Position numbers and translations under genes: made by a program. The notes below the pieces were generated by a model. It saw only the letters and a program-made list of their open reading frames with translations, was not told the origin of the DNA and made no database searches. DNA of 64,000 nt from Methanolobus sp. Lineage in GTDB: Archaea > Halobacteriota > Methanosarcinia > Methanosarcinales > Methanosarcinaceae. The first letter of the stretch is position 1, and each line of letters begins with the position of its first letter. Below are positions 1 to 64,000 of this stretch, piece after piece. The stretch spans positions 73,097 to 137,096 of the forward strand of contig NZ_JADQBY010000002.1 of NCBI RefSeq assembly GCF_016278385.1, in the 5' to 3' direction.

Positions 1-645
1 ACTGCCATAGTCAGCATTATCACTGTAACTAAGGGTATCGCCAGTATCAGCATCAATAGCCTCAAGAGTAATGGTGACAGTAGCACCCTCGCTTACAGTA
101 ACTGGGCTGATAGTTGAAAGATCAGGAGCTGAATTTACAGTTATTGAACCACCGTCAACAATACTAGGTGTAGAGGTAAACCCGTCTTCAAGGATAACAA
201 TATCCTCAAGACCAAGGATTGAGGTACCACCACCAACAGCATCAAAAACTACATCGATAACCGGAACCGAGCCGGAATTAGTGAGATTGGGTAAATCCCT
301 GAGTTCTATCGTAATAGCTTCTACAGACCCACCAGTAATTACAGAGTGACCGGATGCAACACTAGTATTTGGTGAAACGCTAATAAATGATACAACATCG
401 GAATCATACACCAGGATCAAATCCATGCCTGTGACGTTAACACTATCCGTAATAGAAATCTCTACTTGTGCACTATCACTCTGACCTATGGGGTCCAGAA
501 CCGAGCTAATAGAAACGGTCTCGGCTGAAGCCGCACTGGCTATGATCATTGGGTTAAAAACCGAAAGAACTATCGAGAGCGATATAAATATTCTAAAATA
601 TTTCAATACTATGTTTTGTTGACTGTTTTTTATGAATGGACGCAT
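1..645 (-). CDS. Secreted cohesin-like surface protein, N-terminal part (runs off left edge)
   Basis: The frame is open from an ATG at 645 to the window edge (215 residues seen, no stop). The first ~35 residues form a signal peptide: a basic start (MRPFIKN), a hydrophobic stretch and an Ala-rich cleavage region ending ASA-ET. Residues ~37-150 read as a beta-rich cohesin-like domain, with valine-alternating strands and a segment like VTGMDLILVYDSDVVSF. A second module starts at about 185 with SEGATVTITLEAIDADTGD, typical of Ig/cadherin-like repeats in archaeal surface proteins. Export and cell-surface location are inferred from the signal peptide. No partner dockerin gene is visible here. The C-terminus and any anchor lie outside the window. 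Confidence is good that it is a real secreted gene, moderate for cohesin. Confidence 0.75.
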   Translation of the reverse strand, partial: MRPFIKNSQQNIVLKYFRIFISLSIVLSVFNPMIIASAASAETVSISSVLDPIGQSDSAQVEISITDSVNVTGMDLILVYDSDVVSFISVSPNTSVASGHSVITGGSVEAITIELRDLPNLTNSGSVPVIDVVFDAVGGGTSILGLEDIVILEDGFTSTPSIVDGGSITVNSAPDLSTISPVTVSEGATVTITLEAIDADTGDTLSYSDNADYGS

Positions 646-986
646 AACCTACCAACCCTTGAACTACTGTTATCTGAGTCCGATTAATTAAATTAACAGC
701 AAGTATACACGCGAGTATACAACTACTCATACTTGCTTGCAGACATACAGCTCTACTACTGATGCCCCCACATTACTCCAATTATCAATATATCATGATA
801 TATTATAAAAGTATTCAATATATGAGGTTTTATAATTTCATATAGATTAATATAGTAATAGATAATATACTAAATCGAGATATATATGGAGATGAATAAC
901 AACATCCGAAATAATCTAAATTCAAAAATTATATCTAGCATGTATATGTTAAACTTGCCATTCAGTGTAATTAGAGATGAAACTTT
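646..986. other. AT-rich divergent intergenic region with two dyad elements
   Basis: This 341-bp gap separates the surface-protein gene (minus) from the chloride channel gene (plus). It holds a large interrupted inverted repeat (698-737) and a perfect 18-bp palindrome at 787-804 (AATATATCATGATATATT). Several TATA-like stretches lie at 800-880 and could serve either gene. No ORF with coding character was seen. A ribosome binding site (GAGATGA, 974-980) precedes the TTG start at 987. Confidence 0.5.
698..737 (-). promoter_or_regulatory. Bulged 14-bp inverted repeat in the leader of the surface-protein gene
   Basis: The outer arms AGCAAGTAT (698-706) and ATACTTGCT (729-737) are perfectly complementary. 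The inner arms GAGTA (713-717) and TACTC (724-728) pair as well. The 3-prime arms are contiguous, while a 6-nt bulge (ACACGC) lies between the 5-prime arms. The element sits 53 bp upstream of the ATG at 645, so it would be in the 5-prime leader or proximal promoter. It could be an RNA hairpin or a protein-binding site; the sequence alone does not decide. Confidence 0.45.
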
Positions 987-2753
987 TTGGATGGAAAAAC
1001 AGTTTTAGGAAAAATCAGGCAAAACCTTTGCCAATGGTTGCAGAACGAATCACTTATATCCAACTCACAGGCACTTGTCATTGGTGTCTTCACTGGCCTA
1101 ACAATCGTCTTTTATGATAGGCTTATCGAATTTAGCAATCATTCTTTTTTCGGATCGCTACCTGGATCTTCAAGACTTCTAGTAATAATAATTCCGGCAT
1201 TGGGCGGACTCCTTGTAGGAATAATAACACATGTCTTCATACACGAAAGACGCTATGACATTGAAGAGGTCATCGAGGCGACCGCTCTTCGTGGCGGCAT
1301 GATGTCACCACGAAAAGCATTCTTAGAAGTCCTTTTGTCCACGATCTCAATCGGCTCCGGAGGATCAGTAGGTAAGGAGGCACCCGTAGTCCTTGCAGGT
1401 GCCGGAGTAGGAGCATGGTTCTCACAGAAATTCAACATACATGGCAACAGGGTCAAGATCCTGATAGGATGCGGTGCTGCAGGAGGTTTTGCAGCTGCAT
1501 TTAATGCACCCCTTGCTGGCGTCGTTTTTGCAGTTGAAGTGATCCTTGGAGAACTTGAGGCAAGTTCTTTCATTCCAATAGTCATAGCAGCTGTCTTTGC
1601 AACAATGGTTTCAAGCACACTATTCAACGTTCAAACTTTTGATGTTTCTACATACGAATTCGTTAATCCATTCTATGAATCATTCCTGTACCTATTCCTG
1701 GGAATACTGGCAGGCATATTATCAGTGATACTATTACGTTCTCTTTTTGCTACACGAAAAATCTTTGATAATATGAAAATACATCCTGCATTGAAACCCG
1801 CTATTGGTGGTCTATTCGTAGGGTTCATAGGCTACTTCTATCCACAAGTATTCGGCGTGGGATACGACGTCATCTCTGGTGCTCTGACCAACGGTCTTGC
1901 ACTTAAGGTCATGTTGATACTTATCTTTTTGAAAATAATAGCATTCTCTTTTACAATGGGTTCAGGAGGGTCAGGCGGCTCTATTGTACCATCACTTTTT
2001 GCAGGTGCAATGCTTGGAGGGGCCTACGGATCAATAGCCCACAGCATGTTCCCGGCAATTACAGCAGAACCCGGAGCATATGCTATGGTAGGCATGGGAG
2101 CAGTATTTGCAGGCACAAGCAGGGCACCACTTGCATCAATACTCATTCTTTTTGAACTGACAAGGGAATACAACATGATACTACCAATAATGCTTGCCTG
2201 TGTAGTAAGCAATGTGGTATCGAGTTCCATCAACAGTGAATCAATATTCACAGAAGGATTACACAGCAGGGGTTTCACAATCAGAAAAGGCAGGGAAGTC
2301 GATATAATGGAATCACTTCTCGTAAGAGATGCAATGAAACAAACCGTTCAGACAGTATCTGAAAACAAAAATGTGGGTGCATTGATCGCTCTCATGCAAT
2401 CAAGCAGGCACGCAGGATTTCCTGTTCTTGATTCAAACGGTAAACTTTGCGGAATGGTCACACTTAAAGATGTAAGGGACAAGGTAGACCATGACGACCT
2501 TGACAAGACAATCAATGAAATATCCAGCAAAAATGTTGAAGTGGCGTATCAGGATGAAAGCCTGAACACCGTACTAAAACGCCTTGCTGCAAAAGATATT
2601 GGAAGACTTCCAGTCGTCTCAAAGACAGACCGGACAAAGCTGCTTGGCATAATTACCCGCAGTGATATCGTGAAACTATACGACAAGAAGATACTCGATA
2701 AAGTACAGAGACTTCAGAGAGAGCAATCTGTACCGGATCCCGAACTAAATTAA
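987..2753 (+). CDS. ClC-family chloride channel with C-terminal CBS pair
   Basis: 588 residues: an N-terminal ClC membrane domain (~1-430) followed by two CBS domains (~445-575). ClC signatures are visible: GSGGSVGKEAP (with the gating glutamate), the helix around FNAPLAGVVFAVEV, the loop GSGGSGGSIVPSL and GMGAVFAGTSRAPLA. At the position of the E. coli ClC internal proton glutamate (second E of IEEM) this protein has V (AVEV), as in channel-type ClCs. That suggests passive Cl- conduction rather than H+/Cl- exchange. The CBS pair probably binds nucleotides and gates transport. In-frame TGA at 978-980 rules out an upstream start; TTG at 987 follows GAGATGA by 6 nt. The gene appears to be monocistronic. 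Confidence 0.88.
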   Translation: MDGKTVLGKIRQNLCQWLQNESLISNSQALVIGVFTGLTIVFYDRLIEFSNHSFFGSLPGSSRLLVIIIPALGGLLVGIITHVFIHERRYDIEEVIEATALRGGMMSPRKAFLEVLLSTISIGSGGSVGKEAPVVLAGAGVGAWFSQKFNIHGNRVKILIGCGAAGGFAAAFNAPLAGVVFAVEVILGELEASSFIPIVIAAVFATMVSSTLFNVQTFDVSTYEFVNPFYESFLYLFLGILAGILSVILLRSLFATRKIFDNMKIHPALKPAIGGLFVGFIGYFYPQVFGVGYDVISGALTNGLALKVMLILIFLKIIAFSFTMGSGGSGGSIVPSLFAGAMLGGAYGSIAHSMFPAITAEPGAYAMVGMGAVFAGTSRAPLASILILFELTREYNMILPIMLACVVSNVVSSSINSESIFTEGLHSRGFTIRKGREVDIMESLLVRDAMKQTVQTVSENKNVGALIALMQSSRHAGFPVLDSNGKLCGMVTLKDVRDKVDHDDLDKTINEISSKNVEVAYQDESLNTVLKRLAAKDIGRLPVVSKTDRTKLLGIITRSDIVKLYDKKILDKVQRLQREQSVPDPELN

Positions 2754-2770
2754 ATCAAAAGAGAGAGTAA

Positions 2771-4054
2771 TTACCCCTGACTCACGATCCTTCCAAGAAA
2801 ATAACCAGGAGTGGTATCGTATATTTGAACACGACATGTTATACCAGGCTGCACTTCACATTCAGGAATAACAACCGGCTTATATGAATCGGTACGTGCC
2901 ATCATACCCTTCTGTTTTGCAGGTTTTGAAAGAAAAACATCAAGTTCCCTGCCTATCATGCCATCTCTTGAATCAAGTTTTACAGTCTCACAAACATCAT
3001 GCAACTCATTTGACCTTTTCACTACTATACGGGAATCTATTTTTCGCAGGTCCCAGGCTTTTGTGTGCGGTCTTGGAGTGAAGCGTGAAATATTGACCTT
3101 TTCAGGTTTGTACTCTTTCACCCATTCAACAGTCTTTTTGAAATCCTTATCCGTTTCACCTGGATAGCCCACAATGATGTCCGTGAAAAGTGTCATGTCA
3201 GGAAAACGAGACCTGAAATTGTCAATAATATTGTTTGCTTCGGATATTGAATGATACCTGTTCATACTGTGCAGAACATCATCTGATGCAGATTGTATCG
3301 GCAGGTGCAGCAACTTATATATTTTCTCACTCTCAAAGGCATCAAGCAGGTCGTCAAGAATTGGCGTCACTGAAAATGGATTCATCATTCCCACCCTTAT
3401 CTTGAACTTCCCGGGAATGCGACATATCATATCCAGCAACTGAGGAAGTAAGATCTCTTTGTCAGTTCCATATTGCCCATTATCTTGTGATGTCAGCCAG
3501 ATCTCACGGCAGCCTTCGTTGACCGCCCTACTGATATCCTCTACTATTTCTTCCGGCTCAAAAGAGCGCAGACTGCCACGGGCAATGGTCACTATACAAT
3601 ACGCACATGAATAATTACATCCCTGAGACAGCTGACATATATGAATATTAGAATTAAAACGGATTCGTGGGACAACCTGGAAACCCTCTGGATCTTCAAG
3701 AAATACTTTTAAGCTACTCTGTGACGAATCAAGGGAATTAAGCATTTGACCCAACCGTGAGATGGAATTAACACCCAATATATGGGCATTGGGATTCTGA
3801 TGCATAATAACATCAAGCTGTACTTCAGGCATGCAACCTGAAACTATGACCGTCGTTCCCTTCTCACCAAATTCCCGAATCTTGTGGAGAATCTTCTGCT
3901 CGGTTGTATACTTCACAGTACAGGTATTGATAACAACTACATCAGCATCTTTCTCAGATACAAGCTCATGTCCACTGTCCCTGACACTTGCCTTCATAAT
4001 CTCAGCCGATGCCTGGCTTGCCGAACAACCGTAAGTTGAGATATGTACTTTCAT
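2771..4054 (-). CDS. tRNA-t6A37 methylthiotransferase (radical SAM, e-MtaB/CDKAL1 type)
   Basis: 427 residues with the three-domain layout of methylthiotransferases. An N-terminal UPF0004 domain has cluster cysteines C10, C45 and C74. The radical SAM core has C146-x3-C150-x2-C153 (GCNYSCAYC). A C-terminal TRAM domain covers about 365-427. The enzyme inserts a methylthio group into t6A at position 37 of ANN-decoding tRNAs, giving ms2t6A; archaeal members group with human CDKAL1. Substrate is assigned from family. Its substrate modification t6A is made by KEOPS, a subunit of which (Cgi121) is encoded two genes upstream on the same strand. A 17-nt gap separates it from glpX, so cotranscription is likely. 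Confidence 0.88.
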   Translation of the reverse strand: MKVHISTYGCSASQASAEIMKASVRDSGHELVSEKDADVVVINTCTVKYTTEQKILHKIREFGEKGTTVIVSGCMPEVQLDVIMHQNPNAHILGVNSISRLGQMLNSLDSSQSSLKVFLEDPEGFQVVPRIRFNSNIHICQLSQGCNYSCAYCIVTIARGSLRSFEPEEIVEDISRAVNEGCREIWLTSQDNGQYGTDKEILLPQLLDMICRIPGKFKIRVGMMNPFSVTPILDDLLDAFESEKIYKLLHLPIQSASDDVLHSMNRYHSISEANNIIDNFRSRFPDMTLFTDIIVGYPGETDKDFKKTVEWVKEYKPEKVNISRFTPRPHTKAWDLRKIDSRIVVKRSNELHDVCETVKLDSRDGMIGRELDVFLSKPAKQKGMMARTDSYKPVVIPECEVQPGITCRVQIYDTTPGYFLGRIVSQG

Positions 4055-4071
4055 TTTAGAGTCAGGAACAA

Positions 4072-5163
4072 TTACACAAACCTGAGAGGAGTTCTTTCCT
4101 TGTCGTTTATGTAAATAGTATCTGTGAACTTGACAACACCTGAACTGCCCATTGTAAGACTGTTAACCCTTGAATCACCCTCACCAAAAAGACTTACGCC
4201 TTTGAGGAGTAAACCAGGAGTCACACCTGTTGCAGAGAAGATTATGTCTTTGCCAGGAGCCAGTCCTTCTGTATCCAGTATGTCATTGATATTCGCTTCA
4301 GTAATACCCATTTTCTCAAGTCTTGGCATTTTCTGTGCCTTTTCCTTTGCAACCTCTTCAGGTGTGCCGCCATTGGCCACTGTTGGAAGCACAAGCCTTG
4401 CAAGGATTTTGCCGCCAAGGATCTTAACAGCTGCTGCAGTAAGCACAGCTTCCCCAGAACCACCTGCACCGAGAACCATATGAATGCCCGAACCACGGAT
4501 CGCAGTTGCTACTCCGGGCATGAGATCGCCATCACTTATCACGTTAACCCTGGCACCTGTTTCCCTGATTTCCTTTATTTTGCCCTTATGTCTTTCCCTG
4601 TCAAGGATAACTACAACAAGCTCATCCACTGTCCTGTTGAGAGCCTTCGCAACTACTCGGAGATTGTGAATTACCGGCGCATCAAGATCTATTTTTTCAC
4701 CAGGATGCTCCCTCTCATACTTTACGACCTCAGAACCGACAACTATCTTGTCCATATATATGTCAGGACCGTGGAACAAGCCGCCCCTCTCTGCCATAGC
4801 CATTACAGAAATTGCACCTGGAGTTCCATCTGCTGCCAGGTTGGTTCCTTCCAGAGGATCTACAGCAATGTCTACTTCAAGGTCACCTTTTCCCGTACCT
4901 ACTTCTTCACCGATAAAAAGCATAGGTGCTTCGTCACGCTCCCCCTCTCCGATCTTGATGATACCTTTCATATTAAGATTGTTCAGCGTTCTGCGCATAG
5001 CTTCCACGGAAACCTTATCTGAATAATCTTTATTACCACGGCCCATCTGATAGGAAGCTGCAATTGCTGCTGCTTCTGTGACATGTAATAATCTGGGCAA
5101 AAGGGAACGCTCAATAGGTCCCGCACACTTAATCATCTCTTCAGCTGTTTTAGGATGAGGCAT
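4072..5163 (-). CDS. glpX: Class II fructose-1,6-bisphosphatase (GlpX)
   Basis: 363 residues from the ATG at 5163, preferred over the ATG at 5172 because AGGAAA is correctly spaced before it. The metal-dependent phosphatase motif DPLEGTNL is present, with the upstream acidic metal ligands in IGEGERDEAPM and the conserved GlpX blocks SVMAMAERGG, GAGGSGEAVLTAAA and FSATGVTPG. The enzyme hydrolyses fructose 1,6-bisphosphate to fructose 6-phosphate in gluconeogenesis. A class I aldolase gene lies at 20 kb. Methanogens often use bifunctional FBPA/ase instead, so GlpX plus a separate aldolase is informative about carbon flow. The family is fairly certain. Confidence 0.9.
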   Translation of the reverse strand: MPHPKTAEEMIKCAGPIERSLLPRLLHVTEAAAIAASYQMGRGNKDYSDKVSVEAMRRTLNNLNMKGIIKIGEGERDEAPMLFIGEEVGTGKGDLEVDIAVDPLEGTNLAADGTPGAISVMAMAERGGLFHGPDIYMDKIVVGSEVVKYEREHPGEKIDLDAPVIHNLRVVAKALNRTVDELVVVILDRERHKGKIKEIRETGARVNVISDGDLMPGVATAIRGSGIHMVLGAGGSGEAVLTAAAVKILGGKILARLVLPTVANGGTPEEVAKEKAQKMPRLEKMGITEANINDILDTEGLAPGKDIIFSATGVTPGLLLKGVSLFGEGDSRVNSLTMGSSGVVKFTDTIYINDKERTPLRFV

Positions 5164-5266
5164 AATTATCATTTCCTGATTTATTTCCTGACTATAAAGG
5201 ATTTAATGACACATGTATTAATGGTTTCTATATTAGAGTTTCGAAGGATGTGATACACTTGCAGAC

Positions 5267-5776
5267 CTACTTTAAAACATCAACCAAAGCTACTCTTTCA
5301 AGAACAAGTGCCGGTATCATATCTTCACCGGCTGCTATTATCTCTTTATTTGTTATCGAGAATTGTTCGATTATCCCTGCTCTTTTAGAATCACTGTATT
5401 CTATAACATGTGCATCTTCAATGATGGATCTTAATTTCTTAACAGAATTATCTAGATTTTCTTTTTCCCCAAGTAGAACAAATACCACATTCATATGTCC
5501 TTCACGGACCCCCATAGAAAATGCTTCTTCAATCTGCCTTTTACCTGAGGCATACCGCATTATCTCTATACCCTTGTCACGTGCCACATTAGAGTTGTTC
5601 TCTATTGCGCGCAGCGCTTTGCTTATAGCAAAAAACACATGCTCCTCCCCGGCTATTCGGTCGGCGTTCATTGCCTGTATTGTAGTATCATGGACAGAAG
5701 ATATAGACCTCACCATATTCAAAAAATCGGGCACCTGTCCTATGTAGACAGATCCACCTGTTATCCTGAATTCCAT
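5267..5776 (-). CDS. cgi121: KEOPS complex subunit Cgi121
   Basis: 169 residues, normal length for archaeal Cgi121. Characteristic segments are NADRIAGEEHVFFAISKA in the first third and the helix YASGKRQIEEAFSMGV in the middle, followed by a VVFVLLGE strand. Cgi121 is the peripheral KEOPS subunit that binds tRNA and the Bud32 kinase, promoting t6A37 synthesis. It lies upstream of glpX and the methylthiotransferase that uses t6A as substrate. The gap of ~100 bp to glpX leaves open whether they share a transcript. No strong ribosome binding site is seen before the ATG. Confidence 0.82.
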   Translation of the reverse strand: MEFRITGGSVYIGQVPDFLNMVRSISSVHDTTIQAMNADRIAGEEHVFFAISKALRAIENNSNVARDKGIEIMRYASGKRQIEEAFSMGVREGHMNVVFVLLGEKENLDNSVKKLRSIIEDAHVIEYSDSKRAGIIEQFSITNKEIIAAGEDMIPALVLERVALVDVLK

Positions 5777-5890
5777 ATACCAAATACGGGATTCCCAGAG
5801 AATAAGTATAACGGTCCTAATATGTTAGCAAATGTGCAACTAGTTAACTATATCACACTAGAAACCAATTAGGATATAAAATGGGGGAGC

Positions 5891-6055
5891 ATGAGCAAAA
5901 TATACGATACCCATAAAGAAAGGAGCTACAAATGTCATAACTGTGGTTATTCCAGAGAAGTTACGATTCCCTGTAATAACTGTGGAGATATGGATGTTTG
6001 TTGCCCTTTCTGCGGTGAAGTAATGATGAAAACATGGCAAGGATATAACGAATAG
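5891..6055 (+). CDS. Small zinc-ribbon protein (54 aa)
   Basis: ATG at 5891 follows GGGGGAG by 3-4 nt and gives 54 residues. Three CxxC knuckles are present: C15-C18 (CHNCG), C28-C31 (CNNCG) and C38-C41 (CPFCG), with an extra C37. This is the pattern of archaeal rubredoxin-like or double zinc-ribbon small proteins, often nucleic-acid or protein interaction modules. It is divergent from cgi121 and ends 273 bp before leuS. No specific function is claimed. Confidence 0.7.
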   Translation: MSKIYDTHKERSYKCHNCGYSREVTIPCNNCGDMDVCCPFCGEVMMKTWQGYNE

Positions 6056-6328
6056 AATATCCATTAAAGCGGCTTTGTCCATAGATATTCACATTTGTTT
6101 TCCGTGTGTTTTATGTAGGTTGTTATTTATTACCACATAAAACACTACTGAATAAGCGATTGATGTATCACCTGAAGCTTGCTTGCTAATATTCTCAATG
6201 TGTTCCGGCACTAAAGGAGACAAGATAACTGCCTTTCAGGATGAATACGGAAACTTAATATTTGACCTGAATGAGTTTATGTAATGAACTTTTGCGGTTA
6301 TTTATGTCCGGTGTGAGAGGTGCTAACA

Positions 6329-9217
6329 ATGGAACAGGATTATGATGCACAAAGAATAGAGAACAAATGGCAAAGCCGTTGGAATGAGAGCAGGATATTC
6401 GAGCCAGAACCTGATGAAAGGGAAAAATACTTTATAACCATCCCTTACCCATATTTAAACGGCAATTTACACGCCGGGCACACAAGAACCTTCACGATCG
6501 GAGATGTCATTGCCAGGCACAAACGGATGCTTGGATACAATGTGCTATACCCTATGGGATTCCACGTAACCGGGACCCCTATAGTAGGACTGGCAGAACT
6601 CATTGAGAGTAAAGATCCGCAAACAATGGATGTTTACTCCCGTCTGCACAGGATTCCTGATGATATCCTTGAAACGCTTACAACTCCTGAGAGAATAGTT
6701 GAGTATTTTAGCGTTGAAGCAGAAAAAGCTATGCGCTCAATTGGTTATTCGATCGACTGGAGACGCAAGTTCACAACTACCGACGATACTTATAAAAAGT
6801 TCATTGAATGGCAGTTCAATCTTCTTCATGACAAAGGGCTTATCGTCAAAGGTGCACACCCTGTTAAATGGTGCCCTAACGACAACAACCCTGTGGAAGA
6901 CCACGACATTCTTCACGGTGAAGAAGCCACGATAGTTGAGTTCACTCTTATTAAATTCCAGTATGATGGAATAATACTCCCATGTGCAACCCTCAGACCT
7001 GAAACAATTTTCGGTGTTACCAACCTCTGGGTGAACCCTGAGATAGAACATGCAAAACTTAAGGTCACAAAGGATGGCCGCGAAGAAATATGGGTGGTAA
7101 GCCAGGAAGCTTACAGGAAGCTGACTTTCACTGACAGGACTGTGGAATTCATAGAGAATGTGCCTGGAAAAGACCTGGTTGGTATCAAAGTCACAAATCC
7201 ACTCTCAGGAAAAGAAGTTATAACACTGCCTGCATCCTTTGTTAAGCCAGGAAACGGCAGTGGCATTGTCATGAGCGTACCGGCACATGCACCTTATGAT
7301 TACCTGGCGCTTAAGGACCTCTATGACAAAGACATGTCAGAATATGGTATTACAGAGGACCTTAGAGACATAAAACTGATATCACTTATACAGGCTAAGG
7401 AATTTGGAGATTTTCCGGCTGTAGAAGCTGTGGAACAGTTTGGTGTTAAAGATCAGAATGATCCAAAGGCTGAAGAAGCCACAAAGATTGTCTACCGCCG
7501 TGAGTTCCATGGTGGTGTTCTGAAAGAGAATACAGGCAAATATGCAGGTGTTGCCGTTTCTAAAATCAAGGACATACTTACACGAGACCTGATAGAAGAA
7601 GGCATCGGAGAAATATTCTACGAATTCAGTGAACCGGTAGTGTGCCGCTGTGGAACCAAATGTGTTGTAAACATGGTTAAAGGACAATGGTTCCTTAATT
7701 ATTCTGACCCTGCATGGAAAGACAAGGTCTACAAATGCATAGAAGGTATGGACATTATCCCTGAAGAGATCAGGGTCGAATTCAACAACAAGGTAGACTG
7801 GCTGAAAGATAAGGCATGTGCCAGGAAAAAAGGACTTGGTACCAGACTTCCGTTCGATACTAACTGGCTTATTGAGTCACTTGGTGATTCGACAATTTAC
7901 ATGTCATACTACATCACTAACAAATTCTTTGCACAGGGTATCGACGTCGACCAGTTAAAACCATCACTCTTTGATTATGTGCTTCTCGGAAAAGGTTCAG
8001 TTCAACAGACAGCAATTGATACAGGACTTCCGGAAACACTTATTGCAAACATTAAATCAGATTTTGACTACTGGTATCCTGTTGACCTGAGATCATCAGG
8101 AAAGGACCTTGTGCCAAACCACCTGTTGTTCTTCCTGTTCCACCACGTTGCAATATTTGAAGAGGACAAATGGCCGCGCGCTCTTGCAGTAAACGGATTC
8201 GTTTCCCTTGAAGGCCAGAAGATGAGCAAGTCCAAGGGTCCGATACTTACCCTCAGGGAAGCTGTTGACACCTACGGTGCCGATGTATCCCGTATGTATA
8301 TTCTCTCCAGCGCAGAGCAGACACAAGATGCAGACTGGAGAAACATTGACGTTGAAAGCTCAAAAAAGCAGGTTGAAAGGTTCTACAAACTCGCAAAGGA
8401 GATCATTGATTCGGGTGCTACATCCGGAATTGAAGCTGAACTCAAGCTCATTGACCGCTGGATGCTCAGCAGACTTCAGCAGTGTGTTAGGGAAACAAAC
8501 AATGAGATGACATCCATCAGGACAAGAAGTTCACTCCAGAACGCATTCTTCCTGCTCTACAATGATGTAAAATGGTACCAACGCAGAGGTGGAACCGCAC
8601 TTCTCTACGATGTACTTGATGTATGGGTACGCCTGATGGCCCCATTCACGCCCCACATTTGTGAGGAGATATGGTCTGAAATGGGCCATGGTGAAGGAGA
8701 TTTTGTCTCTCAGGCAGCATACCCTATATTCTGCCCCAGATTCGTAGACAATGATGCTGAGCTTGCAGAAGAACTGATGTGTAGCACGCTTTCAGACATT
8801 GAGGAAATCATTAAGGTCACGAAGATAAAACCGAAGATGGTAGTCCTCTACACTGCTCCTGACTGGAAGAGCAAAGCATTCAGGATGGCACTTGAGATGA
8901 AGAATGAAGAGGACCTTAATCCAGGTAAGCTCATCAAGACACTTATGTCCGATCCTGAGAACCGCAAGTATGGAAAAGAAATTCCAAAATATATTCAGAA
9001 GCTTGTACCTGACGTATCCAGCATGAAAACTGAAAGGTTCGAAATGCTGCTTGGAATGACACTGGATGAGATGACAATACTCAAAGAGAATATAGGCTGC
9101 CTTTCAAATGAGATAGGCTGCCCAATACAGGTTTATACTGCCGATAATCCGGAGTATGACCCGGAGAGCAAGTCAAGGTTTGCGGCTCCGCTCAGACCTG
9201 CCATATATCTCGAGTAA
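6329..9217 (+). CDS. leuS: Leucyl-tRNA synthetase
   Basis: 962 residues from the ATG at 6329, chosen over the GTG at 6320 because GAGGTG (6316-6321) sits 7 nt upstream. The class I signature HIGH appears as HAGH in YLNGNLHAGHTRTF, and the KMSKS loop as KMSKSKG. Between them lies the large CP1 editing domain, including a GIVMSVPAHAPYD stretch. An all-helical anticodon-binding domain and an archaeal C-terminal extension complete the protein. It charges tRNA-Leu with leucine in the cytoplasm. Length and block order are those of the archaeal/eukaryotic LeuRS type. It is followed directly by a terminator hairpin, so it is probably monocistronic. Confidence 0.97.
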   Translation: MEQDYDAQRIENKWQSRWNESRIFEPEPDEREKYFITIPYPYLNGNLHAGHTRTFTIGDVIARHKRMLGYNVLYPMGFHVTGTPIVGLAELIESKDPQTMDVYSRLHRIPDDILETLTTPERIVEYFSVEAEKAMRSIGYSIDWRRKFTTTDDTYKKFIEWQFNLLHDKGLIVKGAHPVKWCPNDNNPVEDHDILHGEEATIVEFTLIKFQYDGIILPCATLRPETIFGVTNLWVNPEIEHAKLKVTKDGREEIWVVSQEAYRKLTFTDRTVEFIENVPGKDLVGIKVTNPLSGKEVITLPASFVKPGNGSGIVMSVPAHAPYDYLALKDLYDKDMSEYGITEDLRDIKLISLIQAKEFGDFPAVEAVEQFGVKDQNDPKAEEATKIVYRREFHGGVLKENTGKYAGVAVSKIKDILTRDLIEEGIGEIFYEFSEPVVCRCGTKCVVNMVKGQWFLNYSDPAWKDKVYKCIEGMDIIPEEIRVEFNNKVDWLKDKACARKKGLGTRLPFDTNWLIESLGDSTIYMSYYITNKFFAQGIDVDQLKPSLFDYVLLGKGSVQQTAIDTGLPETLIANIKSDFDYWYPVDLRSSGKDLVPNHLLFFLFHHVAIFEEDKWPRALAVNGFVSLEGQKMSKSKGPILTLREAVDTYGADVSRMYILSSAEQTQDADWRNIDVESSKKQVERFYKLAKEIIDSGATSGIEAELKLIDRWMLSRLQQCVRETNNEMTSIRTRSSLQNAFFLLYNDVKWYQRRGGTALLYDVLDVWVRLMAPFTPHICEEIWSEMGHGEGDFVSQAAYPIFCPRFVDNDAELAEELMCSTLSDIEEIIKVTKIKPKMVVLYTAPDWKSKAFRMALEMKNEEDLNPGKLIKTLMSDPENRKYGKEIPKYIQKLVPDVSSMKTERFEMLLGMTLDEMTILKENIGCLSNEIGCPIQVYTADNPEYDPESKSRFAAPLRPAIYLE

Positions 9218-9225
9218 TTAATATT

Positions 9226-9251
9226 GCTGGCACCTGAAGCCAGCCTTTTTT
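9226..9251 (+). terminator. Hairpin plus T-run after leuS
   Basis: GCTGGC (9226-9231) and GCCAGC (9239-9244) form a 6-bp GC-rich stem around a 7-nt loop. A C and six T residues follow. It lies 9 nt beyond the leuS stop. Confidence 0.75.
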
Positions 9252-9363
9252 CCATTGTTGCATATTACCCCTGCATATAAACAAATTTGTTACGATAAAT
9301 ATAAATTAGTAGCGAATAAAATAGAATAGAACTAATGCATATTGAATTAATGGAAGAATCATA

Positions 9364-11031
9364 ATTCAAGAACAAAGCAGGATCACAGAAACAAACAGAA
9401 GTATTAAAGTCCTTATTGCGGCCATAATACTCAGCTCTTTGATCATTCCCTGTGCACAGGCAAATACCTCTGCAAATGTGGTGAAAGTCGGAGTATATCC
9501 AAATGTGCCTCTTGTTTCATTAAATGAGGATGGTATAGCTGAAGGTTTATATATTGAGATACTGCAAAACATTGCTTCAAAAGAAGGATGGGAACTGGAA
9601 TATATACCAGGTACACGGGAAAAGTCCCTTGAAAGACTTGACAATGGTAGCATAGACATCCTGCCTGCGGTACCATATACACCTGAAATGGATGAACGTT
9701 ACACTCTGACAACAGAAGCAGTATTTACAGACTGGGGAGTAGTCTACACATATGAAGGCTCAGACGTTCGTTCCATGAGCGACCTTGATGGAAAGAGAGT
9801 AGCCTACTACGATGACATCTTTTTTGAAAGCTTCAATGAAAGTCTCGGAAATTCAAATATCAGTTACCTATTTCTAGAGGCTGATAATTACATGGAAGTC
9901 TTTGAACTCGTACATGGAAGGGAAGCTGATGCTGGTATAATAGCAAGGTCCTATGGACAGGGTCATGAATCACAATACAATGTCGAAAAGATATCGTTTG
10001 TAATATCTCCAACAGATATGGTTTTTGCATTACCGGAAAATGCAGACACGAATATATCCATAATGATAGATGAAAATATTCGCCAGATGGTTAGCCAGAA
10101 TGGCACCATACATTACATCACCCAGAAAACAGAGGAAACTAATCTGAATACATGGGAAAGTCCTTCGTGGCTTAAATTTTCAGTAGGAATTGGCGGCGGA
10201 TTACTTTTACTATTTGTTGTACTGAGCCTGACCTTACGTAACAAGGTTGAGGAGAAAACCTATGAACTTAACTCCAAGAACAGGGAACTTGAAGTAGAAA
10301 TCCGGGAAAGAAAAATTGTTGAGGAAAAATTAAAACAATATTCTTATGATCTAAAACACTCCAACGAATTGAAGGATCTCTTTACAGACATACTCCGGCA
10401 TGACCTCATAAATCCGGCCACTGTTATTAAAGGATATGTTGAGTACCTCATGGAAGTTGAGGATGATAATCAGAAAATAGATGCAATTAACGCAATTGAA
10501 AGGAATAATAAGAAACTTATCAACCTTATCGAAAATGCTGCAAATCTTGCCAAGCTTGAGAACATGGACGAGCTTGATTTTGAAACAATTGATATGAAAG
10601 AAATTGTTGAAGAAGTAATTGATAATCTTAAACCAAAAATGGATGAAAAGGGAATGAAAGTGCACTTCAATCCCGCAGGCAAGTATCTGGCAGATGTGAA
10701 TTCAACCATCGAAGATGTTTTTTCAAACCTGATAGGCAACTCTATAAAGTACAGTTCTTCAGGAACTACAATCACAATAAATATTGATAATCTTGATAAT
10801 GCATGGGAAGTATCCATAACAGATGAGGGAGAAGGAATACCTGACAAAGATAAACCCCATATCTTTGATAGATTCAAGAGAGCACAAAAACTGAATGTTA
10901 AAGGTTCAGGACTTGGACTTGCCATTGTCAAACGCATAATAGAACTGCACGAAGGAAGCGTGGAAGTTAAAGACGGGCCTGATGGAAAAGGAACAACGTT
11001 CAAGGTAAATCTGCAAAAGGCAAAGCTTTAG
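9364..11031 (+). CDS. Membrane histidine kinase with extracellular substrate-binding-protein-like sensor
   Basis: Clear coding sequence runs upstream of the first canonical start (TTG, 9439). It encodes a basic segment and hydrophobic signal sequence (NRSIKVLIAAIILSSLIIP), so that TTG would remove the signal. The frame is closed by TGA at 9343-9345 and has no ATG/GTG/TTG before 9439. The start given here (ATT, 9364; GGAAG 7 nt upstream) is provisional and gives ~555 residues. Order: signal, SBP type-3-like sensor (~45-240), transmembrane helix (~262-283), coiled coil, HisKA with RHDLINP, and HATPase with NLIGNSIKYSS, DEGEGIPDK and GSGLGLAI. It likely senses an extracellular small ligand and phosphorylates an unlinked regulator. 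Confidence 0.85.
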   Translation: MQEQSRITETNRSIKVLIAAIILSSLIIPCAQANTSANVVKVGVYPNVPLVSLNEDGIAEGLYIEILQNIASKEGWELEYIPGTREKSLERLDNGSIDILPAVPYTPEMDERYTLTTEAVFTDWGVVYTYEGSDVRSMSDLDGKRVAYYDDIFFESFNESLGNSNISYLFLEADNYMEVFELVHGREADAGIIARSYGQGHESQYNVEKISFVISPTDMVFALPENADTNISIMIDENIRQMVSQNGTIHYITQKTEETNLNTWESPSWLKFSVGIGGGLLLLFVVLSLTLRNKVEEKTYELNSKNRELEVEIRERKIVEEKLKQYSYDLKHSNELKDLFTDILRHDLINPATVIKGYVEYLMEVEDDNQKIDAINAIERNNKKLINLIENAANLAKLENMDELDFETIDMKEIVEEVIDNLKPKMDEKGMKVHFNPAGKYLADVNSTIEDVFSNLIGNSIKYSSSGTTITINIDNLDNAWEVSITDEGEGIPDKDKPHIFDRFKRAQKLNVKGSGLGLAIVKRIIELHEGSVEVKDGPDGKGTTFKVNLQKAKL

Positions 11032-11035
11032 GGAA

Positions 11036-11055
11036 TATACTGACACATCAGTATA
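11036..11055. terminator. Perfect 8-bp hairpin between convergent genes
   Basis: TATACTGA (11036-11043) and TCAGTATA (11048-11055) flank a CACA loop. The hairpin covers the stop of the minus-strand amidohydrolase and lies just past the kinase stop. There is no T-run, so a terminator role is only suggested by position. Confidence 0.4.
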
Positions 11056-11839
11056 GTTCTGGCCTCCTGTCGTCCAATGCAGGAATTATTTCTCTTATTT
11101 CAAGAGTCTTTTCAAGTTCAATATTGTGGCAAATCACAGATTCCAAATCATTTGCTTCTGCTTTGACTTCACCAAGGCCATCGATTATTACGGAACCACC
11201 GAAAAATGATGAATCAGGGCCATCCCCTACTCTGTTACAAGCAATATGTGGGATCTGATTTTCAATTGCACGGGCTATTGAGAGTGACTTCCATATATGC
11301 CCACGCGGCGAAGGGAACTCAGCTATGGTAATAAGGATGTCAGAACCTTCAAGAACAAGTTTCCTTGCAACTTCAGGAAAACGTAATTCATAACATATTT
11401 GAAGACCAATTGTCAGGTTCCTTTTTCGTAGCCTGATCGGATGAATCTCACTTCCCGGGGAAAAACATTGTTTTTCCCTTTTAAAAGGATGTGTTTTACG
11501 ATATGTACCCACTACTTCCCCATCTTCTACGCAGACACCAAGATTATAATATTCAAACCTGCTTACAACAGCTTTTTTTTCGATTACAGAGAAAATCAGT
11601 ACGCATTTATGTTCTCTTGAGAAATCACACATTTTCTGTACCGTTTCACCATTCTCAGGCTCTGCAGAATGTTCTATCTTTTCATAACAGAATCCAGTTG
11701 AGAACACTTCAGGAAATGCGAGTACATCAGCACCTTTTTCCACAGCTTCTTGTGCCATAGCAAGAGCTTTTGAAATGTTCGCTTCTTTTTTGCAATTGAG
11801 AATATTCATCTGAATACAGGCACATTTTATGAGAGACAT
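11048..11839 (-). CDS. Nitrilase-superfamily carbon-nitrogen hydrolase
   Basis: 263 residues from the ATG at 11839, preferred to TTG 11848. The Glu-Lys-Cys triad of the nitrilase superfamily is visible: Glu in LAFPEVFSTG, Lys in YRKTHPF and Cys in LQICYELRFPE. Members hydrolyse amides or nitriles; the RFPE-type active-site context resembles omega-amidase and related amidohydrolases. The natural substrate cannot be assigned. It is a soluble cytoplasmic enzyme with no signal. It converges on the kinase at 9.4 kb with a hairpin between them. Confidence 0.85.
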   Translation of the reverse strand: MSLIKCACIQMNILNCKKEANISKALAMAQEAVEKGADVLAFPEVFSTGFCYEKIEHSAEPENGETVQKMCDFSREHKCVLIFSVIEKKAVVSRFEYYNLGVCVEDGEVVGTYRKTHPFKREKQCFSPGSEIHPIRLRKRNLTIGLQICYELRFPEVARKLVLEGSDILITIAEFPSPRGHIWKSLSIARAIENQIPHIACNRVGDGPDSSFFGGSVIIDGLGEVKAEANDLESVICHNIELEKTLEIREIIPALDDRRPELY

Positions 11840-11912
11840 TAAAAACAAAACCTTTTTTAGTCAATTTTATGAATAAATATGTTATTTGATATCAAATACC
11901 TAAGTGGAAGTA

Positions 11913-12524
11913 TTATCCGAAATCTCCCAGAGAAGTGGATTTTGTTTTAGGGATCAAACCACCCAGATCAACAGAACTTCGTACTATTTTAAGAAGTATG
12001 CAATTAGAATTTTTTATGACATCCGTGTTCACGTTCTTCAGATCATAAGCAGGCTCCCCAGACTGAATTTTTATCTTTGTGATACCTGCAGTATAGTCCT
12101 TCGGATTTTTGTCTGTAAGGATAAGATCACAATTTGAAGATGAAAGATATTCTGTAAAGCTCTTGCCACTCAACCCCATTCTGATAAACTCTTCCTTAAA
12201 TAGTGGCCTGTCAAGTGTTCGTGATAGAACATATGCTGCAACAGGTATCATTAACGCAGAATCCAGAGATTTAATGCCCTCGGCAATAAATGAATATATA
12301 TCCCCATTATCATTTTGTTCAGATTCCACAATGCTGTAAACCTTGGAGGGAGGAATTTCGACCTCATTCAGTTTCCTGAGGTCTTTCAAGGCCCGCAGGT
12401 AGCCTGTCATTACAAGGCGATGCTCATCTATCCCCCTGTCCTTCAGTTCACGTGTGACACCACTGATAGAAAGCTGCCTGCCTTTTAGAATTTGACTTAT
12501 AAGTAAATAAATATTGTCGGACAT
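11913..12524 (-). CDS. Uncharacterised protein with N-terminal helix-turn-helix-like segment
   Basis: 203 residues from the ATG at 12524. The frame extends 41 codons further upstream, but that part reads as non-coding, and a TATA-like box on this strand (about 12557-12564) would put transcription start close to 12530. Residues ~1-60 (ISQILKGRQLSISGVTRELK and the following helices) look like a winged-helix domain. The C-terminal half is mixed alpha/beta without recognised motifs. No transmembrane segment is present. It could be a DNA-binding regulator, but no family is assigned. Confidence 0.6.
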   Translation of the reverse strand: MSDNIYLLISQILKGRQLSISGVTRELKDRGIDEHRLVMTGYLRALKDLRKLNEVEIPPSKVYSIVESEQNDNGDIYSFIAEGIKSLDSALMIPVAAYVLSRTLDRPLFKEEFIRMGLSGKSFTEYLSSSNCDLILTDKNPKDYTAGITKIKIQSGEPAYDLKNVNTDVIKNSNCILLKIVRSSVDLGGLIPKTKSTSLGDFG

Positions 12525-12892
12525 GTTAACTGTACCATCATTGATAACAAACCTGATATATTTAGCGGTACTTTTTAAATAAAATACGAAAACATCGTAT
12601 ATACAGGTAGATTTAAAAACAATAATGACGTTATTAAAGTCCTTCATAAGCTGATGGCAACTATATGATCAGTAACTTATCATAATATTAATCAGGCAGA
12701 TAAAAATAGTCCTCGAAGCATAAAAACATGTAGTCATTTTGAATTTATTCATTCGATTATATGCGATTTTGTTTAGGCCAACATACCCTGCATTCCGAGA
12801 CATCTGAAAACAATTAATATTACAAAAATCATATACTATATGGCTAAAGTTGGATTTGACCCCACCTTTCGTGATAACTTTAGGAGGATTGA

Positions 12893-13927
12893 ATGCGGAT
12901 ACCCATGTTTACCCTAAACCCCACCCGTCCGGTTGAGATTACAGACAGGTCGGTTAGTGGTTTGATGGAGGCAATGTTATACACAGGATTTCAGGGAAGG
13001 AAACTTGCTGAATCTGCGAAAGCATGGGAAAATATGCTTAAAGATGAAAACGTAACAATTTTCATGGGCCTCAGCGGTGCAATGGTACCTGCTGGCATGA
13101 GAAAAACCATTACGTACCTCATAGAGAACCGTCTTATAGACTGTCTTGTGAGCACCGGGGCAAATATTTTCCATGACTGTCACGAGGCTCTTGGCCTAAA
13201 ACATTACGTAGGTTCCCACATGGCAAATGATGAGGAACTCTTTGAGCATGGTGTTGACAGGATATATGATGTCTTTGCATATGAAGAGGAATTTAGGAAC
13301 ACTGATCATTTCATCGCAGAGTTCGCTAAAAAACATGAGGGAAAACAGTATTCATCTCGTGAATTCATCCACCTGCTGGGCAAGGAGATCTCAGAAAAAG
13401 GTGACACACAGTCAATTATTGCCAGTGCATACAAGCATAATGTACCAATATTCATACCAGCACTATGTGATAGTTCTATTGGAATAGGACTTACCATTGC
13501 CAGAAGATTGGGCTGCAATGTCAATATTGATCAGATTAGAGATGTTGACGAAATAACACAGATGGTCGAGCTTTCAAAAAAGACAGGTGTTGTCTATGTT
13601 GGTGGAGGCGTGCCAAAGAACTTCATCCAGCAAACTGAAGTCGTTGCTTCCATAATGGGACACGATGTTGCAGGCCATGAATATGCAATTCAATATACAG
13701 CCGATGTCCCCCACTGGGGAGGACTTTCCGGATGTACATTCGATGAAGCTGTTTCCTGGGGAAAGATTGCGAAGGAAGCAAAGAAAATACAGGTATTTGT
13801 AGATGCTACAATAGCACTTCCGATTGTAACTCAGACATTGTATGAGACTACAAATAATCAGCTACGTAAGATACCTTCATTCAGCTGGAATGATGGAAAG
13901 GCTGAGATCTATTTCGAAACGTTATGA
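12893..13927 (+). CDS. dys: Deoxyhypusine synthase
   Basis: 344 residues, matching archaeal DHS. Conserved segments include MGLSGAMVPAGM, STGANIFHD and ALCDSSIGIG. The catalytic lysine lies in VGGGVPKNFIQQ, where the enzyme-intermediate imine forms. The enzyme transfers the aminobutyl group of spermidine to a lysine of aIF5A using NAD, the first step of hypusine formation. ATG at 12893 follows TTAGGAGG by a good distance. No aIF5A gene is adjacent. Confidence 0.95.
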   Translation: MRIPMFTLNPTRPVEITDRSVSGLMEAMLYTGFQGRKLAESAKAWENMLKDENVTIFMGLSGAMVPAGMRKTITYLIENRLIDCLVSTGANIFHDCHEALGLKHYVGSHMANDEELFEHGVDRIYDVFAYEEEFRNTDHFIAEFAKKHEGKQYSSREFIHLLGKEISEKGDTQSIIASAYKHNVPIFIPALCDSSIGIGLTIARRLGCNVNIDQIRDVDEITQMVELSKKTGVVYVGGGVPKNFIQQTEVVASIMGHDVAGHEYAIQYTADVPHWGGLSGCTFDEAVSWGKIAKEAKKIQVFVDATIALPIVTQTLYETTNNQLRKIPSFSWNDGKAEIYFETL

Positions 13928-14074
13928 AATCACAACACATTTATTAAGTTAAACCTCCAATATGATAGGTACCAAAATAGATAATACGTGGGCATTGCAT
14001 GCTCACATGAACGAGAGAAAAAGTTCAAATGTGTCTATTTATACCAGGTCCGTTGACACAGACGAGGTAATAAA

Positions 14075-14590
14075 ATGAGTAAACGAACAAGAATTATTAA
14101 TGACCCCTCCGAACTCGTACCTCTACTACAGGTTTTTGGATCAAAGAGACACAAAAAAGTATTTGACTCGCTTCTGAACCTCTGGATGACAAAGGATGAT
14201 CTGGATGATCTTTTGGGTACGGATGTAACCAAAAGTATAAACATACTCAAAAAAAGCGGTTTAATAGAAAGTCAGTGGCATATGCCTGAACCGGGTAAGA
14301 CACCCGAAAAGGAATACCGCTCATCATATTCTAAAGTCCAGACGAATTTTCAGTGCTCTTTTGAAGATATGAGTGACATCATTATGCTCACTTTTATGCC
14401 TTATGAAGAAGTGAAGGATGCCATTGAAGAACTTGAACAACTGGTGGAACAGGGTAACGATTCAATGAGCAGCCTTACAAGAGCGATGAATAAAAGCCCA
14501 TTATATATCCGCGCAGTTGCCCGTAGATCGGATAAACTTTCAGTCATGGGACAAAGACTCAAAGCCCTTCAGGATGGAGAAGCAGAATGA
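14075..14590 (+). CDS. Winged-helix (ArsR-like) transcriptional regulator
   Basis: 171 residues; ATG at 14075 follows GAGGTAA. Residues ~15-75 form an ArsR-like winged helix (GSKRHKKVFDSLLNLWMTKDDLDDLLG then a recognition helix with KSINILKKSGLI). The C-terminal half is acidic and helical and may mediate dimer formation or sensing. No metal-binding CxC motif is seen. The stop overlaps the next start by 4 bp (ATGA), so the two regulators are translationally coupled and may act together. Confidence 0.72.
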   Translation: MSKRTRIINDPSELVPLLQVFGSKRHKKVFDSLLNLWMTKDDLDDLLGTDVTKSINILKKSGLIESQWHMPEPGKTPEKEYRSSYSKVQTNFQCSFEDMSDIIMLTFMPYEEVKDAIEELEQLVEQGNDSMSSLTRAMNKSPLYIRAVARRSDKLSVMGQRLKALQDGEAE

Positions 14591-15375
14591 TAGAACTTCT
14601 TCATAGTAAAAGTGGTATTACAAAATTTCAGATCCTTATAGAGGTAGCTGCACACCAGCCAAATGTGCGGCAAAAAGAAATTGCTGAAAAAATAGGCGTC
14701 ACGCCACAAGCTGTTTCTGAATATATAAAAGAGCTTGTTTTAGAAGGCCACATTTATTCTGAAGGAAGAGTTCGCTATAGGATTACAAAACAGGGTGTCG
14801 AGTGGGTACTTGAAAATGCAGCAGATATGAAGAGATACGCACGCTATGTAATGAGTGATATAATAAGCCATGTCTCTACCTGGACTGCAATTGCCAGAGA
14901 AGACCTTGAAAAAGGAAAAGAAGTCTACCTGCAAATGGAAAATGGTCTGCTCTACGTTAGTACAACTGATGTAACAAATGCAACCGGAACAACAATATCA
15001 GATGCAAAGAAAGGTGATGATGTAGGCGTTACCAATCTCATGGGCCTGATTGATCTTGAAAATGCAAGCATCACGGTTTGCAGGATACCAAGGGTTGAAC
15101 GTGGTGGATCACACAATGTTGATGTGGAGCGTTTAAGATCCCTCGCTAAATCAAAGTCATACATTGCAACGGTAGGAGTTGAGTCACTTATTTCCCTTAG
15201 AAGAATTGGTCTTGAACCACATGTCATGTTCGGAGCAAAGGAATCAGTCATAGAAGCAGCATATCATGGAGTGTCTTCACTGGTGCTTGCTATTGATGAA
15301 GAGGTCCCCACAATTCTGAGCAGGCTTGAAGCCGAAGATCTCGAATACGAACTTGTGGATCTTAGCATACAGTAA
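14587..15375 (+). CDS. MarR-like winged-helix regulator with C-terminal ligand-type domain
   Basis: 262 residues. Residues ~10-75 carry a clear winged helix: KEIAEKIGVTPQAVSEYIK followed by a wing RVRYRITKQG. The rest (~85-262) is a conserved archaeal alpha/beta domain, with a segment resembling a Rossmann-like or ligand-binding fold (SKSYIATVGVESLISLRRIG). This layout matches a widespread euryarchaeal regulator family whose effectors are unknown to me. It is coupled by ATGA to the ArsR-like gene before it and is followed after 21 bp by a phosphodiesterase. Confidence 0.72.
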   Translation: MIELLHSKSGITKFQILIEVAAHQPNVRQKEIAEKIGVTPQAVSEYIKELVLEGHIYSEGRVRYRITKQGVEWVLENAADMKRYARYVMSDIISHVSTWTAIAREDLEKGKEVYLQMENGLLYVSTTDVTNATGTTISDAKKGDDVGVTNLMGLIDLENASITVCRIPRVERGGSHNVDVERLRSLAKSKSYIATVGVESLISLRRIGLEPHVMFGAKESVIEAAYHGVSSLVLAIDEEVPTILSRLEAEDLEYELVDLSIQ

Positions 15376-15396
15376 TCCAATAACCGAAGTGATACT

Positions 15397-15930
15397 ATGA
15401 AACTCATACTGGTGTCTGATACACATCTTGAAACCGACAGCATACCTGCCTTTCTTTCTGATGTTTTTGACCAGTATGACATAATAGTACATGCAGGGGA
15501 TTTTGATTCGCTTTCATTTTACAAGGCTCTTGAAGCTACAGGAAAACTGAAAGCTGTACACGGCAATTCTGATGAGCCGGCTGTTAAAGAACTACTCCCC
15601 GAGAAGCTTATATTTGAGGTTGAAGGAGTGAAGATAGGAGTTATCCACGAGGCTTCACTTTCCATCGTTGATAATACAGCGACAAGATACATGGCTATGG
15701 AAATGGGAGTTGATGTTCTTGTCTTTGGACATCTTCACAGACCCATTATAGAAAAGAGTGATGTGCTTATAATCTGTCCGGGATCACCTACAAAAGCAAG
15801 GATGTCTGACCCCTGTGCAGTTGAGCTGATAGTAGAGAACGGCTTAATAACAACGAATATAATTCCCATAACAGGCCAATCCTGTGGATATATTGACTTT
15901 TCACGCAAACTTGGTGAAAAAAAAGATTGA
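15397..15930 (+). CDS. YfcE/MJ0936-type metallophosphoesterase
   Basis: 177 residues with the calcineurin-like dinuclear metal motifs in order: SDTHLE, HAGDFDS, VHGNSDEP, VIHEAS and FGHLHRP. Short members of this family (about 165-185 aa) are Mn/Ni-dependent phosphodiesterases; the physiological substrate is unknown. GAAGTGATA precedes the ATG. It is the third gene of an operon with two winged-helix regulators, which suggests a nucleotide or signal-turnover role, but this is inference only. Confidence 0.85.
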   Translation: MKLILVSDTHLETDSIPAFLSDVFDQYDIIVHAGDFDSLSFYKALEATGKLKAVHGNSDEPAVKELLPEKLIFEVEGVKIGVIHEASLSIVDNTATRYMAMEMGVDVLVFGHLHRPIIEKSDVLIICPGSPTKARMSDPCAVELIVENGLITTNIIPITGQSCGYIDFSRKLGEKKD

Positions 15931-15934
15931 ATGC

Positions 15935-16168
15935 TTAATTTTGGCCATTTAATGTTTCTGTTTTGAACATAGCACCTGTGCCTTTTAACGTCATCTGGAT
16001 CTTATCAGAGAATAAGAGAATTTCATCCAGATCTACTTTGTCACCCCAATCATAAACGTAGTCATAATTTCCCTGTACAGGCTGAAACCCAAGGGACATA
16101 AGACTCCTGTTAACTTCTGAAGGCATGGCACCGTTGCTGTTGAACCATAGAACCAGATATGTTTTCAT
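15935..16168 (-). CDS. Conserved small protein of unknown function (77 aa)
   Basis: 77 residues from the ATG at 16168, which has GTGAG 4-9 nt upstream; the GTG at 16177 is the alternative. The pattern of strands (TYLVLWF) and helices (MPSEVNRSLMSLGF), then YDYVYDW and a C-terminal strand-helix unit, suggests a small ferredoxin-like alpha/beta fold. There are no cysteines and no signal. It converges on the phosphodiesterase with a 4-bp gap. No family is recognised. Confidence 0.55.
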   Translation of the reverse strand: MKTYLVLWFNSNGAMPSEVNRSLMSLGFQPVQGNYDYVYDWGDKVDLDEILLFSDKIQMTLKGTGAMFKTETLNGQN

Positions 16169-16255
16169 AATACTCACAAATTAATCAATGATGGCGTTAC
16201 TTATGCCACTTTTGGTCGGTAAAAATAAAGGGCAAATATGCCCCAATAACTAAAA

Positions 16256-16822
16256 TCAATAAGTTTCGTTTAAGGACTTCAATGCCTGAGCAACCATTGA
16301 GGAATAATGCCTGATGTCAGGATCGTAATATTCTTTCGCCTTCTGTGAATTAGCAGATGTATCATCAAGGGCCTCTATCCTGTCGAGAGTACATTTTGCA
16401 GTCTCTATTACCCACATATCCCTCGTCTGTCCATCGACGATATGTAGAGACTCAGGACGCACTGAAGTGAGAACATCACCTTCACCTGTGGTATACGTAC
16501 TTGGCTTGCCCACAACAGCAACGAATGCAGGAGTTTCGCATTCAGCAAGTATCTGAGCAGCTTCTGGCTGATATTGTCCTGCATATATCAGGAAAGAACC
16601 TGTAGGATCAGTCACACGACCACGCCAGTACTCGGAATCCGTACCTATATCTTCTTTTTCGATAAGAGTTCCAACAATAAATACACGATTTACTTTTGCA
16701 CCTGTAGGAGTCAGAAGATACTGGGGAGCATACTGATCATCACCATCCTTGAAACTTAGATTGGATTCCCTGAACTCCTGGGCAAACACTCTTTTAGCAA
16801 CTTCCCTTGTATATCCGGCCAC
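16256..16822 (-). CDS. RPA-associated protein (COG3390 OB-fold family)
   Basis: 188 residues. It starts with the family hallmark TREVAKRVFAQEF and contains an OB-fold core with KVNRVFIVGTLIEKED and WRGRVTDPTGSFLIYAG. This family is encoded next to archaeal RPA and contributes to the single-stranded DNA-binding complex. It begins directly after the stop of the RPA gene upstream (0-nt gap), so the pair is one operon. A longer paralog lies at 21.8 kb beside a second RPA. Confidence 0.85.
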   Translation of the reverse strand: MAGYTREVAKRVFAQEFRESNLSFKDGDDQYAPQYLLTPTGAKVNRVFIVGTLIEKEDIGTDSEYWRGRVTDPTGSFLIYAGQYQPEAAQILAECETPAFVAVVGKPSTYTTGEGDVLTSVRPESLHIVDGQTRDMWVIETAKCTLDRIEALDDTSANSQKAKEYYDPDIRHYSSMVAQALKSLNETY

Positions 16823-17821
16823 TTAGATCACCTCTGCTGCGGCTATAAGCTCATCCAATTCAGATGGATCGTATGAAAATACAGGAGCTATAGAATCTAC
16901 AAGCAGATATCTCTCAATTTTAGAACCATCTAACTTATAATATTTACCTACAAGTAATTTCTTCATTTGTTCAAGAACAACTCCCTGGTCCAGAGCGTCT
17001 GCAGCCATTGCAATTGCATTTTCAAGTGTTATACCGGTAATTTCTTCCACCTGATCTCTTTTCAGTATTGCATCCTGAATGAAAGCACCATCATCCATGA
17101 CAGCCTTTATACGAAGATCGTATACACCATCCACCTTTCCGTGCTCCATGCAGGCACCTTTTGTCAGCGCCCTGTTACATTCCGGACATCTTTTGATAAG
17201 TCCTGAGCCAGACTGTATGTCCACCATAGCACCCATAAAATCGACTGTTGTATTTCCAACCTCGATTTCTTCATCAATGGATTCAATGGAACTGCTCTTA
17301 TTGACATTTAGCTGGAATTTTCCATTCCATTCATTTACAACCACATTTCTAAACAAGTAACTTTTATTTTCCTCAACACTGGATGCCCCGGAACTTTCCC
17401 ATATTGTGAATTTGATGGTCCCGGTCTCGTCCCCTATAAGGCCTACCTGTGCTATGGATTCATGGGAATTATCCCATAACTGCACTACTTTACCCCTTAT
17501 AGTGACCCATTTTCCATCTTCTGCTACATCAGAAATGTTTGCCATAGGGGATTCGGACTGCCCACCTGTATAAAATTCATTCCTGTTAATATTGTGAAAT
17601 TTCAAAAAGTAGTTGACAACACTTCTTCGTGCTTCTTCCTTTGGGACCTTGAACTTGTTGATCATCTTATCAAGACGTTCTTCAATTTCCTCAATAGGAA
17701 TCTCCACTCCAAGTTCATTGAACCTGGCATTAATTTCCTGTGCTAATTGTTTCATAATTAAATCCTCAAGCCTCTTGTTTGTTTCTTCTGGAGAGGCAAT
17801 TATCCTGTATGTTTCAACCAT
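16823..17821 (-). CDS. rpa: Replication protein A with zinc finger
   Basis: 332 residues. After an N-terminal helical region there is an OB fold (~95-190: GKWVTIRGKVVQLWD, GDETGTIKFTIWE). A second OB fold with an inserted zinc finger follows, with C-x2-C...C-x3-H (CPECNRAL...CMEHG). It binds single-stranded DNA in replication and repair. This matches the short RPA2/RPA3-type proteins of Methanosarcina. A TATA element on this strand (about 17850-17862) and no ribosome binding site suggest a short or absent leader. The downstream gene is its RPA-associated partner. Confidence 0.9.
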   Translation of the reverse strand: MVETYRIIASPEETNKRLEDLIMKQLAQEINARFNELGVEIPIEEIEERLDKMINKFKVPKEEARRSVVNYFLKFHNINRNEFYTGGQSESPMANISDVAEDGKWVTIRGKVVQLWDNSHESIAQVGLIGDETGTIKFTIWESSGASSVEENKSYLFRNVVVNEWNGKFQLNVNKSSSIESIDEEIEVGNTTVDFMGAMVDIQSGSGLIKRCPECNRALTKGACMEHGKVDGVYDLRIKAVMDDGAFIQDAILKRDQVEEITGITLENAIAMAADALDQGVVLEQMKKLLVGKYYKLDGSKIERYLLVDSIAPVFSYDPSELDELIAAAEVI

Positions 17822-17894
17822 ATATAATAGAATTGTAAGCAGGGCGAAAGTAATATATAAAGAATAAAAGTGAGTTTAACTAGGGGCTTAAAAC

Positions 17895-19730
17895 TCACCT
17901 GTAAAGAAGATCAGCAACCTCCTTTGCTGCATCATCCTCACCAATAACTGTCACAAGGTCATCATATTCAAGTACAAGGTTTCCGTTAGCAATAAAGGAT
18001 TTATCACCCCTCCTAATCATAAGCAATAGACTGTTTTCAGGAAGTGTCAGTTCTTTTATAGCCTTGCCAGCAACTTTAGGATTTGTAACCCTTACTTCAA
18101 GTATCTCCCCTTCTTCCCCCACCTCACACATAGAGAACATTGAAGGCTTCCCCACCATATTATCTAGAACCAGAGCAGTAGTCATCTGTGGACTCATTGA
18201 ACGTATAGAGAGATCCCAGAATGCATGTAGATTCTCTACATTATTAACCCTTGCAACAATCTGATCCTCTTTCAGGTTGAACTTGCTCTTTGCAATCTGA
18301 GATACTAACAGATTAGTATTATCCTGATCAGTGGTAGTAACTACGTATTTGGCTTTTTCTATGCCTGCAGCTTTGAGAACATTAATATCCTCAGCATCCC
18401 CGTGAACCACACGTATCCCTTGTTTCAATAGGCGTTGACATTTTTCTTCAGAATTATCTACCACTACGACATTCTCGCCTCGTTTCTCAAATCTCTCCGC
18501 CAGGATTTTCCCGACCTCTCCACCTCCAATAATAAGGATTTCCATTGGTATAACTCCTAAAATATTAGCAATTCTTCTCGCAAAAGTACCGGTCATAATG
18601 ACTGTGATAATAACAGTAAGAAACACAAGTCCCACAAGCATCTGACCTCCCGCAATATTCATAGAATCCAGTTTAATTGCAAAATACGTTGCAATGGATG
18701 CTGGAACAACACCCCTTGGACCTATGAATGATATAAACAATTTTTCATTTGTTTTAAGATATGAATTTACTGTTGAACCGAACACTGCTATTGGACGAAC
18801 CATAAAGATCAGCAACAGTACTACTATAATCCCGTTTATCCCAATCCCGATGATGTCTTCAAACCTTAGCATAGCTGCAAGAAGGATGAAAATAAGGGAC
18901 AACATCATCATCACAAGATCGGATTTGAACTCTTTCAAAGCTTGTTTGTGAGGGATGGTAGATGTGCCAGTGACTATACCAAAAACTGCAGCTGCAAGGA
19001 TGCCTGATTCGTTACCCAATAATTCAGATACAACGTATGAGGACATAACCAGCGTTAAAGTGAAGAATCGAGCAGTCTGGTCGGTCACAAGAGAATCACT
19101 TGAAAGGAATCTTTTTAGGATACTCCCGCTTATCAATCCTATTAGAATACCTATAATCAACCTTTGAAGAATAAACGCCACTGCATTGAAACCAGTAAGC
19201 TGAGAAACAATCCACTCAAACATGAATGCTGCAAGAATTACACTTGCTGCATCGTTTAAAACACCCTCTATCTCGAGGATTTTACCAACTTTGTGATTTA
19301 CATGTATATTCCTTACAAGAGGTGTTATCACTGTTGGCCCAGTTGCAGCTACCAAAGATCCAAAGAGCGCTGCAAGCTTTAAGGTAACGTCCAACAGAAC
19401 ATAGGTTAATAGAGTTGCACCGACAAAAGTGATGATAACGCCAATTGTTGTGAGTTTTAAAGCTGTTTTCTGTATAGGCCGAATGCTTTTGAGATCAATA
19501 TGAAGACCGCCATCAAAAACTATAACAGCAACTGACAGAGACACGATGGCTGTAAGCCCGTCTCCAAACAAAGTCGGATCGATAAAGTTCAGTACTTCAG
19601 GACCTACAAGTATCCCCTCAACCAAAAGGAACATAATGACAGGCACTTTGAAATACTTACTAAGTGCCTGGGCAACCATACTCATGAAAAGCACAGAAAC
19701 TACTATTTCCAGAAAATATATTGAGTCCAC
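17895..19730 (-). CDS. CPA-family Na+/H+ antiporter with TrkA-N/TrkA-C domains
   Basis: 611 residues from GTG 19730, 7 nt after CGGAG; TTG 19736 lies too close to that site. About 12 transmembrane segments fill residues 1-390, with ATGPTVITPLVRN and the ND motif in EGVLNDAASVILA, typical of electroneutral NhaP/CPA1 exchangers. A cytoplasmic TrkA-N Rossmann domain follows (LIIGGGEVGKILAERF), then TrkA-C (~535-605). It exchanges Na+ or K+ for H+ under nucleotide control. For a marine or methylotrophic methanogen this would serve sodium and pH homeostasis together with the Rnf sodium pump, which is inference. Confidence 0.87.
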   Translation of the reverse strand: MDSIYFLEIVVSVLFMSMVAQALSKYFKVPVIMFLLVEGILVGPEVLNFIDPTLFGDGLTAIVSLSVAVIVFDGGLHIDLKSIRPIQKTALKLTTIGVIITFVGATLLTYVLLDVTLKLAALFGSLVAATGPTVITPLVRNIHVNHKVGKILEIEGVLNDAASVILAAFMFEWIVSQLTGFNAVAFILQRLIIGILIGLISGSILKRFLSSDSLVTDQTARFFTLTLVMSSYVVSELLGNESGILAAAVFGIVTGTSTIPHKQALKEFKSDLVMMMLSLIFILLAAMLRFEDIIGIGINGIIVVLLLIFMVRPIAVFGSTVNSYLKTNEKLFISFIGPRGVVPASIATYFAIKLDSMNIAGGQMLVGLVFLTVIITVIMTGTFARRIANILGVIPMEILIIGGGEVGKILAERFEKRGENVVVVDNSEEKCQRLLKQGIRVVHGDAEDINVLKAAGIEKAKYVVTTTDQDNTNLLVSQIAKSKFNLKEDQIVARVNNVENLHAFWDLSIRSMSPQMTTALVLDNMVGKPSMFSMCEVGEEGEILEVRVTNPKVAGKAIKELTLPENSLLLMIRRGDKSFIANGNLVLEYDDLVTVIGEDDAAKEVADLLYR

Positions 19731-20017
19731 AACCAAGCTCCGTGTGTATACATCATAATGATAATGTGATTTAATATTTATAGTATGTGTTTTAATTACC
19801 TGATAGAACTATATATATAAAACCCTAATGCAAATAATTAAACAAGAATCTCCGGAATGTTCACAAACTTATTTTCCCAGTTGAGCACCAGAAATATAAG
19901 TGTTAAATTTTTGATAGATTTTCCCCTGCACACACAATAATTAAAATAGAAAAACATGATAAAGGTAGGTAGGAAACAAAACACTATTAGATAATATTTT
20001 GAACCAGAGTGATTAAA

Positions 20018-20938
20018 ATGGCCTTAATAAAAGAAGAAGACATTAAAGTTCCATTAGATGTGCCGCAGGAAGCACGTGAGACATATATTAAAAATTACCT
20101 GGAGATCACCCGGAATACCGGTAAATTGATGCTTTTCGCAGGTGACCAGAAAGTAGAGCACCTTAATGATGACTTTTTCGGAGAAGGCGTGCCTTCTGAT
20201 GACAATGATCCAGAGCATCTTTTCAAGATAGCTGCAAATTCCAAGATTGGTGTTTTTGCCACACAGCTGGGCCTGATTGCAAGATACGGAATGGATTATC
20301 CTGATGTTCCATACCTTGTGAAGATCAACTCCAAATCACACCTTGTGAGAACAAAGGATGATGACCCATTCAGCAACCAGTGGTATGACATGCAGCAGGT
20401 GGCTCAGTTCCGTGAAAACAGTGGCCTTAGGATAATGGGTATCGGATACACGATATACCTTGGAAGCAAGTATGAAGCTGAGATGCTCTACCAGGCTGCA
20501 CAGCTCATCTATGAAGCACACCAGTACGGTATGCTCACAGTGCTCTGGATATATCCAAGAGGTACTGCTGTGGAGAATGAGAAGGACCCTCACCTCATTG
20601 CAGGTGCCACAGGTGTTGGAGCATGCCTGAATTCAGACTTTGTGAAGGTCAACTATCCAAAAGCTGAAGGGATGCCCACCGAAGAAGCGTTTAAAGAAGC
20701 AGTACTTGCAGCAGGAAGAACAAAGGTCGTTTGTGCAGGTGGTTCCAGCGATGATCCTGAAGCTTTCCTTAAGAAGCTCTACGCACAGATACACGTCAGT
20801 GGCGCTGAGGGTAATGCAACCGGCAGGAACATCCATCAGAAGACACTTGAAGAAGCTGTTAAGATGTGCAATGCAATATATGCCATCACTGTTGAAGATG
20901 CATCAGTTGAAGATGCACTTAAGATCTACAACAACTAA
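20018..20938 (+). CDS. Class I fructose-bisphosphate aldolase (archaeal DhnA-like)
   Basis: 306 residues from the ATG at 20018; GTG at 20009 is part of the ribosome binding site (GAGTGATT). The sequence follows the archaeal class I aldolase family, with LMLFAGDQKVEHL near the N-terminus and the Schiff-base lysine in SDFVKVNYP. The phosphate-binding loops CAGGSS and GAEGNATGRNIHQ lie at the C-terminal end of the barrel. It interconverts fructose 1,6-bisphosphate with glyceraldehyde 3-phosphate and dihydroxyacetone phosphate. With GlpX at 4-5 kb it can support gluconeogenesis. A terminator follows. Confidence 0.88.
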   Translation: MALIKEEDIKVPLDVPQEARETYIKNYLEITRNTGKLMLFAGDQKVEHLNDDFFGEGVPSDDNDPEHLFKIAANSKIGVFATQLGLIARYGMDYPDVPYLVKINSKSHLVRTKDDDPFSNQWYDMQQVAQFRENSGLRIMGIGYTIYLGSKYEAEMLYQAAQLIYEAHQYGMLTVLWIYPRGTAVENEKDPHLIAGATGVGACLNSDFVKVNYPKAEGMPTEEAFKEAVLAAGRTKVVCAGGSSDDPEAFLKKLYAQIHVSGAEGNATGRNIHQKTLEEAVKMCNAIYAITVEDASVEDALKIYNN

Positions 20939-20953
20939 TAATTCAGACTATTA

Positions 20954-20985
20954 GTGCATGGTTCAACCATGCACTCAATTTCCTA
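20954..20985 (+). terminator. Terminator after aldolase
   Basis: GTGCATGG (20954-20961) and CCATGCAC (20967-20974) form an 8-bp stem with a 5-nt loop. A T-rich stretch follows. It lies 15 nt beyond the aldolase stop. Confidence 0.7.
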
Positions 20986-21052
20986 TTTTTCCTATTGTTC
21001 TTCTGCTTGAAACTATAGCTTTATATGGAATTCTCTATGAATAACGAACTGA

Positions 21053-21086
21053 AAAAATATAAATTGTGCCTGTTAAAGCAGGCACA
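21053..21086 (-). terminator. Terminator of the cysteine-rich minus-strand gene
   Basis: TGTGCCTG (21065-21072) and CAGGCACA (21079-21086) form an 8-bp stem with a 6-nt loop. In the minus direction it is followed by AATTTATATTTTTTC. It sits 10 nt past the stop of the gene ending at 21097. Confidence 0.7.
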
Positions 21087-21096
21087 TAATATTCAA

Positions 21097-21684
21097 TTAT
21101 TCACAGGAACAGTCAAAATCAAATCCCAATAGGAAAGTACCGGTTCCGTGGACATTTTCAAGTCCCATTTTCTCTTTAAGATACTCATCACTTGGAGGAG
21201 AAGGCGATGCCATTACTACATTGCATACCTTATCTACGTTCTCAACCTCTTTGCATGGTTTTGGAGGCATAACAACAATCAAAGGATTGTTTTTGACATC
21301 CATTTTTTTAAGGACACTGGTATCATATATGACAATATTTCCAATAACAAGTTTATCCTTGCAGGATTTAAGTTCCTCAAGTTTAGCCTCATCATCAAGA
21401 TCCTGACCGACCACACAATCATTGTGCATCAGGATAACATTTGGACCTTCAGGCCAGCAAAAATCCATATTTGTAATAAAGGCAAATATCACATCTTTTT
21501 TTAGGACTTCCTTTACACCTTTATTGTCGCCTTTACCGAGTCCCATCAAGGTCATCTCATCTGCCTTTTTTTCGAGTTCCCTGACAGTCTCCCTGTCTTC
21601 TTCATTAAGCAATAGTGTAGTTCCTACACCTTTCATATCCATGATACTTTTTTTTACGTTATCTATAATTTCATCATGTGCCAT
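21097..21684 (-). CDS. Unknown cysteine-rich soluble protein (195 aa)
   Basis: 195 residues from the ATG at 21684, which follows AAGGGG. Scattered cysteines are found in FCWPEG, HNDCVVG, SCKDK, PKPCKEV, KVCNVV and a C-terminal DCSCE. The spacing is not that of a ferredoxin or thioredoxin. N-terminal helices are acidic and the middle part reads as alpha/beta (DVIFAFITNMDF, LVIGNIVIYD, NPLIVVMPPKP). A metal-binding or redox role is possible but not shown. It has its own terminator and is flanked by aldolase and an RPA module. No family is recognised. Confidence 0.55.
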   Translation of the reverse strand: MAHDEIIDNVKKSIMDMKGVGTTLLLNEEDRETVRELEKKADEMTLMGLGKGDNKGVKEVLKKDVIFAFITNMDFCWPEGPNVILMHNDCVVGQDLDDEAKLEELKSCKDKLVIGNIVIYDTSVLKKMDVKNNPLIVVMPPKPCKEVENVDKVCNVVMASPSPPSDEYLKEKMGLENVHGTGTFLLGFDFDCSCE

Positions 21685-21799
21685 GAGTACCCCTTCTTTG
21701 ATAATGTAAATGTATAACTGAATTACTCTTGAGGAGTAATATTTGTGCATATTTAAGTATGTCGCGTGCAAAAACACATTAGTAAATAAACAAACAAAT

Positions 21800-22675
21800 C
21801 TAACGTATCACTTTAAAAAATCCTGCCCTTGGTTCATAAATATGCCCTTTTGAAAGCAGGGATTTTAATGTGGAAGCGGCAATATTCACAGGAATACTGC
21901 TTGAAACTGTTTTTTCAATGTAATCCGAATAGTCAAATCCACTGCCATCATCAAGAGATTCCAGAATTGACTCGATTACAGATGTATAATCAGGTTCTTC
22001 TTCCTGGCCTGAAGATCTCCTGATCGAACAAAGAGCTTTTTTGACATCTGATTTTAAAGAATCATAGTAGTCTTTATCCTTGTGATAATAATCTAATGAA
22101 AGACACATACCACCTGCAAATGTTTCAGGGATATCACACGACAATAAACGATCCATTAATTTCCCTTCCTTGTTGCCTGAAGAGAAGAAACTCTCAAATG
22201 CATCCAGACGCCTCAGCGTCATTTCCGCAGTATCCACTATCCACCTGTTACGCACTTGTTCATCAACATAGTTAATCTCCTCCGGGCGAAGGGAAACATA
22301 AACAGAACCATCCCCTGGCTCATATGAACGGACTTTGCCAAGTATCATCACATATGAAGGAACCGTTACACTTGAGAGAAAAACTGATGCTTCGGGCTGA
22401 TAACTTCCTGCATAAACCGTAAAAGCCCCGGTAGGATCTGATATTCGAGCCCTCCATAACTCTTTTTCATTACCGGTTTGATCAGATAAACTATCAACTT
22501 CCGTTACTACACCCACTACAAAAATCCTGTTAACTTTCAGTCCTGTAGGACTTATAAGATAATTCGGCGAATATATCTCATGATTCTCCGGCATAGAGGA
22601 ATTGGAATGTAAGTTGAAACGTGAATCATTGAATTCCTGTGCAAACATCCTATATGCAACTTCCCTCTCAACCAT
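21800..22675 (-). CDS. RPA-associated protein, long paralog
   Basis: 291 residues. The N-terminal ~190 residues match the 188-residue paralog at 16.3 kb: REVAYRMFAQEF at the start, KVNRIFVVG and WRARISDPTGAFTVYAG. An acidic linker (GQEEEPDYTS) and a C-terminal domain (~225-291, ending SKGHIYEPRAGFFKVIR) are extra and look like a small winged-helix unit. The ATG overlaps the RPA stop (TAATG), so the two are coupled. It is predicted to join its RPA in a single-stranded DNA-binding complex. Confidence 0.83.
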   Translation of the reverse strand: MVEREVAYRMFAQEFNDSRFNLHSNSSMPENHEIYSPNYLISPTGLKVNRIFVVGVVTEVDSLSDQTGNEKELWRARISDPTGAFTVYAGSYQPEASVFLSSVTVPSYVMILGKVRSYEPGDGSVYVSLRPEEINYVDEQVRNRWIVDTAEMTLRRLDAFESFFSSGNKEGKLMDRLLSCDIPETFAGGMCLSLDYYHKDKDYYDSLKSDVKKALCSIRRSSGQEEEPDYTSVIESILESLDDGSGFDYSDYIEKTVSSSIPVNIAASTLKSLLSKGHIYEPRAGFFKVIR

Positions 22676-23982
22676 TAATCATCACACTCCTCACCTATTT
22701 TACTTAGTAATTTACCTATACGTTCCTGCAGGTCATCCTCCACAGCCCATACTGAACGGGCTACCAATGAAATACCGAATTCATTCTTGGAAGAATTACC
22801 CCTAACTGCAAGATACTTACCGGTAAGTACCTTTTTCATATCCTCAAATACCACATCAACAGACAATGAACTTTGGGCCATTTTCTCCGCATCATACATA
22901 TTTTTCCCATATACAGCCTCTGAAAGTTCACGATTAAGCATCAGATGGACTGCTCCTGTGCCATCATCTAGAATTGCCTTTATCCGCATATCCATTGGGC
23001 ATTCAACTTCACCATGTGAACGACAGGAGGATTTTTGAGTTACACGGTTGCATACAGGACATCTTTCGATAAGACCCGAACCAGACCTGACAGATATAAT
23101 ATTTCCCTTTACCGTTACATCAAACATCCCTTCTTTTTCAAGGACACTTTCAATATCTACGGGAGAACTTGAGTTACTCACAGACTCCATTGTAAAAGGC
23201 AAGCCTTCAGTAGATTCCAGCTTATTAAGAGAAGTGGTATCATTAAAGTTGATTGATGGGAGGCCCCTGAATATCCTTACGGCAGCACCTTCAAAACGAA
23301 CATAGTCACCTATATCAAGGGCCTCCAAAGGAATCCATGACGTAAAAGGTAGTTTTGCAGTCTCATCTGCAACGACTCCTTCCACAACAGTAAATTCCTG
23401 ACCCTTAAGCATTATTTCCCTGTGGTACATCTCGACTATAAGCACCACCGAGCTTACAAGTACATCGGCAGGAACGATCTCATCCAGTTTCTTGAGGGTG
23501 GAATGGGACATCTGCTCAATATCAGGAAGCTCACCGTCCTGCAAATAGACCAGAGTTGCTTTTTTTCCAAAATAAAGCTCAGGGCGATTATTCCAGAGAC
23601 GCGTATATGCATTTTTGATCCTTACAGCATCACCTGATCTAAGAGATAGATCATCCCAGCATGTAAAAGAACAGATACCAGTTTCATCACCTAAAGTTCC
23701 TGAAAAAATAGACTTCTGTTCTCCCTGTATAGATACCGTTTTTTCAATGATATCAATAATACGACCTGAAATTACAATCCCATTCAACCCAGGAGAAAGA
23801 TCTTTCACTTTTGTAGTATTTGAGGAGGGAGATGAATATTTGTTCCTGAGAATCCTTTTTGCTTCCCCAAGAGGGACACGATATTTAAGTAATTTTTCAA
23901 GTTCGCCTCTTATCTCTTCTTTACTAATGTCACCAAGCGCCATGGTTAATTCGTCTATATGTGGCGCAATTTTTTCGTCCAT
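22675..23982 (-). CDS. rpa: Replication protein A, three-OB type with zinc finger
   Basis: 435 residues. OB folds lie at ~65-155 (GIVISGRIIDIIEKT, GDETGICSFTCWD), ~180-265 and ~285-425. The last contains the zinc finger C-x2-C...C-x3-H (CPVCNRVT...CRSHG) as in the 332-residue RPA. GGAG precedes the ATG by 7 nt. It is the second RPA/RPA-associated pair within 8 kb, on the same strand as the first. Paralogous RPAs are known to coexist in Methanosarcina. The division of labour between them is not visible from sequence. Confidence 0.88.
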   Translation of the reverse strand: MDEKIAPHIDELTMALGDISKEEIRGELEKLLKYRVPLGEAKRILRNKYSSPSSNTTKVKDLSPGLNGIVISGRIIDIIEKTVSIQGEQKSIFSGTLGDETGICSFTCWDDLSLRSGDAVRIKNAYTRLWNNRPELYFGKKATLVYLQDGELPDIEQMSHSTLKKLDEIVPADVLVSSVVLIVEMYHREIMLKGQEFTVVEGVVADETAKLPFTSWIPLEALDIGDYVRFEGAAVRIFRGLPSINFNDTTSLNKLESTEGLPFTMESVSNSSSPVDIESVLEKEGMFDVTVKGNIISVRSGSGLIERCPVCNRVTQKSSCRSHGEVECPMDMRIKAILDDGTGAVHLMLNRELSEAVYGKNMYDAEKMAQSSLSVDVVFEDMKKVLTGKYLAVRGNSSKNEFGISLVARSVWAVEDDLQERIGKLLSKIGEECDD

Positions 23983-24182
23983 ATGGAATCTCCATCATTA
24001 AAAGTACTAATATTGTATTTCCTGATTGGCAATAAAGATAACCTTGTCACAAAGTTATTGACGTTCTCTGCAATACTCAGAAATGTTTATGAACAAGCAA
24101 ACTAAATAATCTTTAGAACTAATTGTGATGCTTTTAAAAAGCACAGAATGGAGCAGAATAAATAATAAAGGGGAAGTGGAAA

Positions 24183-24617
24183 ATGTCAAAACTTGCAATA
24201 GTATATCTTAGTACACAGGGGAGTACAAAAATGATGGCTGAAGCCATTGCGCAAGGTGCACGTGAAAAACACATAGAAGTAGACATAAATAACTTTTATG
24301 AATGGGACCCTGCAGATGTTGTTCAGTACGATGCGATCTGTATTGGTTCTTCTACTTTTTATTATACTATGCTTGAACCGATTGCAAAGTTTGTAGACAA
24401 ATTAATAGAGATAGGTATCGATGGAAAGATTGGTGCTGCATTCGGTTCCTATGGCTGGAGCGGAGAAGCTCCTGTAAAAATAGCTGAGAAACTAAGAAAC
24501 GCAGGCGTTGATGTCATTGATCCGGTGTTGAGAATACAATACATACCTAATGAGAAAGATCTTGCAGAGTGTATCAGACTCGGAAAGGACCTTGCAATCA
24601 AAATGAAAAAGAAGTAA
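24183..24617 (+). CDS. Flavodoxin
   Basis: 144 residues with the flavodoxin fold. The FMN phosphate loop is STQGSTKMMAEAI near the N-terminus, aromatic-rich SSTFYYT lies in the 50s loop and GSYGWSGEA in the 90s loop. The length is that of short-chain flavodoxins. It is a soluble one/two-electron carrier that can replace ferredoxin; partners are unknown. GGGGAAGTGG precedes the ATG. It is divergent from the RPA module. Confidence 0.88.
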   Translation: MSKLAIVYLSTQGSTKMMAEAIAQGAREKHIEVDINNFYEWDPADVVQYDAICIGSSTFYYTMLEPIAKFVDKLIEIGIDGKIGAAFGSYGWSGEAPVKIAEKLRNAGVDVIDPVLRIQYIPNEKDLAECIRLGKDLAIKMKKK

Positions 24618-24689
24618 TTATAATAGATAAGAGTATAAAACACCCCAGATACGATAAATTGGATTGATTTCGTTGTAGAAATGTATTAA

Positions 24690-24706
24690 AAAACTATTTA
24701 TATGGT
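24690..24706 (+). promoter_or_regulatory. Probable histone promoter (TATA box)
   Basis: AACTATTTATATGG forms a good archaeal TATA box. It would place transcription start near 24728, about 40 nt before the histone ATG at 24771. Confidence 0.5.
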
Positions 24707-24770
24707 ATTTTGCTAATTAATAGCTTGAATTCAATCAAATTTCAAATATAAGATAGATAAGAGGATATTT

Positions 24771-24983
24771 ATGACAATTATACCATTTGCACCTATAGAG
24801 AGAGTAATAAGGAATGCAGGAGCACAAAGAGTAAGTGAATCAGCAGGAATTGCACTTACTGAGATACTGGAAGAATATGGTCTGGAAATAGCCGGGGAAG
24901 CTATCAAGCTTGCTGAACATGCCGGAAGAAAGACTGTAAAAGCAGAAGATATTAATCTTGCAAAAGAGATGCTTGGCAAGTAA
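24771..24983 (+). CDS. Archaeal histone
   Basis: 70 residues forming a single histone fold: an N-terminal IPFAPIERVIRNAGA, a central long helix (ALTEILEEYGLEIAGEAIKLA), HAGRKTVKAEDINLA and a final short helix. These features are the HMf/HFX family hallmarks. It wraps DNA as dimers or longer multimers. It stands alone with its own TATA box. Confidence 0.95.
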   Translation: MTIIPFAPIERVIRNAGAQRVSESAGIALTEILEEYGLEIAGEAIKLAEHAGRKTVKAEDINLAKEMLGK

Positions 24984-25031
24984 TACCTACTAATATTTCA
25001 TTTTTCCTTTTTTATAACAACTCTGGCTTCA

Positions 25032-25535
25032 TCAGACGAGACCAAGGAGACTTATTCCTGTCAATGTGACAGCACTTACTATTAATCCTGCTATAAGCAC
25101 ACCTGCAAGTATAGCGGGCATAGCATGTCTGAAGTTAATACCAAAAACAAAAGCTGCTGCACATCCAGTCCACGCACCTGTAACAGGCAGTGGGACTGCG
25201 ACAAATAGTGTCAGCGCGAGAGTTCCGTATTTTTCAAATCTTTCCGAATGGTTACGATGAGTTCTCTCAAAAAGCCATGAGAAGAATTTATCAAATATTG
25301 TGTACCGGCGAAGATACTTTGAAACCGGATCCAGATACAAAAGCAAAGGAACCACAGGGATCATGTTGCCCAGTACAGCAAACACGTATGCAGATATAGG
25401 ATCCATCTGGTAGGTCCACAAAGCAATAGGAATAGCCCCTCTTAACTCAAATATAGGCACTGCACCGATTATCATCGTTGCAAGCCAGTGAGGGAATGAG
25501 GAAAGCAATTCAAGTACAAACGCTTCAAGGCTCAC
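25032..25535 (-). CDS. Small multi-drug export-family membrane protein (COG2426)
   Basis: 167 residues from GTG 25535, which overlaps the rfcS stop (TAGTG) and follows AAGGA; the frame extends further upstream but only inside rfcS. The family core is visible: IIGAVPIFELRGAIPIAL, the loop GNMIPVVPLLLYLDPV, RFEKYGTLALTLFVAVPLPVTGAWTG and a C-terminal hydrophobic helix. There are 4-5 membrane segments. The annotation small multidrug exporter is traditional; the substrate is unknown. Coupling to rfcS is probably just operon packing. Confidence 0.75.
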   Translation of the reverse strand: MSLEAFVLELLSSFPHWLATMIIGAVPIFELRGAIPIALWTYQMDPISAYVFAVLGNMIPVVPLLLYLDPVSKYLRRYTIFDKFFSWLFERTHRNHSERFEKYGTLALTLFVAVPLPVTGAWTGCAAAFVFGINFRHAMPAILAGVLIAGLIVSAVTLTGISLLGLV

Positions 25536-26494
25536 TAATATTCCTTTCCTGATAATACAAAGTGTGCCAGCAGACATTCAAGCTGTATTCTTTCGTTAGC
25601 ACCTTCTGTCAGCCTGAAATCAATTTCACCTATTACATCTATCAGTTCAACCATTCGCCTTTCAGGAATCTCAAGGCCAAACATTGCCCTGTATATCTGC
25701 CCAACCACATCCTCACCCGAAAGACCTTGCTCAAGCAGAAGACTATCAAGATGTTTCCTGGATGCGCTAAAATTACCTGCCAGTGCTGTTTCAATTAGTT
25801 CCCTGACCTGCTCAGGGCGGGCTGTTGCAGTAATCTTGTAGATCGCATCCTTGTGGATGGTATCTTCAATCAGAGCTGCAGCCTGAAGGGCATTTATTGC
25901 CTTTCTCATGTCGCCCTGCGCAACATATGTGATAGCATTCACACCATCTTCCGCAATATCCAGACCTTCATTCTCTGCCACAAAACGCACACGTGCAGCC
26001 ACTGATTCGTCAGAGAGAGGACGGAATCTGTAAACAGCACACCTGGACTGGATAGGCTCGATTATCTTGGACGAATAATTACATGATAGAATGAAACGAC
26101 AGTTGTTGGTATAACGCTCCATGGTACGCCGCAGAGCTGACTGGGCATCTGATGTAAGGGCATCTGCCTCATCAAGGAAAATAATCTTAAAATCTGCCCC
26201 CCCTATTGGTGTTGTTTTTGCAAAATTCTTGATCTTTGTCCTTACAACATCAATTCCCCTCTCATCAGAAGCATTAAGCTCTGTGAAGTTCTCACGCCAT
26301 GAATCTCCAAAAAGTTCACGTGCGATGGACACGGATGTTGCTGTTTTTCCAACACCAGGAGGACCTGAGAATAAAAGATGTGGGAGGTTTTTTGTTTTTA
26401 TGTACGACTTCAGCCTTTCTACAGCTTCTTTCTGACCAACCACGTCATCGAGCTTAAAGGGCCTATACTTTTCAATCCATATCTCTTCTTTAAT
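25535..26494 (-). CDS. rfcS: Replication factor C small subunit
   Basis: About 320 residues of clamp-loader AAA+ ATPase. Walker A is SGPPGVGKTA, Walker B IIFLDEADAL, sensor 1 LSCNYSSKI and the RFC-box SRC motif QSRCAVYRF. Residues IEKYRPF open the family core. The likely start is ATT at 26494: GGAGGG (26501-26506) lies 6 nt upstream, and no ATG/GTG/TTG occurs in frame nearby. TTG 26530 is the only canonical in-frame start and has no visible ribosome binding site. RfcS forms the pentameric loader with RfcL that places PCNA on primed DNA. Confidence 0.9.
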   Translation of the reverse strand: MKEEIWIEKYRPFKLDDVVGQKEAVERLKSYIKTKNLPHLLFSGPPGVGKTATSVSIARELFGDSWRENFTELNASDERGIDVVRTKIKNFAKTTPIGGADFKIIFLDEADALTSDAQSALRRTMERYTNNCRFILSCNYSSKIIEPIQSRCAVYRFRPLSDESVAARVRFVAENEGLDIAEDGVNAITYVAQGDMRKAINALQAAALIEDTIHKDAIYKITATARPEQVRELIETALAGNFSASRKHLDSLLLEQGLSGEDVVGQIYRAMFGLEIPERRMVELIDVIGEIDFRLTEGANERIQLECLLAHFVLSGKEY

Positions 26495-26495
26495 T

Positions 26496-26522
26496 TCAAA
26501 CCCTCCGCATAAAAGTATGCAT
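26496..26522 (-). other. Possible 8-codon leader ORF overlapping the rfcS ribosome binding site
   Basis: ATG at 26522 reads MHTFMRRV then TGA (26496-26498). It covers the GGAGGG element and ends one base before the proposed ATT start of rfcS. Translation of the leader could deliver ribosomes to the weak start by reinitiation. No homology support is available. Confidence 0.3.
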
Positions 26523-26613
26523 ACCTGCAATAATAGGAAGATGTAGTTTTTTAAGCTTTCGTAAATAAAAAAGAAAAACAGGATTGATACCTAAATGGTA
26601 TATCCTGTCCAAT

Positions 26614-26946
26614 TTACTGATTAATCAGTTTGTATGCGTAAGTACCTACAACAGGAATCTTAAGCAGAGCACCTCTGTATGCTATTATGACAAGCACCAG
26701 TATGAAGAAGAGTGCACCGAATCCAAGGAAATCTGCTATTATCCAGCCAACATATGGCACCCATCCCACTACAAAGATCAACAATGAAAGAGGGAGGAAT
26801 ATCAGAAGCGACTGCATCGCATGGAACCTAACAAACTTGTTGTCCGGTTCTATAAGCAGGAAAATTATCCCTGTAATCCAGAAACCGACATAGCTAAGTG
26901 CAGCTACGATGTTCTCGTTTAGGCCTATCTTTGTTTTATATGTCAT
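26614..26946 (-). CDS. DUF4870-type membrane protein at the end of the Rnf operon
   Basis: 110 residues with three or four membrane helices: SYVGFWITGIIFLLIE, FHAMQSLLIFLPLSLLIFV and FGALFFILVLVIIAYRG. The motif NKFVRFHAMQSLL is the DUF4870 signature. The ATG at 26946 follows the rnfB stop closely with GGTGAT as ribosome binding site. M. acetivorans has a small membrane gene cotranscribed in the same place after rnfB. It may assist Rnf assembly, but no function is proven. Confidence 0.72.
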   Translation of the reverse strand: MTYKTKIGLNENIVAALSYVGFWITGIIFLLIEPDNKFVRFHAMQSLLIFLPLSLLIFVVGWVPYVGWIIADFLGFGALFFILVLVIIAYRGALLKIPVVGTYAYKLINQ

Positions 26947-26950
26947 ATAA

Positions 26951-27754
26951 TCACCTGATAGAAATTGTATTCTGTGGACACTTTTCTACACATATTCCAC
27001 ATGCTGTACATTTTTCCTGGTCTATCTCTGCAAGGAAATTAGTCACAGTAATCGCCTCTTCAGGACAGTTCTTCTCACATATCTTACAACCAATACAACC
27101 AACAGTACATGATTCTTTGACAGCCTTACCTTTATCATGTGACATACAAAGCACATGTACCTTTTCAGACTCTTTTGCAAAAACCAGGATGTCATTCGGA
27201 CATGAAGCAATACAAAGACCACAACTGGTACAAAGATTCTTGTTCACATGAGGCAGACGGTCCGCTCCAATAGAAAGAGCATCAAACGGGCATGCACGTA
27301 CACAGGTCCCCCTGCCCATACATCCATAATTACAGCCCTTTTCCCCATCTGAGAGCAACATAACAGCTTTACAGTCCTCAAACCCCACGTACTCGAAACG
27401 GTCAACACAATTAAGGCCGCCGTTGCACTTGACAAAAGGATATTGTTCTTCGCCTTCTGATACTTCCTGACCGAGTATGCCACCTATTTCTTTGGCAACA
27501 TCAAAGCCACCAACCGGACAACCATTGAGAGGTGCACCTTCATTCACCACACGTTCTGCAAAGTCAGCACAACCCGCATAGCCACAGGCACCACAGTTCG
27601 CGCCAGGGAGAACTTGCAATATTTCATCAACAAGTGGGTTGGTCTCTACCTTGAACTTCTTTGCCGCCACCACAAGCATGACACCAACAGCCAGTCCAAG
27701 ACCTCCGAGAATTGCCACTGCCTCTATAAGTAAAATACTAAATGATGCACTCAT
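26951..27754 (-). CDS. rnfB: Rnf complex subunit B (polyferredoxin)
   Basis: 267 residues. An N-terminal membrane anchor is followed by the RnfB Fe-S domain (GANCGACGYAGCADF). Further clusters are CNYGC...CVRACP, CTSCGLCIASCP, CIGCKICEKNCP and CTACGICVEKCP, giving several 4Fe-4S centres. RnfB takes electrons from reduced ferredoxin and passes them into the membrane complex. The ATG overlaps the rnfA stop by 4 bp. The order rnfCDGEAB is as in Methanosarcina. Confidence 0.95.
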   Translation of the reverse strand: MSASFSILLIEAVAILGGLGLAVGVMLVVAAKKFKVETNPLVDEILQVLPGANCGACGYAGCADFAERVVNEGAPLNGCPVGGFDVAKEIGGILGQEVSEGEEQYPFVKCNGGLNCVDRFEYVGFEDCKAVMLLSDGEKGCNYGCMGRGTCVRACPFDALSIGADRLPHVNKNLCTSCGLCIASCPNDILVFAKESEKVHVLCMSHDKGKAVKESCTVGCIGCKICEKNCPEEAITVTNFLAEIDQEKCTACGICVEKCPQNTISIR

Positions 27755-28338
27755 ATTGGAATCACCCAGAAATAATTAACAAAAGCCATAGAAAGCATCA
27801 GTGCAATAAAAAATGCCTGCGGAAGTCCCCTAATTGCTGAGGGTACATTAACAAATGTTGAACGCTCCCTGATTCCAGCCATCATCAACATGACAACGGT
27901 ATATCCAAGACCTGCTGAAACACCGAAAACAACACTCTGTATGAAATTATAACCTGCATTCTCATTAAGTAATACAGCACCCAGCACCGCACAGTTTGTA
28001 GTGATAAGTGGCAGGTAGATACCAAGTGATCTGTAAAGGGAGGGTATATTTTTCCTTACAACAAATTCTACCAACTGCACAAGTGCTGCTATCACAACAA
28101 TGAAACTGATAAGATCAAGGAACTGCATATCTGCAGGCACCAGAACGTAAGTATAGATCAGATACGATGCTGTGGATGCCATTGCCATAACGAAGACAAC
28201 AGCCCCTGACATTCCTGCAGCACTTTTGACATCCTTGGTTACACCCACAAAAGAGCAGAGCCCAAGGAATTGGATAAGCAGGAAATTCTTAATGAAAATA
28301 CCATCCATAAAGATGGCAAATAATTCTTTTTCCACCAT
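27751..28338 (-). CDS. rnfA: Rnf complex subunit A (integral membrane)
   Basis: 195 residues from the ATG at 28338, which follows AAGGTGG; the in-frame GTG at 28347 lies within that site. Six membrane helices are expected. Family features are NFLLIQFLGLCSFVGVT, LITTNCAVLGAVL and GVSAGLGYTVVMLMMAGIRE. The conserved cysteines in helices 1 and 4 fit the intramembrane iron-sulfur site described for RnfA/E. It is homologous to RnfE encoded just upstream. Confidence 0.93.
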   Translation of the reverse strand: MVEKELFAIFMDGIFIKNFLLIQFLGLCSFVGVTKDVKSAAGMSGAVVFVMAMASTASYLIYTYVLVPADMQFLDLISFIVVIAALVQLVEFVVRKNIPSLYRSLGIYLPLITTNCAVLGAVLLNENAGYNFIQSVVFGVSAGLGYTVVMLMMAGIRERSTFVNVPSAIRGLPQAFFIALMLSMAFVNYFWVIPI

Positions 28339-28339
28339 T

Positions 28340-28954
28340 TTAACCACCTTTTGCTCTCTTCTTTTCTTTCTGATAATTCACAATTGCCATAAGAGATCCT
28401 ATTGTAAGGAAAGCCCCCGGAGGCAATATCATTGTAGTTACTGATGGATTGATTGGCAAGGTTATCAGAGTGTAATCGAATGTTACTATCTGTCCCGTTC
28501 CAAGAAGTTCCCTTATACCGCCAATAAGCATCAATACAAGCAGGAAACCTGTGGAGATGCCAAGACCATCTATGAAAGAATAAAAAACATTGTTCTTGTT
28601 AGCATACGCCTCGGCACGGCCGATGATGATGCAGTTTACCACGATAAGAGGTATGAACACTCCTAACGCCGCATACATGGGCGGGAAATACGCCTGCATT
28701 ATCATCTTTACAATAGACACAAAAGTCGCTATGATGATAATGAATATTGGAAGTCTCACAGCCGAAGGAATCTGTTTCCTCAAAGCTGAAACAAAAATGT
28801 TTGAACAAATTAGCACAAATGCAGTGCCTGCAGACATACCTATAGCATTTTCGACTGATGTGGTCACTGCCAGCGTAGGACAGAGGCCCAGCACAAGTCC
28901 GAAAATGGGGTTGTCTCTCGTAATACCACGAATATATTCACTTAAAGGGTCCAT
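28340..28954 (-). CDS. rnfE: Rnf complex subunit E (integral membrane)
   Basis: 204 residues from the ATG at 28954, preceded by GAGGAGTGAT; the frame is longer upstream but overlaps rnfG without coding character. Six membrane helices are expected, with NPIFGLVLGLCPTLAVT and VNCIIIGRAEAYANKN as family marks. RnfE pairs with RnfA in the membrane core and carries half of the inverted cysteine site. A 4-nt gap follows rnfG. Confidence 0.93.
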   Translation of the reverse strand: MDPLSEYIRGITRDNPIFGLVLGLCPTLAVTTSVENAIGMSAGTAFVLICSNIFVSALRKQIPSAVRLPIFIIIIATFVSIVKMIMQAYFPPMYAALGVFIPLIVVNCIIIGRAEAYANKNNVFYSFIDGLGISTGFLLVLMLIGGIRELLGTGQIVTFDYTLITLPINPSVTTMILPPGAFLTIGSLMAIVNYQKEKKRAKGG

Positions 28955-28958
28955 AATA

Positions 28959-29531
28959 TCACTCCTCTGCCTCTTCAATTTCACCTATTTTTGAATTCAG
29001 GGCATCTACAACAGCCTGAGAAGATATCGTTGCGCCTGTAATAGCATCTATTGAACCTCCGGAACTGGAAAGAGCCAGTGAGGCTAATGGAATATTTACA
29101 AATTGATTCTGGAAGCTATCTTCGACTATTTTTGCACCCAGACCTGGTGTTTCTTCATGACTCAGGACATCCATTCCACGGAATGTACTAAATGTGGAAT
29201 CTATGCCTCCGGCAACGACAATTGCTCCCTGGGCACCTGCTTGCTCCCTGAAGAACGCATAACCTATGATGTTACCTGAGGAATCCAAGGCACGATAATA
29301 AAGTACATTCGACTCACCATCCTCGTTAACAGTGTCTCCATAAACTGCTTCAAAATTATTATTTGCTTCCGGAATGAGTTCACCCAGAATAGAAGTTTTA
29401 GAATTTGCCTCATTAATTTTAAGCTGTGCACTCGTAGGAACATAAGTAATACCCAGCAATAGAGCCGCTACGACTGAGATCAGTACGATTTTCCCTACAA
29501 CCATGAAAGTATCTTTATTGGATTCACTCAT
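28959..29531 (-). CDS. rnfG: Rnf complex subunit G (covalent FMN)
   Basis: 190 residues: an N-terminal membrane helix (~13-35) and an extracytoplasmic FMN-binding domain. The flavinylation motif TGAT (DAITGATISSQ) lies near residue 167; its final threonine should carry FMN attached by ApbE. HEETPGLGAK is the conserved flavin-contact segment. In M. acetivorans RnfG is flavinylated and faces outward, near the multihaem cytochrome. The ATG overlaps the rnfD stop by 8 bp. Confidence 0.94.
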   Translation of the reverse strand: MSESNKDTFMVVGKIVLISVVAALLLGITYVPTSAQLKINEANSKTSILGELIPEANNNFEAVYGDTVNEDGESNVLYYRALDSSGNIIGYAFFREQAGAQGAIVVAGGIDSTFSTFRGMDVLSHEETPGLGAKIVEDSFQNQFVNIPLASLALSSSGGSIDAITGATISSQAVVDALNSKIGEIEEAEE

Positions 29532-30540
29532 TGTTCATCACCTCAAATTTAAGTGAGGCAGGAATCTTGTCCATTACATTCCTGTACAGCTTCTGAGGGA
29601 AGGATTTCGTTCCGAATGATGCAGGCATTGTGTTAATTTCAATGAATGAGGCAACACAGTTTGCAAGAAAGATACCGTATAATGTTCCATCAACGAAGTT
29701 CCCAAAGTGACCATAGATAAAAACAAGTACACCGCATGTGATACCATATATAATACGTCCATTCTTTGTAACTGGAGATGTTGATGTGTCAGTAGCAATG
29801 AAAAGGATTCCAAAGAAAACGATTCCTATCATTTCATATGGCAATTCTGGACTCATATCCAGGAAGGTAAAAAGCTGTGACATGTACATTAACGGATTCA
29901 TCACACCTTCATGAACAAGAGCAGTCACACCAGAAATGAATAAAAGTGTCTGTGGCACCACAATCATTGTCGCAAAGAATGCAAGAGGGATTCTCCAGTC
30001 AATATACCTCTTGTATATGAGATATATTCCGCCTACAAGTAATATAGGAGAAACACCCACCATAAGACCTGCACCACTCTCAAGTATGAGATCAGAGAAC
30101 TGACCTACATGAGGAATAGACAAAGGAGTCATGTATGAAACCCAGGCACTTCTGGTAAAGACCCATGCTACCAGAGCAGGGTTGAACATATAAGAACCAA
30201 TGCCACCAAAAACATGTTTTCCAATGGCAATCGCAAAGAAACCAGCAAAAACAGGTATCCATAAAGGAGCAGATGCAGGGATTAGGAGCGCAAGCACAAG
30301 TCCTGTCAGGGCTGCATGACCGTCTGCAATCGTTACTTTTTGCTTGAATATTGTCTGAATCCCAAATTCTGTTGTTACAGCAGCTGCTACAGATGCAATG
30401 AGTATTCCAAGTGCCGGAATACCAAAGAAGTATATCGCTGCAAGACATAACGGAAGCAGAGCAATTATTTTGCTTATATTCAATGTCTTGAAATCAAGTC
30501 TTGTTTTCTTATGAGGGGGAGCTGAAATAGTATATGTCAT
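29524..30540 (-). CDS. rnfD: Rnf complex subunit D (membrane, covalent FMN)
   Basis: 338 residues with about nine membrane helices. Early family motifs are present (DGHAALTGLVLALLIPASAP, GGIGSYMFNPALVAW). The segment ATDTSTSPVTKNG, ahead of the helix GRIIYGITCGVLVFIYG, is the expected site of threonine-linked FMN. RnfD is thought to take part in coupling electron flow to Na+ movement. A 3-nt gap follows rnfC. Confidence 0.93.
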   Translation of the reverse strand: MTYTISAPPHKKTRLDFKTLNISKIIALLPLCLAAIYFFGIPALGILIASVAAAVTTEFGIQTIFKQKVTIADGHAALTGLVLALLIPASAPLWIPVFAGFFAIAIGKHVFGGIGSYMFNPALVAWVFTRSAWVSYMTPLSIPHVGQFSDLILESGAGLMVGVSPILLVGGIYLIYKRYIDWRIPLAFFATMIVVPQTLLFISGVTALVHEGVMNPLMYMSQLFTFLDMSPELPYEMIGIVFFGILFIATDTSTSPVTKNGRIIYGITCGVLVFIYGHFGNFVDGTLYGIFLANCVASFIEINTMPASFGTKSFPQKLYRNVMDKIPASLKFEVMNNE

Positions 30541-30542
30541 TT

Positions 30543-31892
30543 TTACTCACCTCCACAGCCACAGCCAAGTTTCAAATTGGAGGACTCCTTTGCAGGCAGA
30601 TCCTCATAGGCCATCTCAATGGCATCCTTTGCATACCTGATAAGCTGTAGAATGTGTATCTTGGACGGACAGACTGCTGCACAGTCACCGCATTCGATAC
30701 AATTTTCAATATATATTTGCCTGCATTCGTCAAAGCGACCCTGGTCTGCCATAACCGCAAGGCGGCTTGGTATAAGTTCTACAGGACAGACATCCACACA
30801 ACGTGCACAATGGATGCACTCAATGGACTCATCCCTTATGACCTCTTCTGGCTTCTGTATGGAAATCCTTGTGACCCCTTTTGTCACAGGTACCTGGTCA
30901 GTGTACTGGGCAACACCTGTCCTTACACCATTGGCAATTAGCTTGCCAATATCACCGGTAAAACCACATGCTTCAATAACATCCTTAAAAGGAGTACCTA
31001 TTTTCACCTGCATATATTCAAGGTCAGCAGAGACACCTTCAATGGAAATAACAGTTTCATAAAAAGGCTTTCCTGTATTAAAAGCATTGTAAAAGGCTTT
31101 AGCAGATTTGACACCACAAACAGCAACTCCCACATCCGTAGGGTCGCAGCCAACTTTCACTTTTCGTCCTGTTACATTATAAGTAAAGAAATTAAGGATC
31201 TTTTTTCCATAAATGTGTTTTTGGGAAACAACAATTATGCCTGAATCCTGTTCCTTGAAATAGTAGCCTATTCTGCGGCCACCTAACAAAGGAGCCACTT
31301 TAATCTTTTTATTATCAACTTCAATGCTTTCAAAAGCATTAATTGATTCCTCATCGTCGGTTCTCAATACAATTGCTCCCTTTTTAGCACCTGCCGTTTT
31401 CATGAGCAGTTTGAGAGCATTGATCCCATGGGATGCATATTCCTTGGGAGTCTTGAATGTGCCGCCAATCCATTCAGAGGATGTAGCATTGATAAGCACT
31501 GTGTCGATATTTTTGCCCTTTGGTTTCAGGACAGTATGAGTAGGCATTCCATAATGCTCTACGATACCTGATTCCTTTATGAGCTCTGCAAGCTCCTCAG
31601 ATGAAAGATCCTTGCCAGGAGAGAATTCAACTGCCTCATTACTATCTTCAGGCTGGATGATAATACTCATTGCCTTGTTGCCATCTGGATGAGCTGATTC
31701 TTCAATAGCAATGACCTCACCACAGACACTGGAGTGAACTGCAGATGAGTAGTATGCATCACTATCGCCAATTTTCTGTCCAACAAGAACCCTGTCGCCT
31801 TTCTTCACAAGGGGTTCGCAGACAGCACCCCTGTGCTGCCTGAGTGGAATTATTATTTTTTCCGGTAATTTATCCAATCTTTTGATTTCCAC
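30543..31892 (-). CDS. rnfC: Rnf complex subunit C (FMN/Fe-S electron input or output module)
   Basis: 449 residues. The N-terminal barrel-sandwich-like region (IIIPLRQHRGAVCEPLV, KGDRVLVGQKIGD) is followed by a Nuo51-like flavin domain and two 4Fe-4S clusters (CIHCARCVDVCP, CIECGDCAAVCP). The C-terminus ends in a cysteine/glycine stretch (CGCGGE). In bacteria RnfC binds NADH; methanogen RnfC lacks a proven NAD role, and electrons exit through MmcA to methanophenazine. GTG start with AAGGAGTTGAT upstream. Confidence 0.94.
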   Translation of the reverse strand: MEIKRLDKLPEKIIIPLRQHRGAVCEPLVKKGDRVLVGQKIGDSDAYYSSAVHSSVCGEVIAIEESAHPDGNKAMSIIIQPEDSNEAVEFSPGKDLSSEELAELIKESGIVEHYGMPTHTVLKPKGKNIDTVLINATSSEWIGGTFKTPKEYASHGINALKLLMKTAGAKKGAIVLRTDDEESINAFESIEVDNKKIKVAPLLGGRRIGYYFKEQDSGIIVVSQKHIYGKKILNFFTYNVTGRKVKVGCDPTDVGVAVCGVKSAKAFYNAFNTGKPFYETVISIEGVSADLEYMQVKIGTPFKDVIEACGFTGDIGKLIANGVRTGVAQYTDQVPVTKGVTRISIQKPEEVIRDESIECIHCARCVDVCPVELIPSRLAVMADQGRFDECRQIYIENCIECGDCAAVCPSKIHILQLIRYAKDAIEMAYEDLPAKESSNLKLGCGCGGE

Positions 31893-31904
31893 ATTATCAA
31901 CTCC

Positions 31905-33392
31905 TTAGAATGCAGGCTCCCTTTCTAGCTCAGTAGGCTTTGCACCGGGAATAGTTACCTCTATTGTTTTTGTGGAGAAATCAGTTGCCGGATCCGTTGC
32001 TGCGGGATCCTTTTCATATCCCAGTTCAGTCCAGTTGATAGCTGTTGAAGTTGTACCATGGCAGTCTCCACAGACAAGCGGGTCAGCAAGACCTACACTT
32101 GAACTTACAATATTGTGGCTTACCTGGTAATACATTTCAACATGCCTGAGGACTGCGCTTGGATAATCCGGAGTGCCATCACTGTTACCATCGTATGAAT
32201 GTATCTCTTCCTCGCTCACAATACCATCGCCATCTGCATCTGCATTCAGCACCTCAGAAGGAATAATTGGGTTTCCGATGGATGAACTGTTATCCGGATC
32301 CACAAGAACTTCCACATCGATTCCCTCGTCCCACCAGATACCTGTGATAACATTGAACGGCTTCAACAGTGAACTGTTGGTCTGTTCCTGAACTGTTGGT
32401 AGTATGTCATGATAGACACCTGCTGACCAGGAAATGGTCGGAGTGAATTCGGAATCATATGTTTCATCCTCACGAACACCATTTGCCCAACTGAATGACT
32501 TTATGACCGGAGTTTCGATAGTATCACTGCCTGGCAATGCAGGAATATGACATGTTTCACAGCTTACGGTTTCAAGGTGACCATCAACCAATGGACCGTG
32601 TGATATGCCTTCATGGCAACCTGAGGAATCACAGTCCAGTACACCACTTTGTACCTCATGGATAGAGTCAGAGTCAAACATATATGCTCTGCCGCCTATC
32701 TTGTGCTCTTCTGTTTCATGGCATTCCTGACAGTCAACTGCGTCGTGTACATCATAGGAAGCTGAATCCTCAAGTGTCCAGGCTACTGCAGTCGTTGCGA
32801 TGTCACCTGTGTGACAGTTACTGCCACATAGTGCCTTGCTCGGAGCACCGTTGACCTCATCATGCACTTCAGTTACAAGAGGAAGAGGTGCCAGAACATC
32901 GAGAACATAACTTGCTACATAAAGTGGTTCTTTCTGCAACTCAGCTCTGGATTCTTCAATCGCAGCTTCGTTCGCATTTGCGAAATCACCTGATGCTATG
33001 CTTTCTGCACGTGCCTCAAAGTCATATCCTCCAACCTGCTCGTGGCATATCATACAGTCTATATCGACTCCATAGTCTGCCATGTAACCACCGCCTGGGT
33101 GAACCTGTCCATAGGTTACAGCCATTGTATCTTCATCGATACTATCAACGGCAACACCGTATTCCATGATAGAGGACCACTCTTTCAAGTCCTGCTCAAC
33201 ATGATATGATTCGGAAACTTCCTCGTAGACACCAACATGACAACCACTACATGAACTGTCAGACCATTTCTGTTCGGTCATATAATGAGTGGATAAGGCT
33301 TCATTGCCGCTGTAGCCCATGTAGGCATACACACCGGCAGTTGCGAACATAATGAGGAGGATCCCAATAAGAATAGCATTCATTTTAGCCAT
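31905..33392 (-). CDS. mmcA: Multihaem c-type cytochrome MmcA
   Basis: 495 residues from the ATG at 33392 (GAGGT upstream), with an N-terminal signal/anchor (MNAILIGILLIMFATAGVYAY). Seven haem motifs are visible in order: CSGCH, CMICH, CGSNCH (CX3CH), CQECH, CDSSGCH (CX4CH), CETCH and CGDCH. It lies outside the membrane and accepts electrons from Rnf, passing them to methanophenazine or extracellular acceptors, as shown for the M. acetivorans homolog. The 12-nt gap to rnfC supports one operon. Acidic segments and an EF-hand-like DADGDGIVSEEE near residue 405 suggest a calcium site. Confidence 0.95.
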   Translation of the reverse strand: MAKMNAILIGILLIMFATAGVYAYMGYSGNEALSTHYMTEQKWSDSSCSGCHVGVYEEVSESYHVEQDLKEWSSIMEYGVAVDSIDEDTMAVTYGQVHPGGGYMADYGVDIDCMICHEQVGGYDFEARAESIASGDFANANEAAIEESRAELQKEPLYVASYVLDVLAPLPLVTEVHDEVNGAPSKALCGSNCHTGDIATTAVAWTLEDSASYDVHDAVDCQECHETEEHKIGGRAYMFDSDSIHEVQSGVLDCDSSGCHEGISHGPLVDGHLETVSCETCHIPALPGSDTIETPVIKSFSWANGVREDETYDSEFTPTISWSAGVYHDILPTVQEQTNSSLLKPFNVITGIWWDEGIDVEVLVDPDNSSSIGNPIIPSEVLNADADGDGIVSEEEIHSYDGNSDGTPDYPSAVLRHVEMYYQVSHNIVSSSVGLADPLVCGDCHGTTSTAINWTELGYEKDPAATDPATDFSTKTIEVTIPGAKPTELEREPAF

Positions 33393-33405
33393 GTTTACCT
33401 CGCGC

Positions 33406-33810
33406 TCACTTCTCCGCAACTTCTTCAAGCTGTTTGATTACAACTATAATGTCGTTCCTCAAACTTTGCCCATTTGTTATTTTCATGTCATTTGAAACGT
33501 ATTTACCAATCTCAAATGACTTTCGCACTACACGTACATTAAAATCGAAGACTTTGTCAAGAAGCCCTTTTTGAGGAGTTATTCCTAAAAAGTCCACATC
33601 CATATGGTTACCAAGTACATTGGCTTTAAGTTCAATTTTATCAAGAGAAGACCCTGGTTTCACGTAAATGATATGATGTTTTACAGAACCAAAGTGTTTC
33701 TCTATACCTCTCCAACCGTATTCTTCCATTAGCTGATGAAGAGCGACTACAAGATACTTATCCTTGCTTGAACTTGTTCCAGTACCTGAACCTGTGCTGG
33801 GATTGCTCAT
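33406..33810 (-). CDS. Unknown first gene of the Rnf operon (134 aa)
   Basis: 134 residues; ATG at 33810 follows GAAGGAAG. A low-complexity Ser/Gly/Thr tail (residues 1-16) precedes an alpha/beta domain: LHQLMEEYGWRGIEKHF, HHIIYVKPGSSLDKIELK, and a C-terminal helix (RNDIIVVIKQLEEVAEK). There is no signal, haem motif or membrane helix, so it should be cytoplasmic. Its stop is 13 nt upstream of the mmcA start, so the gene is almost certainly cotranscribed with mmcA-rnf. A regulatory or assembly role is possible. No family is recognised. Confidence 0.7.
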   Translation of the reverse strand: MSNPSTGSGTGTSSSKDKYLVVALHQLMEEYGWRGIEKHFGSVKHHIIYVKPGSSLDKIELKANVLGNHMDVDFLGITPQKGLLDKVFDFNVRVVRKSFEIGKYVSNDMKITNGQSLRNDIIVVIKQLEEVAEK

Positions 33811-33847
33811 TCTATTACTTCCTTCAGATGAATATAATAACTAATAC

Positions 33848-33869
33848 AGAAGGAAAATCATTTCCTTCT
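33848..33869. promoter_or_regulatory. Perfect 9-bp inverted repeat between the Rnf operon and apbE
   Basis: AGAAGGAAA (33848-33856) and TTTCCTTCT (33861-33869) flank ATCA. The repeat lies 38 bp upstream of the 134-residue gene (minus) and 47 bp upstream of apbE (plus). A TATA-like TTTAATATTA near 33889-33898 could serve both directions. It could be a shared operator, or a hairpin at the 5-prime end of the Rnf mRNA. Confidence 0.5.
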
Positions 33870-33916
33870 TCTCCGCGGTACATAAGTTTAATATTAATTA
33901 TCTCTTTTCATACTGC

Positions 33917-34942
33917 ATGAGGTATAAAACTGTTGCCATTGGACTGATAGCGATTTTTACAGTATTATTCGTGATAAATTATGTACCGGAACAAAACTCT
34001 GATAACACAGTTGAAATAATAAGCTCCTCACAGACCAGAAGTCTAATGGACACAACTGTTACCATCTCAGTTGTGAGTTCAAATGAAACACATGCTTCAG
34101 AGAGTATCAACCGTGCTTTTGAAAGCATGTATTATGTCGATGAGCTAATGAACAACTATGACAATGAAAGTGAGATCAGTACACTTAATGATCAGGGGAT
34201 GGTACATGATGCGGATCCGGAACTTGTCTACGTAATCAACAGATCAAAATATTACTCATATATAAGCGGAGGAGCTTTTGACATATCCATACAGCCTATT
34301 CTTGATCTGTGGGCAAGCAAATACAGCCCCGGGGGAACTTATCAGGACCCGACACCTGATGAAATTAAAGAAACACTAAAACTTGTAAATTATTCTGCCA
34401 TAAGGATCGAAGAAAATAATATTACCCTTGATGATGGTATGAAGATTACACTTGGAGGTGTTGCAAAGGGATATGCCGTTGACATGGCCATCGAATCAAT
34501 GATTAATGATGGTATCACTGCAGGTTTTGTGAACGCAGGTGGAGATGGAAAATTCATTGGCAACAAACCGGATGGTAGCAGATGGAGAGTTGGACTCCAA
34601 AACCCGGACAAAAGTGAAGAGGCAGTGACAATTGTAGATGTGAGGGATATGGCTGTTACTACAAGCGGCAATTATGAGCGTTATTTTAGTGACGCTGCAA
34701 AGGTATCCCATATAGCAGATCCACGAACAGGTTATTCATCAGAAAACCTTATCAGCGCAACTGTTATAGCCGACAATGCAATGGATGCTGATGCATTTGC
34801 AACTGCGGTTTTTGTCCTGGGAGAAAAGGATGGAATGATAATGATCGAAAAACTCGATGGCGTAGAATGCCTTATCATTACTACGGACAAGAGAATAATA
34901 CGCTCCAGCGGATTTTCCAGTTACGAGACTTTGACTGATTAA
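33917..34942 (+). CDS. apbE: FAD:protein FMN transferase (ApbE)
   Basis: 341 residues with an N-terminal signal/anchor (TVAIGLIAIFTVLFVINYV). ApbE motifs: MDTTVTISV, the FAD-binding GGAFDISIQPILDLW, GGVAKGYAVD, NAGGDGKFIG, TTSGNYERYF and SHIADPRTGY, and the metal-site segment DNAMDADAFATAVFVLG. It attaches FMN to threonines in extracytoplasmic proteins, here most likely RnfD and RnfG, encoded divergently next door. No ribosome binding site is seen before ATG 33917; with the TATA element ~25 nt upstream the mRNA may be leaderless. Confidence 0.94.
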   Translation: MRYKTVAIGLIAIFTVLFVINYVPEQNSDNTVEIISSSQTRSLMDTTVTISVVSSNETHASESINRAFESMYYVDELMNNYDNESEISTLNDQGMVHDADPELVYVINRSKYYSYISGGAFDISIQPILDLWASKYSPGGTYQDPTPDEIKETLKLVNYSAIRIEENNITLDDGMKITLGGVAKGYAVDMAIESMINDGITAGFVNAGGDGKFIGNKPDGSRWRVGLQNPDKSEEAVTIVDVRDMAVTTSGNYERYFSDAAKVSHIADPRTGYSSENLISATVIADNAMDADAFATAVFVLGEKDGMIMIEKLDGVECLIITTDKRIIRSSGFSSYETLTD

Positions 34943-34953
34943 ATACTTAAAAT

Positions 34954-35496
34954 TCACTTAAGGCTTACTTCGTGGAGAGTCTCATAAATGGGACCTTGCG
35001 GAGTAAGTGTGCTCTTTTTCAGCTTTACAGTATCAACCTGCATAGTTCCCAGGTCAATATCTTTCAGTTCCTCAAGCAACTCAAGGAATTCGGCCTTTTT
35101 CTTTTTTGGAAGGTATTTTATCCTTGCAAGGGTCGCATGGGCACTGAATCCATGAAGAAGCTGCTCAAATTCAAAGGCCGAAAGAGAATTATTTACAGAT
35201 TCATACAGTTTATCGAAATTACCATCGCAACCCAACCATATTACCTTGGCAAATTTTGGTTTTGGAAAAACACCAAGTCCTTTAACGTGGGCTTCAAATG
35301 AATCGCACGTTACAAGATCAAGTGCATTAGATACATCTGAAATCATTACATCGGGAATTTCACCCAGAAACTTCATAGTAATATGCACTATACAAGAATC
35401 TACGAATTTGAACTTAAAATCATCGAACTTTGACTGGACATCGACAATTTTATCATGTAACTCCCCAGGGATATCAACCGCAATGAAAGCTCTCAC
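34954..35496 (-). CDS. thpR: RNA 2',3'-cyclic phosphodiesterase (ThpR/LigT family)
   Basis: 180 residues from GTG 35496, which follows GGTGAT by 7 nt. The two HxTx motifs of the 2H phosphoesterase family are HITMKFLG and HATLARIK, about 80 residues apart. The N-terminal RAFIAVDIPG is also typical. The enzyme opens 2',3'-cyclic phosphates at RNA ends to 2'-phosphates. It converges on apbE. The physiological substrate in archaea is uncertain. Confidence 0.9.
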   Translation of the reverse strand: MRAFIAVDIPGELHDKIVDVQSKFDDFKFKFVDSCIVHITMKFLGEIPDVMISDVSNALDLVTCDSFEAHVKGLGVFPKPKFAKVIWLGCDGNFDKLYESVNNSLSAFEFEQLLHGFSAHATLARIKYLPKKKKAEFLELLEELKDIDLGTMQVDTVKLKKSTLTPQGPIYETLHEVSLK

Positions 35497-35643
35497 CAAA
35501 CCTATCACCAATTACCATTTAAATTTGTGACTTATAATAATAACGCTGCTAACGCTGCTGAACAAATTTATTTATAAAAGAGCAATACATAATATACTAT
35601 GTTTTAGTAGTGTAATCGTTGGTATAAAAACAGAGGGGATAAC

Positions 35644-36516
35644 TTGGACAGTACAGAAGTAGTTGTCAACGCTGCTATCAGGCTTGCAGAAGGGCTGAAA
35701 TCAACAGCCATAATAGTATCTGGAGACTTCAATATAGATATGATAGAGACGTCTATACCTGTTTATTTTGCAAGCCGTAAACAAAAAAATATAATTGACC
35801 ATCTAGTGGCAAGCAGCAAAACCAAAGAAGAAAAGTCAAAGGAAATTTTAGACAAAATAAACCAGCAAGCTGCCGGAAAAATCGATCATATCGAAAACAT
35901 TTCGGCTATTGAGTTCATGATGGAAGAGGTTGAAGAAGGAACTATAGTAGGCATAATTGAAAGCAAGGACTCATATGCAATTGTAATTCATAATCTTTCT
36001 GACAATCACATGGTTCAGATAATGAAGGAATGCGAAGAAAGGATATCACCAGAAATACTACGTGCAGCAATGAAAGTGGCTTTTGACATATCCAACACCG
36101 GGAGAGAGGGCAAACAGGTCGGGACTGCATTCATTGTAGGCGATGTTGAAGAAGTAATGATACGTTCGCATCAGATGATCCTTAATCCATATACAGGACA
36201 GAAAGATGAAGACCGAAATATACTGGACAGGAAAAACTGGGAATCTGTAAAGGAATTTGCCCAGCTTGACGGTGTTTTCGTGATATCGGAAGAAGGAATG
36301 ATAGAAGCTGCAGGGAGATACCTCGATGTGGACGCAAGGGACATATCCGTAGACAAAGGACTTGGAGGACGTCATGTATCAGCCGCAGCAATCACAAGAG
36401 ACACAGTATCGATCGCAATAACAGTCTCTGAGTCAGGCGGAGTTATCCACATTTATATGGATGGAAAAGAACTCCTGCACATCGAATCTGCACAAAGAGC
36501 TATTCGTCTAAACTGA
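35644..36516 (+). CDS. dacZ: Archaeal diadenylate cyclase-like protein (DacZ type)
   Basis: 290 residues. An N-terminal alpha/beta domain (~1-125) is followed by a DisA_N/DAC domain (~165-285), the archaeal DacZ layout. The DGA motif region reads [20 protein letters not shown], and the RHR region reads [16 protein letters not shown]. The enzyme would make c-di-AMP from two ATP, a signal linked to osmotic and K+ control in other archaea. Both signature motifs are altered (DGV for DGA, RHV for RHR), so activity needs testing. TTG start at 35644 follows GAGGGG. A terminator follows. Confidence 0.8.
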
Positions 36517-36574
36517 TAATAAAAAAACATCGAATATCCTCAACTTTAAAGACAAACTAAAAACAAAAAAATCA

Positions 36575-36600
36575 GACCGGAAGAATTCCGGTCATTTTAT
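36575..36600. terminator. Bidirectional terminator between dacZ and the acetate-type transporter
   Basis: GACCGGAA (36575-36582) and TTCCGGTC (36586-36593) form an 8-bp stem with a 3-nt loop. ATTTTAT follows on the plus strand. An A-rich stretch before it becomes a T-run on the minus strand. Confidence 0.75.
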
Positions 36601-36618
36601 CTTAAGACTACCAATAAT

Positions 36619-37191
36619 TTAGATTGGCATTTTCATTCCAACTGCGTTCATGACCAGTGCAGTTGCAAGGTAAAGTGATGCAAGACCTGTGATCAGGGTT
36701 ATTAATCCTGCGATTCCCAGAGGCAGTATTCCGAAGAACACAAGTGCAAGGCTGAAGAATGTGAGGTCCAGCACTATGAAGACCACGGTTATCATCTTTA
36801 CACCAATCTTAAATGTAGCAATTGTCAGCAAAGTTGCTATGATACCCCATACGAGTGTGAAGAATCCCATCGATGTGGCACTTGCTGCTGCCATTGGTGC
36901 ATTGAAGAGTCCGGCTGGAGCAAGGTTTATGTATGCAAAACCGAGCCACCAGAAACCAAATATTGTGAATGCTGTTGCACCAAACGTGTCACCTTTCTTA
37001 AATAACTGTATACCTGCTAATACTTCTGCCAAGCCACCAAGCGTTATTGCCATTGCGATGACCATAAGTGCATCTGGTATCATTCCCATGTTTAAAAGTC
37101 CTGCAAATGTAGCTGCAAACCCAAGACCGTAGAAACCTACTGCTGCTGGGCTTCCTGCAGTTGTGTCTTTAATTGTTACTTCTCCTTCCAT
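36619..37191 (-). CDS. GPR1/FUN34/YaaH (SatP)-family acetate/succinate transporter
   Basis: 190 residues with six membrane helices. The N-terminal family segment AGSPAAVGFYGLGFA corresponds to the NPAPLGL motif. Also typical are GGLAEVLAGIQLFKKGDTFGATAFTIFGFWWL and the small-residue packing in later helices. Family members carry acetate, succinate or NH4+/CO2-like small molecules. In a methanogen acetate transport is plausible but substrate is inferred. A 500-bp gap upstream holds dyad elements that may regulate it. Confidence 0.88.
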   Translation of the reverse strand: MEGEVTIKDTTAGSPAAVGFYGLGFAATFAGLLNMGMIPDALMVIAMAITLGGLAEVLAGIQLFKKGDTFGATAFTIFGFWWLGFAYINLAPAGLFNAPMAAASATSMGFFTLVWGIIATLLTIATFKIGVKMITVVFIVLDLTFFSLALVFFGILPLGIAGLITLITGLASLYLATALVMNAVGMKMPI

Positions 37192-37341
37192 AGTTTATCA
37201 CTTCCCTAATATAAATATTTCATAATTACTAAACAATTTAATAGTTATAACTGTTTATTGCTGACCTTAAAAAAAAACCGTCAGAAAAATTACTTCCATC
37301 AATTCTAGTTAATAATGTAACTGCTTGTATACCTCCTCCAA

Positions 37342-37357
37342 GTGTAACCTATTACAC
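37342..37357 (-). promoter_or_regulatory. Inverted repeat upstream of the transporter gene
   Basis: GTGTAA and TTACAC flank CCTA. ACCTCC occurs on both sides of it. It lies ~150 bp upstream of the SatP-family start and may be a regulator site. Confidence 0.3.
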
Positions 37358-37611
37358 CTCCAGATAATGACTTTAAAGTAGAAGTATATATCATTTTTGA
37401 TTATTACATATTAGGATAAGATATAATAAGACCTAATTTTAAATTCAAACTTAATATAAGATTACAAAATAGATTTAAAGTTACTAAAAGGCTTTTTTTT
37501 AATTAAAACACTAAAAAGAACCTAATAGATGTTAAAACATTATGACTGTAAAAATATATATACTGAACACAGAGCTATTGTGGTCACTGTGCACAATATG
37601 TGCAAAACCAG

Positions 37612-37629
37612 TCCGAAACTTATATAAAG
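37612..37629 (+). promoter_or_regulatory. Strong-looking BRE/TATA element without an ORF
   Basis: CCGAAACTTATATAAAG matches the archaeal purine-rich BRE followed by a TATA box. Predicted transcription start is near 37650, giving an RNA antisense to the 3-prime end of pelota. Confidence 0.4.
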
Positions 37630-37700
37630 AAGAAAGGATTAGTAACTTACTTTCATTAACACATATAAGACATACGGAATAGGATATACCTAGAAATAAC

Positions 37701-38741
37701 TCATATCTTAAACCGTAGAAGCGCAGCAATCCCACCAAGCGCAAGAAGTTTCTGTCCCGGCTCAAATATTGTACTAAAGACAACTATTTTCCCCTGATTC
37801 TTTTCAACATCACGTAAAAACGAGTCGATACTGCCCTTTTCCCGCTCAATCCTTAACATTTCATCTGCCACAAGAAGAGTCTCAATAGAACCATAATTCA
37901 ATGCCATTTTCACTTCTTCTATACCGTAGGCCACTTTTCCATCGGTGGCAATTTCCTTAAGCAGATCATCCATAAGACGGGATTCACGGGCTATTCGTGA
38001 CTCCTCCATTATCCGGTCAACTGCGCCGCGTCTTAAAACTTCCTGAAAACCGGACATGCCTATGGAAGAAGTATCTTCAGTAATGACCCTTGAGGCCAGT
38101 TCAGGCTCCTTAGACTGTAAGTACTTCAAGAAATCCTCTTTAGTAAATCCCGGACCTGAAACAACAATGGATTCTGACTCTGATGCAGCGTGCACAAGCT
38201 GCCCGGTAATTTCCTGGAAGAATACCTCTCTCAACGTACCCTCCCCTTTTCCGGAGGATTGATTGATATGAGAATAAGTTTCTATACCGTAATGACGCAC
38301 AAGCCCTATATCCGCGTCACCCTCTTCAATGGCAACAATGACTACTTTAGGACGTTTTGATGATTTTTCTGCTTCATCAATACGCTCAAGCTGATCTTTT
38401 TTCCAGGTTTTAATGATGGAAATATCAAGCCCTTCCTCCACGTTAAAAGTGTGATAGTGCCCGGTATCCATGCCCTGCTCAATAAGACCATGGATTCTCA
38501 GGCGGTTTGAGAACCTGTGAAACTCCAGCTCCTCAACCTTGATACCAAGCCTCACATTTTTTTTCTCCACCTTTTCAGGTCGAAGCTTATCAGAAGCAGT
38601 ATCTGCTTTCCTTTTGGTCAGGGCAAAAATGAGGTCGTTCTTCTCTATGATATACTTCAGGTGCCACAGGTCATCCAGTGTTTCAGGAACAAGTTTGATC
38701 TCACCATCTCTGCCTCTCAAATTCCTTTTTAAAACCCTCAT
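37701..38741 (-). CDS. pelA: mRNA surveillance protein Pelota
   Basis: 346 residues from ATG 38741 (GGGGTGCT upstream); the longer frame adds 19 residues that are not family-like. It starts MRVLKRNLRGRDGEIKLVPE, as typical Pelota. The N-terminal Sm-like domain is followed by eRF1 domain 2 (VVIVAIEEGDADIGLV) and domain 3 (YGIEEVKMALNYGSIETLLVAD). It lacks a GGQ motif, as expected. With aEF1A it recognises stalled ribosomes and starts their rescue. RqcH, another rescue factor, lies just upstream. Confidence 0.94.
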   Translation of the reverse strand: MRVLKRNLRGRDGEIKLVPETLDDLWHLKYIIEKNDLIFALTKRKADTASDKLRPEKVEKKNVRLGIKVEELEFHRFSNRLRIHGLIEQGMDTGHYHTFNVEEGLDISIIKTWKKDQLERIDEAEKSSKRPKVVIVAIEEGDADIGLVRHYGIETYSHINQSSGKGEGTLREVFFQEITGQLVHAASESESIVVSGPGFTKEDFLKYLQSKEPELASRVITEDTSSIGMSGFQEVLRRGAVDRIMEESRIARESRLMDDLLKEIATDGKVAYGIEEVKMALNYGSIETLLVADEMLRIEREKGSIDSFLRDVEKNQGKIVVFSTIFEPGQKLLALGGIAALLRFKI

Positions 38742-38845
38742 TATAGCACCCCAGATATAGATCTTGTTAATCAATTCAGCATCCTTCAATAAACTCAAGG
38801 TATAAAACCCATTAGAGTTATCTTCTGCTGCACTTTACGTATGTA

Positions 38846-40840
38846 TTACTGTCCCTTAATGTCAGATTCACCCGGTGGGAGCATCATTGAAATCTTATCA
38901 GGAGAAGCGATCTGCTTTACAAAATTGGGATCACCTAATTTTTCGACATATATTTTGTATATCTTTTTAGCTACATCGTTCTGATTAAATTTCCCCGGAA
39001 CGATCTCAACAAGATGCTGACCATGCGTATTAACAGCAGATACAGGACCACCTATTACCCGGGTACTACCTTCCAGTTCAAGGGCAACTGCAGCACCCAC
39101 ATGAACATCCCTGAAATAGTTACGCTCACCACGAATTACGAAGGAACCTTTTTTAAGGTACTCTCCGGACTCAGGGGTCTTCGATACCTGCTCAGGTTTT
39201 ATCCAGTAGCAATCACCGCTGAACTGCCCCGATTTCCATACACTTGAATAGGAAACCACAAACTGCGCTGTTTCCTGAAGTGTCTGCTCCGGCACATCTT
39301 TACCCTGGGTTTTAATAACTGTGATAGGAGCACCAGGAACCTGCGTATGAAACACAATGTCCCTCTTTTCCATATATTTTTTAACAATTTCCTCGTTACT
39401 GTCAGCATCCCTTCCGGCAACCACAAGGAAACCATCTGAGGACGTGAACCACCTGAAACGTCCGTACCAGTATTTCTTTGCATGGACCTTTCGCTTACCG
39501 GATGCTTTCTTCTCTTTCTTTTGCATCGCACTTTTCGTATCCTCTATGGCCTTAAGTGCTCCATCCTTTTTCTTAGTAAGCTTTTTGGCTTTATCATAAT
39601 AGACCTGTGCGTTCTGAGGAACTGTAAGTTTGATATCCACAGTAGCCATAATCCCATCAAGATCAAGGACAATGTTCCCGACTGCAGAATCAATACTCAC
39701 AATCCATTTTGCAGCAGGAACACTGTCCTTTGCTTTTTTAAGTATGGACCTGATCTCATCCCATGAATAACCCTTATCACGGGCTTGCAGCAGGACACCA
39801 ATGATCTCTTCAATATCGACATAATTGGCATAAATCTTTTCCGCAACAAGTGTATACTTATTGGCATCCGTTGTAAATTTATCAATTGCAGCTTCTTGTT
39901 TCTGAAGCCTGCGTTCAAAAACATTCACTTTTTCCTTTTTGACTGCAGTAACCTGTTCCTGCACAGATTCAGCAGACATCTTTCCAAAGAAAGCATCAAG
40001 AGCAGCATTAAATGTGGGGAAAGATTCTTTTTCGTAATCCTTGTAAATATCAAGTTCAAAAGGAAGCGCATCAAATGACTGCATCTCACCTTTGACATCC
40101 TTTTTGACAACACATGGTTTCAGGTTGCCGGAGAGAAGAGGAGAGAAGAGATCTTTTAATGCCGCCATAATAGATGTTATACCATCCGAACCAATGTCCC
40201 TTGCAACTTCAGCCTTATTGACACCTGAGCGGGCACAGACCTCTTCAGCAAGTACGCCACCAAGATTGAATCTTGTGGCAATGGTCCTCACCACATCCGC
40301 ATCTGACAGGGCAAATGCTTTTTCAAGATCCTCAGCTCCTGCTTCAACAGGACTGATCTGGGCTTCCGGATACTGATACACCTCACCACTGCGTATCTTC
40401 CTTCCCTTGAAGGACACAGGTTTCATAGGGAGAATTATCTTCCTTTCAGAATCCAGAAGAACGATGTTTCCGGAAGAGAACAATTCAACAACAAGAATTG
40501 TATCCACGCCACCACGTACAATACCAATCTCCATTATCCTGTCAAAATCATACTGTTTGACAAATGTGATGCGCCCTGCCATAATGTGCTTTCTTAGCAG
40601 CATTGGAAATGACTGCGGAAGCTTTGGACTTGGGCGCAGGTGCTGACTCATGTGCGCCCGCTTACCGGCTTCGATTACAAGATTGTCCCTGCCTTTATTG
40701 TAGACAAAAAGATTTATCCTAATTTCATCCGCGGCAGGCTGGTATATTTTCGCAATTTTGGCATCTATTATAGATGTATCACCAGAGCTAAGCTCAAATG
40801 TAAGGGCAGCTACATCAGCACTGGTCATTTCTTTCTTCAT
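38846..40840 (-). CDS. rqcH: Ribosome quality-control factor RqcH (NEMF/Rqc2, NFACT family)
   Basis: 664 residues from the ATG at 40840 (MKKEMTSADVAAL). Order: NFACT-N (~1-180, DVAALTFELS... VYNKGRDNLVI), helix-hairpin-helix (VLAEEVCARSGV), a long charged coiled coil (~290-460) and NFACT-R (AKKYWYGRFRWFTSSDGFLVVAGRDADSNE, with WKSGQFSGDCYWI). RqcH binds 50S subunits carrying peptidyl-tRNA and recruits Ala-tRNA for tailing in bacteria and, by inference, archaea. It is followed by Pelota at a 104-bp distance on the same strand. Confidence 0.93.
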   Translation of the reverse strand: MKKEMTSADVAALTFELSSGDTSIIDAKIAKIYQPAADEIRINLFVYNKGRDNLVIEAGKRAHMSQHLRPSPKLPQSFPMLLRKHIMAGRITFVKQYDFDRIMEIGIVRGGVDTILVVELFSSGNIVLLDSERKIILPMKPVSFKGRKIRSGEVYQYPEAQISPVEAGAEDLEKAFALSDADVVRTIATRFNLGGVLAEEVCARSGVNKAEVARDIGSDGITSIMAALKDLFSPLLSGNLKPCVVKKDVKGEMQSFDALPFELDIYKDYEKESFPTFNAALDAFFGKMSAESVQEQVTAVKKEKVNVFERRLQKQEAAIDKFTTDANKYTLVAEKIYANYVDIEEIIGVLLQARDKGYSWDEIRSILKKAKDSVPAAKWIVSIDSAVGNIVLDLDGIMATVDIKLTVPQNAQVYYDKAKKLTKKKDGALKAIEDTKSAMQKKEKKASGKRKVHAKKYWYGRFRWFTSSDGFLVVAGRDADSNEEIVKKYMEKRDIVFHTQVPGAPITVIKTQGKDVPEQTLQETAQFVVSYSSVWKSGQFSGDCYWIKPEQVSKTPESGEYLKKGSFVIRGERNYFRDVHVGAAVALELEGSTRVIGGPVSAVNTHGQHLVEIVPGKFNQNDVAKKIYKIYVEKLGDPNFVKQIASPDKISMMLPPGESDIKGQ

Positions 40841-40935
40841 GCGGGAATTATAATGCGGATGGTGACTATAAGGTTTATGACGCATTAAACAGATTTAGTA
40901 TCAAATGGGTTCCATAGAGGAGATACAAGCACCAT

Positions 40936-42111
40936 ATGAATGAGAGTACAAGACAATATTTAGTATCTGCATTCCAGAATTATTATTCCACCGCAGACAT
41001 AAGACTCCCGCCCGAATTTACTTCAAGAGAATGGGGATTTATTGAGTTTACCAGCGGTCAGGATACTTTTATGAAAAGACACCGTGCATTTGGTTCAGAA
41101 GGTGAACTACATGACTACCTAAGAGGCATAGCTCCGGCACATGCATACTATTCAGTAGCCTACTATGAGTACCCCGGTGCCCCAAAGATGAAAGAGAAGA
41201 ACTGGCAAAAAGCAGACCTTATATTTGATATTGACTCTGATCACCTGCCCGGTGATATTAATTCATATGCTGAAATGCTTGAAAATGGGAAGAAAGAGAC
41301 ATTAAAACTCCTTGAGTTTCTCATGGACGATTTTGGTTTTAAGGAAAGAGAAGTTCATGCTGTCTTTTCCGGCGGCAGAGGATATCACTTCCATATCAGT
41401 GAAGAATCGGTGCTTTCGCTTGGAAGCGCAGAGAGAAGAGAAATTGTAGACTATGTCAGTTCCAGGGGTCTTAATCTTGATAAGATATTCTCCAAGAGAG
41501 ATATTTCAGGAGATGCCGGAGCAGAAACCGCAAAAATGTCAATACTTCCTTCAGAGGACGAAGGCGGTTGGGGAGGAAGGATCAACCGCTACCTTATAAC
41601 GTACCTTACGTCCCTGGCCAGAGATGAAGATGCTATTAAAATACTGACAGGATTCAAAGGAATTGGCAAAACTACTGCGGAGAAACTTGTAGAAGTATTC
41701 CGGGATGAAGCACGCGTATATGCCTTGAAAAAAGGGAAGATGGATGCACTTGGCGGCATAAAGAAAGAAATACTGGAAAACATTGTGAAGCAGGGGGTTA
41801 CCCAGATGGCTGCATGTGTTGATGAGCCTGTCACCGCAGATATAAAACGTCTGATACGCCTTCCCGGATCACTTCACGGAAAATCGGGTATGAAAGTCAC
41901 AGCCTTATCCATCCAGGAACTGGAAACATTCGAACCCTTAAACGATGCAGTAGTATTCAGTGACAAGTCGGTAAAAATAAAAGTGATTAAACCTTTTGCT
42001 GTTCAAATGAAAGGAAAGGACCTCACAGTAGAGGAAGGCATACAGGAAGTCCCGGAGTATGCTGCAGTATATCTGATGTGCAGAGGGGTGGCTGAATATG
42101 GATCGCACTGA
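40936..42111 (+). CDS. priS: DNA primase small (catalytic) subunit
   Basis: 391 residues. The catalytic acidic motif is ADLIFDIDSD (about residue 97), and the nucleotide-binding SGGRGYHFHI lies ~50 residues later. SREWGFIEF near the N-terminus is also conserved. An inserted region contains a helix-hairpin-helix-like segment (ILTGFKGIGKTTAEKLV), seen in Methanosarcina-type PriS. It makes RNA/DNA primers with PriL. It overlaps the GINS gene by 14 bp, a common archaeal pairing. Confidence 0.94.
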   Translation: MNESTRQYLVSAFQNYYSTADIRLPPEFTSREWGFIEFTSGQDTFMKRHRAFGSEGELHDYLRGIAPAHAYYSVAYYEYPGAPKMKEKNWQKADLIFDIDSDHLPGDINSYAEMLENGKKETLKLLEFLMDDFGFKEREVHAVFSGGRGYHFHISEESVLSLGSAERREIVDYVSSRGLNLDKIFSKRDISGDAGAETAKMSILPSEDEGGWGGRINRYLITYLTSLARDEDAIKILTGFKGIGKTTAEKLVEVFRDEARVYALKKGKMDALGGIKKEILENIVKQGVTQMAACVDEPVTADIKRLIRLPGSLHGKSGMKVTALSIQELETFEPLNDAVVFSDKSVKIKVIKPFAVQMKGKDLTVEEGIQEVPEYAAVYLMCRGVAEYGSH

Positions 42112-42796
42112 GCTTAAGAACGCACTTAGGGAAGAGAGCAGTTCAACGCTCAGGTCGCTACACCCTGGCTTTTTTCCTGATGTAGAAAAGTACGTTAAGG
42201 AACTTGAGGAAGAGATACTTAATGTAAATAACCCACGCTCAGTTGAGTCCAAGATGCTTGAGGATGAACTGCAGAGTGCAATTACCGACATAGAGGTTAT
42301 ATTCATACGCCGCATAAGGAAGATAATAAGCTACGCCACAAACAATGCATTTTCCAGCATGCCGCCTTCCCAGGACATGAGCAAACTTCTGAATGAAGAA
42401 AAAGAACTATATGATTCTGTGCTTTCAGCCATCAATTCAGCACGTAAGGAATTGCTTGTACCGATACTTGACCCGCAGGCAACAATAATAAAAATGAAGC
42501 CGGCCAAAATAAAAGAGGGAAATACAACTCTGTCTGAGGATAACGTACAGATCGACCATTCTGATGAGCAGCAACGGATGCTTGCCGGACATCAGGATGA
42601 TACCAGCAATAAAGACGAAATAGGCAAAAGTAATATAAATAAAGAATTCGTTGTTGTGCGAATACTGGAGGACCTGCCTACTTTCAAGGCTATGGATAAT
42701 CGCAATTACACATTATATGCTGAAGACGTTATCGTTTTACCCACCCTGAACGCAAAGGGGCTGATTAAACGGAACGTGGCACAAAGAATTCCGTAA
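42098..42796 (+). CDS. GINS complex subunit (Gins51-like)
   Basis: 232 residues. The N-terminal helical A domain is followed by an acidic, poorly conserved linker (~135-185) and a C-terminal B domain ([35 protein letters not shown]). This A-then-B order is that of Gins51. The protein joins MCM and GAN/RecJ in the archaeal CMG helicase. Overlap with priS and the position before eL42 are characteristic of euryarchaeal genomes. Confidence 0.85.
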
Positions 42797-42824
42797 AATT
42801 AATAAACTTATCAAGGTGAAGATA

Positions 42825-43103
42825 ATGAAGATTCCAAAGAGATTCAGAACACACTGCCCTTCATGCAAAAAGCACACAGAGCATGTTGCAGAGAGAGTAA
42901 AGAAGGGTAAGGCATCGTCACTTACACGCATCGAAAGACAGAAGAAACGCCAGACTGGTATTGGAAACAGTGGCAAGTTCTCAAAGGTGCCTGGTGGAGA
43001 CAAACCAACAAAAAGAATATGGCTCAGATACAGGTGCACAGAATGCAATAAGGCACATCAGAGACCATGTTTCAGAGCAAAGAAATTCGATTTTGCGGAG
43101 TGA
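42825..43103 (+). CDS. rpl44e: Ribosomal protein eL42 (L44e)
   Basis: 92 residues from the ATG at 42825, which follows AAGGTGA; the GTG at 42816 is part of that site. It begins [18 protein letters not shown] and has two CxxC pairs (CPSC, CTEC) forming the zinc ribbon of eL42. The central basic GGQ-free loop ([17 protein letters not shown]) contacts the E site. It heads the translation cluster eL42-eS27-eIF2alpha-Nop10. Confidence 0.97.
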
Positions 43104-43108
43104 TGTAA

Positions 43109-43285
<177 letters not shown>

Positions 43286-43301
43286 TTCAAAGTGATTTAT
43301 A

Positions 43302-44099
43302 ATGGATGACAACAGTTGGCCCGAAAGTGGGGATTTTGTTGTTTGTGCCGTAACGAATGTTACCGATTTCGGTGCATACACATCCCTTGAAGAATTCAAT
43401 GGAAAAGAAGGTTTTATCCACATATCGGAGATTAAGGCCGGATGGGTCAAATATGTAAGAGACCACGTGCGTGAAGGACAGAAAATAGTCTGCAAAGTAC
43501 TTAATGTAGACTCTTCACGTCGCCACATAGACCTGTCCCTAAAGGATGTTAACGAACACCAGAAGCGTGCAAAGATACAGGACTGGAAGAACGAACAAAA
43601 GGCCTTCAAGTGGCTTCAGTTTGTTGCAGAGGAAAATGAGACCAGCGAAGAAGAGATGGATAAGTTAAAGCTCAACTTGCTGGAAAGCTTCGGCAGTCTT
43701 TATTCCGTATTTGAAGAAGCAGCCATCAATGCAGAGGATGCTTTCGACGATGTGAAGATGAAGAAGACGCTTGTTTCAAGTATTATCACTGTAGCTCAGA
43801 ATAACATCAAACTGCCTTTTGTAGACATCGCAGGATTCATAGACCTCAATTGCTATCTCCCTGATGGAATCGAGATCATTAAGCAAGCACTTGATGCTGG
43901 CAATGAAATAGAGGAGGAAGGAGTAAACGTGGACATCAGTTATACTGGTGCTCCAAGATATCGCATTAAAGTGATTGCTCCTGATTATAAGAAAGCAGAG
44001 GCTGTGTTGAAGAAGTCTGCAAATGCAGCTATCAGCACTATTGAAAAGCTTGGTGGAAAAGGCGAATTCCACAGGCATAATGATACTGTAAAGGCGTGA
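43302..44099 (+). CDS. Translation initiation factor 2 subunit alpha
   Basis: 265 residues. An N-terminal S1 domain (PESGDFVVCAVTNVTDFGAY...GFIHISEI...VREGQKIVCKVL) is followed by a helical domain and a C-terminal alpha/beta domain (VNVDISYTGAPRYRIKVIAPDYKKAEAVL). That is full-length archaeal aIF2-alpha. It helps the gamma subunit bind initiator tRNA. GTGATTT precedes the ATG at 43302. Confidence 0.96.
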   Translation: MDDNSWPESGDFVVCAVTNVTDFGAYTSLEEFNGKEGFIHISEIKAGWVKYVRDHVREGQKIVCKVLNVDSSRRHIDLSLKDVNEHQKRAKIQDWKNEQKAFKWLQFVAEENETSEEEMDKLKLNLLESFGSLYSVFEEAAINAEDAFDDVKMKKTLVSSIITVAQNNIKLPFVDIAGFIDLNCYLPDGIEIIKQALDAGNEIEEEGVNVDISYTGAPRYRIKVIAPDYKKAEAVLKKSANAAISTIEKLGGKGEFHRHNDTVKA

Positions 44100-44106
44100 G
44101 ATTCCG

Positions 44107-44280
44107 TTGGGACAAAATATCTTCAAATGCAGGAATTGTGGCAGATATACTATGGAAACTGTCTGCAAGCAATGTAGTTTCAATACTGTTAGGCCACAAC
44201 CTGCAAAATTTTCCCCAAAGGACCCCTATGGCAGATATCGCAGGATAGCAAGGAAAGAGGGAGATCAATGCAGGAAATAG
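44107..44280 (+). CDS. nop10: H/ACA ribonucleoprotein component Nop10
   Basis: 57 residues from the TTG at 44107, 8 nt past the aIF2-alpha stop. The zinc ribbon is C8-x2-C11...C20-x2-C23 (CRNCG, CKQC), followed by the Nop10 hallmark PAKFSPKDPYGRYRR. It stabilises Cbf5 in RNA-guided pseudouridylation complexes. Its last codons overlap the start of the PAC2 gene by 13 bp. Confidence 0.95.
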   Translation: MGQNIFKCRNCGRYTMETVCKQCSFNTVRPQPAKFSPKDPYGRYRRIARKEGDQCRK

Positions 44281-45044
44281 AAGTAATTCGTACAAAAGAA
44301 GATGTTCAACTTAAGGACCCGATACTTATAGTGGGGCTTCCGGGTGTTGGACATGTTGGAAAGCTTGTTGCAGAGCACATTGTCGAAGAACTTGATGCAG
44401 AGAAAATAATTGAGATTTATTCCCACCATTTCCCACCTCAGGTTCTTGTGGATGAAAATAGTGAAATTCAACTGGTAAACAATGAATTATTTGTCTGCCA
44501 CACAGAAAAACACGATATTATTGTACTTATTGGTGACCACCAGAGCTCTTCCACAGAAGGACACTACAAACTATGCACAGTTTACCTCGAACTTGCGCAG
44601 GAATTTGGAGTACAGAGGATATACACTCTGGGAGGATTCCCTACAGGACAGCTCACACATTCTAACGAAGTACTCGGAGCAGTAAACAATATAGAACTTA
44701 TTGAGGAACTTAAAGAGTATGGAGTCACCTTCAAAGAAGGTGAGCCAGGAGGAGGCATTGTTGGTGCTTCCGGACTTTTGCTTGGACTTAGTAAATTCAA
44801 GAACATTGATGCAGCATGCCTCATGGGTCTGACCTCAGGCTATCTTGTAGACCCGAAGAGTGCACAATCACTGCTTAAGGTCATCTGCAAGATATTTGAG
44901 ATCGATATCGATGAAGGACCTCTTGAAGAGCGTGCCAAGGAAATGGAAAAAATTGTTGCAAGACTTAAGGAAGTAGAACAGCAACAAAAAGGGATGCCTG
45001 AGATGGGCACCGTAAATGATGAAGACCTCAGATATATTGGCTAA
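44268..45044 (+). CDS. PAC2-family (proteasome assembly chaperone-like) protein
   Basis: 258 residues with the family opening DPILIVGLPGVGHVGKLVAEHI, the strand-loop VLIGDHQSSSTEGHYKL, YTLGGFPTGQ and GGGIVGASGLLLGLS. A C-terminal coiled coil (~225-250, KEMEKIVARLKEVEQQQ) ends the protein. Archaeal PbaA/PbaB relatives bind proteasome alpha subunits, but function is not settled for all members. GAGGGAGATCA precedes the ATG, inside nop10. Conserved linkage with nop10 and aIF2-alpha. Confidence 0.88.
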   Translation: MQEIEVIRTKEDVQLKDPILIVGLPGVGHVGKLVAEHIVEELDAEKIIEIYSHHFPPQVLVDENSEIQLVNNELFVCHTEKHDIIVLIGDHQSSSTEGHYKLCTVYLELAQEFGVQRIYTLGGFPTGQLTHSNEVLGAVNNIELIEELKEYGVTFKEGEPGGGIVGASGLLLGLSKFKNIDAACLMGLTSGYLVDPKSAQSLLKVICKIFEIDIDEGPLEERAKEMEKIVARLKEVEQQQKGMPEMGTVNDEDLRYIG

Positions 45045-45050
45045 AGTAAA

Positions 45051-46268
45051 ATGTTGATCAATGCCGATCTTCACTTACATTCCAAATATTCAATGGCTTG
45101 TTCGAATAAAATGGAATTGCCAGTAATGGCAGAGGAAGCAGCAAAAAAGGGTGTGGATCTGGTTGCAACCGGAGACTGCACCCATCCCGAGTGGTTAAAA
45201 AACATCAAAAAGGCAGCTGCCGATGATGAGACCGTAACCATCGGGAAAACTAATTTTATAATAACTACTGAAATAGAGGACAGCAGCCGCGTACATCATC
45301 TTCTCCTCTTACCATCCATATCTAAAGCTGAAGAGCTTGCGGAAAGATTATCTAACTTCTGCGACCTCAAAATAGACGGAAGACCCACTGTCCGACTGAA
45401 TGGATGTGAGATTGCCGAGGTTGCAAAAGACATAGAAGCTCTTATTGGACCCTGTCATGCTTTTACTCCGTGGACCGCACTCTATGCATACCATGATTCT
45501 CTTAAGAGCTGTTATGGAGACATGACCGATTATATTTCATTCCTTGAACTTGGACTTAGCGCTGACAGTAACTATGCAGATAGGATTAAAGAACTTCATC
45601 GGCTCACTTTCCTTTCAAATTCCGATGCTCATTCTCCTTGGTCCAATAAGCTTGCAAGGGAATTTAACCAGATAAGTGTTCCAGAAGTCACATTTGAAGG
45701 ACTCAAAAAAGCAATTCTGAGGAAGGATGGATATAGAGTTACCTATAATGCCGGATTCTATCCACAGGAAGGAAAGTACAATGAATCCGCATGTATCAAA
45801 TGCTATACACACTACACACTTGAACAATGCCTTTCATCTAACTGGAAGTGTATCAATTGTGGAGGACTTATCAAGAAAGGCGTAAAGGACAGGGTAAACG
45901 AACTTGCTGATTTCGCCGAAGCAAAACACCCTGAGCACAGACCACCTTACGTTCACCTGATGCCACTGTCAGAGATCATCATGACGGCACTCGGGCATGC
46001 CAGTATTAATACCAAAGGCGTACATACTGCATGGAATGACCTGATATCAAGATACGGAAACGAATTGAATGTCCTCCAGAAAGCTGATATCAGTGATATG
46101 AACAAACTCGACAGACGTGTTGTAAATGCAATCCTTGCTTTCAGAGAGAAGAAACTTATTATCCACCCTGGTGGTGGTGGACAGTACGGAAGCATCGAGA
46201 TACCCCCGGAAACCCAGAACATCGAATATGAACACCAGAAGAAGCAGAGCTCACTTTTTGACTTCTAA
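45051..46268 (+). CDS. endoQ: Endonuclease Q (PHP-domain DNA repair nuclease)
   Basis: 405 residues. The PHP metal motif is NADLHLHSKYS, with later ligands in ATGDCTHPEW, HHLLLL, GPCHAFTPW and SNSDAHSPWS. A zinc finger (CIKC...CINCGG) and a C-terminal UvrD/HhH-like region follow. The final residues QSSLFDF form a PCNA-interacting peptide. EndoQ cuts 5-prime of deaminated bases such as uracil and hypoxanthine, and the P. furiosus enzyme works with PCNA. It lies 6 bp after the PAC2 gene. Confidence 0.92.
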   Translation: MLINADLHLHSKYSMACSNKMELPVMAEEAAKKGVDLVATGDCTHPEWLKNIKKAAADDETVTIGKTNFIITTEIEDSSRVHHLLLLPSISKAEELAERLSNFCDLKIDGRPTVRLNGCEIAEVAKDIEALIGPCHAFTPWTALYAYHDSLKSCYGDMTDYISFLELGLSADSNYADRIKELHRLTFLSNSDAHSPWSNKLAREFNQISVPEVTFEGLKKAILRKDGYRVTYNAGFYPQEGKYNESACIKCYTHYTLEQCLSSNWKCINCGGLIKKGVKDRVNELADFAEAKHPEHRPPYVHLMPLSEIIMTALGHASINTKGVHTAWNDLISRYGNELNVLQKADISDMNKLDRRVVNAILAFREKKLIIHPGGGGQYGSIEIPPETQNIEYEHQKKQSSLFDF

Positions 46269-46318
46269 ACCTAATCCTCGATACCTTTTTAAGAGATTAA
46301 GACCTTCAAATCCAATGT

Positions 46319-46432
46319 GCTGAGGTGGCAGAGCGGACTAATCCGTCGGCAAATGCCTCGGAGTCCAAACGCGACCGGCTCGAGACCGGTTTCTCCGGAA
46401 GGAGTGCTTGGGTTCGAATCCCAACCTCGGCG
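46319..46432 (+). tRNA. tRNA-Ser (anticodon CGA) with probable 28-nt intron in the D loop
   Basis: Acceptor arms GCTGAGG (46319-46325) and CCTCGGC (46425-46431) pair, with G73 as discriminator, a serine identity element in archaea. The anticodon arm is ACCGG-CTCGAGA-CCGGT (46374-46390), anticodon CGA. The type II variable arm is CTCCGGAAGGAG, and the T arm is TTGGG-TTCGAAT-CCCAA. The gene is 114 nt, about 28 too long, all between D and anticodon arms. A 4-bp helix GGAC/GTCC followed by bulge TAA and helix TCCG/CGGA, with AAA after GTCC, fits a relaxed splicing motif. Removing about 46341-46368 leaves 86 nt and a normal D arm with one A-C mismatch. No CCA is encoded; a T-run follows. Confidence 0.82.
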
Positions 46433-46740
46433 TCTTTTTTATAGTTGTATGAAATAAATATATTAACCGCATACTAAGTTCCCATAGTTATTAATAGAAT
46501 ATCATATAAAGAGAAATAAGAATCAAGTACATGGTGGATTCACCTAAATAATTTACATTCATGTCTAAAAGCGCAACTAACTGTTGGTTGGGACAACATA
46601 ATACAAGCGCTTAATATTAGTACTCATTTTCTGTGCTGTGATTTCAGCCTTCATCAATCAAAAATGGTGAAAAAGGAAGCTGAACGCTCATTACCACCCG
46701 AATAGATTAATATAATAAGGAATTTGTGAGTTAATGGAAA
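46433..46740 (+). other. Intergenic region before the PAS kinase
   Basis: 308 bp. A T-run after the tRNA is its terminator. A TATA-like ATCATATAAAG lies near 46500. AAGCGC (46569-46574) and GCGCTT (46607-46612) are inverted around a smaller hairpin. No ORF is supported. Confidence 0.4.
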
Positions 46741-48363
46741 ATGATAATAAATAATGAGAATCCAACCAATGAAAGTGATGATAGAAACCACCAGCCTACA
46801 AAAAAAGAACTGCATCAAAAAATAAAAGAGCTACAATCTCAATTAGAAGTATCACAATCCAGATTACAGGAAACAGAAGAATTTTATTCCGATCGACTGA
46901 ACAATCTCAACGATGTCCTTTTTGCAGTGGATATCGATGGCTATTTTACATATATCAACCCTGCAATCAAAAACATAACCGGCTACGGTGTTGAAGAAGT
47001 CCTTGGCACTCATTTTACAAAACATGTCCATCCTGATGACATTCCAGGTTTACTTGAAGATATTGAGAAAACCGTTGGTGGAGAACATAAACCATACATG
47101 TTCAGGATAGTCAAAAAGGATGGAAAAATAAGCTATGTGCACACTACATCCCAACCCATTTTCAAGAATGGAGAGTTCATAGGAATCAACGGCCTTATGA
47201 TTGATATCGCCAGGTTGAAACATGTGGAATTCAAACTCAAGAAAGAGAGAGATAGAGCACAGAAATACCTTGACATCGCAGGAGTCATCATCCTCGTTAC
47301 CGATAGAGAAGGTAAAATAAAGCTCATGAACAAAAAAGGATGTGAACTTTTTAATTGCAAGGAGCAAGACATAATTTCTAAAAACTGGTTTGATATCTCC
47401 TACCCGGAAAATACCAGGAACAAAATGAAAACAAATTATGCAAAACATATGGAAGGCAAAGCTGAACTACGTCCGTATTTTGAAGAATCGCTCCTGATAA
47501 AAAAAGAAGACAGAATCTTTGGATGGCACAATATTCTTCTTGAAGATGAAGACGGAAATATTAAAGGAGTTTTGTCCTCTGGAAACGATATAACAGAACA
47601 AAAGCATGCTGAAAAAGCACTTCTCCTTGCCAAACTAATATCAGATAATGCAACCCGTACAAAAAGTGAATTCCTTGCAATCATAAGCCATGAGCTGAGA
47701 ACACCACTCAATGCCATTTTGGGTTATTCAGATCTTCTTTACGAGGATCATTTTGGCGCCACAAACAATCAGCAGAAACAATATCTTGAAATTATCAAGC
47801 GCAGCGGCAATCGCCTGCTTCTTTTAATCAATTCCATGATAGAGCTTTCCGCCGCTGAAGAAGGGAAGATTGAACTTAACATAAAGAAGTTCTCGGTTCC
47901 TGTAATTATTAAAGACATAATGAATTCAACAATTCCAATGGCAAAAAATAAGAATATAAATATTGAGTTTGAAGTCGATGATAACATTAAGACCATGCAT
48001 GCCGACAAGAACAAAATGAAAGTTATCTTTTATAACCTTATAAGTAATGCCATTAAATTTACCCCCGAGTGTGGAGACATCAAGATCAGTATCACTCAAA
48101 ACGAAGGAATGTTAAATGTGTCAGTAAAAGACAATGGTATTGGAATTGAAAAAAATGATATCGGGAAACTATTCAAGCCTTTTTCTCAATTAGATTCCAC
48201 ACTCACTAGAAGGTTTGAAGGAGTAGGACTTGGACTTATGATAGTAAAGGAATTTGTCAAAATGCATGGAGGAAAAATAGATGTTGAAAGTGAGATCAAC
48301 AAAGGCAGTAATTTTATCTTTATGATCCCTATGAACCCTGAACAACAATCAGACACTTTTTAA
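46741..48363 (+). CDS. Cytoplasmic PAS-PAS sensor histidine kinase
   Basis: 540 residues, no membrane segments. An N-terminal coiled coil (~18-52) leads into PAS1 (~57-165, LFAVDIDGYFTYINPAIKNITGY) and PAS2 (~172-290, VIILVTDREGKIKLMNKKG). HisKA (FLAIISHELRTPLNAILGY) and HATPase_c (FYNLISNAIKFTPE, DNGIGIEKNDI, GVGLGLMIV) follow. It autophosphorylates on the HisKA histidine in response to a cytoplasmic cue; PAS1 resembles haem- or flavin-type PAS only loosely. No regulator is adjacent on the same strand. The upstream ATG at 46734 gives only a five-codon ORF. Confidence 0.9.
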   Translation: MIINNENPTNESDDRNHQPTKKELHQKIKELQSQLEVSQSRLQETEEFYSDRLNNLNDVLFAVDIDGYFTYINPAIKNITGYGVEEVLGTHFTKHVHPDDIPGLLEDIEKTVGGEHKPYMFRIVKKDGKISYVHTTSQPIFKNGEFIGINGLMIDIARLKHVEFKLKKERDRAQKYLDIAGVIILVTDREGKIKLMNKKGCELFNCKEQDIISKNWFDISYPENTRNKMKTNYAKHMEGKAELRPYFEESLLIKKEDRIFGWHNILLEDEDGNIKGVLSSGNDITEQKHAEKALLLAKLISDNATRTKSEFLAIISHELRTPLNAILGYSDLLYEDHFGATNNQQKQYLEIIKRSGNRLLLLINSMIELSAAEEGKIELNIKKFSVPVIIKDIMNSTIPMAKNKNINIEFEVDDNIKTMHADKNKMKVIFYNLISNAIKFTPECGDIKISITQNEGMLNVSVKDNGIGIEKNDIGKLFKPFSQLDSTLTRRFEGVGLGLMIVKEFVKMHGGKIDVESEINKGSNFIFMIPMNPEQQSDTF

Positions 48364-48429
48364 TTTAGCTTGCAGTTTTATATGAAAGCGGTTTAGCATG
48401 TTATTGTCACAATAATCCTCAGACATACT

Positions 48430-50172
48430 TCATTTTTTCATCAGTGTAAACACAAAAGTACTTCCCTTATAGGGAGCACTGCTCACCGAAATAGTTCCAC
48501 CCTGGCCTTCAATAATACCTTTGACAATTGATAGACCAAGACCACTCCCACCAAACTTTCGTGTTGATGTACTATCTATCTGGTAAAATTTATCAAATAT
48601 ATTATCAAGTTCCTCAGGACTCATGCCAATACCATTATCACCAATACTTACCCTTACACTAGAACCTTCATCCATAACATCAATTGTTATTCTGCCATTC
48701 CTCTTGCTGAATTTAACGGCATTATTCAGAAGATTAACAAATACCTGTACAAGTTTATCTTTATCAGTATTTACAAATGAAAGGTCCGTTGGCATGTTAA
48801 GGGACACTGTCATCCTCTTGTCCTTTAGATACTTGTCAACCATTTCAAGAGAAATATTGATCGTATCTTCAAGGTCAACCAGTTCCCTGTTGAATTTTAT
48901 ACGATTTGATTCAATTCTGGAAATATCGAGAAGATCATCAATCATACGCGCTTGACGATCAATATTACGAATAATAATATCAAGCATCTGACGCCTGATT
49001 GAAGAATCACATGAATCATTTTCCAGCAAAAAATCCCCTGATGTTTTTATGGCAGTCAGTGGAGTTTTAAGCTCGTGGGAAACTATAGATAAAAATTCAT
49101 TCTTTAGCCTGTCAAGCTCCTTAAGTTTCCGGTTTGCTGCTATCAGTGAATCATTCGAGTCTTTAAGCTCCTGGGTTTTTAAATCGACTTCCTTCTCAAG
49201 GCTCTTGCTCCAGCTAAAAAGAATAACAACTACAAAAGAACTCACAAATATGATGCAAAGAACCGAAACAATTGACACAATAAGCAGCTTCAAGTAAACT
49301 GACACAATTAGCCTGTCAATTTCAGAGGAAGGAGTGTTAATTGCCAGTGACCATTTCTGATTGTACCAGCTAATAGGAGAATAAGACACAAGTCTTTCCT
49401 CAACGATAGTACCATTTTCAAGGACAAAATACTTACCATATCCTTCTGCTCCACTTACCTGTTTTGAAATTATATCAACCAGGCCTGAAGAATTTGAAGC
49501 CATGAGCTCTGAATAATTGACTCCCCTTTTATAGTCCCATGATTCGTCATATAGCAACCTGCCACTCCCATCAAGCATATATGAATAACTTGATGAGTTA
49601 GAACCCACCATATACCTGCTTTTAAGGTCAGACTCCTGAATAATAGCAATAAAAGCTCCCTTGAACTCATCATCTTCATAAACAGGAAGCCAGATGAAGG
49701 AACCATAATTTCCTTCCGTGAGCCTCAGAGGATCTGTAATATAAGCTTCACCTGAATCCTTTATCCATTCAAAGGCACTATACTGGTTAGCTTCATACAG
49801 GTTTAAACCAACAGGAACATTCTCTTCTGGATAACCTGAAATTATTGTTCCATTCTCTGCCACATATTCAACCACATAGAACATACCAGCAATATCATAG
49901 ACCCTTTTGAGATTCGATTGGAAGTTATCGGGCGGAATGCCTGCATCAGCTTTTGCAATAACCTCCAGTAGCAATACTTTTTCGTTAAGGGTCCTTTCCA
50001 GGCTGTTAGCAATCTGACGTGTCAGCAAAAGTTGTTGATTCTGGTACTGCTCTTCAACAACAGACCTGATCTCTATATTCGTCTTAAGCCACAGGAAAAA
50101 TATTGAACTTATTAAAAGTAAGACTACTATAGCAAAAAGAACTAGATTCCACCTGCTTTTCCGGTCCCACAT
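48430..50172 (-). CDS. Cache-domain membrane histidine kinase
   Basis: 580 residues. Membrane helices lie at ~9-28 and ~290-315, enclosing an extracytoplasmic dCache-like domain (~30-285) with FYVVEYVAENGTIISGYPE and YMLDGSGRLLYD. A coiled coil leads to HisKA (FLSIVSHELKTPLTAIKTSG) and HATPase_c (FVNLLNNAVKFSK, GDNGIGMSPEEL, GSGLGLSIV). Cache domains bind small ligands such as amino or organic acids. The response-regulator gene lies 14 bp upstream on the same strand and is the likely partner. Confidence 0.9.
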   Translation of the reverse strand: MWDRKSRWNLVLFAIVVLLLISSIFFLWLKTNIEIRSVVEEQYQNQQLLLTRQIANSLERTLNEKVLLLEVIAKADAGIPPDNFQSNLKRVYDIAGMFYVVEYVAENGTIISGYPEENVPVGLNLYEANQYSAFEWIKDSGEAYITDPLRLTEGNYGSFIWLPVYEDDEFKGAFIAIIQESDLKSRYMVGSNSSSYSYMLDGSGRLLYDESWDYKRGVNYSELMASNSSGLVDIISKQVSGAEGYGKYFVLENGTIVEERLVSYSPISWYNQKWSLAINTPSSEIDRLIVSVYLKLLIVSIVSVLCIIFVSSFVVVILFSWSKSLEKEVDLKTQELKDSNDSLIAANRKLKELDRLKNEFLSIVSHELKTPLTAIKTSGDFLLENDSCDSSIRRQMLDIIIRNIDRQARMIDDLLDISRIESNRIKFNRELVDLEDTINISLEMVDKYLKDKRMTVSLNMPTDLSFVNTDKDKLVQVFVNLLNNAVKFSKRNGRITIDVMDEGSSVRVSIGDNGIGMSPEELDNIFDKFYQIDSTSTRKFGGSGLGLSIVKGIIEGQGGTISVSSAPYKGSTFVFTLMKK

Positions 50173-50186
50173 GATAAAATTAAAAT

Positions 50187-50699
50187 TTACCCCTGACTTC
50201 TTCTCAGAACCATTTTTATGCGTGCTTTCAGTTCTTTCAAGTTGAAGGGTTTGGTTACATAATCATCTGCACCTAATTCGATGCCTTCCACCTTATCAGT
50301 TACTTGACCTCGTGCAGTGAGCATAATAATAGGAATATGACTGTACATTGGATCCAATTTAAGATGTTTGCATACTTCAAAGCCATCCATCTCAGGAATC
50401 ATAAGATCAAGAAGTATTACATCAGGAATCTCTGAATATACTTTTTCTATAGCCTCGTACCCATCTTTTGCTTCTGAAACATTATATCCTTCAGCCTCAA
50501 GTGCTATTTTCAGAGAAAGCAAAGCATCCATTTCGTCATCGACAATGAGAACTTTCTGCCTTGTATCAGACATACTTTTCAATGCCTCTTTAACCAGGGA
50601 TTCGGAAATTGATAAATTTTCAGCGATTTCCTTCGTAGTTATACCGGGGTTTTCCTCAAGAAGAGAAAGAATTTTACCGCTAGTCTTTTCTGTATGCAT
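50187..50699 (-). CDS. Response regulator with N-terminal helix-turn-helix
   Basis: 170 residues. Residues ~1-43 form a small winged-helix-like segment (TTKEIAENLSISESLVKEALK). The REC domain occupies ~48-168, with acidic pocket VDDE, phospho-acceptor D98 in LLDLMIPEMDG, the switch T in IIMLTARG and K in YVTKPFN. The HTH-before-REC order is the reverse of most output regulators. AGGTAGA precedes the ATG. It is paired with the Cache kinase downstream (gap 14 bp). Confidence 0.88.
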   Translation of the reverse strand: MHTEKTSGKILSLLEENPGITTKEIAENLSISESLVKEALKSMSDTRQKVLIVDDEMDALLSLKIALEAEGYNVSEAKDGYEAIEKVYSEIPDVILLDLMIPEMDGFEVCKHLKLDPMYSHIPIIMLTARGQVTDKVEGIELGADDYVTKPFNLKELKARIKMVLRRSQG

Positions 50700-50850
50700 A
50701 ATAATTCTACCTGAAACAAGCTTATGAAATATAGAAGTACGATATTATTAAAACCTTTCCAAATATGACAGGGTTTCTGTTTTTGTAAACGACTTATCCA
50801 ATAAAAGAAAATCTTATAAGCCATAACAGAATATATAATCAAGATAATAA

Positions 50851-51132
50851 ATGGATAACCTGGAAGAGATTTTTGGAAAAACTGCCCAGATGACGGTTCT
50901 TAAGAACCTTATAGCGCACAAGGATGAATCGACATATCTTTCAGGAATTGCCGACGAAACCGGACTGTCCCATTCCAGCGTTGCAAGAGTGATTACACCA
51001 TTAATAAAAAGTAATGTTGTTATTGAAAAGCCCCTTGGCAAGCAAATAAGAACATTTAAATTAAACCTCGAAAATGAAAAAACAAGACTCATACTTGAAT
51101 TTTATAACAATATTAACAATGTAGAGAGTTAA
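50851..51132 (+). CDS. Winged-helix transcriptional regulator (93 aa)
   Basis: 93 residues with one winged helix: LKNLIAHKDESTYLSGIADETGLSHSSVARVITPLIKSN and a short wing (VIEKPLGKQIRTFKLN). It is divergent from the response regulator and converges with the membrane protein at 51129, overlapping it by 4 bp. It could act locally, on the kinase/regulator pair. No ligand domain is present. Confidence 0.75.
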   Translation: MDNLEEIFGKTAQMTVLKNLIAHKDESTYLSGIADETGLSHSSVARVITPLIKSNVVIEKPLGKQIRTFKLNLENEKTRLILEFYNNINNVES

Positions 51133-51776
51133 AATTGTGCATCCGCAATAAAATGTACCTCTTTATGCACAATCTGTTCGGACCCCAACATCTTTTTTGC
51201 AAAATTTGCTTCCAGGTATGCAAGCAAATTCAACAAATGCATGGACCCAAGCCCCACAAATGTTCCGGCAATAGATATCATTATTGATTCCAGTAAAGAG
51301 TCAGCTGAACCAGTACCAATGACATAAAGAAGTGGATCTATTAGCATTCCCAGACTCAATGCCACAAGGAACAGCATTATTGTAAGTGAGATAATTCCTA
51401 TCGGGAATTTCAACAGCAGAAATAAAAGAGATTTCCAGGTAACCGGATTCTTTAACCTGAATGAAATTCTTTCAATTATATTTTTTTTGTCAGAGGGAGC
51501 TAAATACAGTTCTGGAATATCAATACCAAGTAACCATATAGCCATCTGGCGCTCAAAGGATGCTATCTCCCACCATGCAAGAAAAACAATAATGAGTAAT
51601 GGAAGACCTATCCACATTAGCAATAAACTGAAACCCAGTGACAAACCAGTTACAAGGAATGCAAAATAAGCCGTACCAAGTGGAAATGAGAATAACAGAT
51701 ATAATAGATTCATATATGTCTGCTTCTCAAAAGCAACATTTGCGAATTCATGTAGAATTGTCCCCATTTCACCCAT
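51129..51776 (-). CDS. Membrane protein resembling the archaeal/bacterial Sensor domain family
   Basis: 215 residues with paired hydrophobic segments at ~20-75 and ~120-190. The arrangement (LLYLLFSFPLGTAYFAFLVTGLSLGFSLL, then WWEIASFERQMAIWLLGI, then a second such unit) fits the putative sensor-domain family often seen fused to kinases. Here it stands alone. The C-terminus is cytoplasmic. The link with the adjacent two-component genes is suggestive only. Confidence 0.6.
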   Translation of the reverse strand: MGEMGTILHEFANVAFEKQTYMNLLYLLFSFPLGTAYFAFLVTGLSLGFSLLLMWIGLPLLIIVFLAWWEIASFERQMAIWLLGIDIPELYLAPSDKKNIIERISFRLKNPVTWKSLLFLLLKFPIGIISLTIMLFLVALSLGMLIDPLLYVIGTGSADSLLESIMISIAGTFVGLGSMHLLNLLAYLEANFAKKMLGSEQIVHKEVHFIADAQF

Positions 51777-51873
51777 TATTTTTCCCCTATGTAATCGAAT
51801 ATATGTCTTTAATTTATTAAGTCCGGATTTTACCAGACATATTATACCTAATACCGTTTTTTAGTGTTGGATT

Positions 51874-52159
51874 CTACTTAATGTAAAGATGGGATTCATG
51901 CACCATTGCATCATCAGGAGAAAGTATGCCCATGACTTCCACTGCGTTTTTGTAATCAAAGATAAACGAATCTCCATAATCTATTTTGATTGATACAGCA
52001 TCACATGACTGTAACCTATAGTCTTGATTTAACCCGTGCACCCACATATTCACAAATCTAAACCGAAAATGGCTCATAACCCATAATATTTAACTGTGAT
52101 ATAACTGCCAAAATCTGTGCCATGAAAGAAGCACTTACCGTTGTTACATGAACTAAATA
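51874..52159 (-). pseudogene. Decayed N-terminal fragment of a COG1361-like surface protein
   Basis: Reading frames on this strand contain pieces matching the intact gene at 55246-56478. GYEPFSV then a stop then ICEYVGARVK corresponds to KYEPIPAEIGEYVTVWVK. After a frameshift, SIKIDYGDSFIFDY and GILSPDDA correspond to SIKIVPDYPFSID and GILSPDNA. The signal peptide and everything after ~120 residues are gone. It lies directly behind the decayed ATPase, as in the intact operon. Confidence 0.8.
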
Positions 52160-52609
52160 GCACAATGATTTACTAACACCCTCAATAAATTCCACTTTTG
52201 GGAGGTCATTGAGACCTACCATATTCAGCAGGTCTCGTACCCTTACGGAGGAATCAGCTCCCTTCTTTGCGTTGGAATATACCAGCAGCGTTACATTTTC
52301 ATAGGCGCTTGGACGTGGGATGAGATTGAAGTTATGGAACACAAAACCAATTTCAATACCTCTGAGCTCCTCAAACTCATTACCCGTTATGACGCTGGTA
52401 TCTCTCCCCATTAGAGTGACCTTGCCCTCGGCCAATCTGTCCAGCCATCCTATCATGTTCATCAGTGTATTTTTTCCTGTTCCAGATGGAATCATGATGG
52501 CAACAAGTTTTCCGTTTTTAGTACACAGATCACTTCCATGGAGAATAGGCACTCCTGTACCACCAAGGAGATAGCTCTTTTCCAAACCTGTGATATCAAT
52601 AACGTTGCC
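52160..52609 (-). pseudogene. Decayed ABC-transporter ATPase
   Basis: The first ~140 residues align with the ATPase at 56488-57213. Walker A is altered to IPSGTGKNTLMNMIG (intact: GPSGSGKSTLMNMIG), and GLEIGFIFQNFNLVPR appears as GIEIGFVFHNFNLIPR, so the Q-loop glutamine is lost. The LSGGQ signature and Walker B are missing, and the frame fuses into the remnant of the surface-protein gene. Boundaries are approximate. A functional ATPase is excluded. Confidence 0.85.
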
Positions 52610-52669
52610 ACCATCAAATACACAACTATTGTAAGCTGCCATTTGTACACACATTGTATATTCCAACTT

Positions 52670-52683
52670 GACGATATATCGTC
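52670..52683. repeat. Perfect 14-bp palindrome upstream of the decayed ATPase
   Basis: GACGATATATCGTC. Its position, just before a former operon start, suggests an old operator. Its sequence differs from the palindrome before the intact ATPase (57233-57246). Confidence 0.35.
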
Positions 52684-52798
52684 GGACCAGTCAATGCATC
52701 GCAATTACTTAAACGTTTCGATTCATCGACTTATCTGGCGGTGCTTTATGCAACCCTACATACCTTTTTAAAAAAAAGACTTTCATCTGGAAGCAAAA

Positions 52799-54013
52799 TC
52801 ATTCATGCCGGAGCGCTTCAACAGGATTAAGATTTGCCGCCTTGTTGGCCGGATAGACCCCGGCAACCAGACCGACTATCACAGATATGAAAAATCCAAT
52901 AAAAATGAGATAAAATGGGAACACTGGCGGAATATCCAGATATACTTCTACAAGATAGGAACCAACAAGACCCATGAGTGTTCCAAGAATACCACCAATC
53001 ACCCCTACTATAATAGATTCTAAAATGAAAAGCACAAGTATGCCGGATCTGGTGAATCCCAGTGATTTCAAAAGACCGATCTCACGGGTTCTTTCAGTAA
53101 CTGTAACCAACATTATGTTCATAATACCTATGGAACCAACTATGAGAGCCACAACAGCCACAAGGGTGATCAGTATTGTCAGTGATTGTGCAAGGGCATC
53201 CAGCTGATCGATTATTTCAGCCTGGTTGAAAATCCGATATGGTTTAGCATCGTCATTCTCAAGGTCCCTTGTAGGCACACCCAGTGACCTTGCAAGACGT
53301 TTGTCCACTTCGTCAGAAACCTCCTTTACAGATTCTGCACTTCCCGTCTTCGCGGAAAAACCTCCATAATCTGTGACATTAAGCATTTCATTCAGTGTTT
53401 TTATGGGGGCATATATAGCAACATCGCGATCTGGTCCGCCAGTTACAAAAGTATTATCTTCACTTGCAAGTATGCCTTTCACCCGGAATTTTTGAGTTAC
53501 ACTGGTCCCATCAGCCCTTTTTATGGTTATATCCACATAATTCTTGATAGAGATATCCTTATCAAACTTCTCTTCTGCTACATCTTTTCCCAGAACTGCT
53601 ACGTATTTGTCCTTATCTGAAAGGAAATTTCCGTCTTCAACATCCAGATTGGATATGTACTGGGCATCCTCGCCCACACCCTGAACATCTATCTGCCGGG
53701 TTGCCGACAGGTATGTAACCGCCGCAGTTTGCTGGTTAAAAGGAGAAACCCCATCTATACCCGGAGTATTCCTGATCAGTTCCAGTTCAGTGTCATAAAA
53801 GATATTTACATCCTGACTATATATTATAATGAAATTTGAACCGAGGGAGCTAAGCTCATCTGTGAAATATTGATTGAAACTTGCACCAAGGGAAACGTTT
53901 GCCACAACTGCAGCAACACCGATGATTATCCCCAGTGCTGTAAGGGTTGAACGCATTTTGGCACTGCCAATACTACCAAGAGCAATAGCAAATGCCTGTT
54001 TTAAGTCTATCAT
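52799..54013 (-). CDS. MacB/FtsX-type ABC permease, paralog B
   Basis: 404 residues. The N-terminal membrane helix (ALGIIIGVAAVVANVSLGASF) is followed by an extracytoplasmic MacB-like periplasmic core domain (~45-265). The FtsX domain has three further helices (SIGIMNIMLVTVTERTREIGLLKSLGFT and the final YPANKAANLNPVEALRHE). It is about as similar to paralog A next to it as tandem duplicates usually are (shared GSNFIIIYSQ/GSNFIVIYSQ and IDVQGV/IDIQGV). It probably forms a heterodimer with A driven by the ATPase at 56.5 kb. The role may be lipoprotein or peptide handling rather than pumping. Confidence 0.88.
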   Translation of the reverse strand: MIDLKQAFAIALGSIGSAKMRSTLTALGIIIGVAAVVANVSLGASFNQYFTDELSSLGSNFIIIYSQDVNIFYDTELELIRNTPGIDGVSPFNQQTAAVTYLSATRQIDVQGVGEDAQYISNLDVEDGNFLSDKDKYVAVLGKDVAEEKFDKDISIKNYVDITIKRADGTSVTQKFRVKGILASEDNTFVTGGPDRDVAIYAPIKTLNEMLNVTDYGGFSAKTGSAESVKEVSDEVDKRLARSLGVPTRDLENDDAKPYRIFNQAEIIDQLDALAQSLTILITLVAVVALIVGSIGIMNIMLVTVTERTREIGLLKSLGFTRSGILVLFILESIIVGVIGGILGTLMGLVGSYLVEVYLDIPPVFPFYLIFIGFFISVIVGLVAGVYPANKAANLNPVEALRHE

Positions 54014-54015
54014 GC

Positions 54016-55230
54016 TTACTCCTTCCTCAAAGCTTCAACCGGATTCATACGCGCAGCTTTCCTTGCAGGATAAACGCCGGCAACCAGCCCTACGACTATT
54101 GATACAAAAAAGCCCATGAATATCAGGCTTGTTGGGAAAACATCCGGAACACCCAGGATATTATTTGCTAACAGTGCAATCCCAATGCCCAGGAAAGTAC
54201 CCAGGATTCCACCGATAAGCCCTACAATAATTGATTCTATTATGAAAAGCGAAAGAATATCCTTTTCATTATACCCCAGTGATTTCAAAAGACCTATTTC
54301 ACGAGTCCTTTCGGCAACTGTTACAAGCATGATATTCATTATCCCGATGGAACCCACAAGAAGAGATATCAGAGCAACCGATGTAAGAAGTGATGTCAGA
54401 GCGGCGGATAGCTGGTTCGTCTGCTCAAGGACCTCCATCTGATCAAATACCACATACGGCTTAGCATCATCATTGTCAAGGTCCCTGCTAGGAACACCCA
54501 GACTGCGTGCAAGACGTTTGTCTACCTCATCTGCGACTTCCCTGACTACATCAAGACTTCGGGCTTTTATGAAAAAACCTCCGTAGTCATCCCTGTCGAT
54601 TATCTCATTCATGGTCTCTATTGGAATAAAGACACGTATCTCTGGCTCTACCCCTGTTTGGGCAAAGGTGGTATTAGGATCCTTAATTACACCCTTGACG
54701 ATGAAAGTCTGAGTAACCACACCACCATCTTTCCTTCTAAATGTGATATCAATTGGATTTTTGATTGAAATTTTCTTATCAAATTTCTCATAGGCAACAT
54801 CCGCACCAATTACCGCAACATAGCGATCTTTATCAGTAAGGAATGTCCCCGAATCCATCTCAAAATTTGCCACTTCGTCATAGTCCTGAGTAACCCCTTG
54901 AATATCTATCTGTCTGGAAGTGGACATGAAAGTAACTTTTGCCATCTGTTGATTTATAGGAGATACACCCTCAACCCCAGGAGTGTTTTCAATAATTTCC
55001 AGCTCTTTATCAAAGAAAACATCTATATTCTGGCTGTAAATTACAATAAAATTAGATCCGACCGCTCCTATCTCATCATTGAAATACTGGTTGAAACTGG
55101 CCCCCAGTGAGACATTGGCTATCACGGCTGCAACGCCTATAATAATTCCAAGGGTGGTAAGGGCAGACCTGAGTTTGGAACTGCCGATGCTACCCAGTGA
55201 GATCCTGATAGCCTGAGTCAGACTTAGCAT
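54016..55230 (-). CDS. MacB/FtsX-type ABC permease, paralog A
   Basis: 404 residues, same layout as paralog B: one N-terminal helix, a large outside domain, then three helices in an FtsX domain (GIMNIMLVTVAERTREIGLLKSLG; end YPARKAARMNPVEALRKE). AAGGGAT precedes the ATG. It lies 15 bp after the surface-protein gene and 2 bp before paralog B, so all four genes (ATPase, surface protein, A, B) form one operon. The outside domain is the likely contact for the surface protein. Confidence 0.88.
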   Translation of the reverse strand: MLSLTQAIRISLGSIGSSKLRSALTTLGIIIGVAAVIANVSLGASFNQYFNDEIGAVGSNFIVIYSQNIDVFFDKELEIIENTPGVEGVSPINQQMAKVTFMSTSRQIDIQGVTQDYDEVANFEMDSGTFLTDKDRYVAVIGADVAYEKFDKKISIKNPIDITFRRKDGGVVTQTFIVKGVIKDPNTTFAQTGVEPEIRVFIPIETMNEIIDRDDYGGFFIKARSLDVVREVADEVDKRLARSLGVPSRDLDNDDAKPYVVFDQMEVLEQTNQLSAALTSLLTSVALISLLVGSIGIMNIMLVTVAERTREIGLLKSLGYNEKDILSLFIIESIIVGLIGGILGTFLGIGIALLANNILGVPDVFPTSLIFMGFFVSIVVGLVAGVYPARKAARMNPVEALRKE

Positions 55231-55245
55231 AAGAAGTATCCCTTC

Positions 55246-56478
55246 TTACTCTTTTTCCGTTCTGCGTTTGTAAAGGACGTACGCACCTGCCCCTACTATT
55301 ATCACAAAGAGGAGTACTACATAAACACCTGCTCCGCCCTCATCTTCAACTACATTATGCTGTAACTGACGAACACTGATCTGCTCAGTATGCTCATTTA
55401 AACCGTTTCTGTAGTCTGCATAAATTGTAAGATTAAGAGGGAAAGATACGTCATTTGATTCAGCCTTTGCATTGATCTCAATGGTAAAAAGCTCATCAGA
55501 ATCCATGGAACCTATAAAGTACTCCGATGGAGAAAACACAATCCCTTCAGCTTCAAGTTGAACACTTACAGACGAAAGAGCGTTGGGATGAATGTTAGCA
55601 ACATCAAATTCAAGTGCACCTTCACCATTCACAAGGGCTAGTGGTTTTGAAGGAATTACCCTCACAGAGGATGAATCTACCTTTAAAGGAATCCTCCAGT
55701 TATTGTTGTATGAATGAGAACTGCCGACTATGGAAAAATCAAGATAGTATGTCCCATCTGGAGTGTTTTCATCTACTTCAACATTATAAGTCAAGTCCAC
55801 AGATTCCCCGGGACCGATGACACCGTTCCCATAGTAAGTCTCCGTAGTTATTTTAATCCCTTCAACACCTGTAAGGGACGCTGATTGGATCCTGGCATTG
55901 GTATCATACTGCTCATCATCAATGGTAATAGAATACTCAGTAGCACTGTTCTGTAGTGTGAATGATATGGTACCTGTGTCCCCGGGCATGAAAACCTCAG
56001 GTTCTTTAACAGGTTCTCCTGCAAGTTGTATAGTTCCCTTGCTGTCAAAAGAATCTGAGCCTACCCTTATCTCAAACTCTTTCTTGAACCACGTACCGCC
56101 GGCATCCTCTTGATACCATATTTCAAATGTGCCTGTTCCCTGTTTTGCGGCTGAATCCGTATAAAGTCTGAAATCTTTAACAGCCGCATTATCAGGAGAT
56201 AATATTCCAATATTAACAATTGCATTTTCACTACTATCTATGGAAAACGGATAATCAGGAACTATTTTTATAGACAGGTCGTCTGCCTTTGCATAACCCA
56301 GGTTCTCAATCTTGACCCAGACAGTTACATATTCGCCAATCTCTGCAGGAATCGGTTCGTACTTAAGAACACTTGCCTTAAGGTCCGCACCATCTGCAGC
56401 AGATGCGTTCATCGGTACAATAAATGATAACAATAATACAACAGCCATTACAATTAGCAGCCTATTTTTATCCAACAT
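55246..56478 (-). CDS. COG1361-like membrane-anchored surface protein, partner of ABC system 1
   Basis: 410 residues. A signal peptide (RLLIVMAVVLLLSFIVPMNASA) and a C-terminal membrane helix (YVVLLFVIIVGAGAYVLYKRR) enclose beta-sandwich repeats: ~30-120 (EYVTVWVKIENLGYAKADDL), ~150-260 (EVFMPGDTGTISFTLQN) and ~265-370 (FSPSEYFIGS). These are CARDB/NEW-like domains of the S-layer-domain COG1361 type. It sits between ATPase and permeases in the operon. By analogy it may be the extracytoplasmic adaptor of the ABC complex, in the place of a periplasmic adaptor in MacAB. Confidence 0.82.
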   Translation of the reverse strand: MLDKNRLLIVMAVVLLLSFIVPMNASAADGADLKASVLKYEPIPAEIGEYVTVWVKIENLGYAKADDLSIKIVPDYPFSIDSSENAIVNIGILSPDNAAVKDFRLYTDSAAKQGTGTFEIWYQEDAGGTWFKKEFEIRVGSDSFDSKGTIQLAGEPVKEPEVFMPGDTGTISFTLQNSATEYSITIDDEQYDTNARIQSASLTGVEGIKITTETYYGNGVIGPGESVDLTYNVEVDENTPDGTYYLDFSIVGSSHSYNNNWRIPLKVDSSSVRVIPSKPLALVNGEGALEFDVANIHPNALSSVSVQLEAEGIVFSPSEYFIGSMDSDELFTIEINAKAESNDVSFPLNLTIYADYRNGLNEHTEQISVRQLQHNVVEDEGGAGVYVVLLFVIIVGAGAYVLYKRRTEKE

Positions 56479-56487
56479 ATTATTCCC

Positions 56488-57213
56488 TCAGTTTCCATCA
56501 AAATCATTAACAATTGTTCCGTCTTTAAGATGTACAACCCTGTCTGCATATTCTGCCAGCTCCGGATCGTGTGTGATCATAACTATTGTCCTGCCTTTTT
56601 TATGTAGATCTGAAAATATCCCCATTATTTCATTTCCTGTAACTGAATCCAGATTCCCTGTAGGTTCATCTGCCAGAATGAGAGAAGGATCATTAATCAG
56701 TGCCCTTGCAATTGCAATCCTCTGCTGCTGTCCTCCGGACATTTCAGATGGCTTATAGTTCATGCGATCCTCAAGCCCTACCATTTTTACAAGTTCCTTT
56801 GCTTTTTTCCTGGCATCTACACCTGCTTTTTTATTAGCATATGTTGGCAGTTCAACATTCTGAAGGGTTGTAAGTCTTGGAACAAGATTAAAATTCTGAA
56901 AAATAAAACCTATTTCCAGCCCGCGCAATTTTGCAAGTTCAGGATCAGAGAGTGTGTTCACATCTTTACCCATAACAAGTACCTGGCCACAATTCGGCCT
57001 GTCCAGGCAGCCTATCATATTCATCAATGTGCTTTTACCCGACCCTGAAGGACCCATGATAGCAACAAACTCACCCTGCCTTACCCTAATATCTACACTT
57101 TTGAGTATAGGCACGTCCATGTCCCCTACATGATAACTCTTACAAAGATTAACAAGTTCAATTACTGGAATATCATCCATTATGTCCGTAATGATTTGTT
57201 TATCCTCAACCAT
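56488..57213 (-). CDS. LolD/MacB-type ABC ATPase (system 1)
   Basis: 241 residues. Walker A is MGPSGSGKSTLMNMIG, the Q-loop lies in FIFQNFNLVPR, the signature is MSGGQQQRIAIARAL, Walker B LILADEPTGNLDS, and the switch histidine is in MITHD. It is the class that powers FtsX/MacB/Lol permeases. AGGAGG precedes the ATG. It heads the four-gene operon; a palindrome lies 20 bp upstream. Confidence 0.95.
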   Translation of the reverse strand: MVEDKQIITDIMDDIPVIELVNLCKSYHVGDMDVPILKSVDIRVRQGEFVAIMGPSGSGKSTLMNMIGCLDRPNCGQVLVMGKDVNTLSDPELAKLRGLEIGFIFQNFNLVPRLTTLQNVELPTYANKKAGVDARKKAKELVKMVGLEDRMNYKPSEMSGGQQQRIAIARALINDPSLILADEPTGNLDSVTGNEIMGIFSDLHKKGRTIVMITHDPELAEYADRVVHLKDGTIVNDFDGN

Positions 57214-57232
57214 GGTAGCCTCCTCATAACGT

Positions 57233-57246
57233 GTTTACCGGTAAAC
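57233..57246. promoter_or_regulatory. Perfect 14-bp palindrome ahead of ABC operon 1
   Basis: GTTTACCGGTAAAC is fully symmetrical and lies 20 bp upstream of the ATPase start, in the gap between the two divergent ABC operons. This is the right place for a dimeric repressor operator or the leader of the mRNA. Confidence 0.5.
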
Positions 57247-57483
57247 CGACATATACAACTAATGAAAATACCATCTTTTTATCAGGAGTAATTCTGGCCT
57301 TAACTTATAAAAAGGTTCTTTGAGTGTTTGCGAATTTAGATAATTTCCAAGGATAGAGAATTACCCTCATTATTAAATTGAAAAACTATAAATATTTTTA
57401 AAGCTTGATGAATTTACCTCATAAACAGATTTTATTGTATACGCATTTGCACATAGACTGTCAATAAAATGGAAGTGGAATGA

Positions 57484-58104
57484 ATGCTGGAAGTACTAAC
57501 TAATCCGAATTCTTTTTTTAAAAGAAAAATTAAGGAAGATATAGAGTGGAAAACTCCGCTTATGATTATAGGTATATTAGCAGTTATCGCCGCAATAAGT
57601 GCTTATATAGTTACAATGACAATAATGGAGCTCCTACCGGCAGAAGCAGCTGCTTTTGCAGGAATCGGGACAGCTTTTGCCGTCGTTGGTGCTATCATTG
57701 GTACTTTATTAGCATGGTTTATATATACTGTTATTTTCTATCTGGTCTCGATCATTTTCCACGGAGAAGGAGATTTCAAAAGGGTCGCAGAATTTGTCAG
57801 CTATGGACTCATACCAAGCATCCCTGCATCTTTGATTAATTTGTACATGACCAGGAATGTATTTGCAAAAATTGATTTTACAGTTACAGATCAGAACCTT
57901 ATCACAGAATCAATAATGTCTGATCCCACTATGAGGATTGCAACAATACTCGGACTCATATTCCTACTTTGGAGCGCAAACATATGGATTTTCGGACTTA
58001 TGTACTCAAGGAACATCAGTCTCAAGAATGCAATAATGACTGTCGGAATTCCAATAGTAATATACATGCTTTATACATTAGCTAATCTAACAATGTTACT
58101 TTAA
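57484..58104 (+). CDS. Yip1-domain membrane protein, head of ABC operon 2
   Basis: 206 residues with five membrane helices. VLTNPNSFFKRKIKEDIEWKTPLMII opens a Yip1 domain, followed by LAWFIYTVIFYLVSIIFHGEGDFKRVAEFVSYGLIPSIPASLI. Prokaryotic Yip1-domain proteins are poorly understood. A TATA-like ACTATAAATATTTTT lies about 90 bp upstream, and GGAAGTGGAATGA precedes the ATG. It is 17 bp before the surface-protein gene, so it is part of ABC operon 2. Confidence 0.83.
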   Translation: MLEVLTNPNSFFKRKIKEDIEWKTPLMIIGILAVIAAISAYIVTMTIMELLPAEAAAFAGIGTAFAVVGAIIGTLLAWFIYTVIFYLVSIIFHGEGDFKRVAEFVSYGLIPSIPASLINLYMTRNVFAKIDFTVTDQNLITESIMSDPTMRIATILGLIFLLWSANIWIFGLMYSRNISLKNAIMTVGIPIVIYMLYTLANLTMLL

Positions 58105-58121
58105 TCATTAAAGAGGAAAAC

Positions 58122-59375
58122 ATGTTTAAGAAAATCATCCTGGCTATGATACTCCTGGCCATATTTTCATCTGCAGGGTCTGCAACAACAGAGATAAGAC
58201 CAACTCTGACCCTTAATTACGAGATCGAACCGCAGGTATTCATGCCAGGTGACATGGGAACCATCACAGTTACCCTTGAGAACATGGCAACCGGCGAGAT
58301 ATATGTTGAAGAGGATGATGAAACACTGGACATGAATGCATACATCGCCAGTGCAAGCCTTGATGGTAACGATGATCTGCTAATACTCGACAAGAGCTAC
58401 ACAGATATCGGGCTTCTCGGTCCTGGGGACACACTAAAACTTACATTCAATGTCAAAGTTAAGGAAAATGCTTCTACCGGAGTACATTTTGTAGACCTTA
58501 TAATCGTTGGTGGCAGCAACATGTATGACCTCAATTACCGCATACCTGTAAAAGTAGATGACAGGGATGTGAAGGTAATCGTTTCAAATCTTCCGGCAAC
58601 CCTGATGAACGAAGTATCCACCATCAGTGTTGATGTAGTAAACAGAAGACCAAATGACATCACAAGTGTCATTGTGACAGCCCATGCCGATGGAATGACT
58701 TTCAGTCCTTCTGATTATTTTATAGGCAGTATTGCACAAGGAAACAAATCCGCCGCCACGTTTACCCTGAACACCATGTACTGCGAGGAAGAATACAGTG
58801 AAGTCTCTTTTTCAGCCACATATTTCAACGGCGACAATCTGCACAGTTCCGCTACAGCGTCTAGGGATGTTAGAATTATAAAACAGTCCCCTCTTGTATT
58901 CACAGGAATTGAAATCGAGAGTACTGGTAACAAGTATACTTTCTCAGGGGACCTGAACAACTTTGGGATTACAGATGCCAAGAATGTCATGGTTTCAATT
59001 GATGGCATGGAAGGTGTGGAACCTGTACAGCCTTATGCAAATTACTTTATCGGAACCCTGGAAGCGGATGACTTCAGCAGCTTTGAACTCAGCGCCCGGG
59101 TAACATCAAAGAATGTTACTGCAATACCGGTACTCATCGAATTCAGAGACCCTGATAACGCCTACACCACTATTTCCCAGGAAATATCTATGGAAGCAGG
59201 AAACACTTATTCCAGCAGTGATGATGAAGGAAACTCCATTGGACTCTGGATCGTTGCCGGATTAATTGCCATCGGTATTGTAGCAGTCATAGGCTATTCA
59301 TGGAAAAAGCGCAGGGATGAAGAAAAAACAGAGGACGGCGAAGAAACTATTGATGAGGATAAACTCATTGAATAA
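58122..59375 (+). CDS. COG1361-like membrane-anchored surface protein, partner of ABC system 2
   Basis: 417 residues with signal peptide (KIILAMILLAIFSSAGSA), three beta-sandwich repeats and a C-terminal helix (IGLWIVAGLIAIGIVAVIGYS) with a charged cytoplasmic tail. It is a paralog of the system-1 protein: PQVFMPGDMGTITVTLEN against PEVFMPGDTGTISFTLQN, and FSPSDYFIGS against FSPSEYFIGS. The N-terminal repeat of the other is missing here and a further repeat is present at the C-terminal side. It is followed after 11 bp by the ATPase. Confidence 0.82.
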   Translation: MFKKIILAMILLAIFSSAGSATTEIRPTLTLNYEIEPQVFMPGDMGTITVTLENMATGEIYVEEDDETLDMNAYIASASLDGNDDLLILDKSYTDIGLLGPGDTLKLTFNVKVKENASTGVHFVDLIIVGGSNMYDLNYRIPVKVDDRDVKVIVSNLPATLMNEVSTISVDVVNRRPNDITSVIVTAHADGMTFSPSDYFIGSIAQGNKSAATFTLNTMYCEEEYSEVSFSATYFNGDNLHSSATASRDVRIIKQSPLVFTGIEIESTGNKYTFSGDLNNFGITDAKNVMVSIDGMEGVEPVQPYANYFIGTLEADDFSSFELSARVTSKNVTAIPVLIEFRDPDNAYTTISQEISMEAGNTYSSSDDEGNSIGLWIVAGLIAIGIVAVIGYSWKKRRDEEKTEDGEETIDEDKLIE

Positions 59376-59386
59376 ATGGTGCTTAC

Positions 59387-60073
59387 ATGCCAAGTCCGCA
59401 ATACCCAATAGTACAACTGCAAGATGTAAAACGCATATACACATTGGGAAACAATAAGATATATGCCCTTAACGGAGTCAGCATTTCAATTGAAAAAGGA
59501 GACTTTGTCACCATAATGGGCTCCTCTGGTTCGGGAAAGAGCACTCTTTTGAATATGATCGGATGTCTGGACCTGCCTACATCAGGAATAGTTAAGGTCA
59601 ATAATACAGACCTATCAAAACTAGACGATGATGGCCTTACAGCTATTCGCAGGAATAATATCGGTTTTATTTTCCAGCAGTTCAACCTTATACCAACCCT
59701 TACGGCCATCGAAAATGTTGAGATTCCCATGATATTCAACGGGGCATCTCCCGATACAAGAAGAAAGAAAGCACTTGAGATGCTCAAAAAAGCAGACTTA
59801 CCACTGGAATATGCAAGCCACAAGCCTAACGAAATGTCGGGAGGACAGCAGCAGAGGGTTGCAATTGCAAGGGCACTGGCAAACGAACCGCCCATACTGC
59901 TTGCAGATGAACCTACAGGAAACCTGGACACGAAAACAGGGCACAATATTATGGAATTACTGAAGGAACTCAATGCTGCCGGGACAACTGTTATTGTAGT
60001 TACGCACGATCCGTTATTGGAAGAGTATTCCCACACAACAATCAAAATACAGGATGGGGAGGTCATAGAATGA
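59387..60073 (+). CDS. LolD/MacB-type ABC ATPase (system 2)
   Basis: 228 residues with Walker A MGSSGSGKSTLLNMIG, Q-loop FIFQQFNLIPTL, signature MSGGQQQRVAIARAL, Walker B ILLADEPTGNLDT and the switch VTHDP. The same class as the system-1 ATPase. It overlaps the permease start by 4 bp (ATGA). Confidence 0.95.
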   Translation: MPSPQYPIVQLQDVKRIYTLGNNKIYALNGVSISIEKGDFVTIMGSSGSGKSTLLNMIGCLDLPTSGIVKVNNTDLSKLDDDGLTAIRRNNIGFIFQQFNLIPTLTAIENVEIPMIFNGASPDTRRKKALEMLKKADLPLEYASHKPNEMSGGQQQRVAIARALANEPPILLADEPTGNLDTKTGHNIMELLKELNAAGTTVIVVTHDPLLEEYSHTTIKIQDGEVIE

Positions 60074-61257
60074 AAATCATAGACAGACTCCCTTCCATAC
60101 TCAAAAACAACATGTATGCCGAACTGGCAAAAAGGAACCTTAAGAGGCAATCCGTCCGGACCATACTTGCAGCAATTGGCATCATCATAGGAGTAATTGC
60201 AATATCCTCAATGGGAATCCTGGGTAACAGCCTGAAACTCTCGGTCACTGATTCCTTTGCAGACATAGGAGACAAGCTCATTGTATCCCCTGCACCCGGA
60301 GAGGATTCCATCACAGATAAGCAGGTAGACCAGATAAGCAAAGTTGGGGGTATAGAAAGTATAATACCTGTATCATCCAGCGGGGAAGTGGTTGAGTACA
60401 GGAAAGACGGAGTGGATATACAGTCTTACGTTGCAGTTTATAATATTGAAAAAGATGAACTCGAGAATCTGGTGGAACTTGAAGAAGGACGCTATTTTAA
60501 ACCCGGATCAACTGACTGTGTAGTTGGTTCAAGTATAGCCAGTAATCTGGAACTTACTCCCGGGCAAAAGATAGAGATCGACGGCAACAAACTGAGGGTT
60601 GTAGGCATTCTAAAGGAGAGAGGACTCGGCTTTGATATCAATACGGACAGCGGTGTTTTCACATCATCCGAAATGTACGATAAATTATACCCTGATGCAG
60701 ATGAAGGATATGACCAGGTCATTGTAATTGTAGAAAACATAGATGAACTCGATGCTGTTTCTGAAGATATAGAGGAACGCATCAATAAGAAAGATGAGCT
60801 TGTTACAGTCTTTGCAACAAATGTGATCACAGAAAGCCTTGATGACGTATTCAGGTCTATTTCCATTTTCCTCATGGGCATTGGCTCAATATCACTTCTT
60901 GTTGCGGGTGTGAGCATACTCAATGTGATGCTCATGTCCACCATGGAACGTACAAAAGAGATTGGCATAATGAAAGCAGTGGGAGCTTCAAGAAAAGATA
61001 TACTAAAGATGTTCCTGCTTGAAGCATTGTTCCTTGGAGTAATTGCCAGTACTGCCGGAGCCATATTGACCATTGGGGGCAGCTATCTTGTCATGTTACT
61101 GGTCGTCAAGAACACCTCGTACCTTTTCACTTTATCCAGCATGTTCTATATCACAGAAGGATTCTTCTTTGGGATTGCAACAAGCCTTGTTGGAGGCATG
61201 TATCCTGCATGGAAGGCTTCAAGGATGAAGCCACTGGATGCGCTGAGATATGAGTGA
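60070..61257 (+). CDS. MacB/FtsX-type ABC permease (system 2)
   Basis: 395 residues. The first helix is TILAAIGIIIGVIAISSMGI, then the outside MacB-like domain (~60-255), then the FtsX domain with SILNVMLMSTMERTKEIGIMKAVGA and YPAWKASRMKPLDALRYE. Only one such permease follows the ATPase directly, so it may act as a homodimer or pair with the one at 62.5 kb. A hairpin lies at its stop codon. Confidence 0.9.
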   Translation: MKIIDRLPSILKNNMYAELAKRNLKRQSVRTILAAIGIIIGVIAISSMGILGNSLKLSVTDSFADIGDKLIVSPAPGEDSITDKQVDQISKVGGIESIIPVSSSGEVVEYRKDGVDIQSYVAVYNIEKDELENLVELEEGRYFKPGSTDCVVGSSIASNLELTPGQKIEIDGNKLRVVGILKERGLGFDINTDSGVFTSSEMYDKLYPDADEGYDQVIVIVENIDELDAVSEDIEERINKKDELVTVFATNVITESLDDVFRSISIFLMGIGSISLLVAGVSILNVMLMSTMERTKEIGIMKAVGASRKDILKMFLLEALFLGVIASTAGAILTIGGSYLVMLLVVKNTSYLFTLSSMFYITEGFFFGIATSLVGGMYPAWKASRMKPLDALRYE

Positions 61258-61277
61258 TGCACAATTTCTGGTGCATC
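61256..61277 (+). terminator. Hairpin at the end of the system-2 permease gene
   Basis: GATGCAC (61256-61262) and GTGCATC (61271-61277) form a 7-bp stem with an 8-nt loop beginning in the stop codon. No long T-run follows. A new TATA-like GATATAAATAGT near 61329 suggests that the next two genes can be transcribed separately. Confidence 0.5.
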
Positions 61278-61379
61278 CATTATATATTTCGGTTTACTTT
61301 CACCCAAAACAATAATCGGATCCATAGATTGATATAAATAGTATCAAACCGAATTTTATTTAGACACAGGAGCCATGAT

Positions 61380-62489
61380 ATGAAAACCGCCTTTTTGTCC
61401 CTGACAATCTTTATGCTCATAATAAATCTTACAGGTCTTTCTTTTGCAGCAGATTTTGATGCAGGAACCTATGAATTAAGTATTGTGGATATATATTCGG
61501 ACCTTGAAACATGCGATGTGACACTGCACAGTTCAGAGCAGGTAAGCGGACTTGAAATTGAGATGTCACTGGAACATTCAGGCACAGTACTGGACAGGAA
61601 GACTTTCACCATAGACAGCATAGCACCCGGCTCCGACGTAACTAAAGCCTTTGAATGGGACACTAGCGACAAAGGAGATGGAAAGTACACAGTCAAAAGC
61701 ACTATTTCCGCAAGTGACCGTATAATCTACAGTAGCACATACAGTTTTGTCAATGGAAGGCAGACAATACCAAGAATCACAGTTGATGACCTTGTTCCGA
61801 ATTCACAGGGATTCAGTGTCATGATCACACCACTGGAAGCAGTGCTTGTTGATGTTGAATACATGCTTATGGATGGATCTGATGTAATCTATTCCGGAAC
61901 AGAGAAGAAGATATCTATATCCACGCTGCCAACTGAAGTCAGCAAAGACTGGAATGTACTGCTTGAAAATAATAAGGAATACAGCAGCAGAACTAAAGTC
62001 AAGCTCTATTCTCCCACCATAAACTACATTGCACTTACAGAGGAGTTCACAGCGATGGATGATGTTTTCATCAGTGACACCTATGAAGATGAAATTGGAG
62101 CCAGTGCTACCATCGATGGCATATCACAGGTACCGTTTTCAGGATCAGTTCGATTTACAGTTTCAGAGACAGATGAAAACGGAGGAAATCTCATCGAATC
62201 TGTTACCAAGAAATCTCCGGTACTCCTTAACGGCGATGATGAAACAGTAGAAACAATATGGGAAGAGCGCCTTACCACTGGAGTCTATATGCTTGTAATT
62301 GAGGTTATTGGTAATGACGGTGACATTCTTGATGTTGAAGAAAGGGTAATCGAATCAGATTACAAACCGCCAGCCGAGCAGACAAATACAACAAGCACGC
62401 AGGACACACAGCAATCCCCCGGATTTTTATTTTTAAGCACATTCCTTATCATTGGAGCAACTGCCTTAATGACCTCCAGACAGAGATAA
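61380..62489 (+). CDS. Secreted membrane-anchored protein of unknown family next to the FtsX permease
   Basis: 369 residues: signal peptide (FLSLTIFMLIINLTGLSFA), a long beta-rich outside part with repeated strand pairs (YELSIVDIYSDLETCDVTL, PRITVDDLVPNSQGFSV), a Thr/Gln-rich linker and a C-terminal helix (GFLFLSTFLIIGATALM). AGGAG is 7 nt upstream of the ATG. The overall plan is like the COG1361 proteins of this locus but without their PGD and FSPS motifs. It is probably the outside partner of the next permease. Confidence 0.7.
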   Translation: MKTAFLSLTIFMLIINLTGLSFAADFDAGTYELSIVDIYSDLETCDVTLHSSEQVSGLEIEMSLEHSGTVLDRKTFTIDSIAPGSDVTKAFEWDTSDKGDGKYTVKSTISASDRIIYSSTYSFVNGRQTIPRITVDDLVPNSQGFSVMITPLEAVLVDVEYMLMDGSDVIYSGTEKKISISTLPTEVSKDWNVLLENNKEYSSRTKVKLYSPTINYIALTEEFTAMDDVFISDTYEDEIGASATIDGISQVPFSGSVRFTVSETDENGGNLIESVTKKSPVLLNGDDETVETIWEERLTTGVYMLVIEVIGNDGDILDVEERVIESDYKPPAEQTNTTSTQDTQQSPGFLFLSTFLIIGATALMTSRQR

Positions 62490-62507
62490 CTCTGAAAGGT
62501 GTGACCG

Positions 62508-63665
62508 ATGCGATACGAATTGTTCATTGCACTTCGCCATATAAAGGCAAGAAAACGGCAGACGATTCTTTCAGTTGCAGCCATCGGAATAGCAGTCATG
62601 ATACTTATGGTATCACAGTCTTTTATGGCAGGGTTCACACAGGAACTTTACAGCAAGACTGTTGATAACCTACCCCATGTTGTTGTTTCACCACAAGATG
62701 GTGACAACTATATTTACCTTTACAAGAACATTGTCGACAAGATTAATGATATCGATGGAGTGGTAGCATCATCACCTTACCTTATTGGAGAGGCTTCATT
62801 CAAATTCAAGGAAAATACTAAAAATGCTGCTATTAAAGGTATAGTACCGCCACAGGAAGATGCGGTTGCCCATACAAGCAAGGACATTATCGCAGGTGAC
62901 TTCAATGGCCTTACTTATTCTGACAAAAGCATCATTATAGGTGACAAATTGGCAGAGGATATGGAGCTTGATCTAGGCGACAGCGTTGAAGTTTCATTTC
63001 CTAATGCAAACCCGGTTTCTCTAAAAATTGTGGCCATCTACGATACAGGGACTGTACTTGATGAAAGCCTGACCTACACCTCACTGGATACGGCACAGGA
63101 ATTCTATGATACTGAAGATCTCATAAATGGCATTTCTCTGCGCCTTGATGATTTCAACCGGGACAGGGAAATAGCACAGATTATTGAGAATAATGGTTAC
63201 AATGCCGATGGCTGGACGGTGAACAACCCGGAGATATTGAGAACCATTGCCATTGAGACAGTATCGAACAATGTGACACTGGGATTCATTCTCCTCATAG
63301 CATCCTTTGGAGTTGTAAGCACACTGAACATGGTAGTCATGGGTAAAGTGAAAGAAATAGGTATGTTAATGGCAATGGGTGCCACAAAGTCCAATATCAG
63401 ATTCATTTTCCTTGTTGAAAGCGCAATACTCGGTCTTTCAGGAGCTGTTCTGGGAACTGCATCAGGAGTTGCTCTTGCATTGTCAATTGGTGGCTACCCT
63501 CTTCCCGATGGCGTATATGGTCTAGACTTTATACCAGTGGTTGTAAGAGTTAAAGACGTGCTGACAATAATTACAATTGTCTTTTTACTGAATCTCATTG
63601 CTGGCATCTATCCTGCACAGAGGGCAGCCAGTCTTGACCCGGTGGAAGCTATTTCCGCAAAATAA
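62508..63665 (+). CDS. FtsX/LolE-type ABC permease
   Basis: 385 residues. The N-terminal helix (TILSVAAIGIAVMILMVSQS) is followed by an outside domain (~45-245) and three helices of an FtsX domain (GFILLIASFGVVSTLNMVVMGKVKEIGMLMAMGAT; end YPAQRAASLDPVEAI). It resembles LolC/LolE more than MacB. No ATPase gene follows, so it may use the system-2 ATPase. AGGTGTGA precedes the ATG, 18 bp after the secreted protein gene. Confidence 0.88.
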   Translation: MRYELFIALRHIKARKRQTILSVAAIGIAVMILMVSQSFMAGFTQELYSKTVDNLPHVVVSPQDGDNYIYLYKNIVDKINDIDGVVASSPYLIGEASFKFKENTKNAAIKGIVPPQEDAVAHTSKDIIAGDFNGLTYSDKSIIIGDKLAEDMELDLGDSVEVSFPNANPVSLKIVAIYDTGTVLDESLTYTSLDTAQEFYDTEDLINGISLRLDDFNRDREIAQIIENNGYNADGWTVNNPEILRTIAIETVSNNVTLGFILLIASFGVVSTLNMVVMGKVKEIGMLMAMGATKSNIRFIFLVESAILGLSGAVLGTASGVALALSIGGYPLPDGVYGLDFIPVVVRVKDVLTIITIVFLLNLIAGIYPAQRAASLDPVEAISAK

Positions 63666-63678
63666 ACAGAAAAAGATT

Positions 63679-64000
63679 TTACTTTTTATTTTGCTTTTCA
63701 GGTTTTCCATTATACCAGAATATACCCTGAAACCTGCAATATGTCATTTTTCTTTTCAGAATTAAATAGTACACTATCTTGAACGTAGCATAGAGGTGGA
63801 AATAAAAATAGAAGATTTGTTTTGAAAAGAAGCCGCCCAAATAGACAATCTCTTTGTTGTCCTCAAGTGAATCATCAATGAATTTGACAACACCATCTGT
63901 TTCAGATACTTCAAGAACAGTGCCTTGAGACATCCGGGAGCCTATGACCATCACATCTTTTTCCATGCCATCATCGGCAAGGCTTCCATCGATAAAACCA
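63679..64000 (-). CDS. Unknown protein, C-terminal part (runs off right edge)
   Basis: The frame is open from the right edge to a stop at 63679 (106 residues and a partial codon). The part nearest the edge (GFIDGSLADDGMEKDVMVIG, then VVKFIDDSLEDNKEIVYLGG) looks genuinely coding. The last ~45 residues are aromatic- and lysine-rich and come from AT-rich DNA, so a late frameshift or a divergent tail is possible. An ATG at 63966 could start a 95-residue protein, but the open frame before it makes a larger gene more likely. No family is recognised. Confidence 0.45.
   Translation of the reverse strand, partial: GFIDGSLADDGMEKDVMVIGSRMSQGTVLEVSETDGVVKFIDDSLEDNKEIVYLGGFFSKQIFYFYFHLYATFKIVYYLILKRKMTYCRFQGIFWYNGKPEKQNKK

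Follow-up and report, generated by a model that had tools for sequence, protein, structure and literature searches.

Architecture of the tRNA-Ser(CGA) locus

The 64,000-nucleotide stretch of Methanolobus DNA analysed here (the window) carries on its plus strand a tRNA-Ser(CGA) gene in which the acceptor, anticodon, variable and T arms are intact and the D loop contains 28 extra bases. All coordinates that an initial annotation of this DNA had given for the arms, helices, bulges and anticodon hold on checking against the sequence, and the locus is laid out as follows.

46279..46293, plus strand: archaeal BRE/TATA-like promoter CGATACCTTTTTAAG, 26-40 nt upstream of the tRNA, seen as conserved sequence
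46319..46432, plus strand: tRNA-Ser(CGA) gene including the intron, 114 nt, from sequence and orthologues in 65 of 112 family genomes
46319-46325/46425-46431, plus strand: acceptor strands
46319..46340, plus strand: exon 1, 22 nt, tRNA positions 1-21, matching intronless orthologues exactly apart from the acceptor
46341..46368, plus strand: predicted intron, 28 nt, in the D loop at position 21/22, missing exactly there in intronless orthologues
46369..46432, plus strand: exon 2, 64 nt, with the anticodon CGA (46381-46383), variable arm and T arm
46435..46440, plus strand: T run 3′ of the gene, a likely terminator judged from sequence only

Upstream of the gene in most Methanolobus relatives, CGATACC is followed by TATATAA or TTTTTAAG at similar spacing. 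When 46341-46368 is excised, the remaining 86-nt tRNA-Ser(CGA) is placed correctly by ARAGORN; in the unspliced gene the program chooses a false acceptor at 46344 and misplaces its call to 46344-46434. An Rfam scan of the window did not call tRNA-Ser(CGA), its sole match being a spurious plastid 3′ UTR, and the gene illustrates why tRNA finders can put tRNA-Ser(CGA) in the wrong place. The exact cut position had been described as ambiguous with no effect on the product, and indeed the neighbouring placements, 46340-46367 and 46342-46369, are equivalent to 46341-46368. A group I or II intron was ruled out by the 28-nt size and by the motif described below.

A second intact tRNA-Ser(CGA) gene, which the initial annotation had named as evidence against its reading, was not found by tRNA searches of the 2.88-Mb Methanolobus genome, for which the tRNA list comprises 37 Rfam matches obtained by searching and is incomplete. 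The remaining serine tRNAs found have anticodons GCT, TGA and GGA. Elsewhere, G000:C14:3327-3399 (L018) holds a second, unusual tRNA-Cys(GCA) (TGCCGAGGTGACAGAGTGGCTAATGTG...) beside the ordinary copy in L027.

The bulge-helix motif

The insert and the adjoining D-loop bases can be folded into the following elements.

46335..46338, plus strand: exonic strand GGAC (G18, G19, A20, C20a) of the central 4-bp helix, pairing with 46363-46366
46339..46341, plus strand: 5′ bulge TAA, predicted cut after 46340, 3 nt in 63 of 63 orthologues
46342..46362, plus strand: intronic hairpin, TCCG/CGGA (46342-46345/46359-46362) then GGC/GCC (46348-46350/46355-46357), supported by covariation and pair probabilities
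46363..46366, plus strand: intronic strand GTCC of the central helix, supported by pairing in relatives and a constrained fold
46367..46369, plus strand: 3′ bulge AAA, predicted cut after 46368, AAA, ATA or TAA in 63 of 63 orthologues

Left unconstrained, the precursor as a whole folds into a minimum-energy cloverleaf that is wrong. In a fold constrained to keep the four intact arms, pair probabilities within the motif are 0.90-0.96, falling to 0.60 for the outermost inner pair. Shuffling of the 28-nt insert produced an equivalent core (a 4-bp and an at least 3-bp helix with the same 3-nt bulges) in 67 of 200,000 cases. The central 4-bp helix is flanked by two 3-nt bulges, the arrangement by which archaeal BHB-type introns are recognised, and the intronic helix h′ closing the 5′ bulge is present, with at least 3 bp that covary. 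In the strict hBHBh′ motif an exonic helix h of at least two Watson-Crick pairs also closes the 3′ 3-nt bulge (PMC7714728). Here C46334 (C16) lies opposite C46370 (C23), so that the exonic helix is absent and the 3′ bulge at 46367-46369 has no adjoining exonic helix to close it; possible alternatives are C46334-G46371 and G46333-C46372 over a 4-nt bulge, or a 2-bp D stem over an internal loop. Since helix h is missing we class the motif as relaxed, or HBh′-like, which agrees with the relaxed bulge-helix motif originally proposed, its 3-4-3 core being present. In archaeal splicing the cut usually falls after the second base of each bulge, and by this rule the product would have GGACTA joined to ACGCG.

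Orthologues with and without the intron

In a first search, a single copy of the gene was found in all 25 genomes of the genus, always with an insert in the same position and with few exon changes. Across the family, DNA matches were obtained in 67 of 112 genomes, or 65 after subtraction of two tRNA-Leu genes (the matches in G113 and G114, which resembled Methanosarcina orthologues and were dropped on the evidence of their anticodon loops). Every one of the 63 intron-bearing orthologues that we read, drawn from three families of Methanosarcinales, gives an 86-nt product after removal of an intron of 17-38 nt, and in every one a 3-nt bulge, GGAC/GTCC or GGAC/GTCT, a further 3-nt bulge and an inner helix are found. 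Named carriers are Methanolobus, Methanococcoides, Methanohalophilus, Methanohalobium, Methanosalsum and Methanomethylovorans, together with ANME-2 and ANME-3 genomes, Argoarchaeum and GoM-Arc1. Relatives of the same length with a different fold had been put forward as a further way in which the reading could fail; what the relatives have is the same fold at variable length.

The central helix is paired in all 40 distinct sequences, other groups included. Four inner pairs covary: shuffling predicts 5.2 double-change cells and 20 were counted, the five bases at either end of each inner helix having first been joined by hand. The inner-helix covariation score is 0.254 versus 0.156, and none of 500 shuffles scored as high; related sequences can beat shuffles by descent alone, yet slid controls, which retain that relatedness, collapse.

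Two observations concern individual carriers. Loci of the GoM-Arc1/Argoarchaeum group (L056, L058, L059, L060) have very short introns, of 17 and 23 nt, with a 3-bp inner helix. At L215 (MZXQ01000039.1, ANME-2 cluster archaeon HR1, ~1-258) a gene carrying the D-loop intron is interrupted within its T arm, where CACTTGG is followed by TCGAAAATCGGCC..., perhaps owing to an element inserted into the gene or to an assembly join.

Families f3 and f5 of Methanosarcinales have the same gene at 85-86 nt with no insert. In the 30 f3/f5 loci read, the D arm and junction are GCAGAGCGGACTAACGCG, which is letter for letter the predicted spliced sequence (GGACTA-ACGCG). The intron reading of the initial annotation, with its borders and 86-nt product, holds up. 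The A12-C23 mismatch that it had remarked on in the D arm is real and is common to the intronless orthologues, and therefore does not point to a misplaced splice; in ANME-2 and Methanomethylovorans genes an A-U pair is restored by T23.

Comparison within the Methanosarcinaceae, suggested as a check, is unusable for Methanosarcina-like genomes, in which the gene is a different one, closer to tRNA-Ser(GGA). The tRNA-Ser(CGA) of genomes in g23 (inferred to be Methanosarcina) and g15 is intronless, and its best identity is 0.71-0.74 to tRNA-Ser(GGA) versus 0.64-0.67 to the Methanolobus gene. Such genes, seen in Methanosarcina-like loci L148, L149, L153, L163 and L165, are likely to have arisen by an anticodon switch or gene replacement, and on account of them the family's best studied genus does not display the D-loop intron. 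Other families of the phylum include intronless forms of tRNA-Ser(CGA), and in family f17 (L288) the gene has a 37/38 intron.

Wider distribution and history of the intron

The D-loop intron was found in 14 of 14 genomes searched from f6, a Methanotrichaceae-like family of the same class, three of which were scored from an identical match span and score; it is 33-40 nt long where measured, and 32-34 nt in two Methanothrix-named records. In the f6 tRNA-Ser(CGA) the T loop is interrupted as well, by an insert at 59/60 for which the motif is strict or nearly strict: the T stem GGG/CCC as exonic helix, a bulge AAT, TTCA/TGAA, a bulge AAA and TGG/CCA, with variants in which GGAA replaces TGAA (one mismatch) and AAT or AAG replaces the bulge AAA. 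Removal of this insert (30-32 nt) leaves TTCAAAT in 10 of 10 genes fitted. The T-loop intron loci are L251-L263, L341, L343, L344, L175 and L224, from f6 and Methanothrix-named records, and the D-loop and T-loop introns together make two noncanonical introns within one euryarchaeal tRNA gene.

Outside the class, L286 (family f32) has a D-loop intron of 44 nt, and five f7 genomes (loci L328, L348, L349, L350 and L360) have D-loop introns of 16-17 nt as well as a variable-arm insert of ~33 nt, which is probably a further intron. The f7 serine TGA and GGA tRNAs (L300, L329) look interrupted near 37/38.

As judged by sequence comparison, the D-loop intron is conserved across most of this methanogen class. 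D-loop introns had been regarded in the initial annotation as mainly crenarchaeal, a view that does not hold for tRNA-Ser(CGA), whose intron occurs in the greater part of a class comprising methanogens and their relatives. As one exact site is shared by f6 and three families of Methanosarcinales, the simplest history is that of an ancestral intron with several precise losses: we infer that the ancestor of Methanosarcinales and Methanotrichales probably already had it and that some families later lost it precisely. Repeated gain at one site would look the same at the level of sequence as an ancestral intron with losses.

Splicing machinery and proposed splicing

A domain search of the Methanolobus genome found EndA at one locus and nowhere else; its single ORF contains the PF01974 domain twice. 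In a survey of 18 genomes that included Methanolobus, 15 have two domain matches in one ORF, two phylum-level genomes have one match, the ORFs being 326-430 aa long, and the last, an incomplete genome, has none. The closest solved structures to Methanolobus EndA are those of A. fulgidus α′2 enzymes, and in its domain make-up it is of the same two-domain α′2 type, for which a homodimer with a narrow substrate range would be expected. Alignment to the A. pernix catalytic subunit revealed that Methanolobus EndA has no crenarchaea-specific loop, the element that has been linked to the use of relaxed substrates: at the loop site GFYGKPLDNER is directly joined to LQLSL, and in the alignment of GFYGKPLDNERLQLSL with A. 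pernix the loop is a gap. No insertion is present at this site in the f6 and g23 enzymes that were checked. A gene for RtcB is present in the genome. In Methanolobus EndA (L076:1228-2337) the N-terminal half retains a FRVYPRGGHPGKT stretch opposite a gap in the A. fulgidus alignment, and the supposedly structural repeat may be less degenerate there than in A. fulgidus.

The insert is very probably a protein-spliced intron in a noncanonical position of an archaeal tRNA, with excision, cut sites and ligation as predictions. Transcription would start from the gene's own BRE/TATA promoter, to judge from its conservation. In the precursor the D-loop GGAC (G18-C20a) would pair with the intronic GTCC, as the comparison of relatives supports, forming the 4-bp helix with its 3-nt bulges and the hairpin beyond. 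The α′2 endonuclease would then cut after the second base of each bulge, freeing 46341-46368, and RtcB, whose gene is present alongside that of EndA, would ligate the exons to give an 86-nt tRNA-Ser(CGA) with a D arm identical to that of intronless relatives. With G18 and G19 occupied until the cut, the tRNA elbow cannot form beforehand, and the enzyme would therefore probably read the relaxed motif directly and not the mature tRNA body.

The insert folds stably, and could in principle persist after maturation, the tRNA then having an enlarged D arm with a long additional hairpin. We regard this as highly unlikely, since the insert varies between 16 and 44 nt with a drifting inner sequence whereas the exons hardly change, two families of the order keep the same gene without it, the D-T contact requires G18 and G19, which the insert-bearing form holds paired, and the conserved parts are exactly the core read by a splicing endonuclease. 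That the gene is a degenerate copy or pseudogene, with UCG codons read by tRNA-Ser(UGA), is more improbable still: the genome does have a tRNA-Ser(TGA) that could wobble to UCG, but no arm is damaged, the promoter is conserved, and each of the 25 genomes of the genus has retained the gene with little change in its exons.

Cleavage of the intron by something other than a lone α′2 EndA, or by EndA with a helper protein, is a slightly less remote prospect, although we still consider it quite unlikely. It would accommodate an EndA lacking the crenarchaeal loop and a motif that is not a strict BHB, given that α′2 enzymes are reported to be narrow (PMC6379350, PMC12397907). Against it, the genome search turned up a single EndA locus, the motif has its complete 3-4-3 core, and the A. 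fulgidus enzyme can take a bulge-helix-loop intron out of full-length pre-tRNA (PMC6379350). Splicing by the lone α′2 enzyme remains our preferred reading of the Methanolobus intron. With G18 and G19 occupied, the known escape route that a full-length tRNA body offers α′2 enzymes looks closed.

Comparison with known systems

Enzymes of the α′2 type are described as limited to strict or canonical BHB motifs (PMC6379350, PMC4033280, PMC12397907; for A. fulgidus, PMC12397907). Reviews place euryarchaeal introns at 37/38, with Korarchaeum as the only α2 archaeon with noncanonical introns (PMC4033280, PMC4090602, PMC6379350). They also associate tRNA introns at noncanonical positions with endonucleases of broad range and regard such introns as having been added late (PMC4033280, PMC4090602, PMC6379350, PMC12397907). 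The Methanolobus intron, by contrast, looks old, lineage-wide and relaxed in motif, and is paired with a single loop-less α′2 enzyme. We consider it somewhat more likely than not that the relaxed D-loop intron, together with the T-loop intron of Methanotrichaceae, has been kept since the common ancestor of the class and is spliced by an α′2 endonuclease with no known specificity loop. If so, the rule confining α′2 enzymes to strict BHB introns at 37/38 would be wrong for this lineage, as would the view of noncanonical introns as recent and following a broadening of the enzyme.

Using tRNAscan-SE 2.0, 673 noncanonical introns were reported in 217 archaeal genomes (PMC8450103), and some of these are possibly D-loop introns of tRNA-Ser(CGA). 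Some of these tRNA-Ser(CGA) genes may already be listed in GtRNAdb. In the literature searched, a D-loop intron of tRNA-Ser(CGA) was not described.

Canonical 37/38 hBHBh′ introns of the euryarchaeal kind, as in tRNA-Met and tRNA-Tyr of the same genome, share with the D-loop intron the presumed enzyme, the 3-nt/4-bp/3-nt core and a similar length, whereas the D-loop intron is at another position and has no exonic helix h beside its 3′ bulge. The D-arm introns of Crenarchaeota/Thermoproteales (at 20/21, 22/23, 25/26 and others; PMC4090602) are likewise short and of the bulge-helix kind, and their removal restores the cloverleaf. In those organisms, however, such introns are numerous and the endonucleases are (αβ)2 enzymes that possess the crenarchaeal loop, in contrast to the lone loop-less α′2 enzyme of Methanolobus and its one lineage-wide conserved intron at 21/22. 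Korarchaeum cryptofilum combines noncanonical introns with a homodimeric (α2) endonuclease (PMC4033280), but enzymes of the Korarchaeum type reportedly have the specific loop too, and the Methanolobus, f6 and g23 enzymes have no insertion there. This kind of intron is already known; what the Methanolobus gene brings is a conflict with the published enzyme-substrate rule, which thereby becomes testable.
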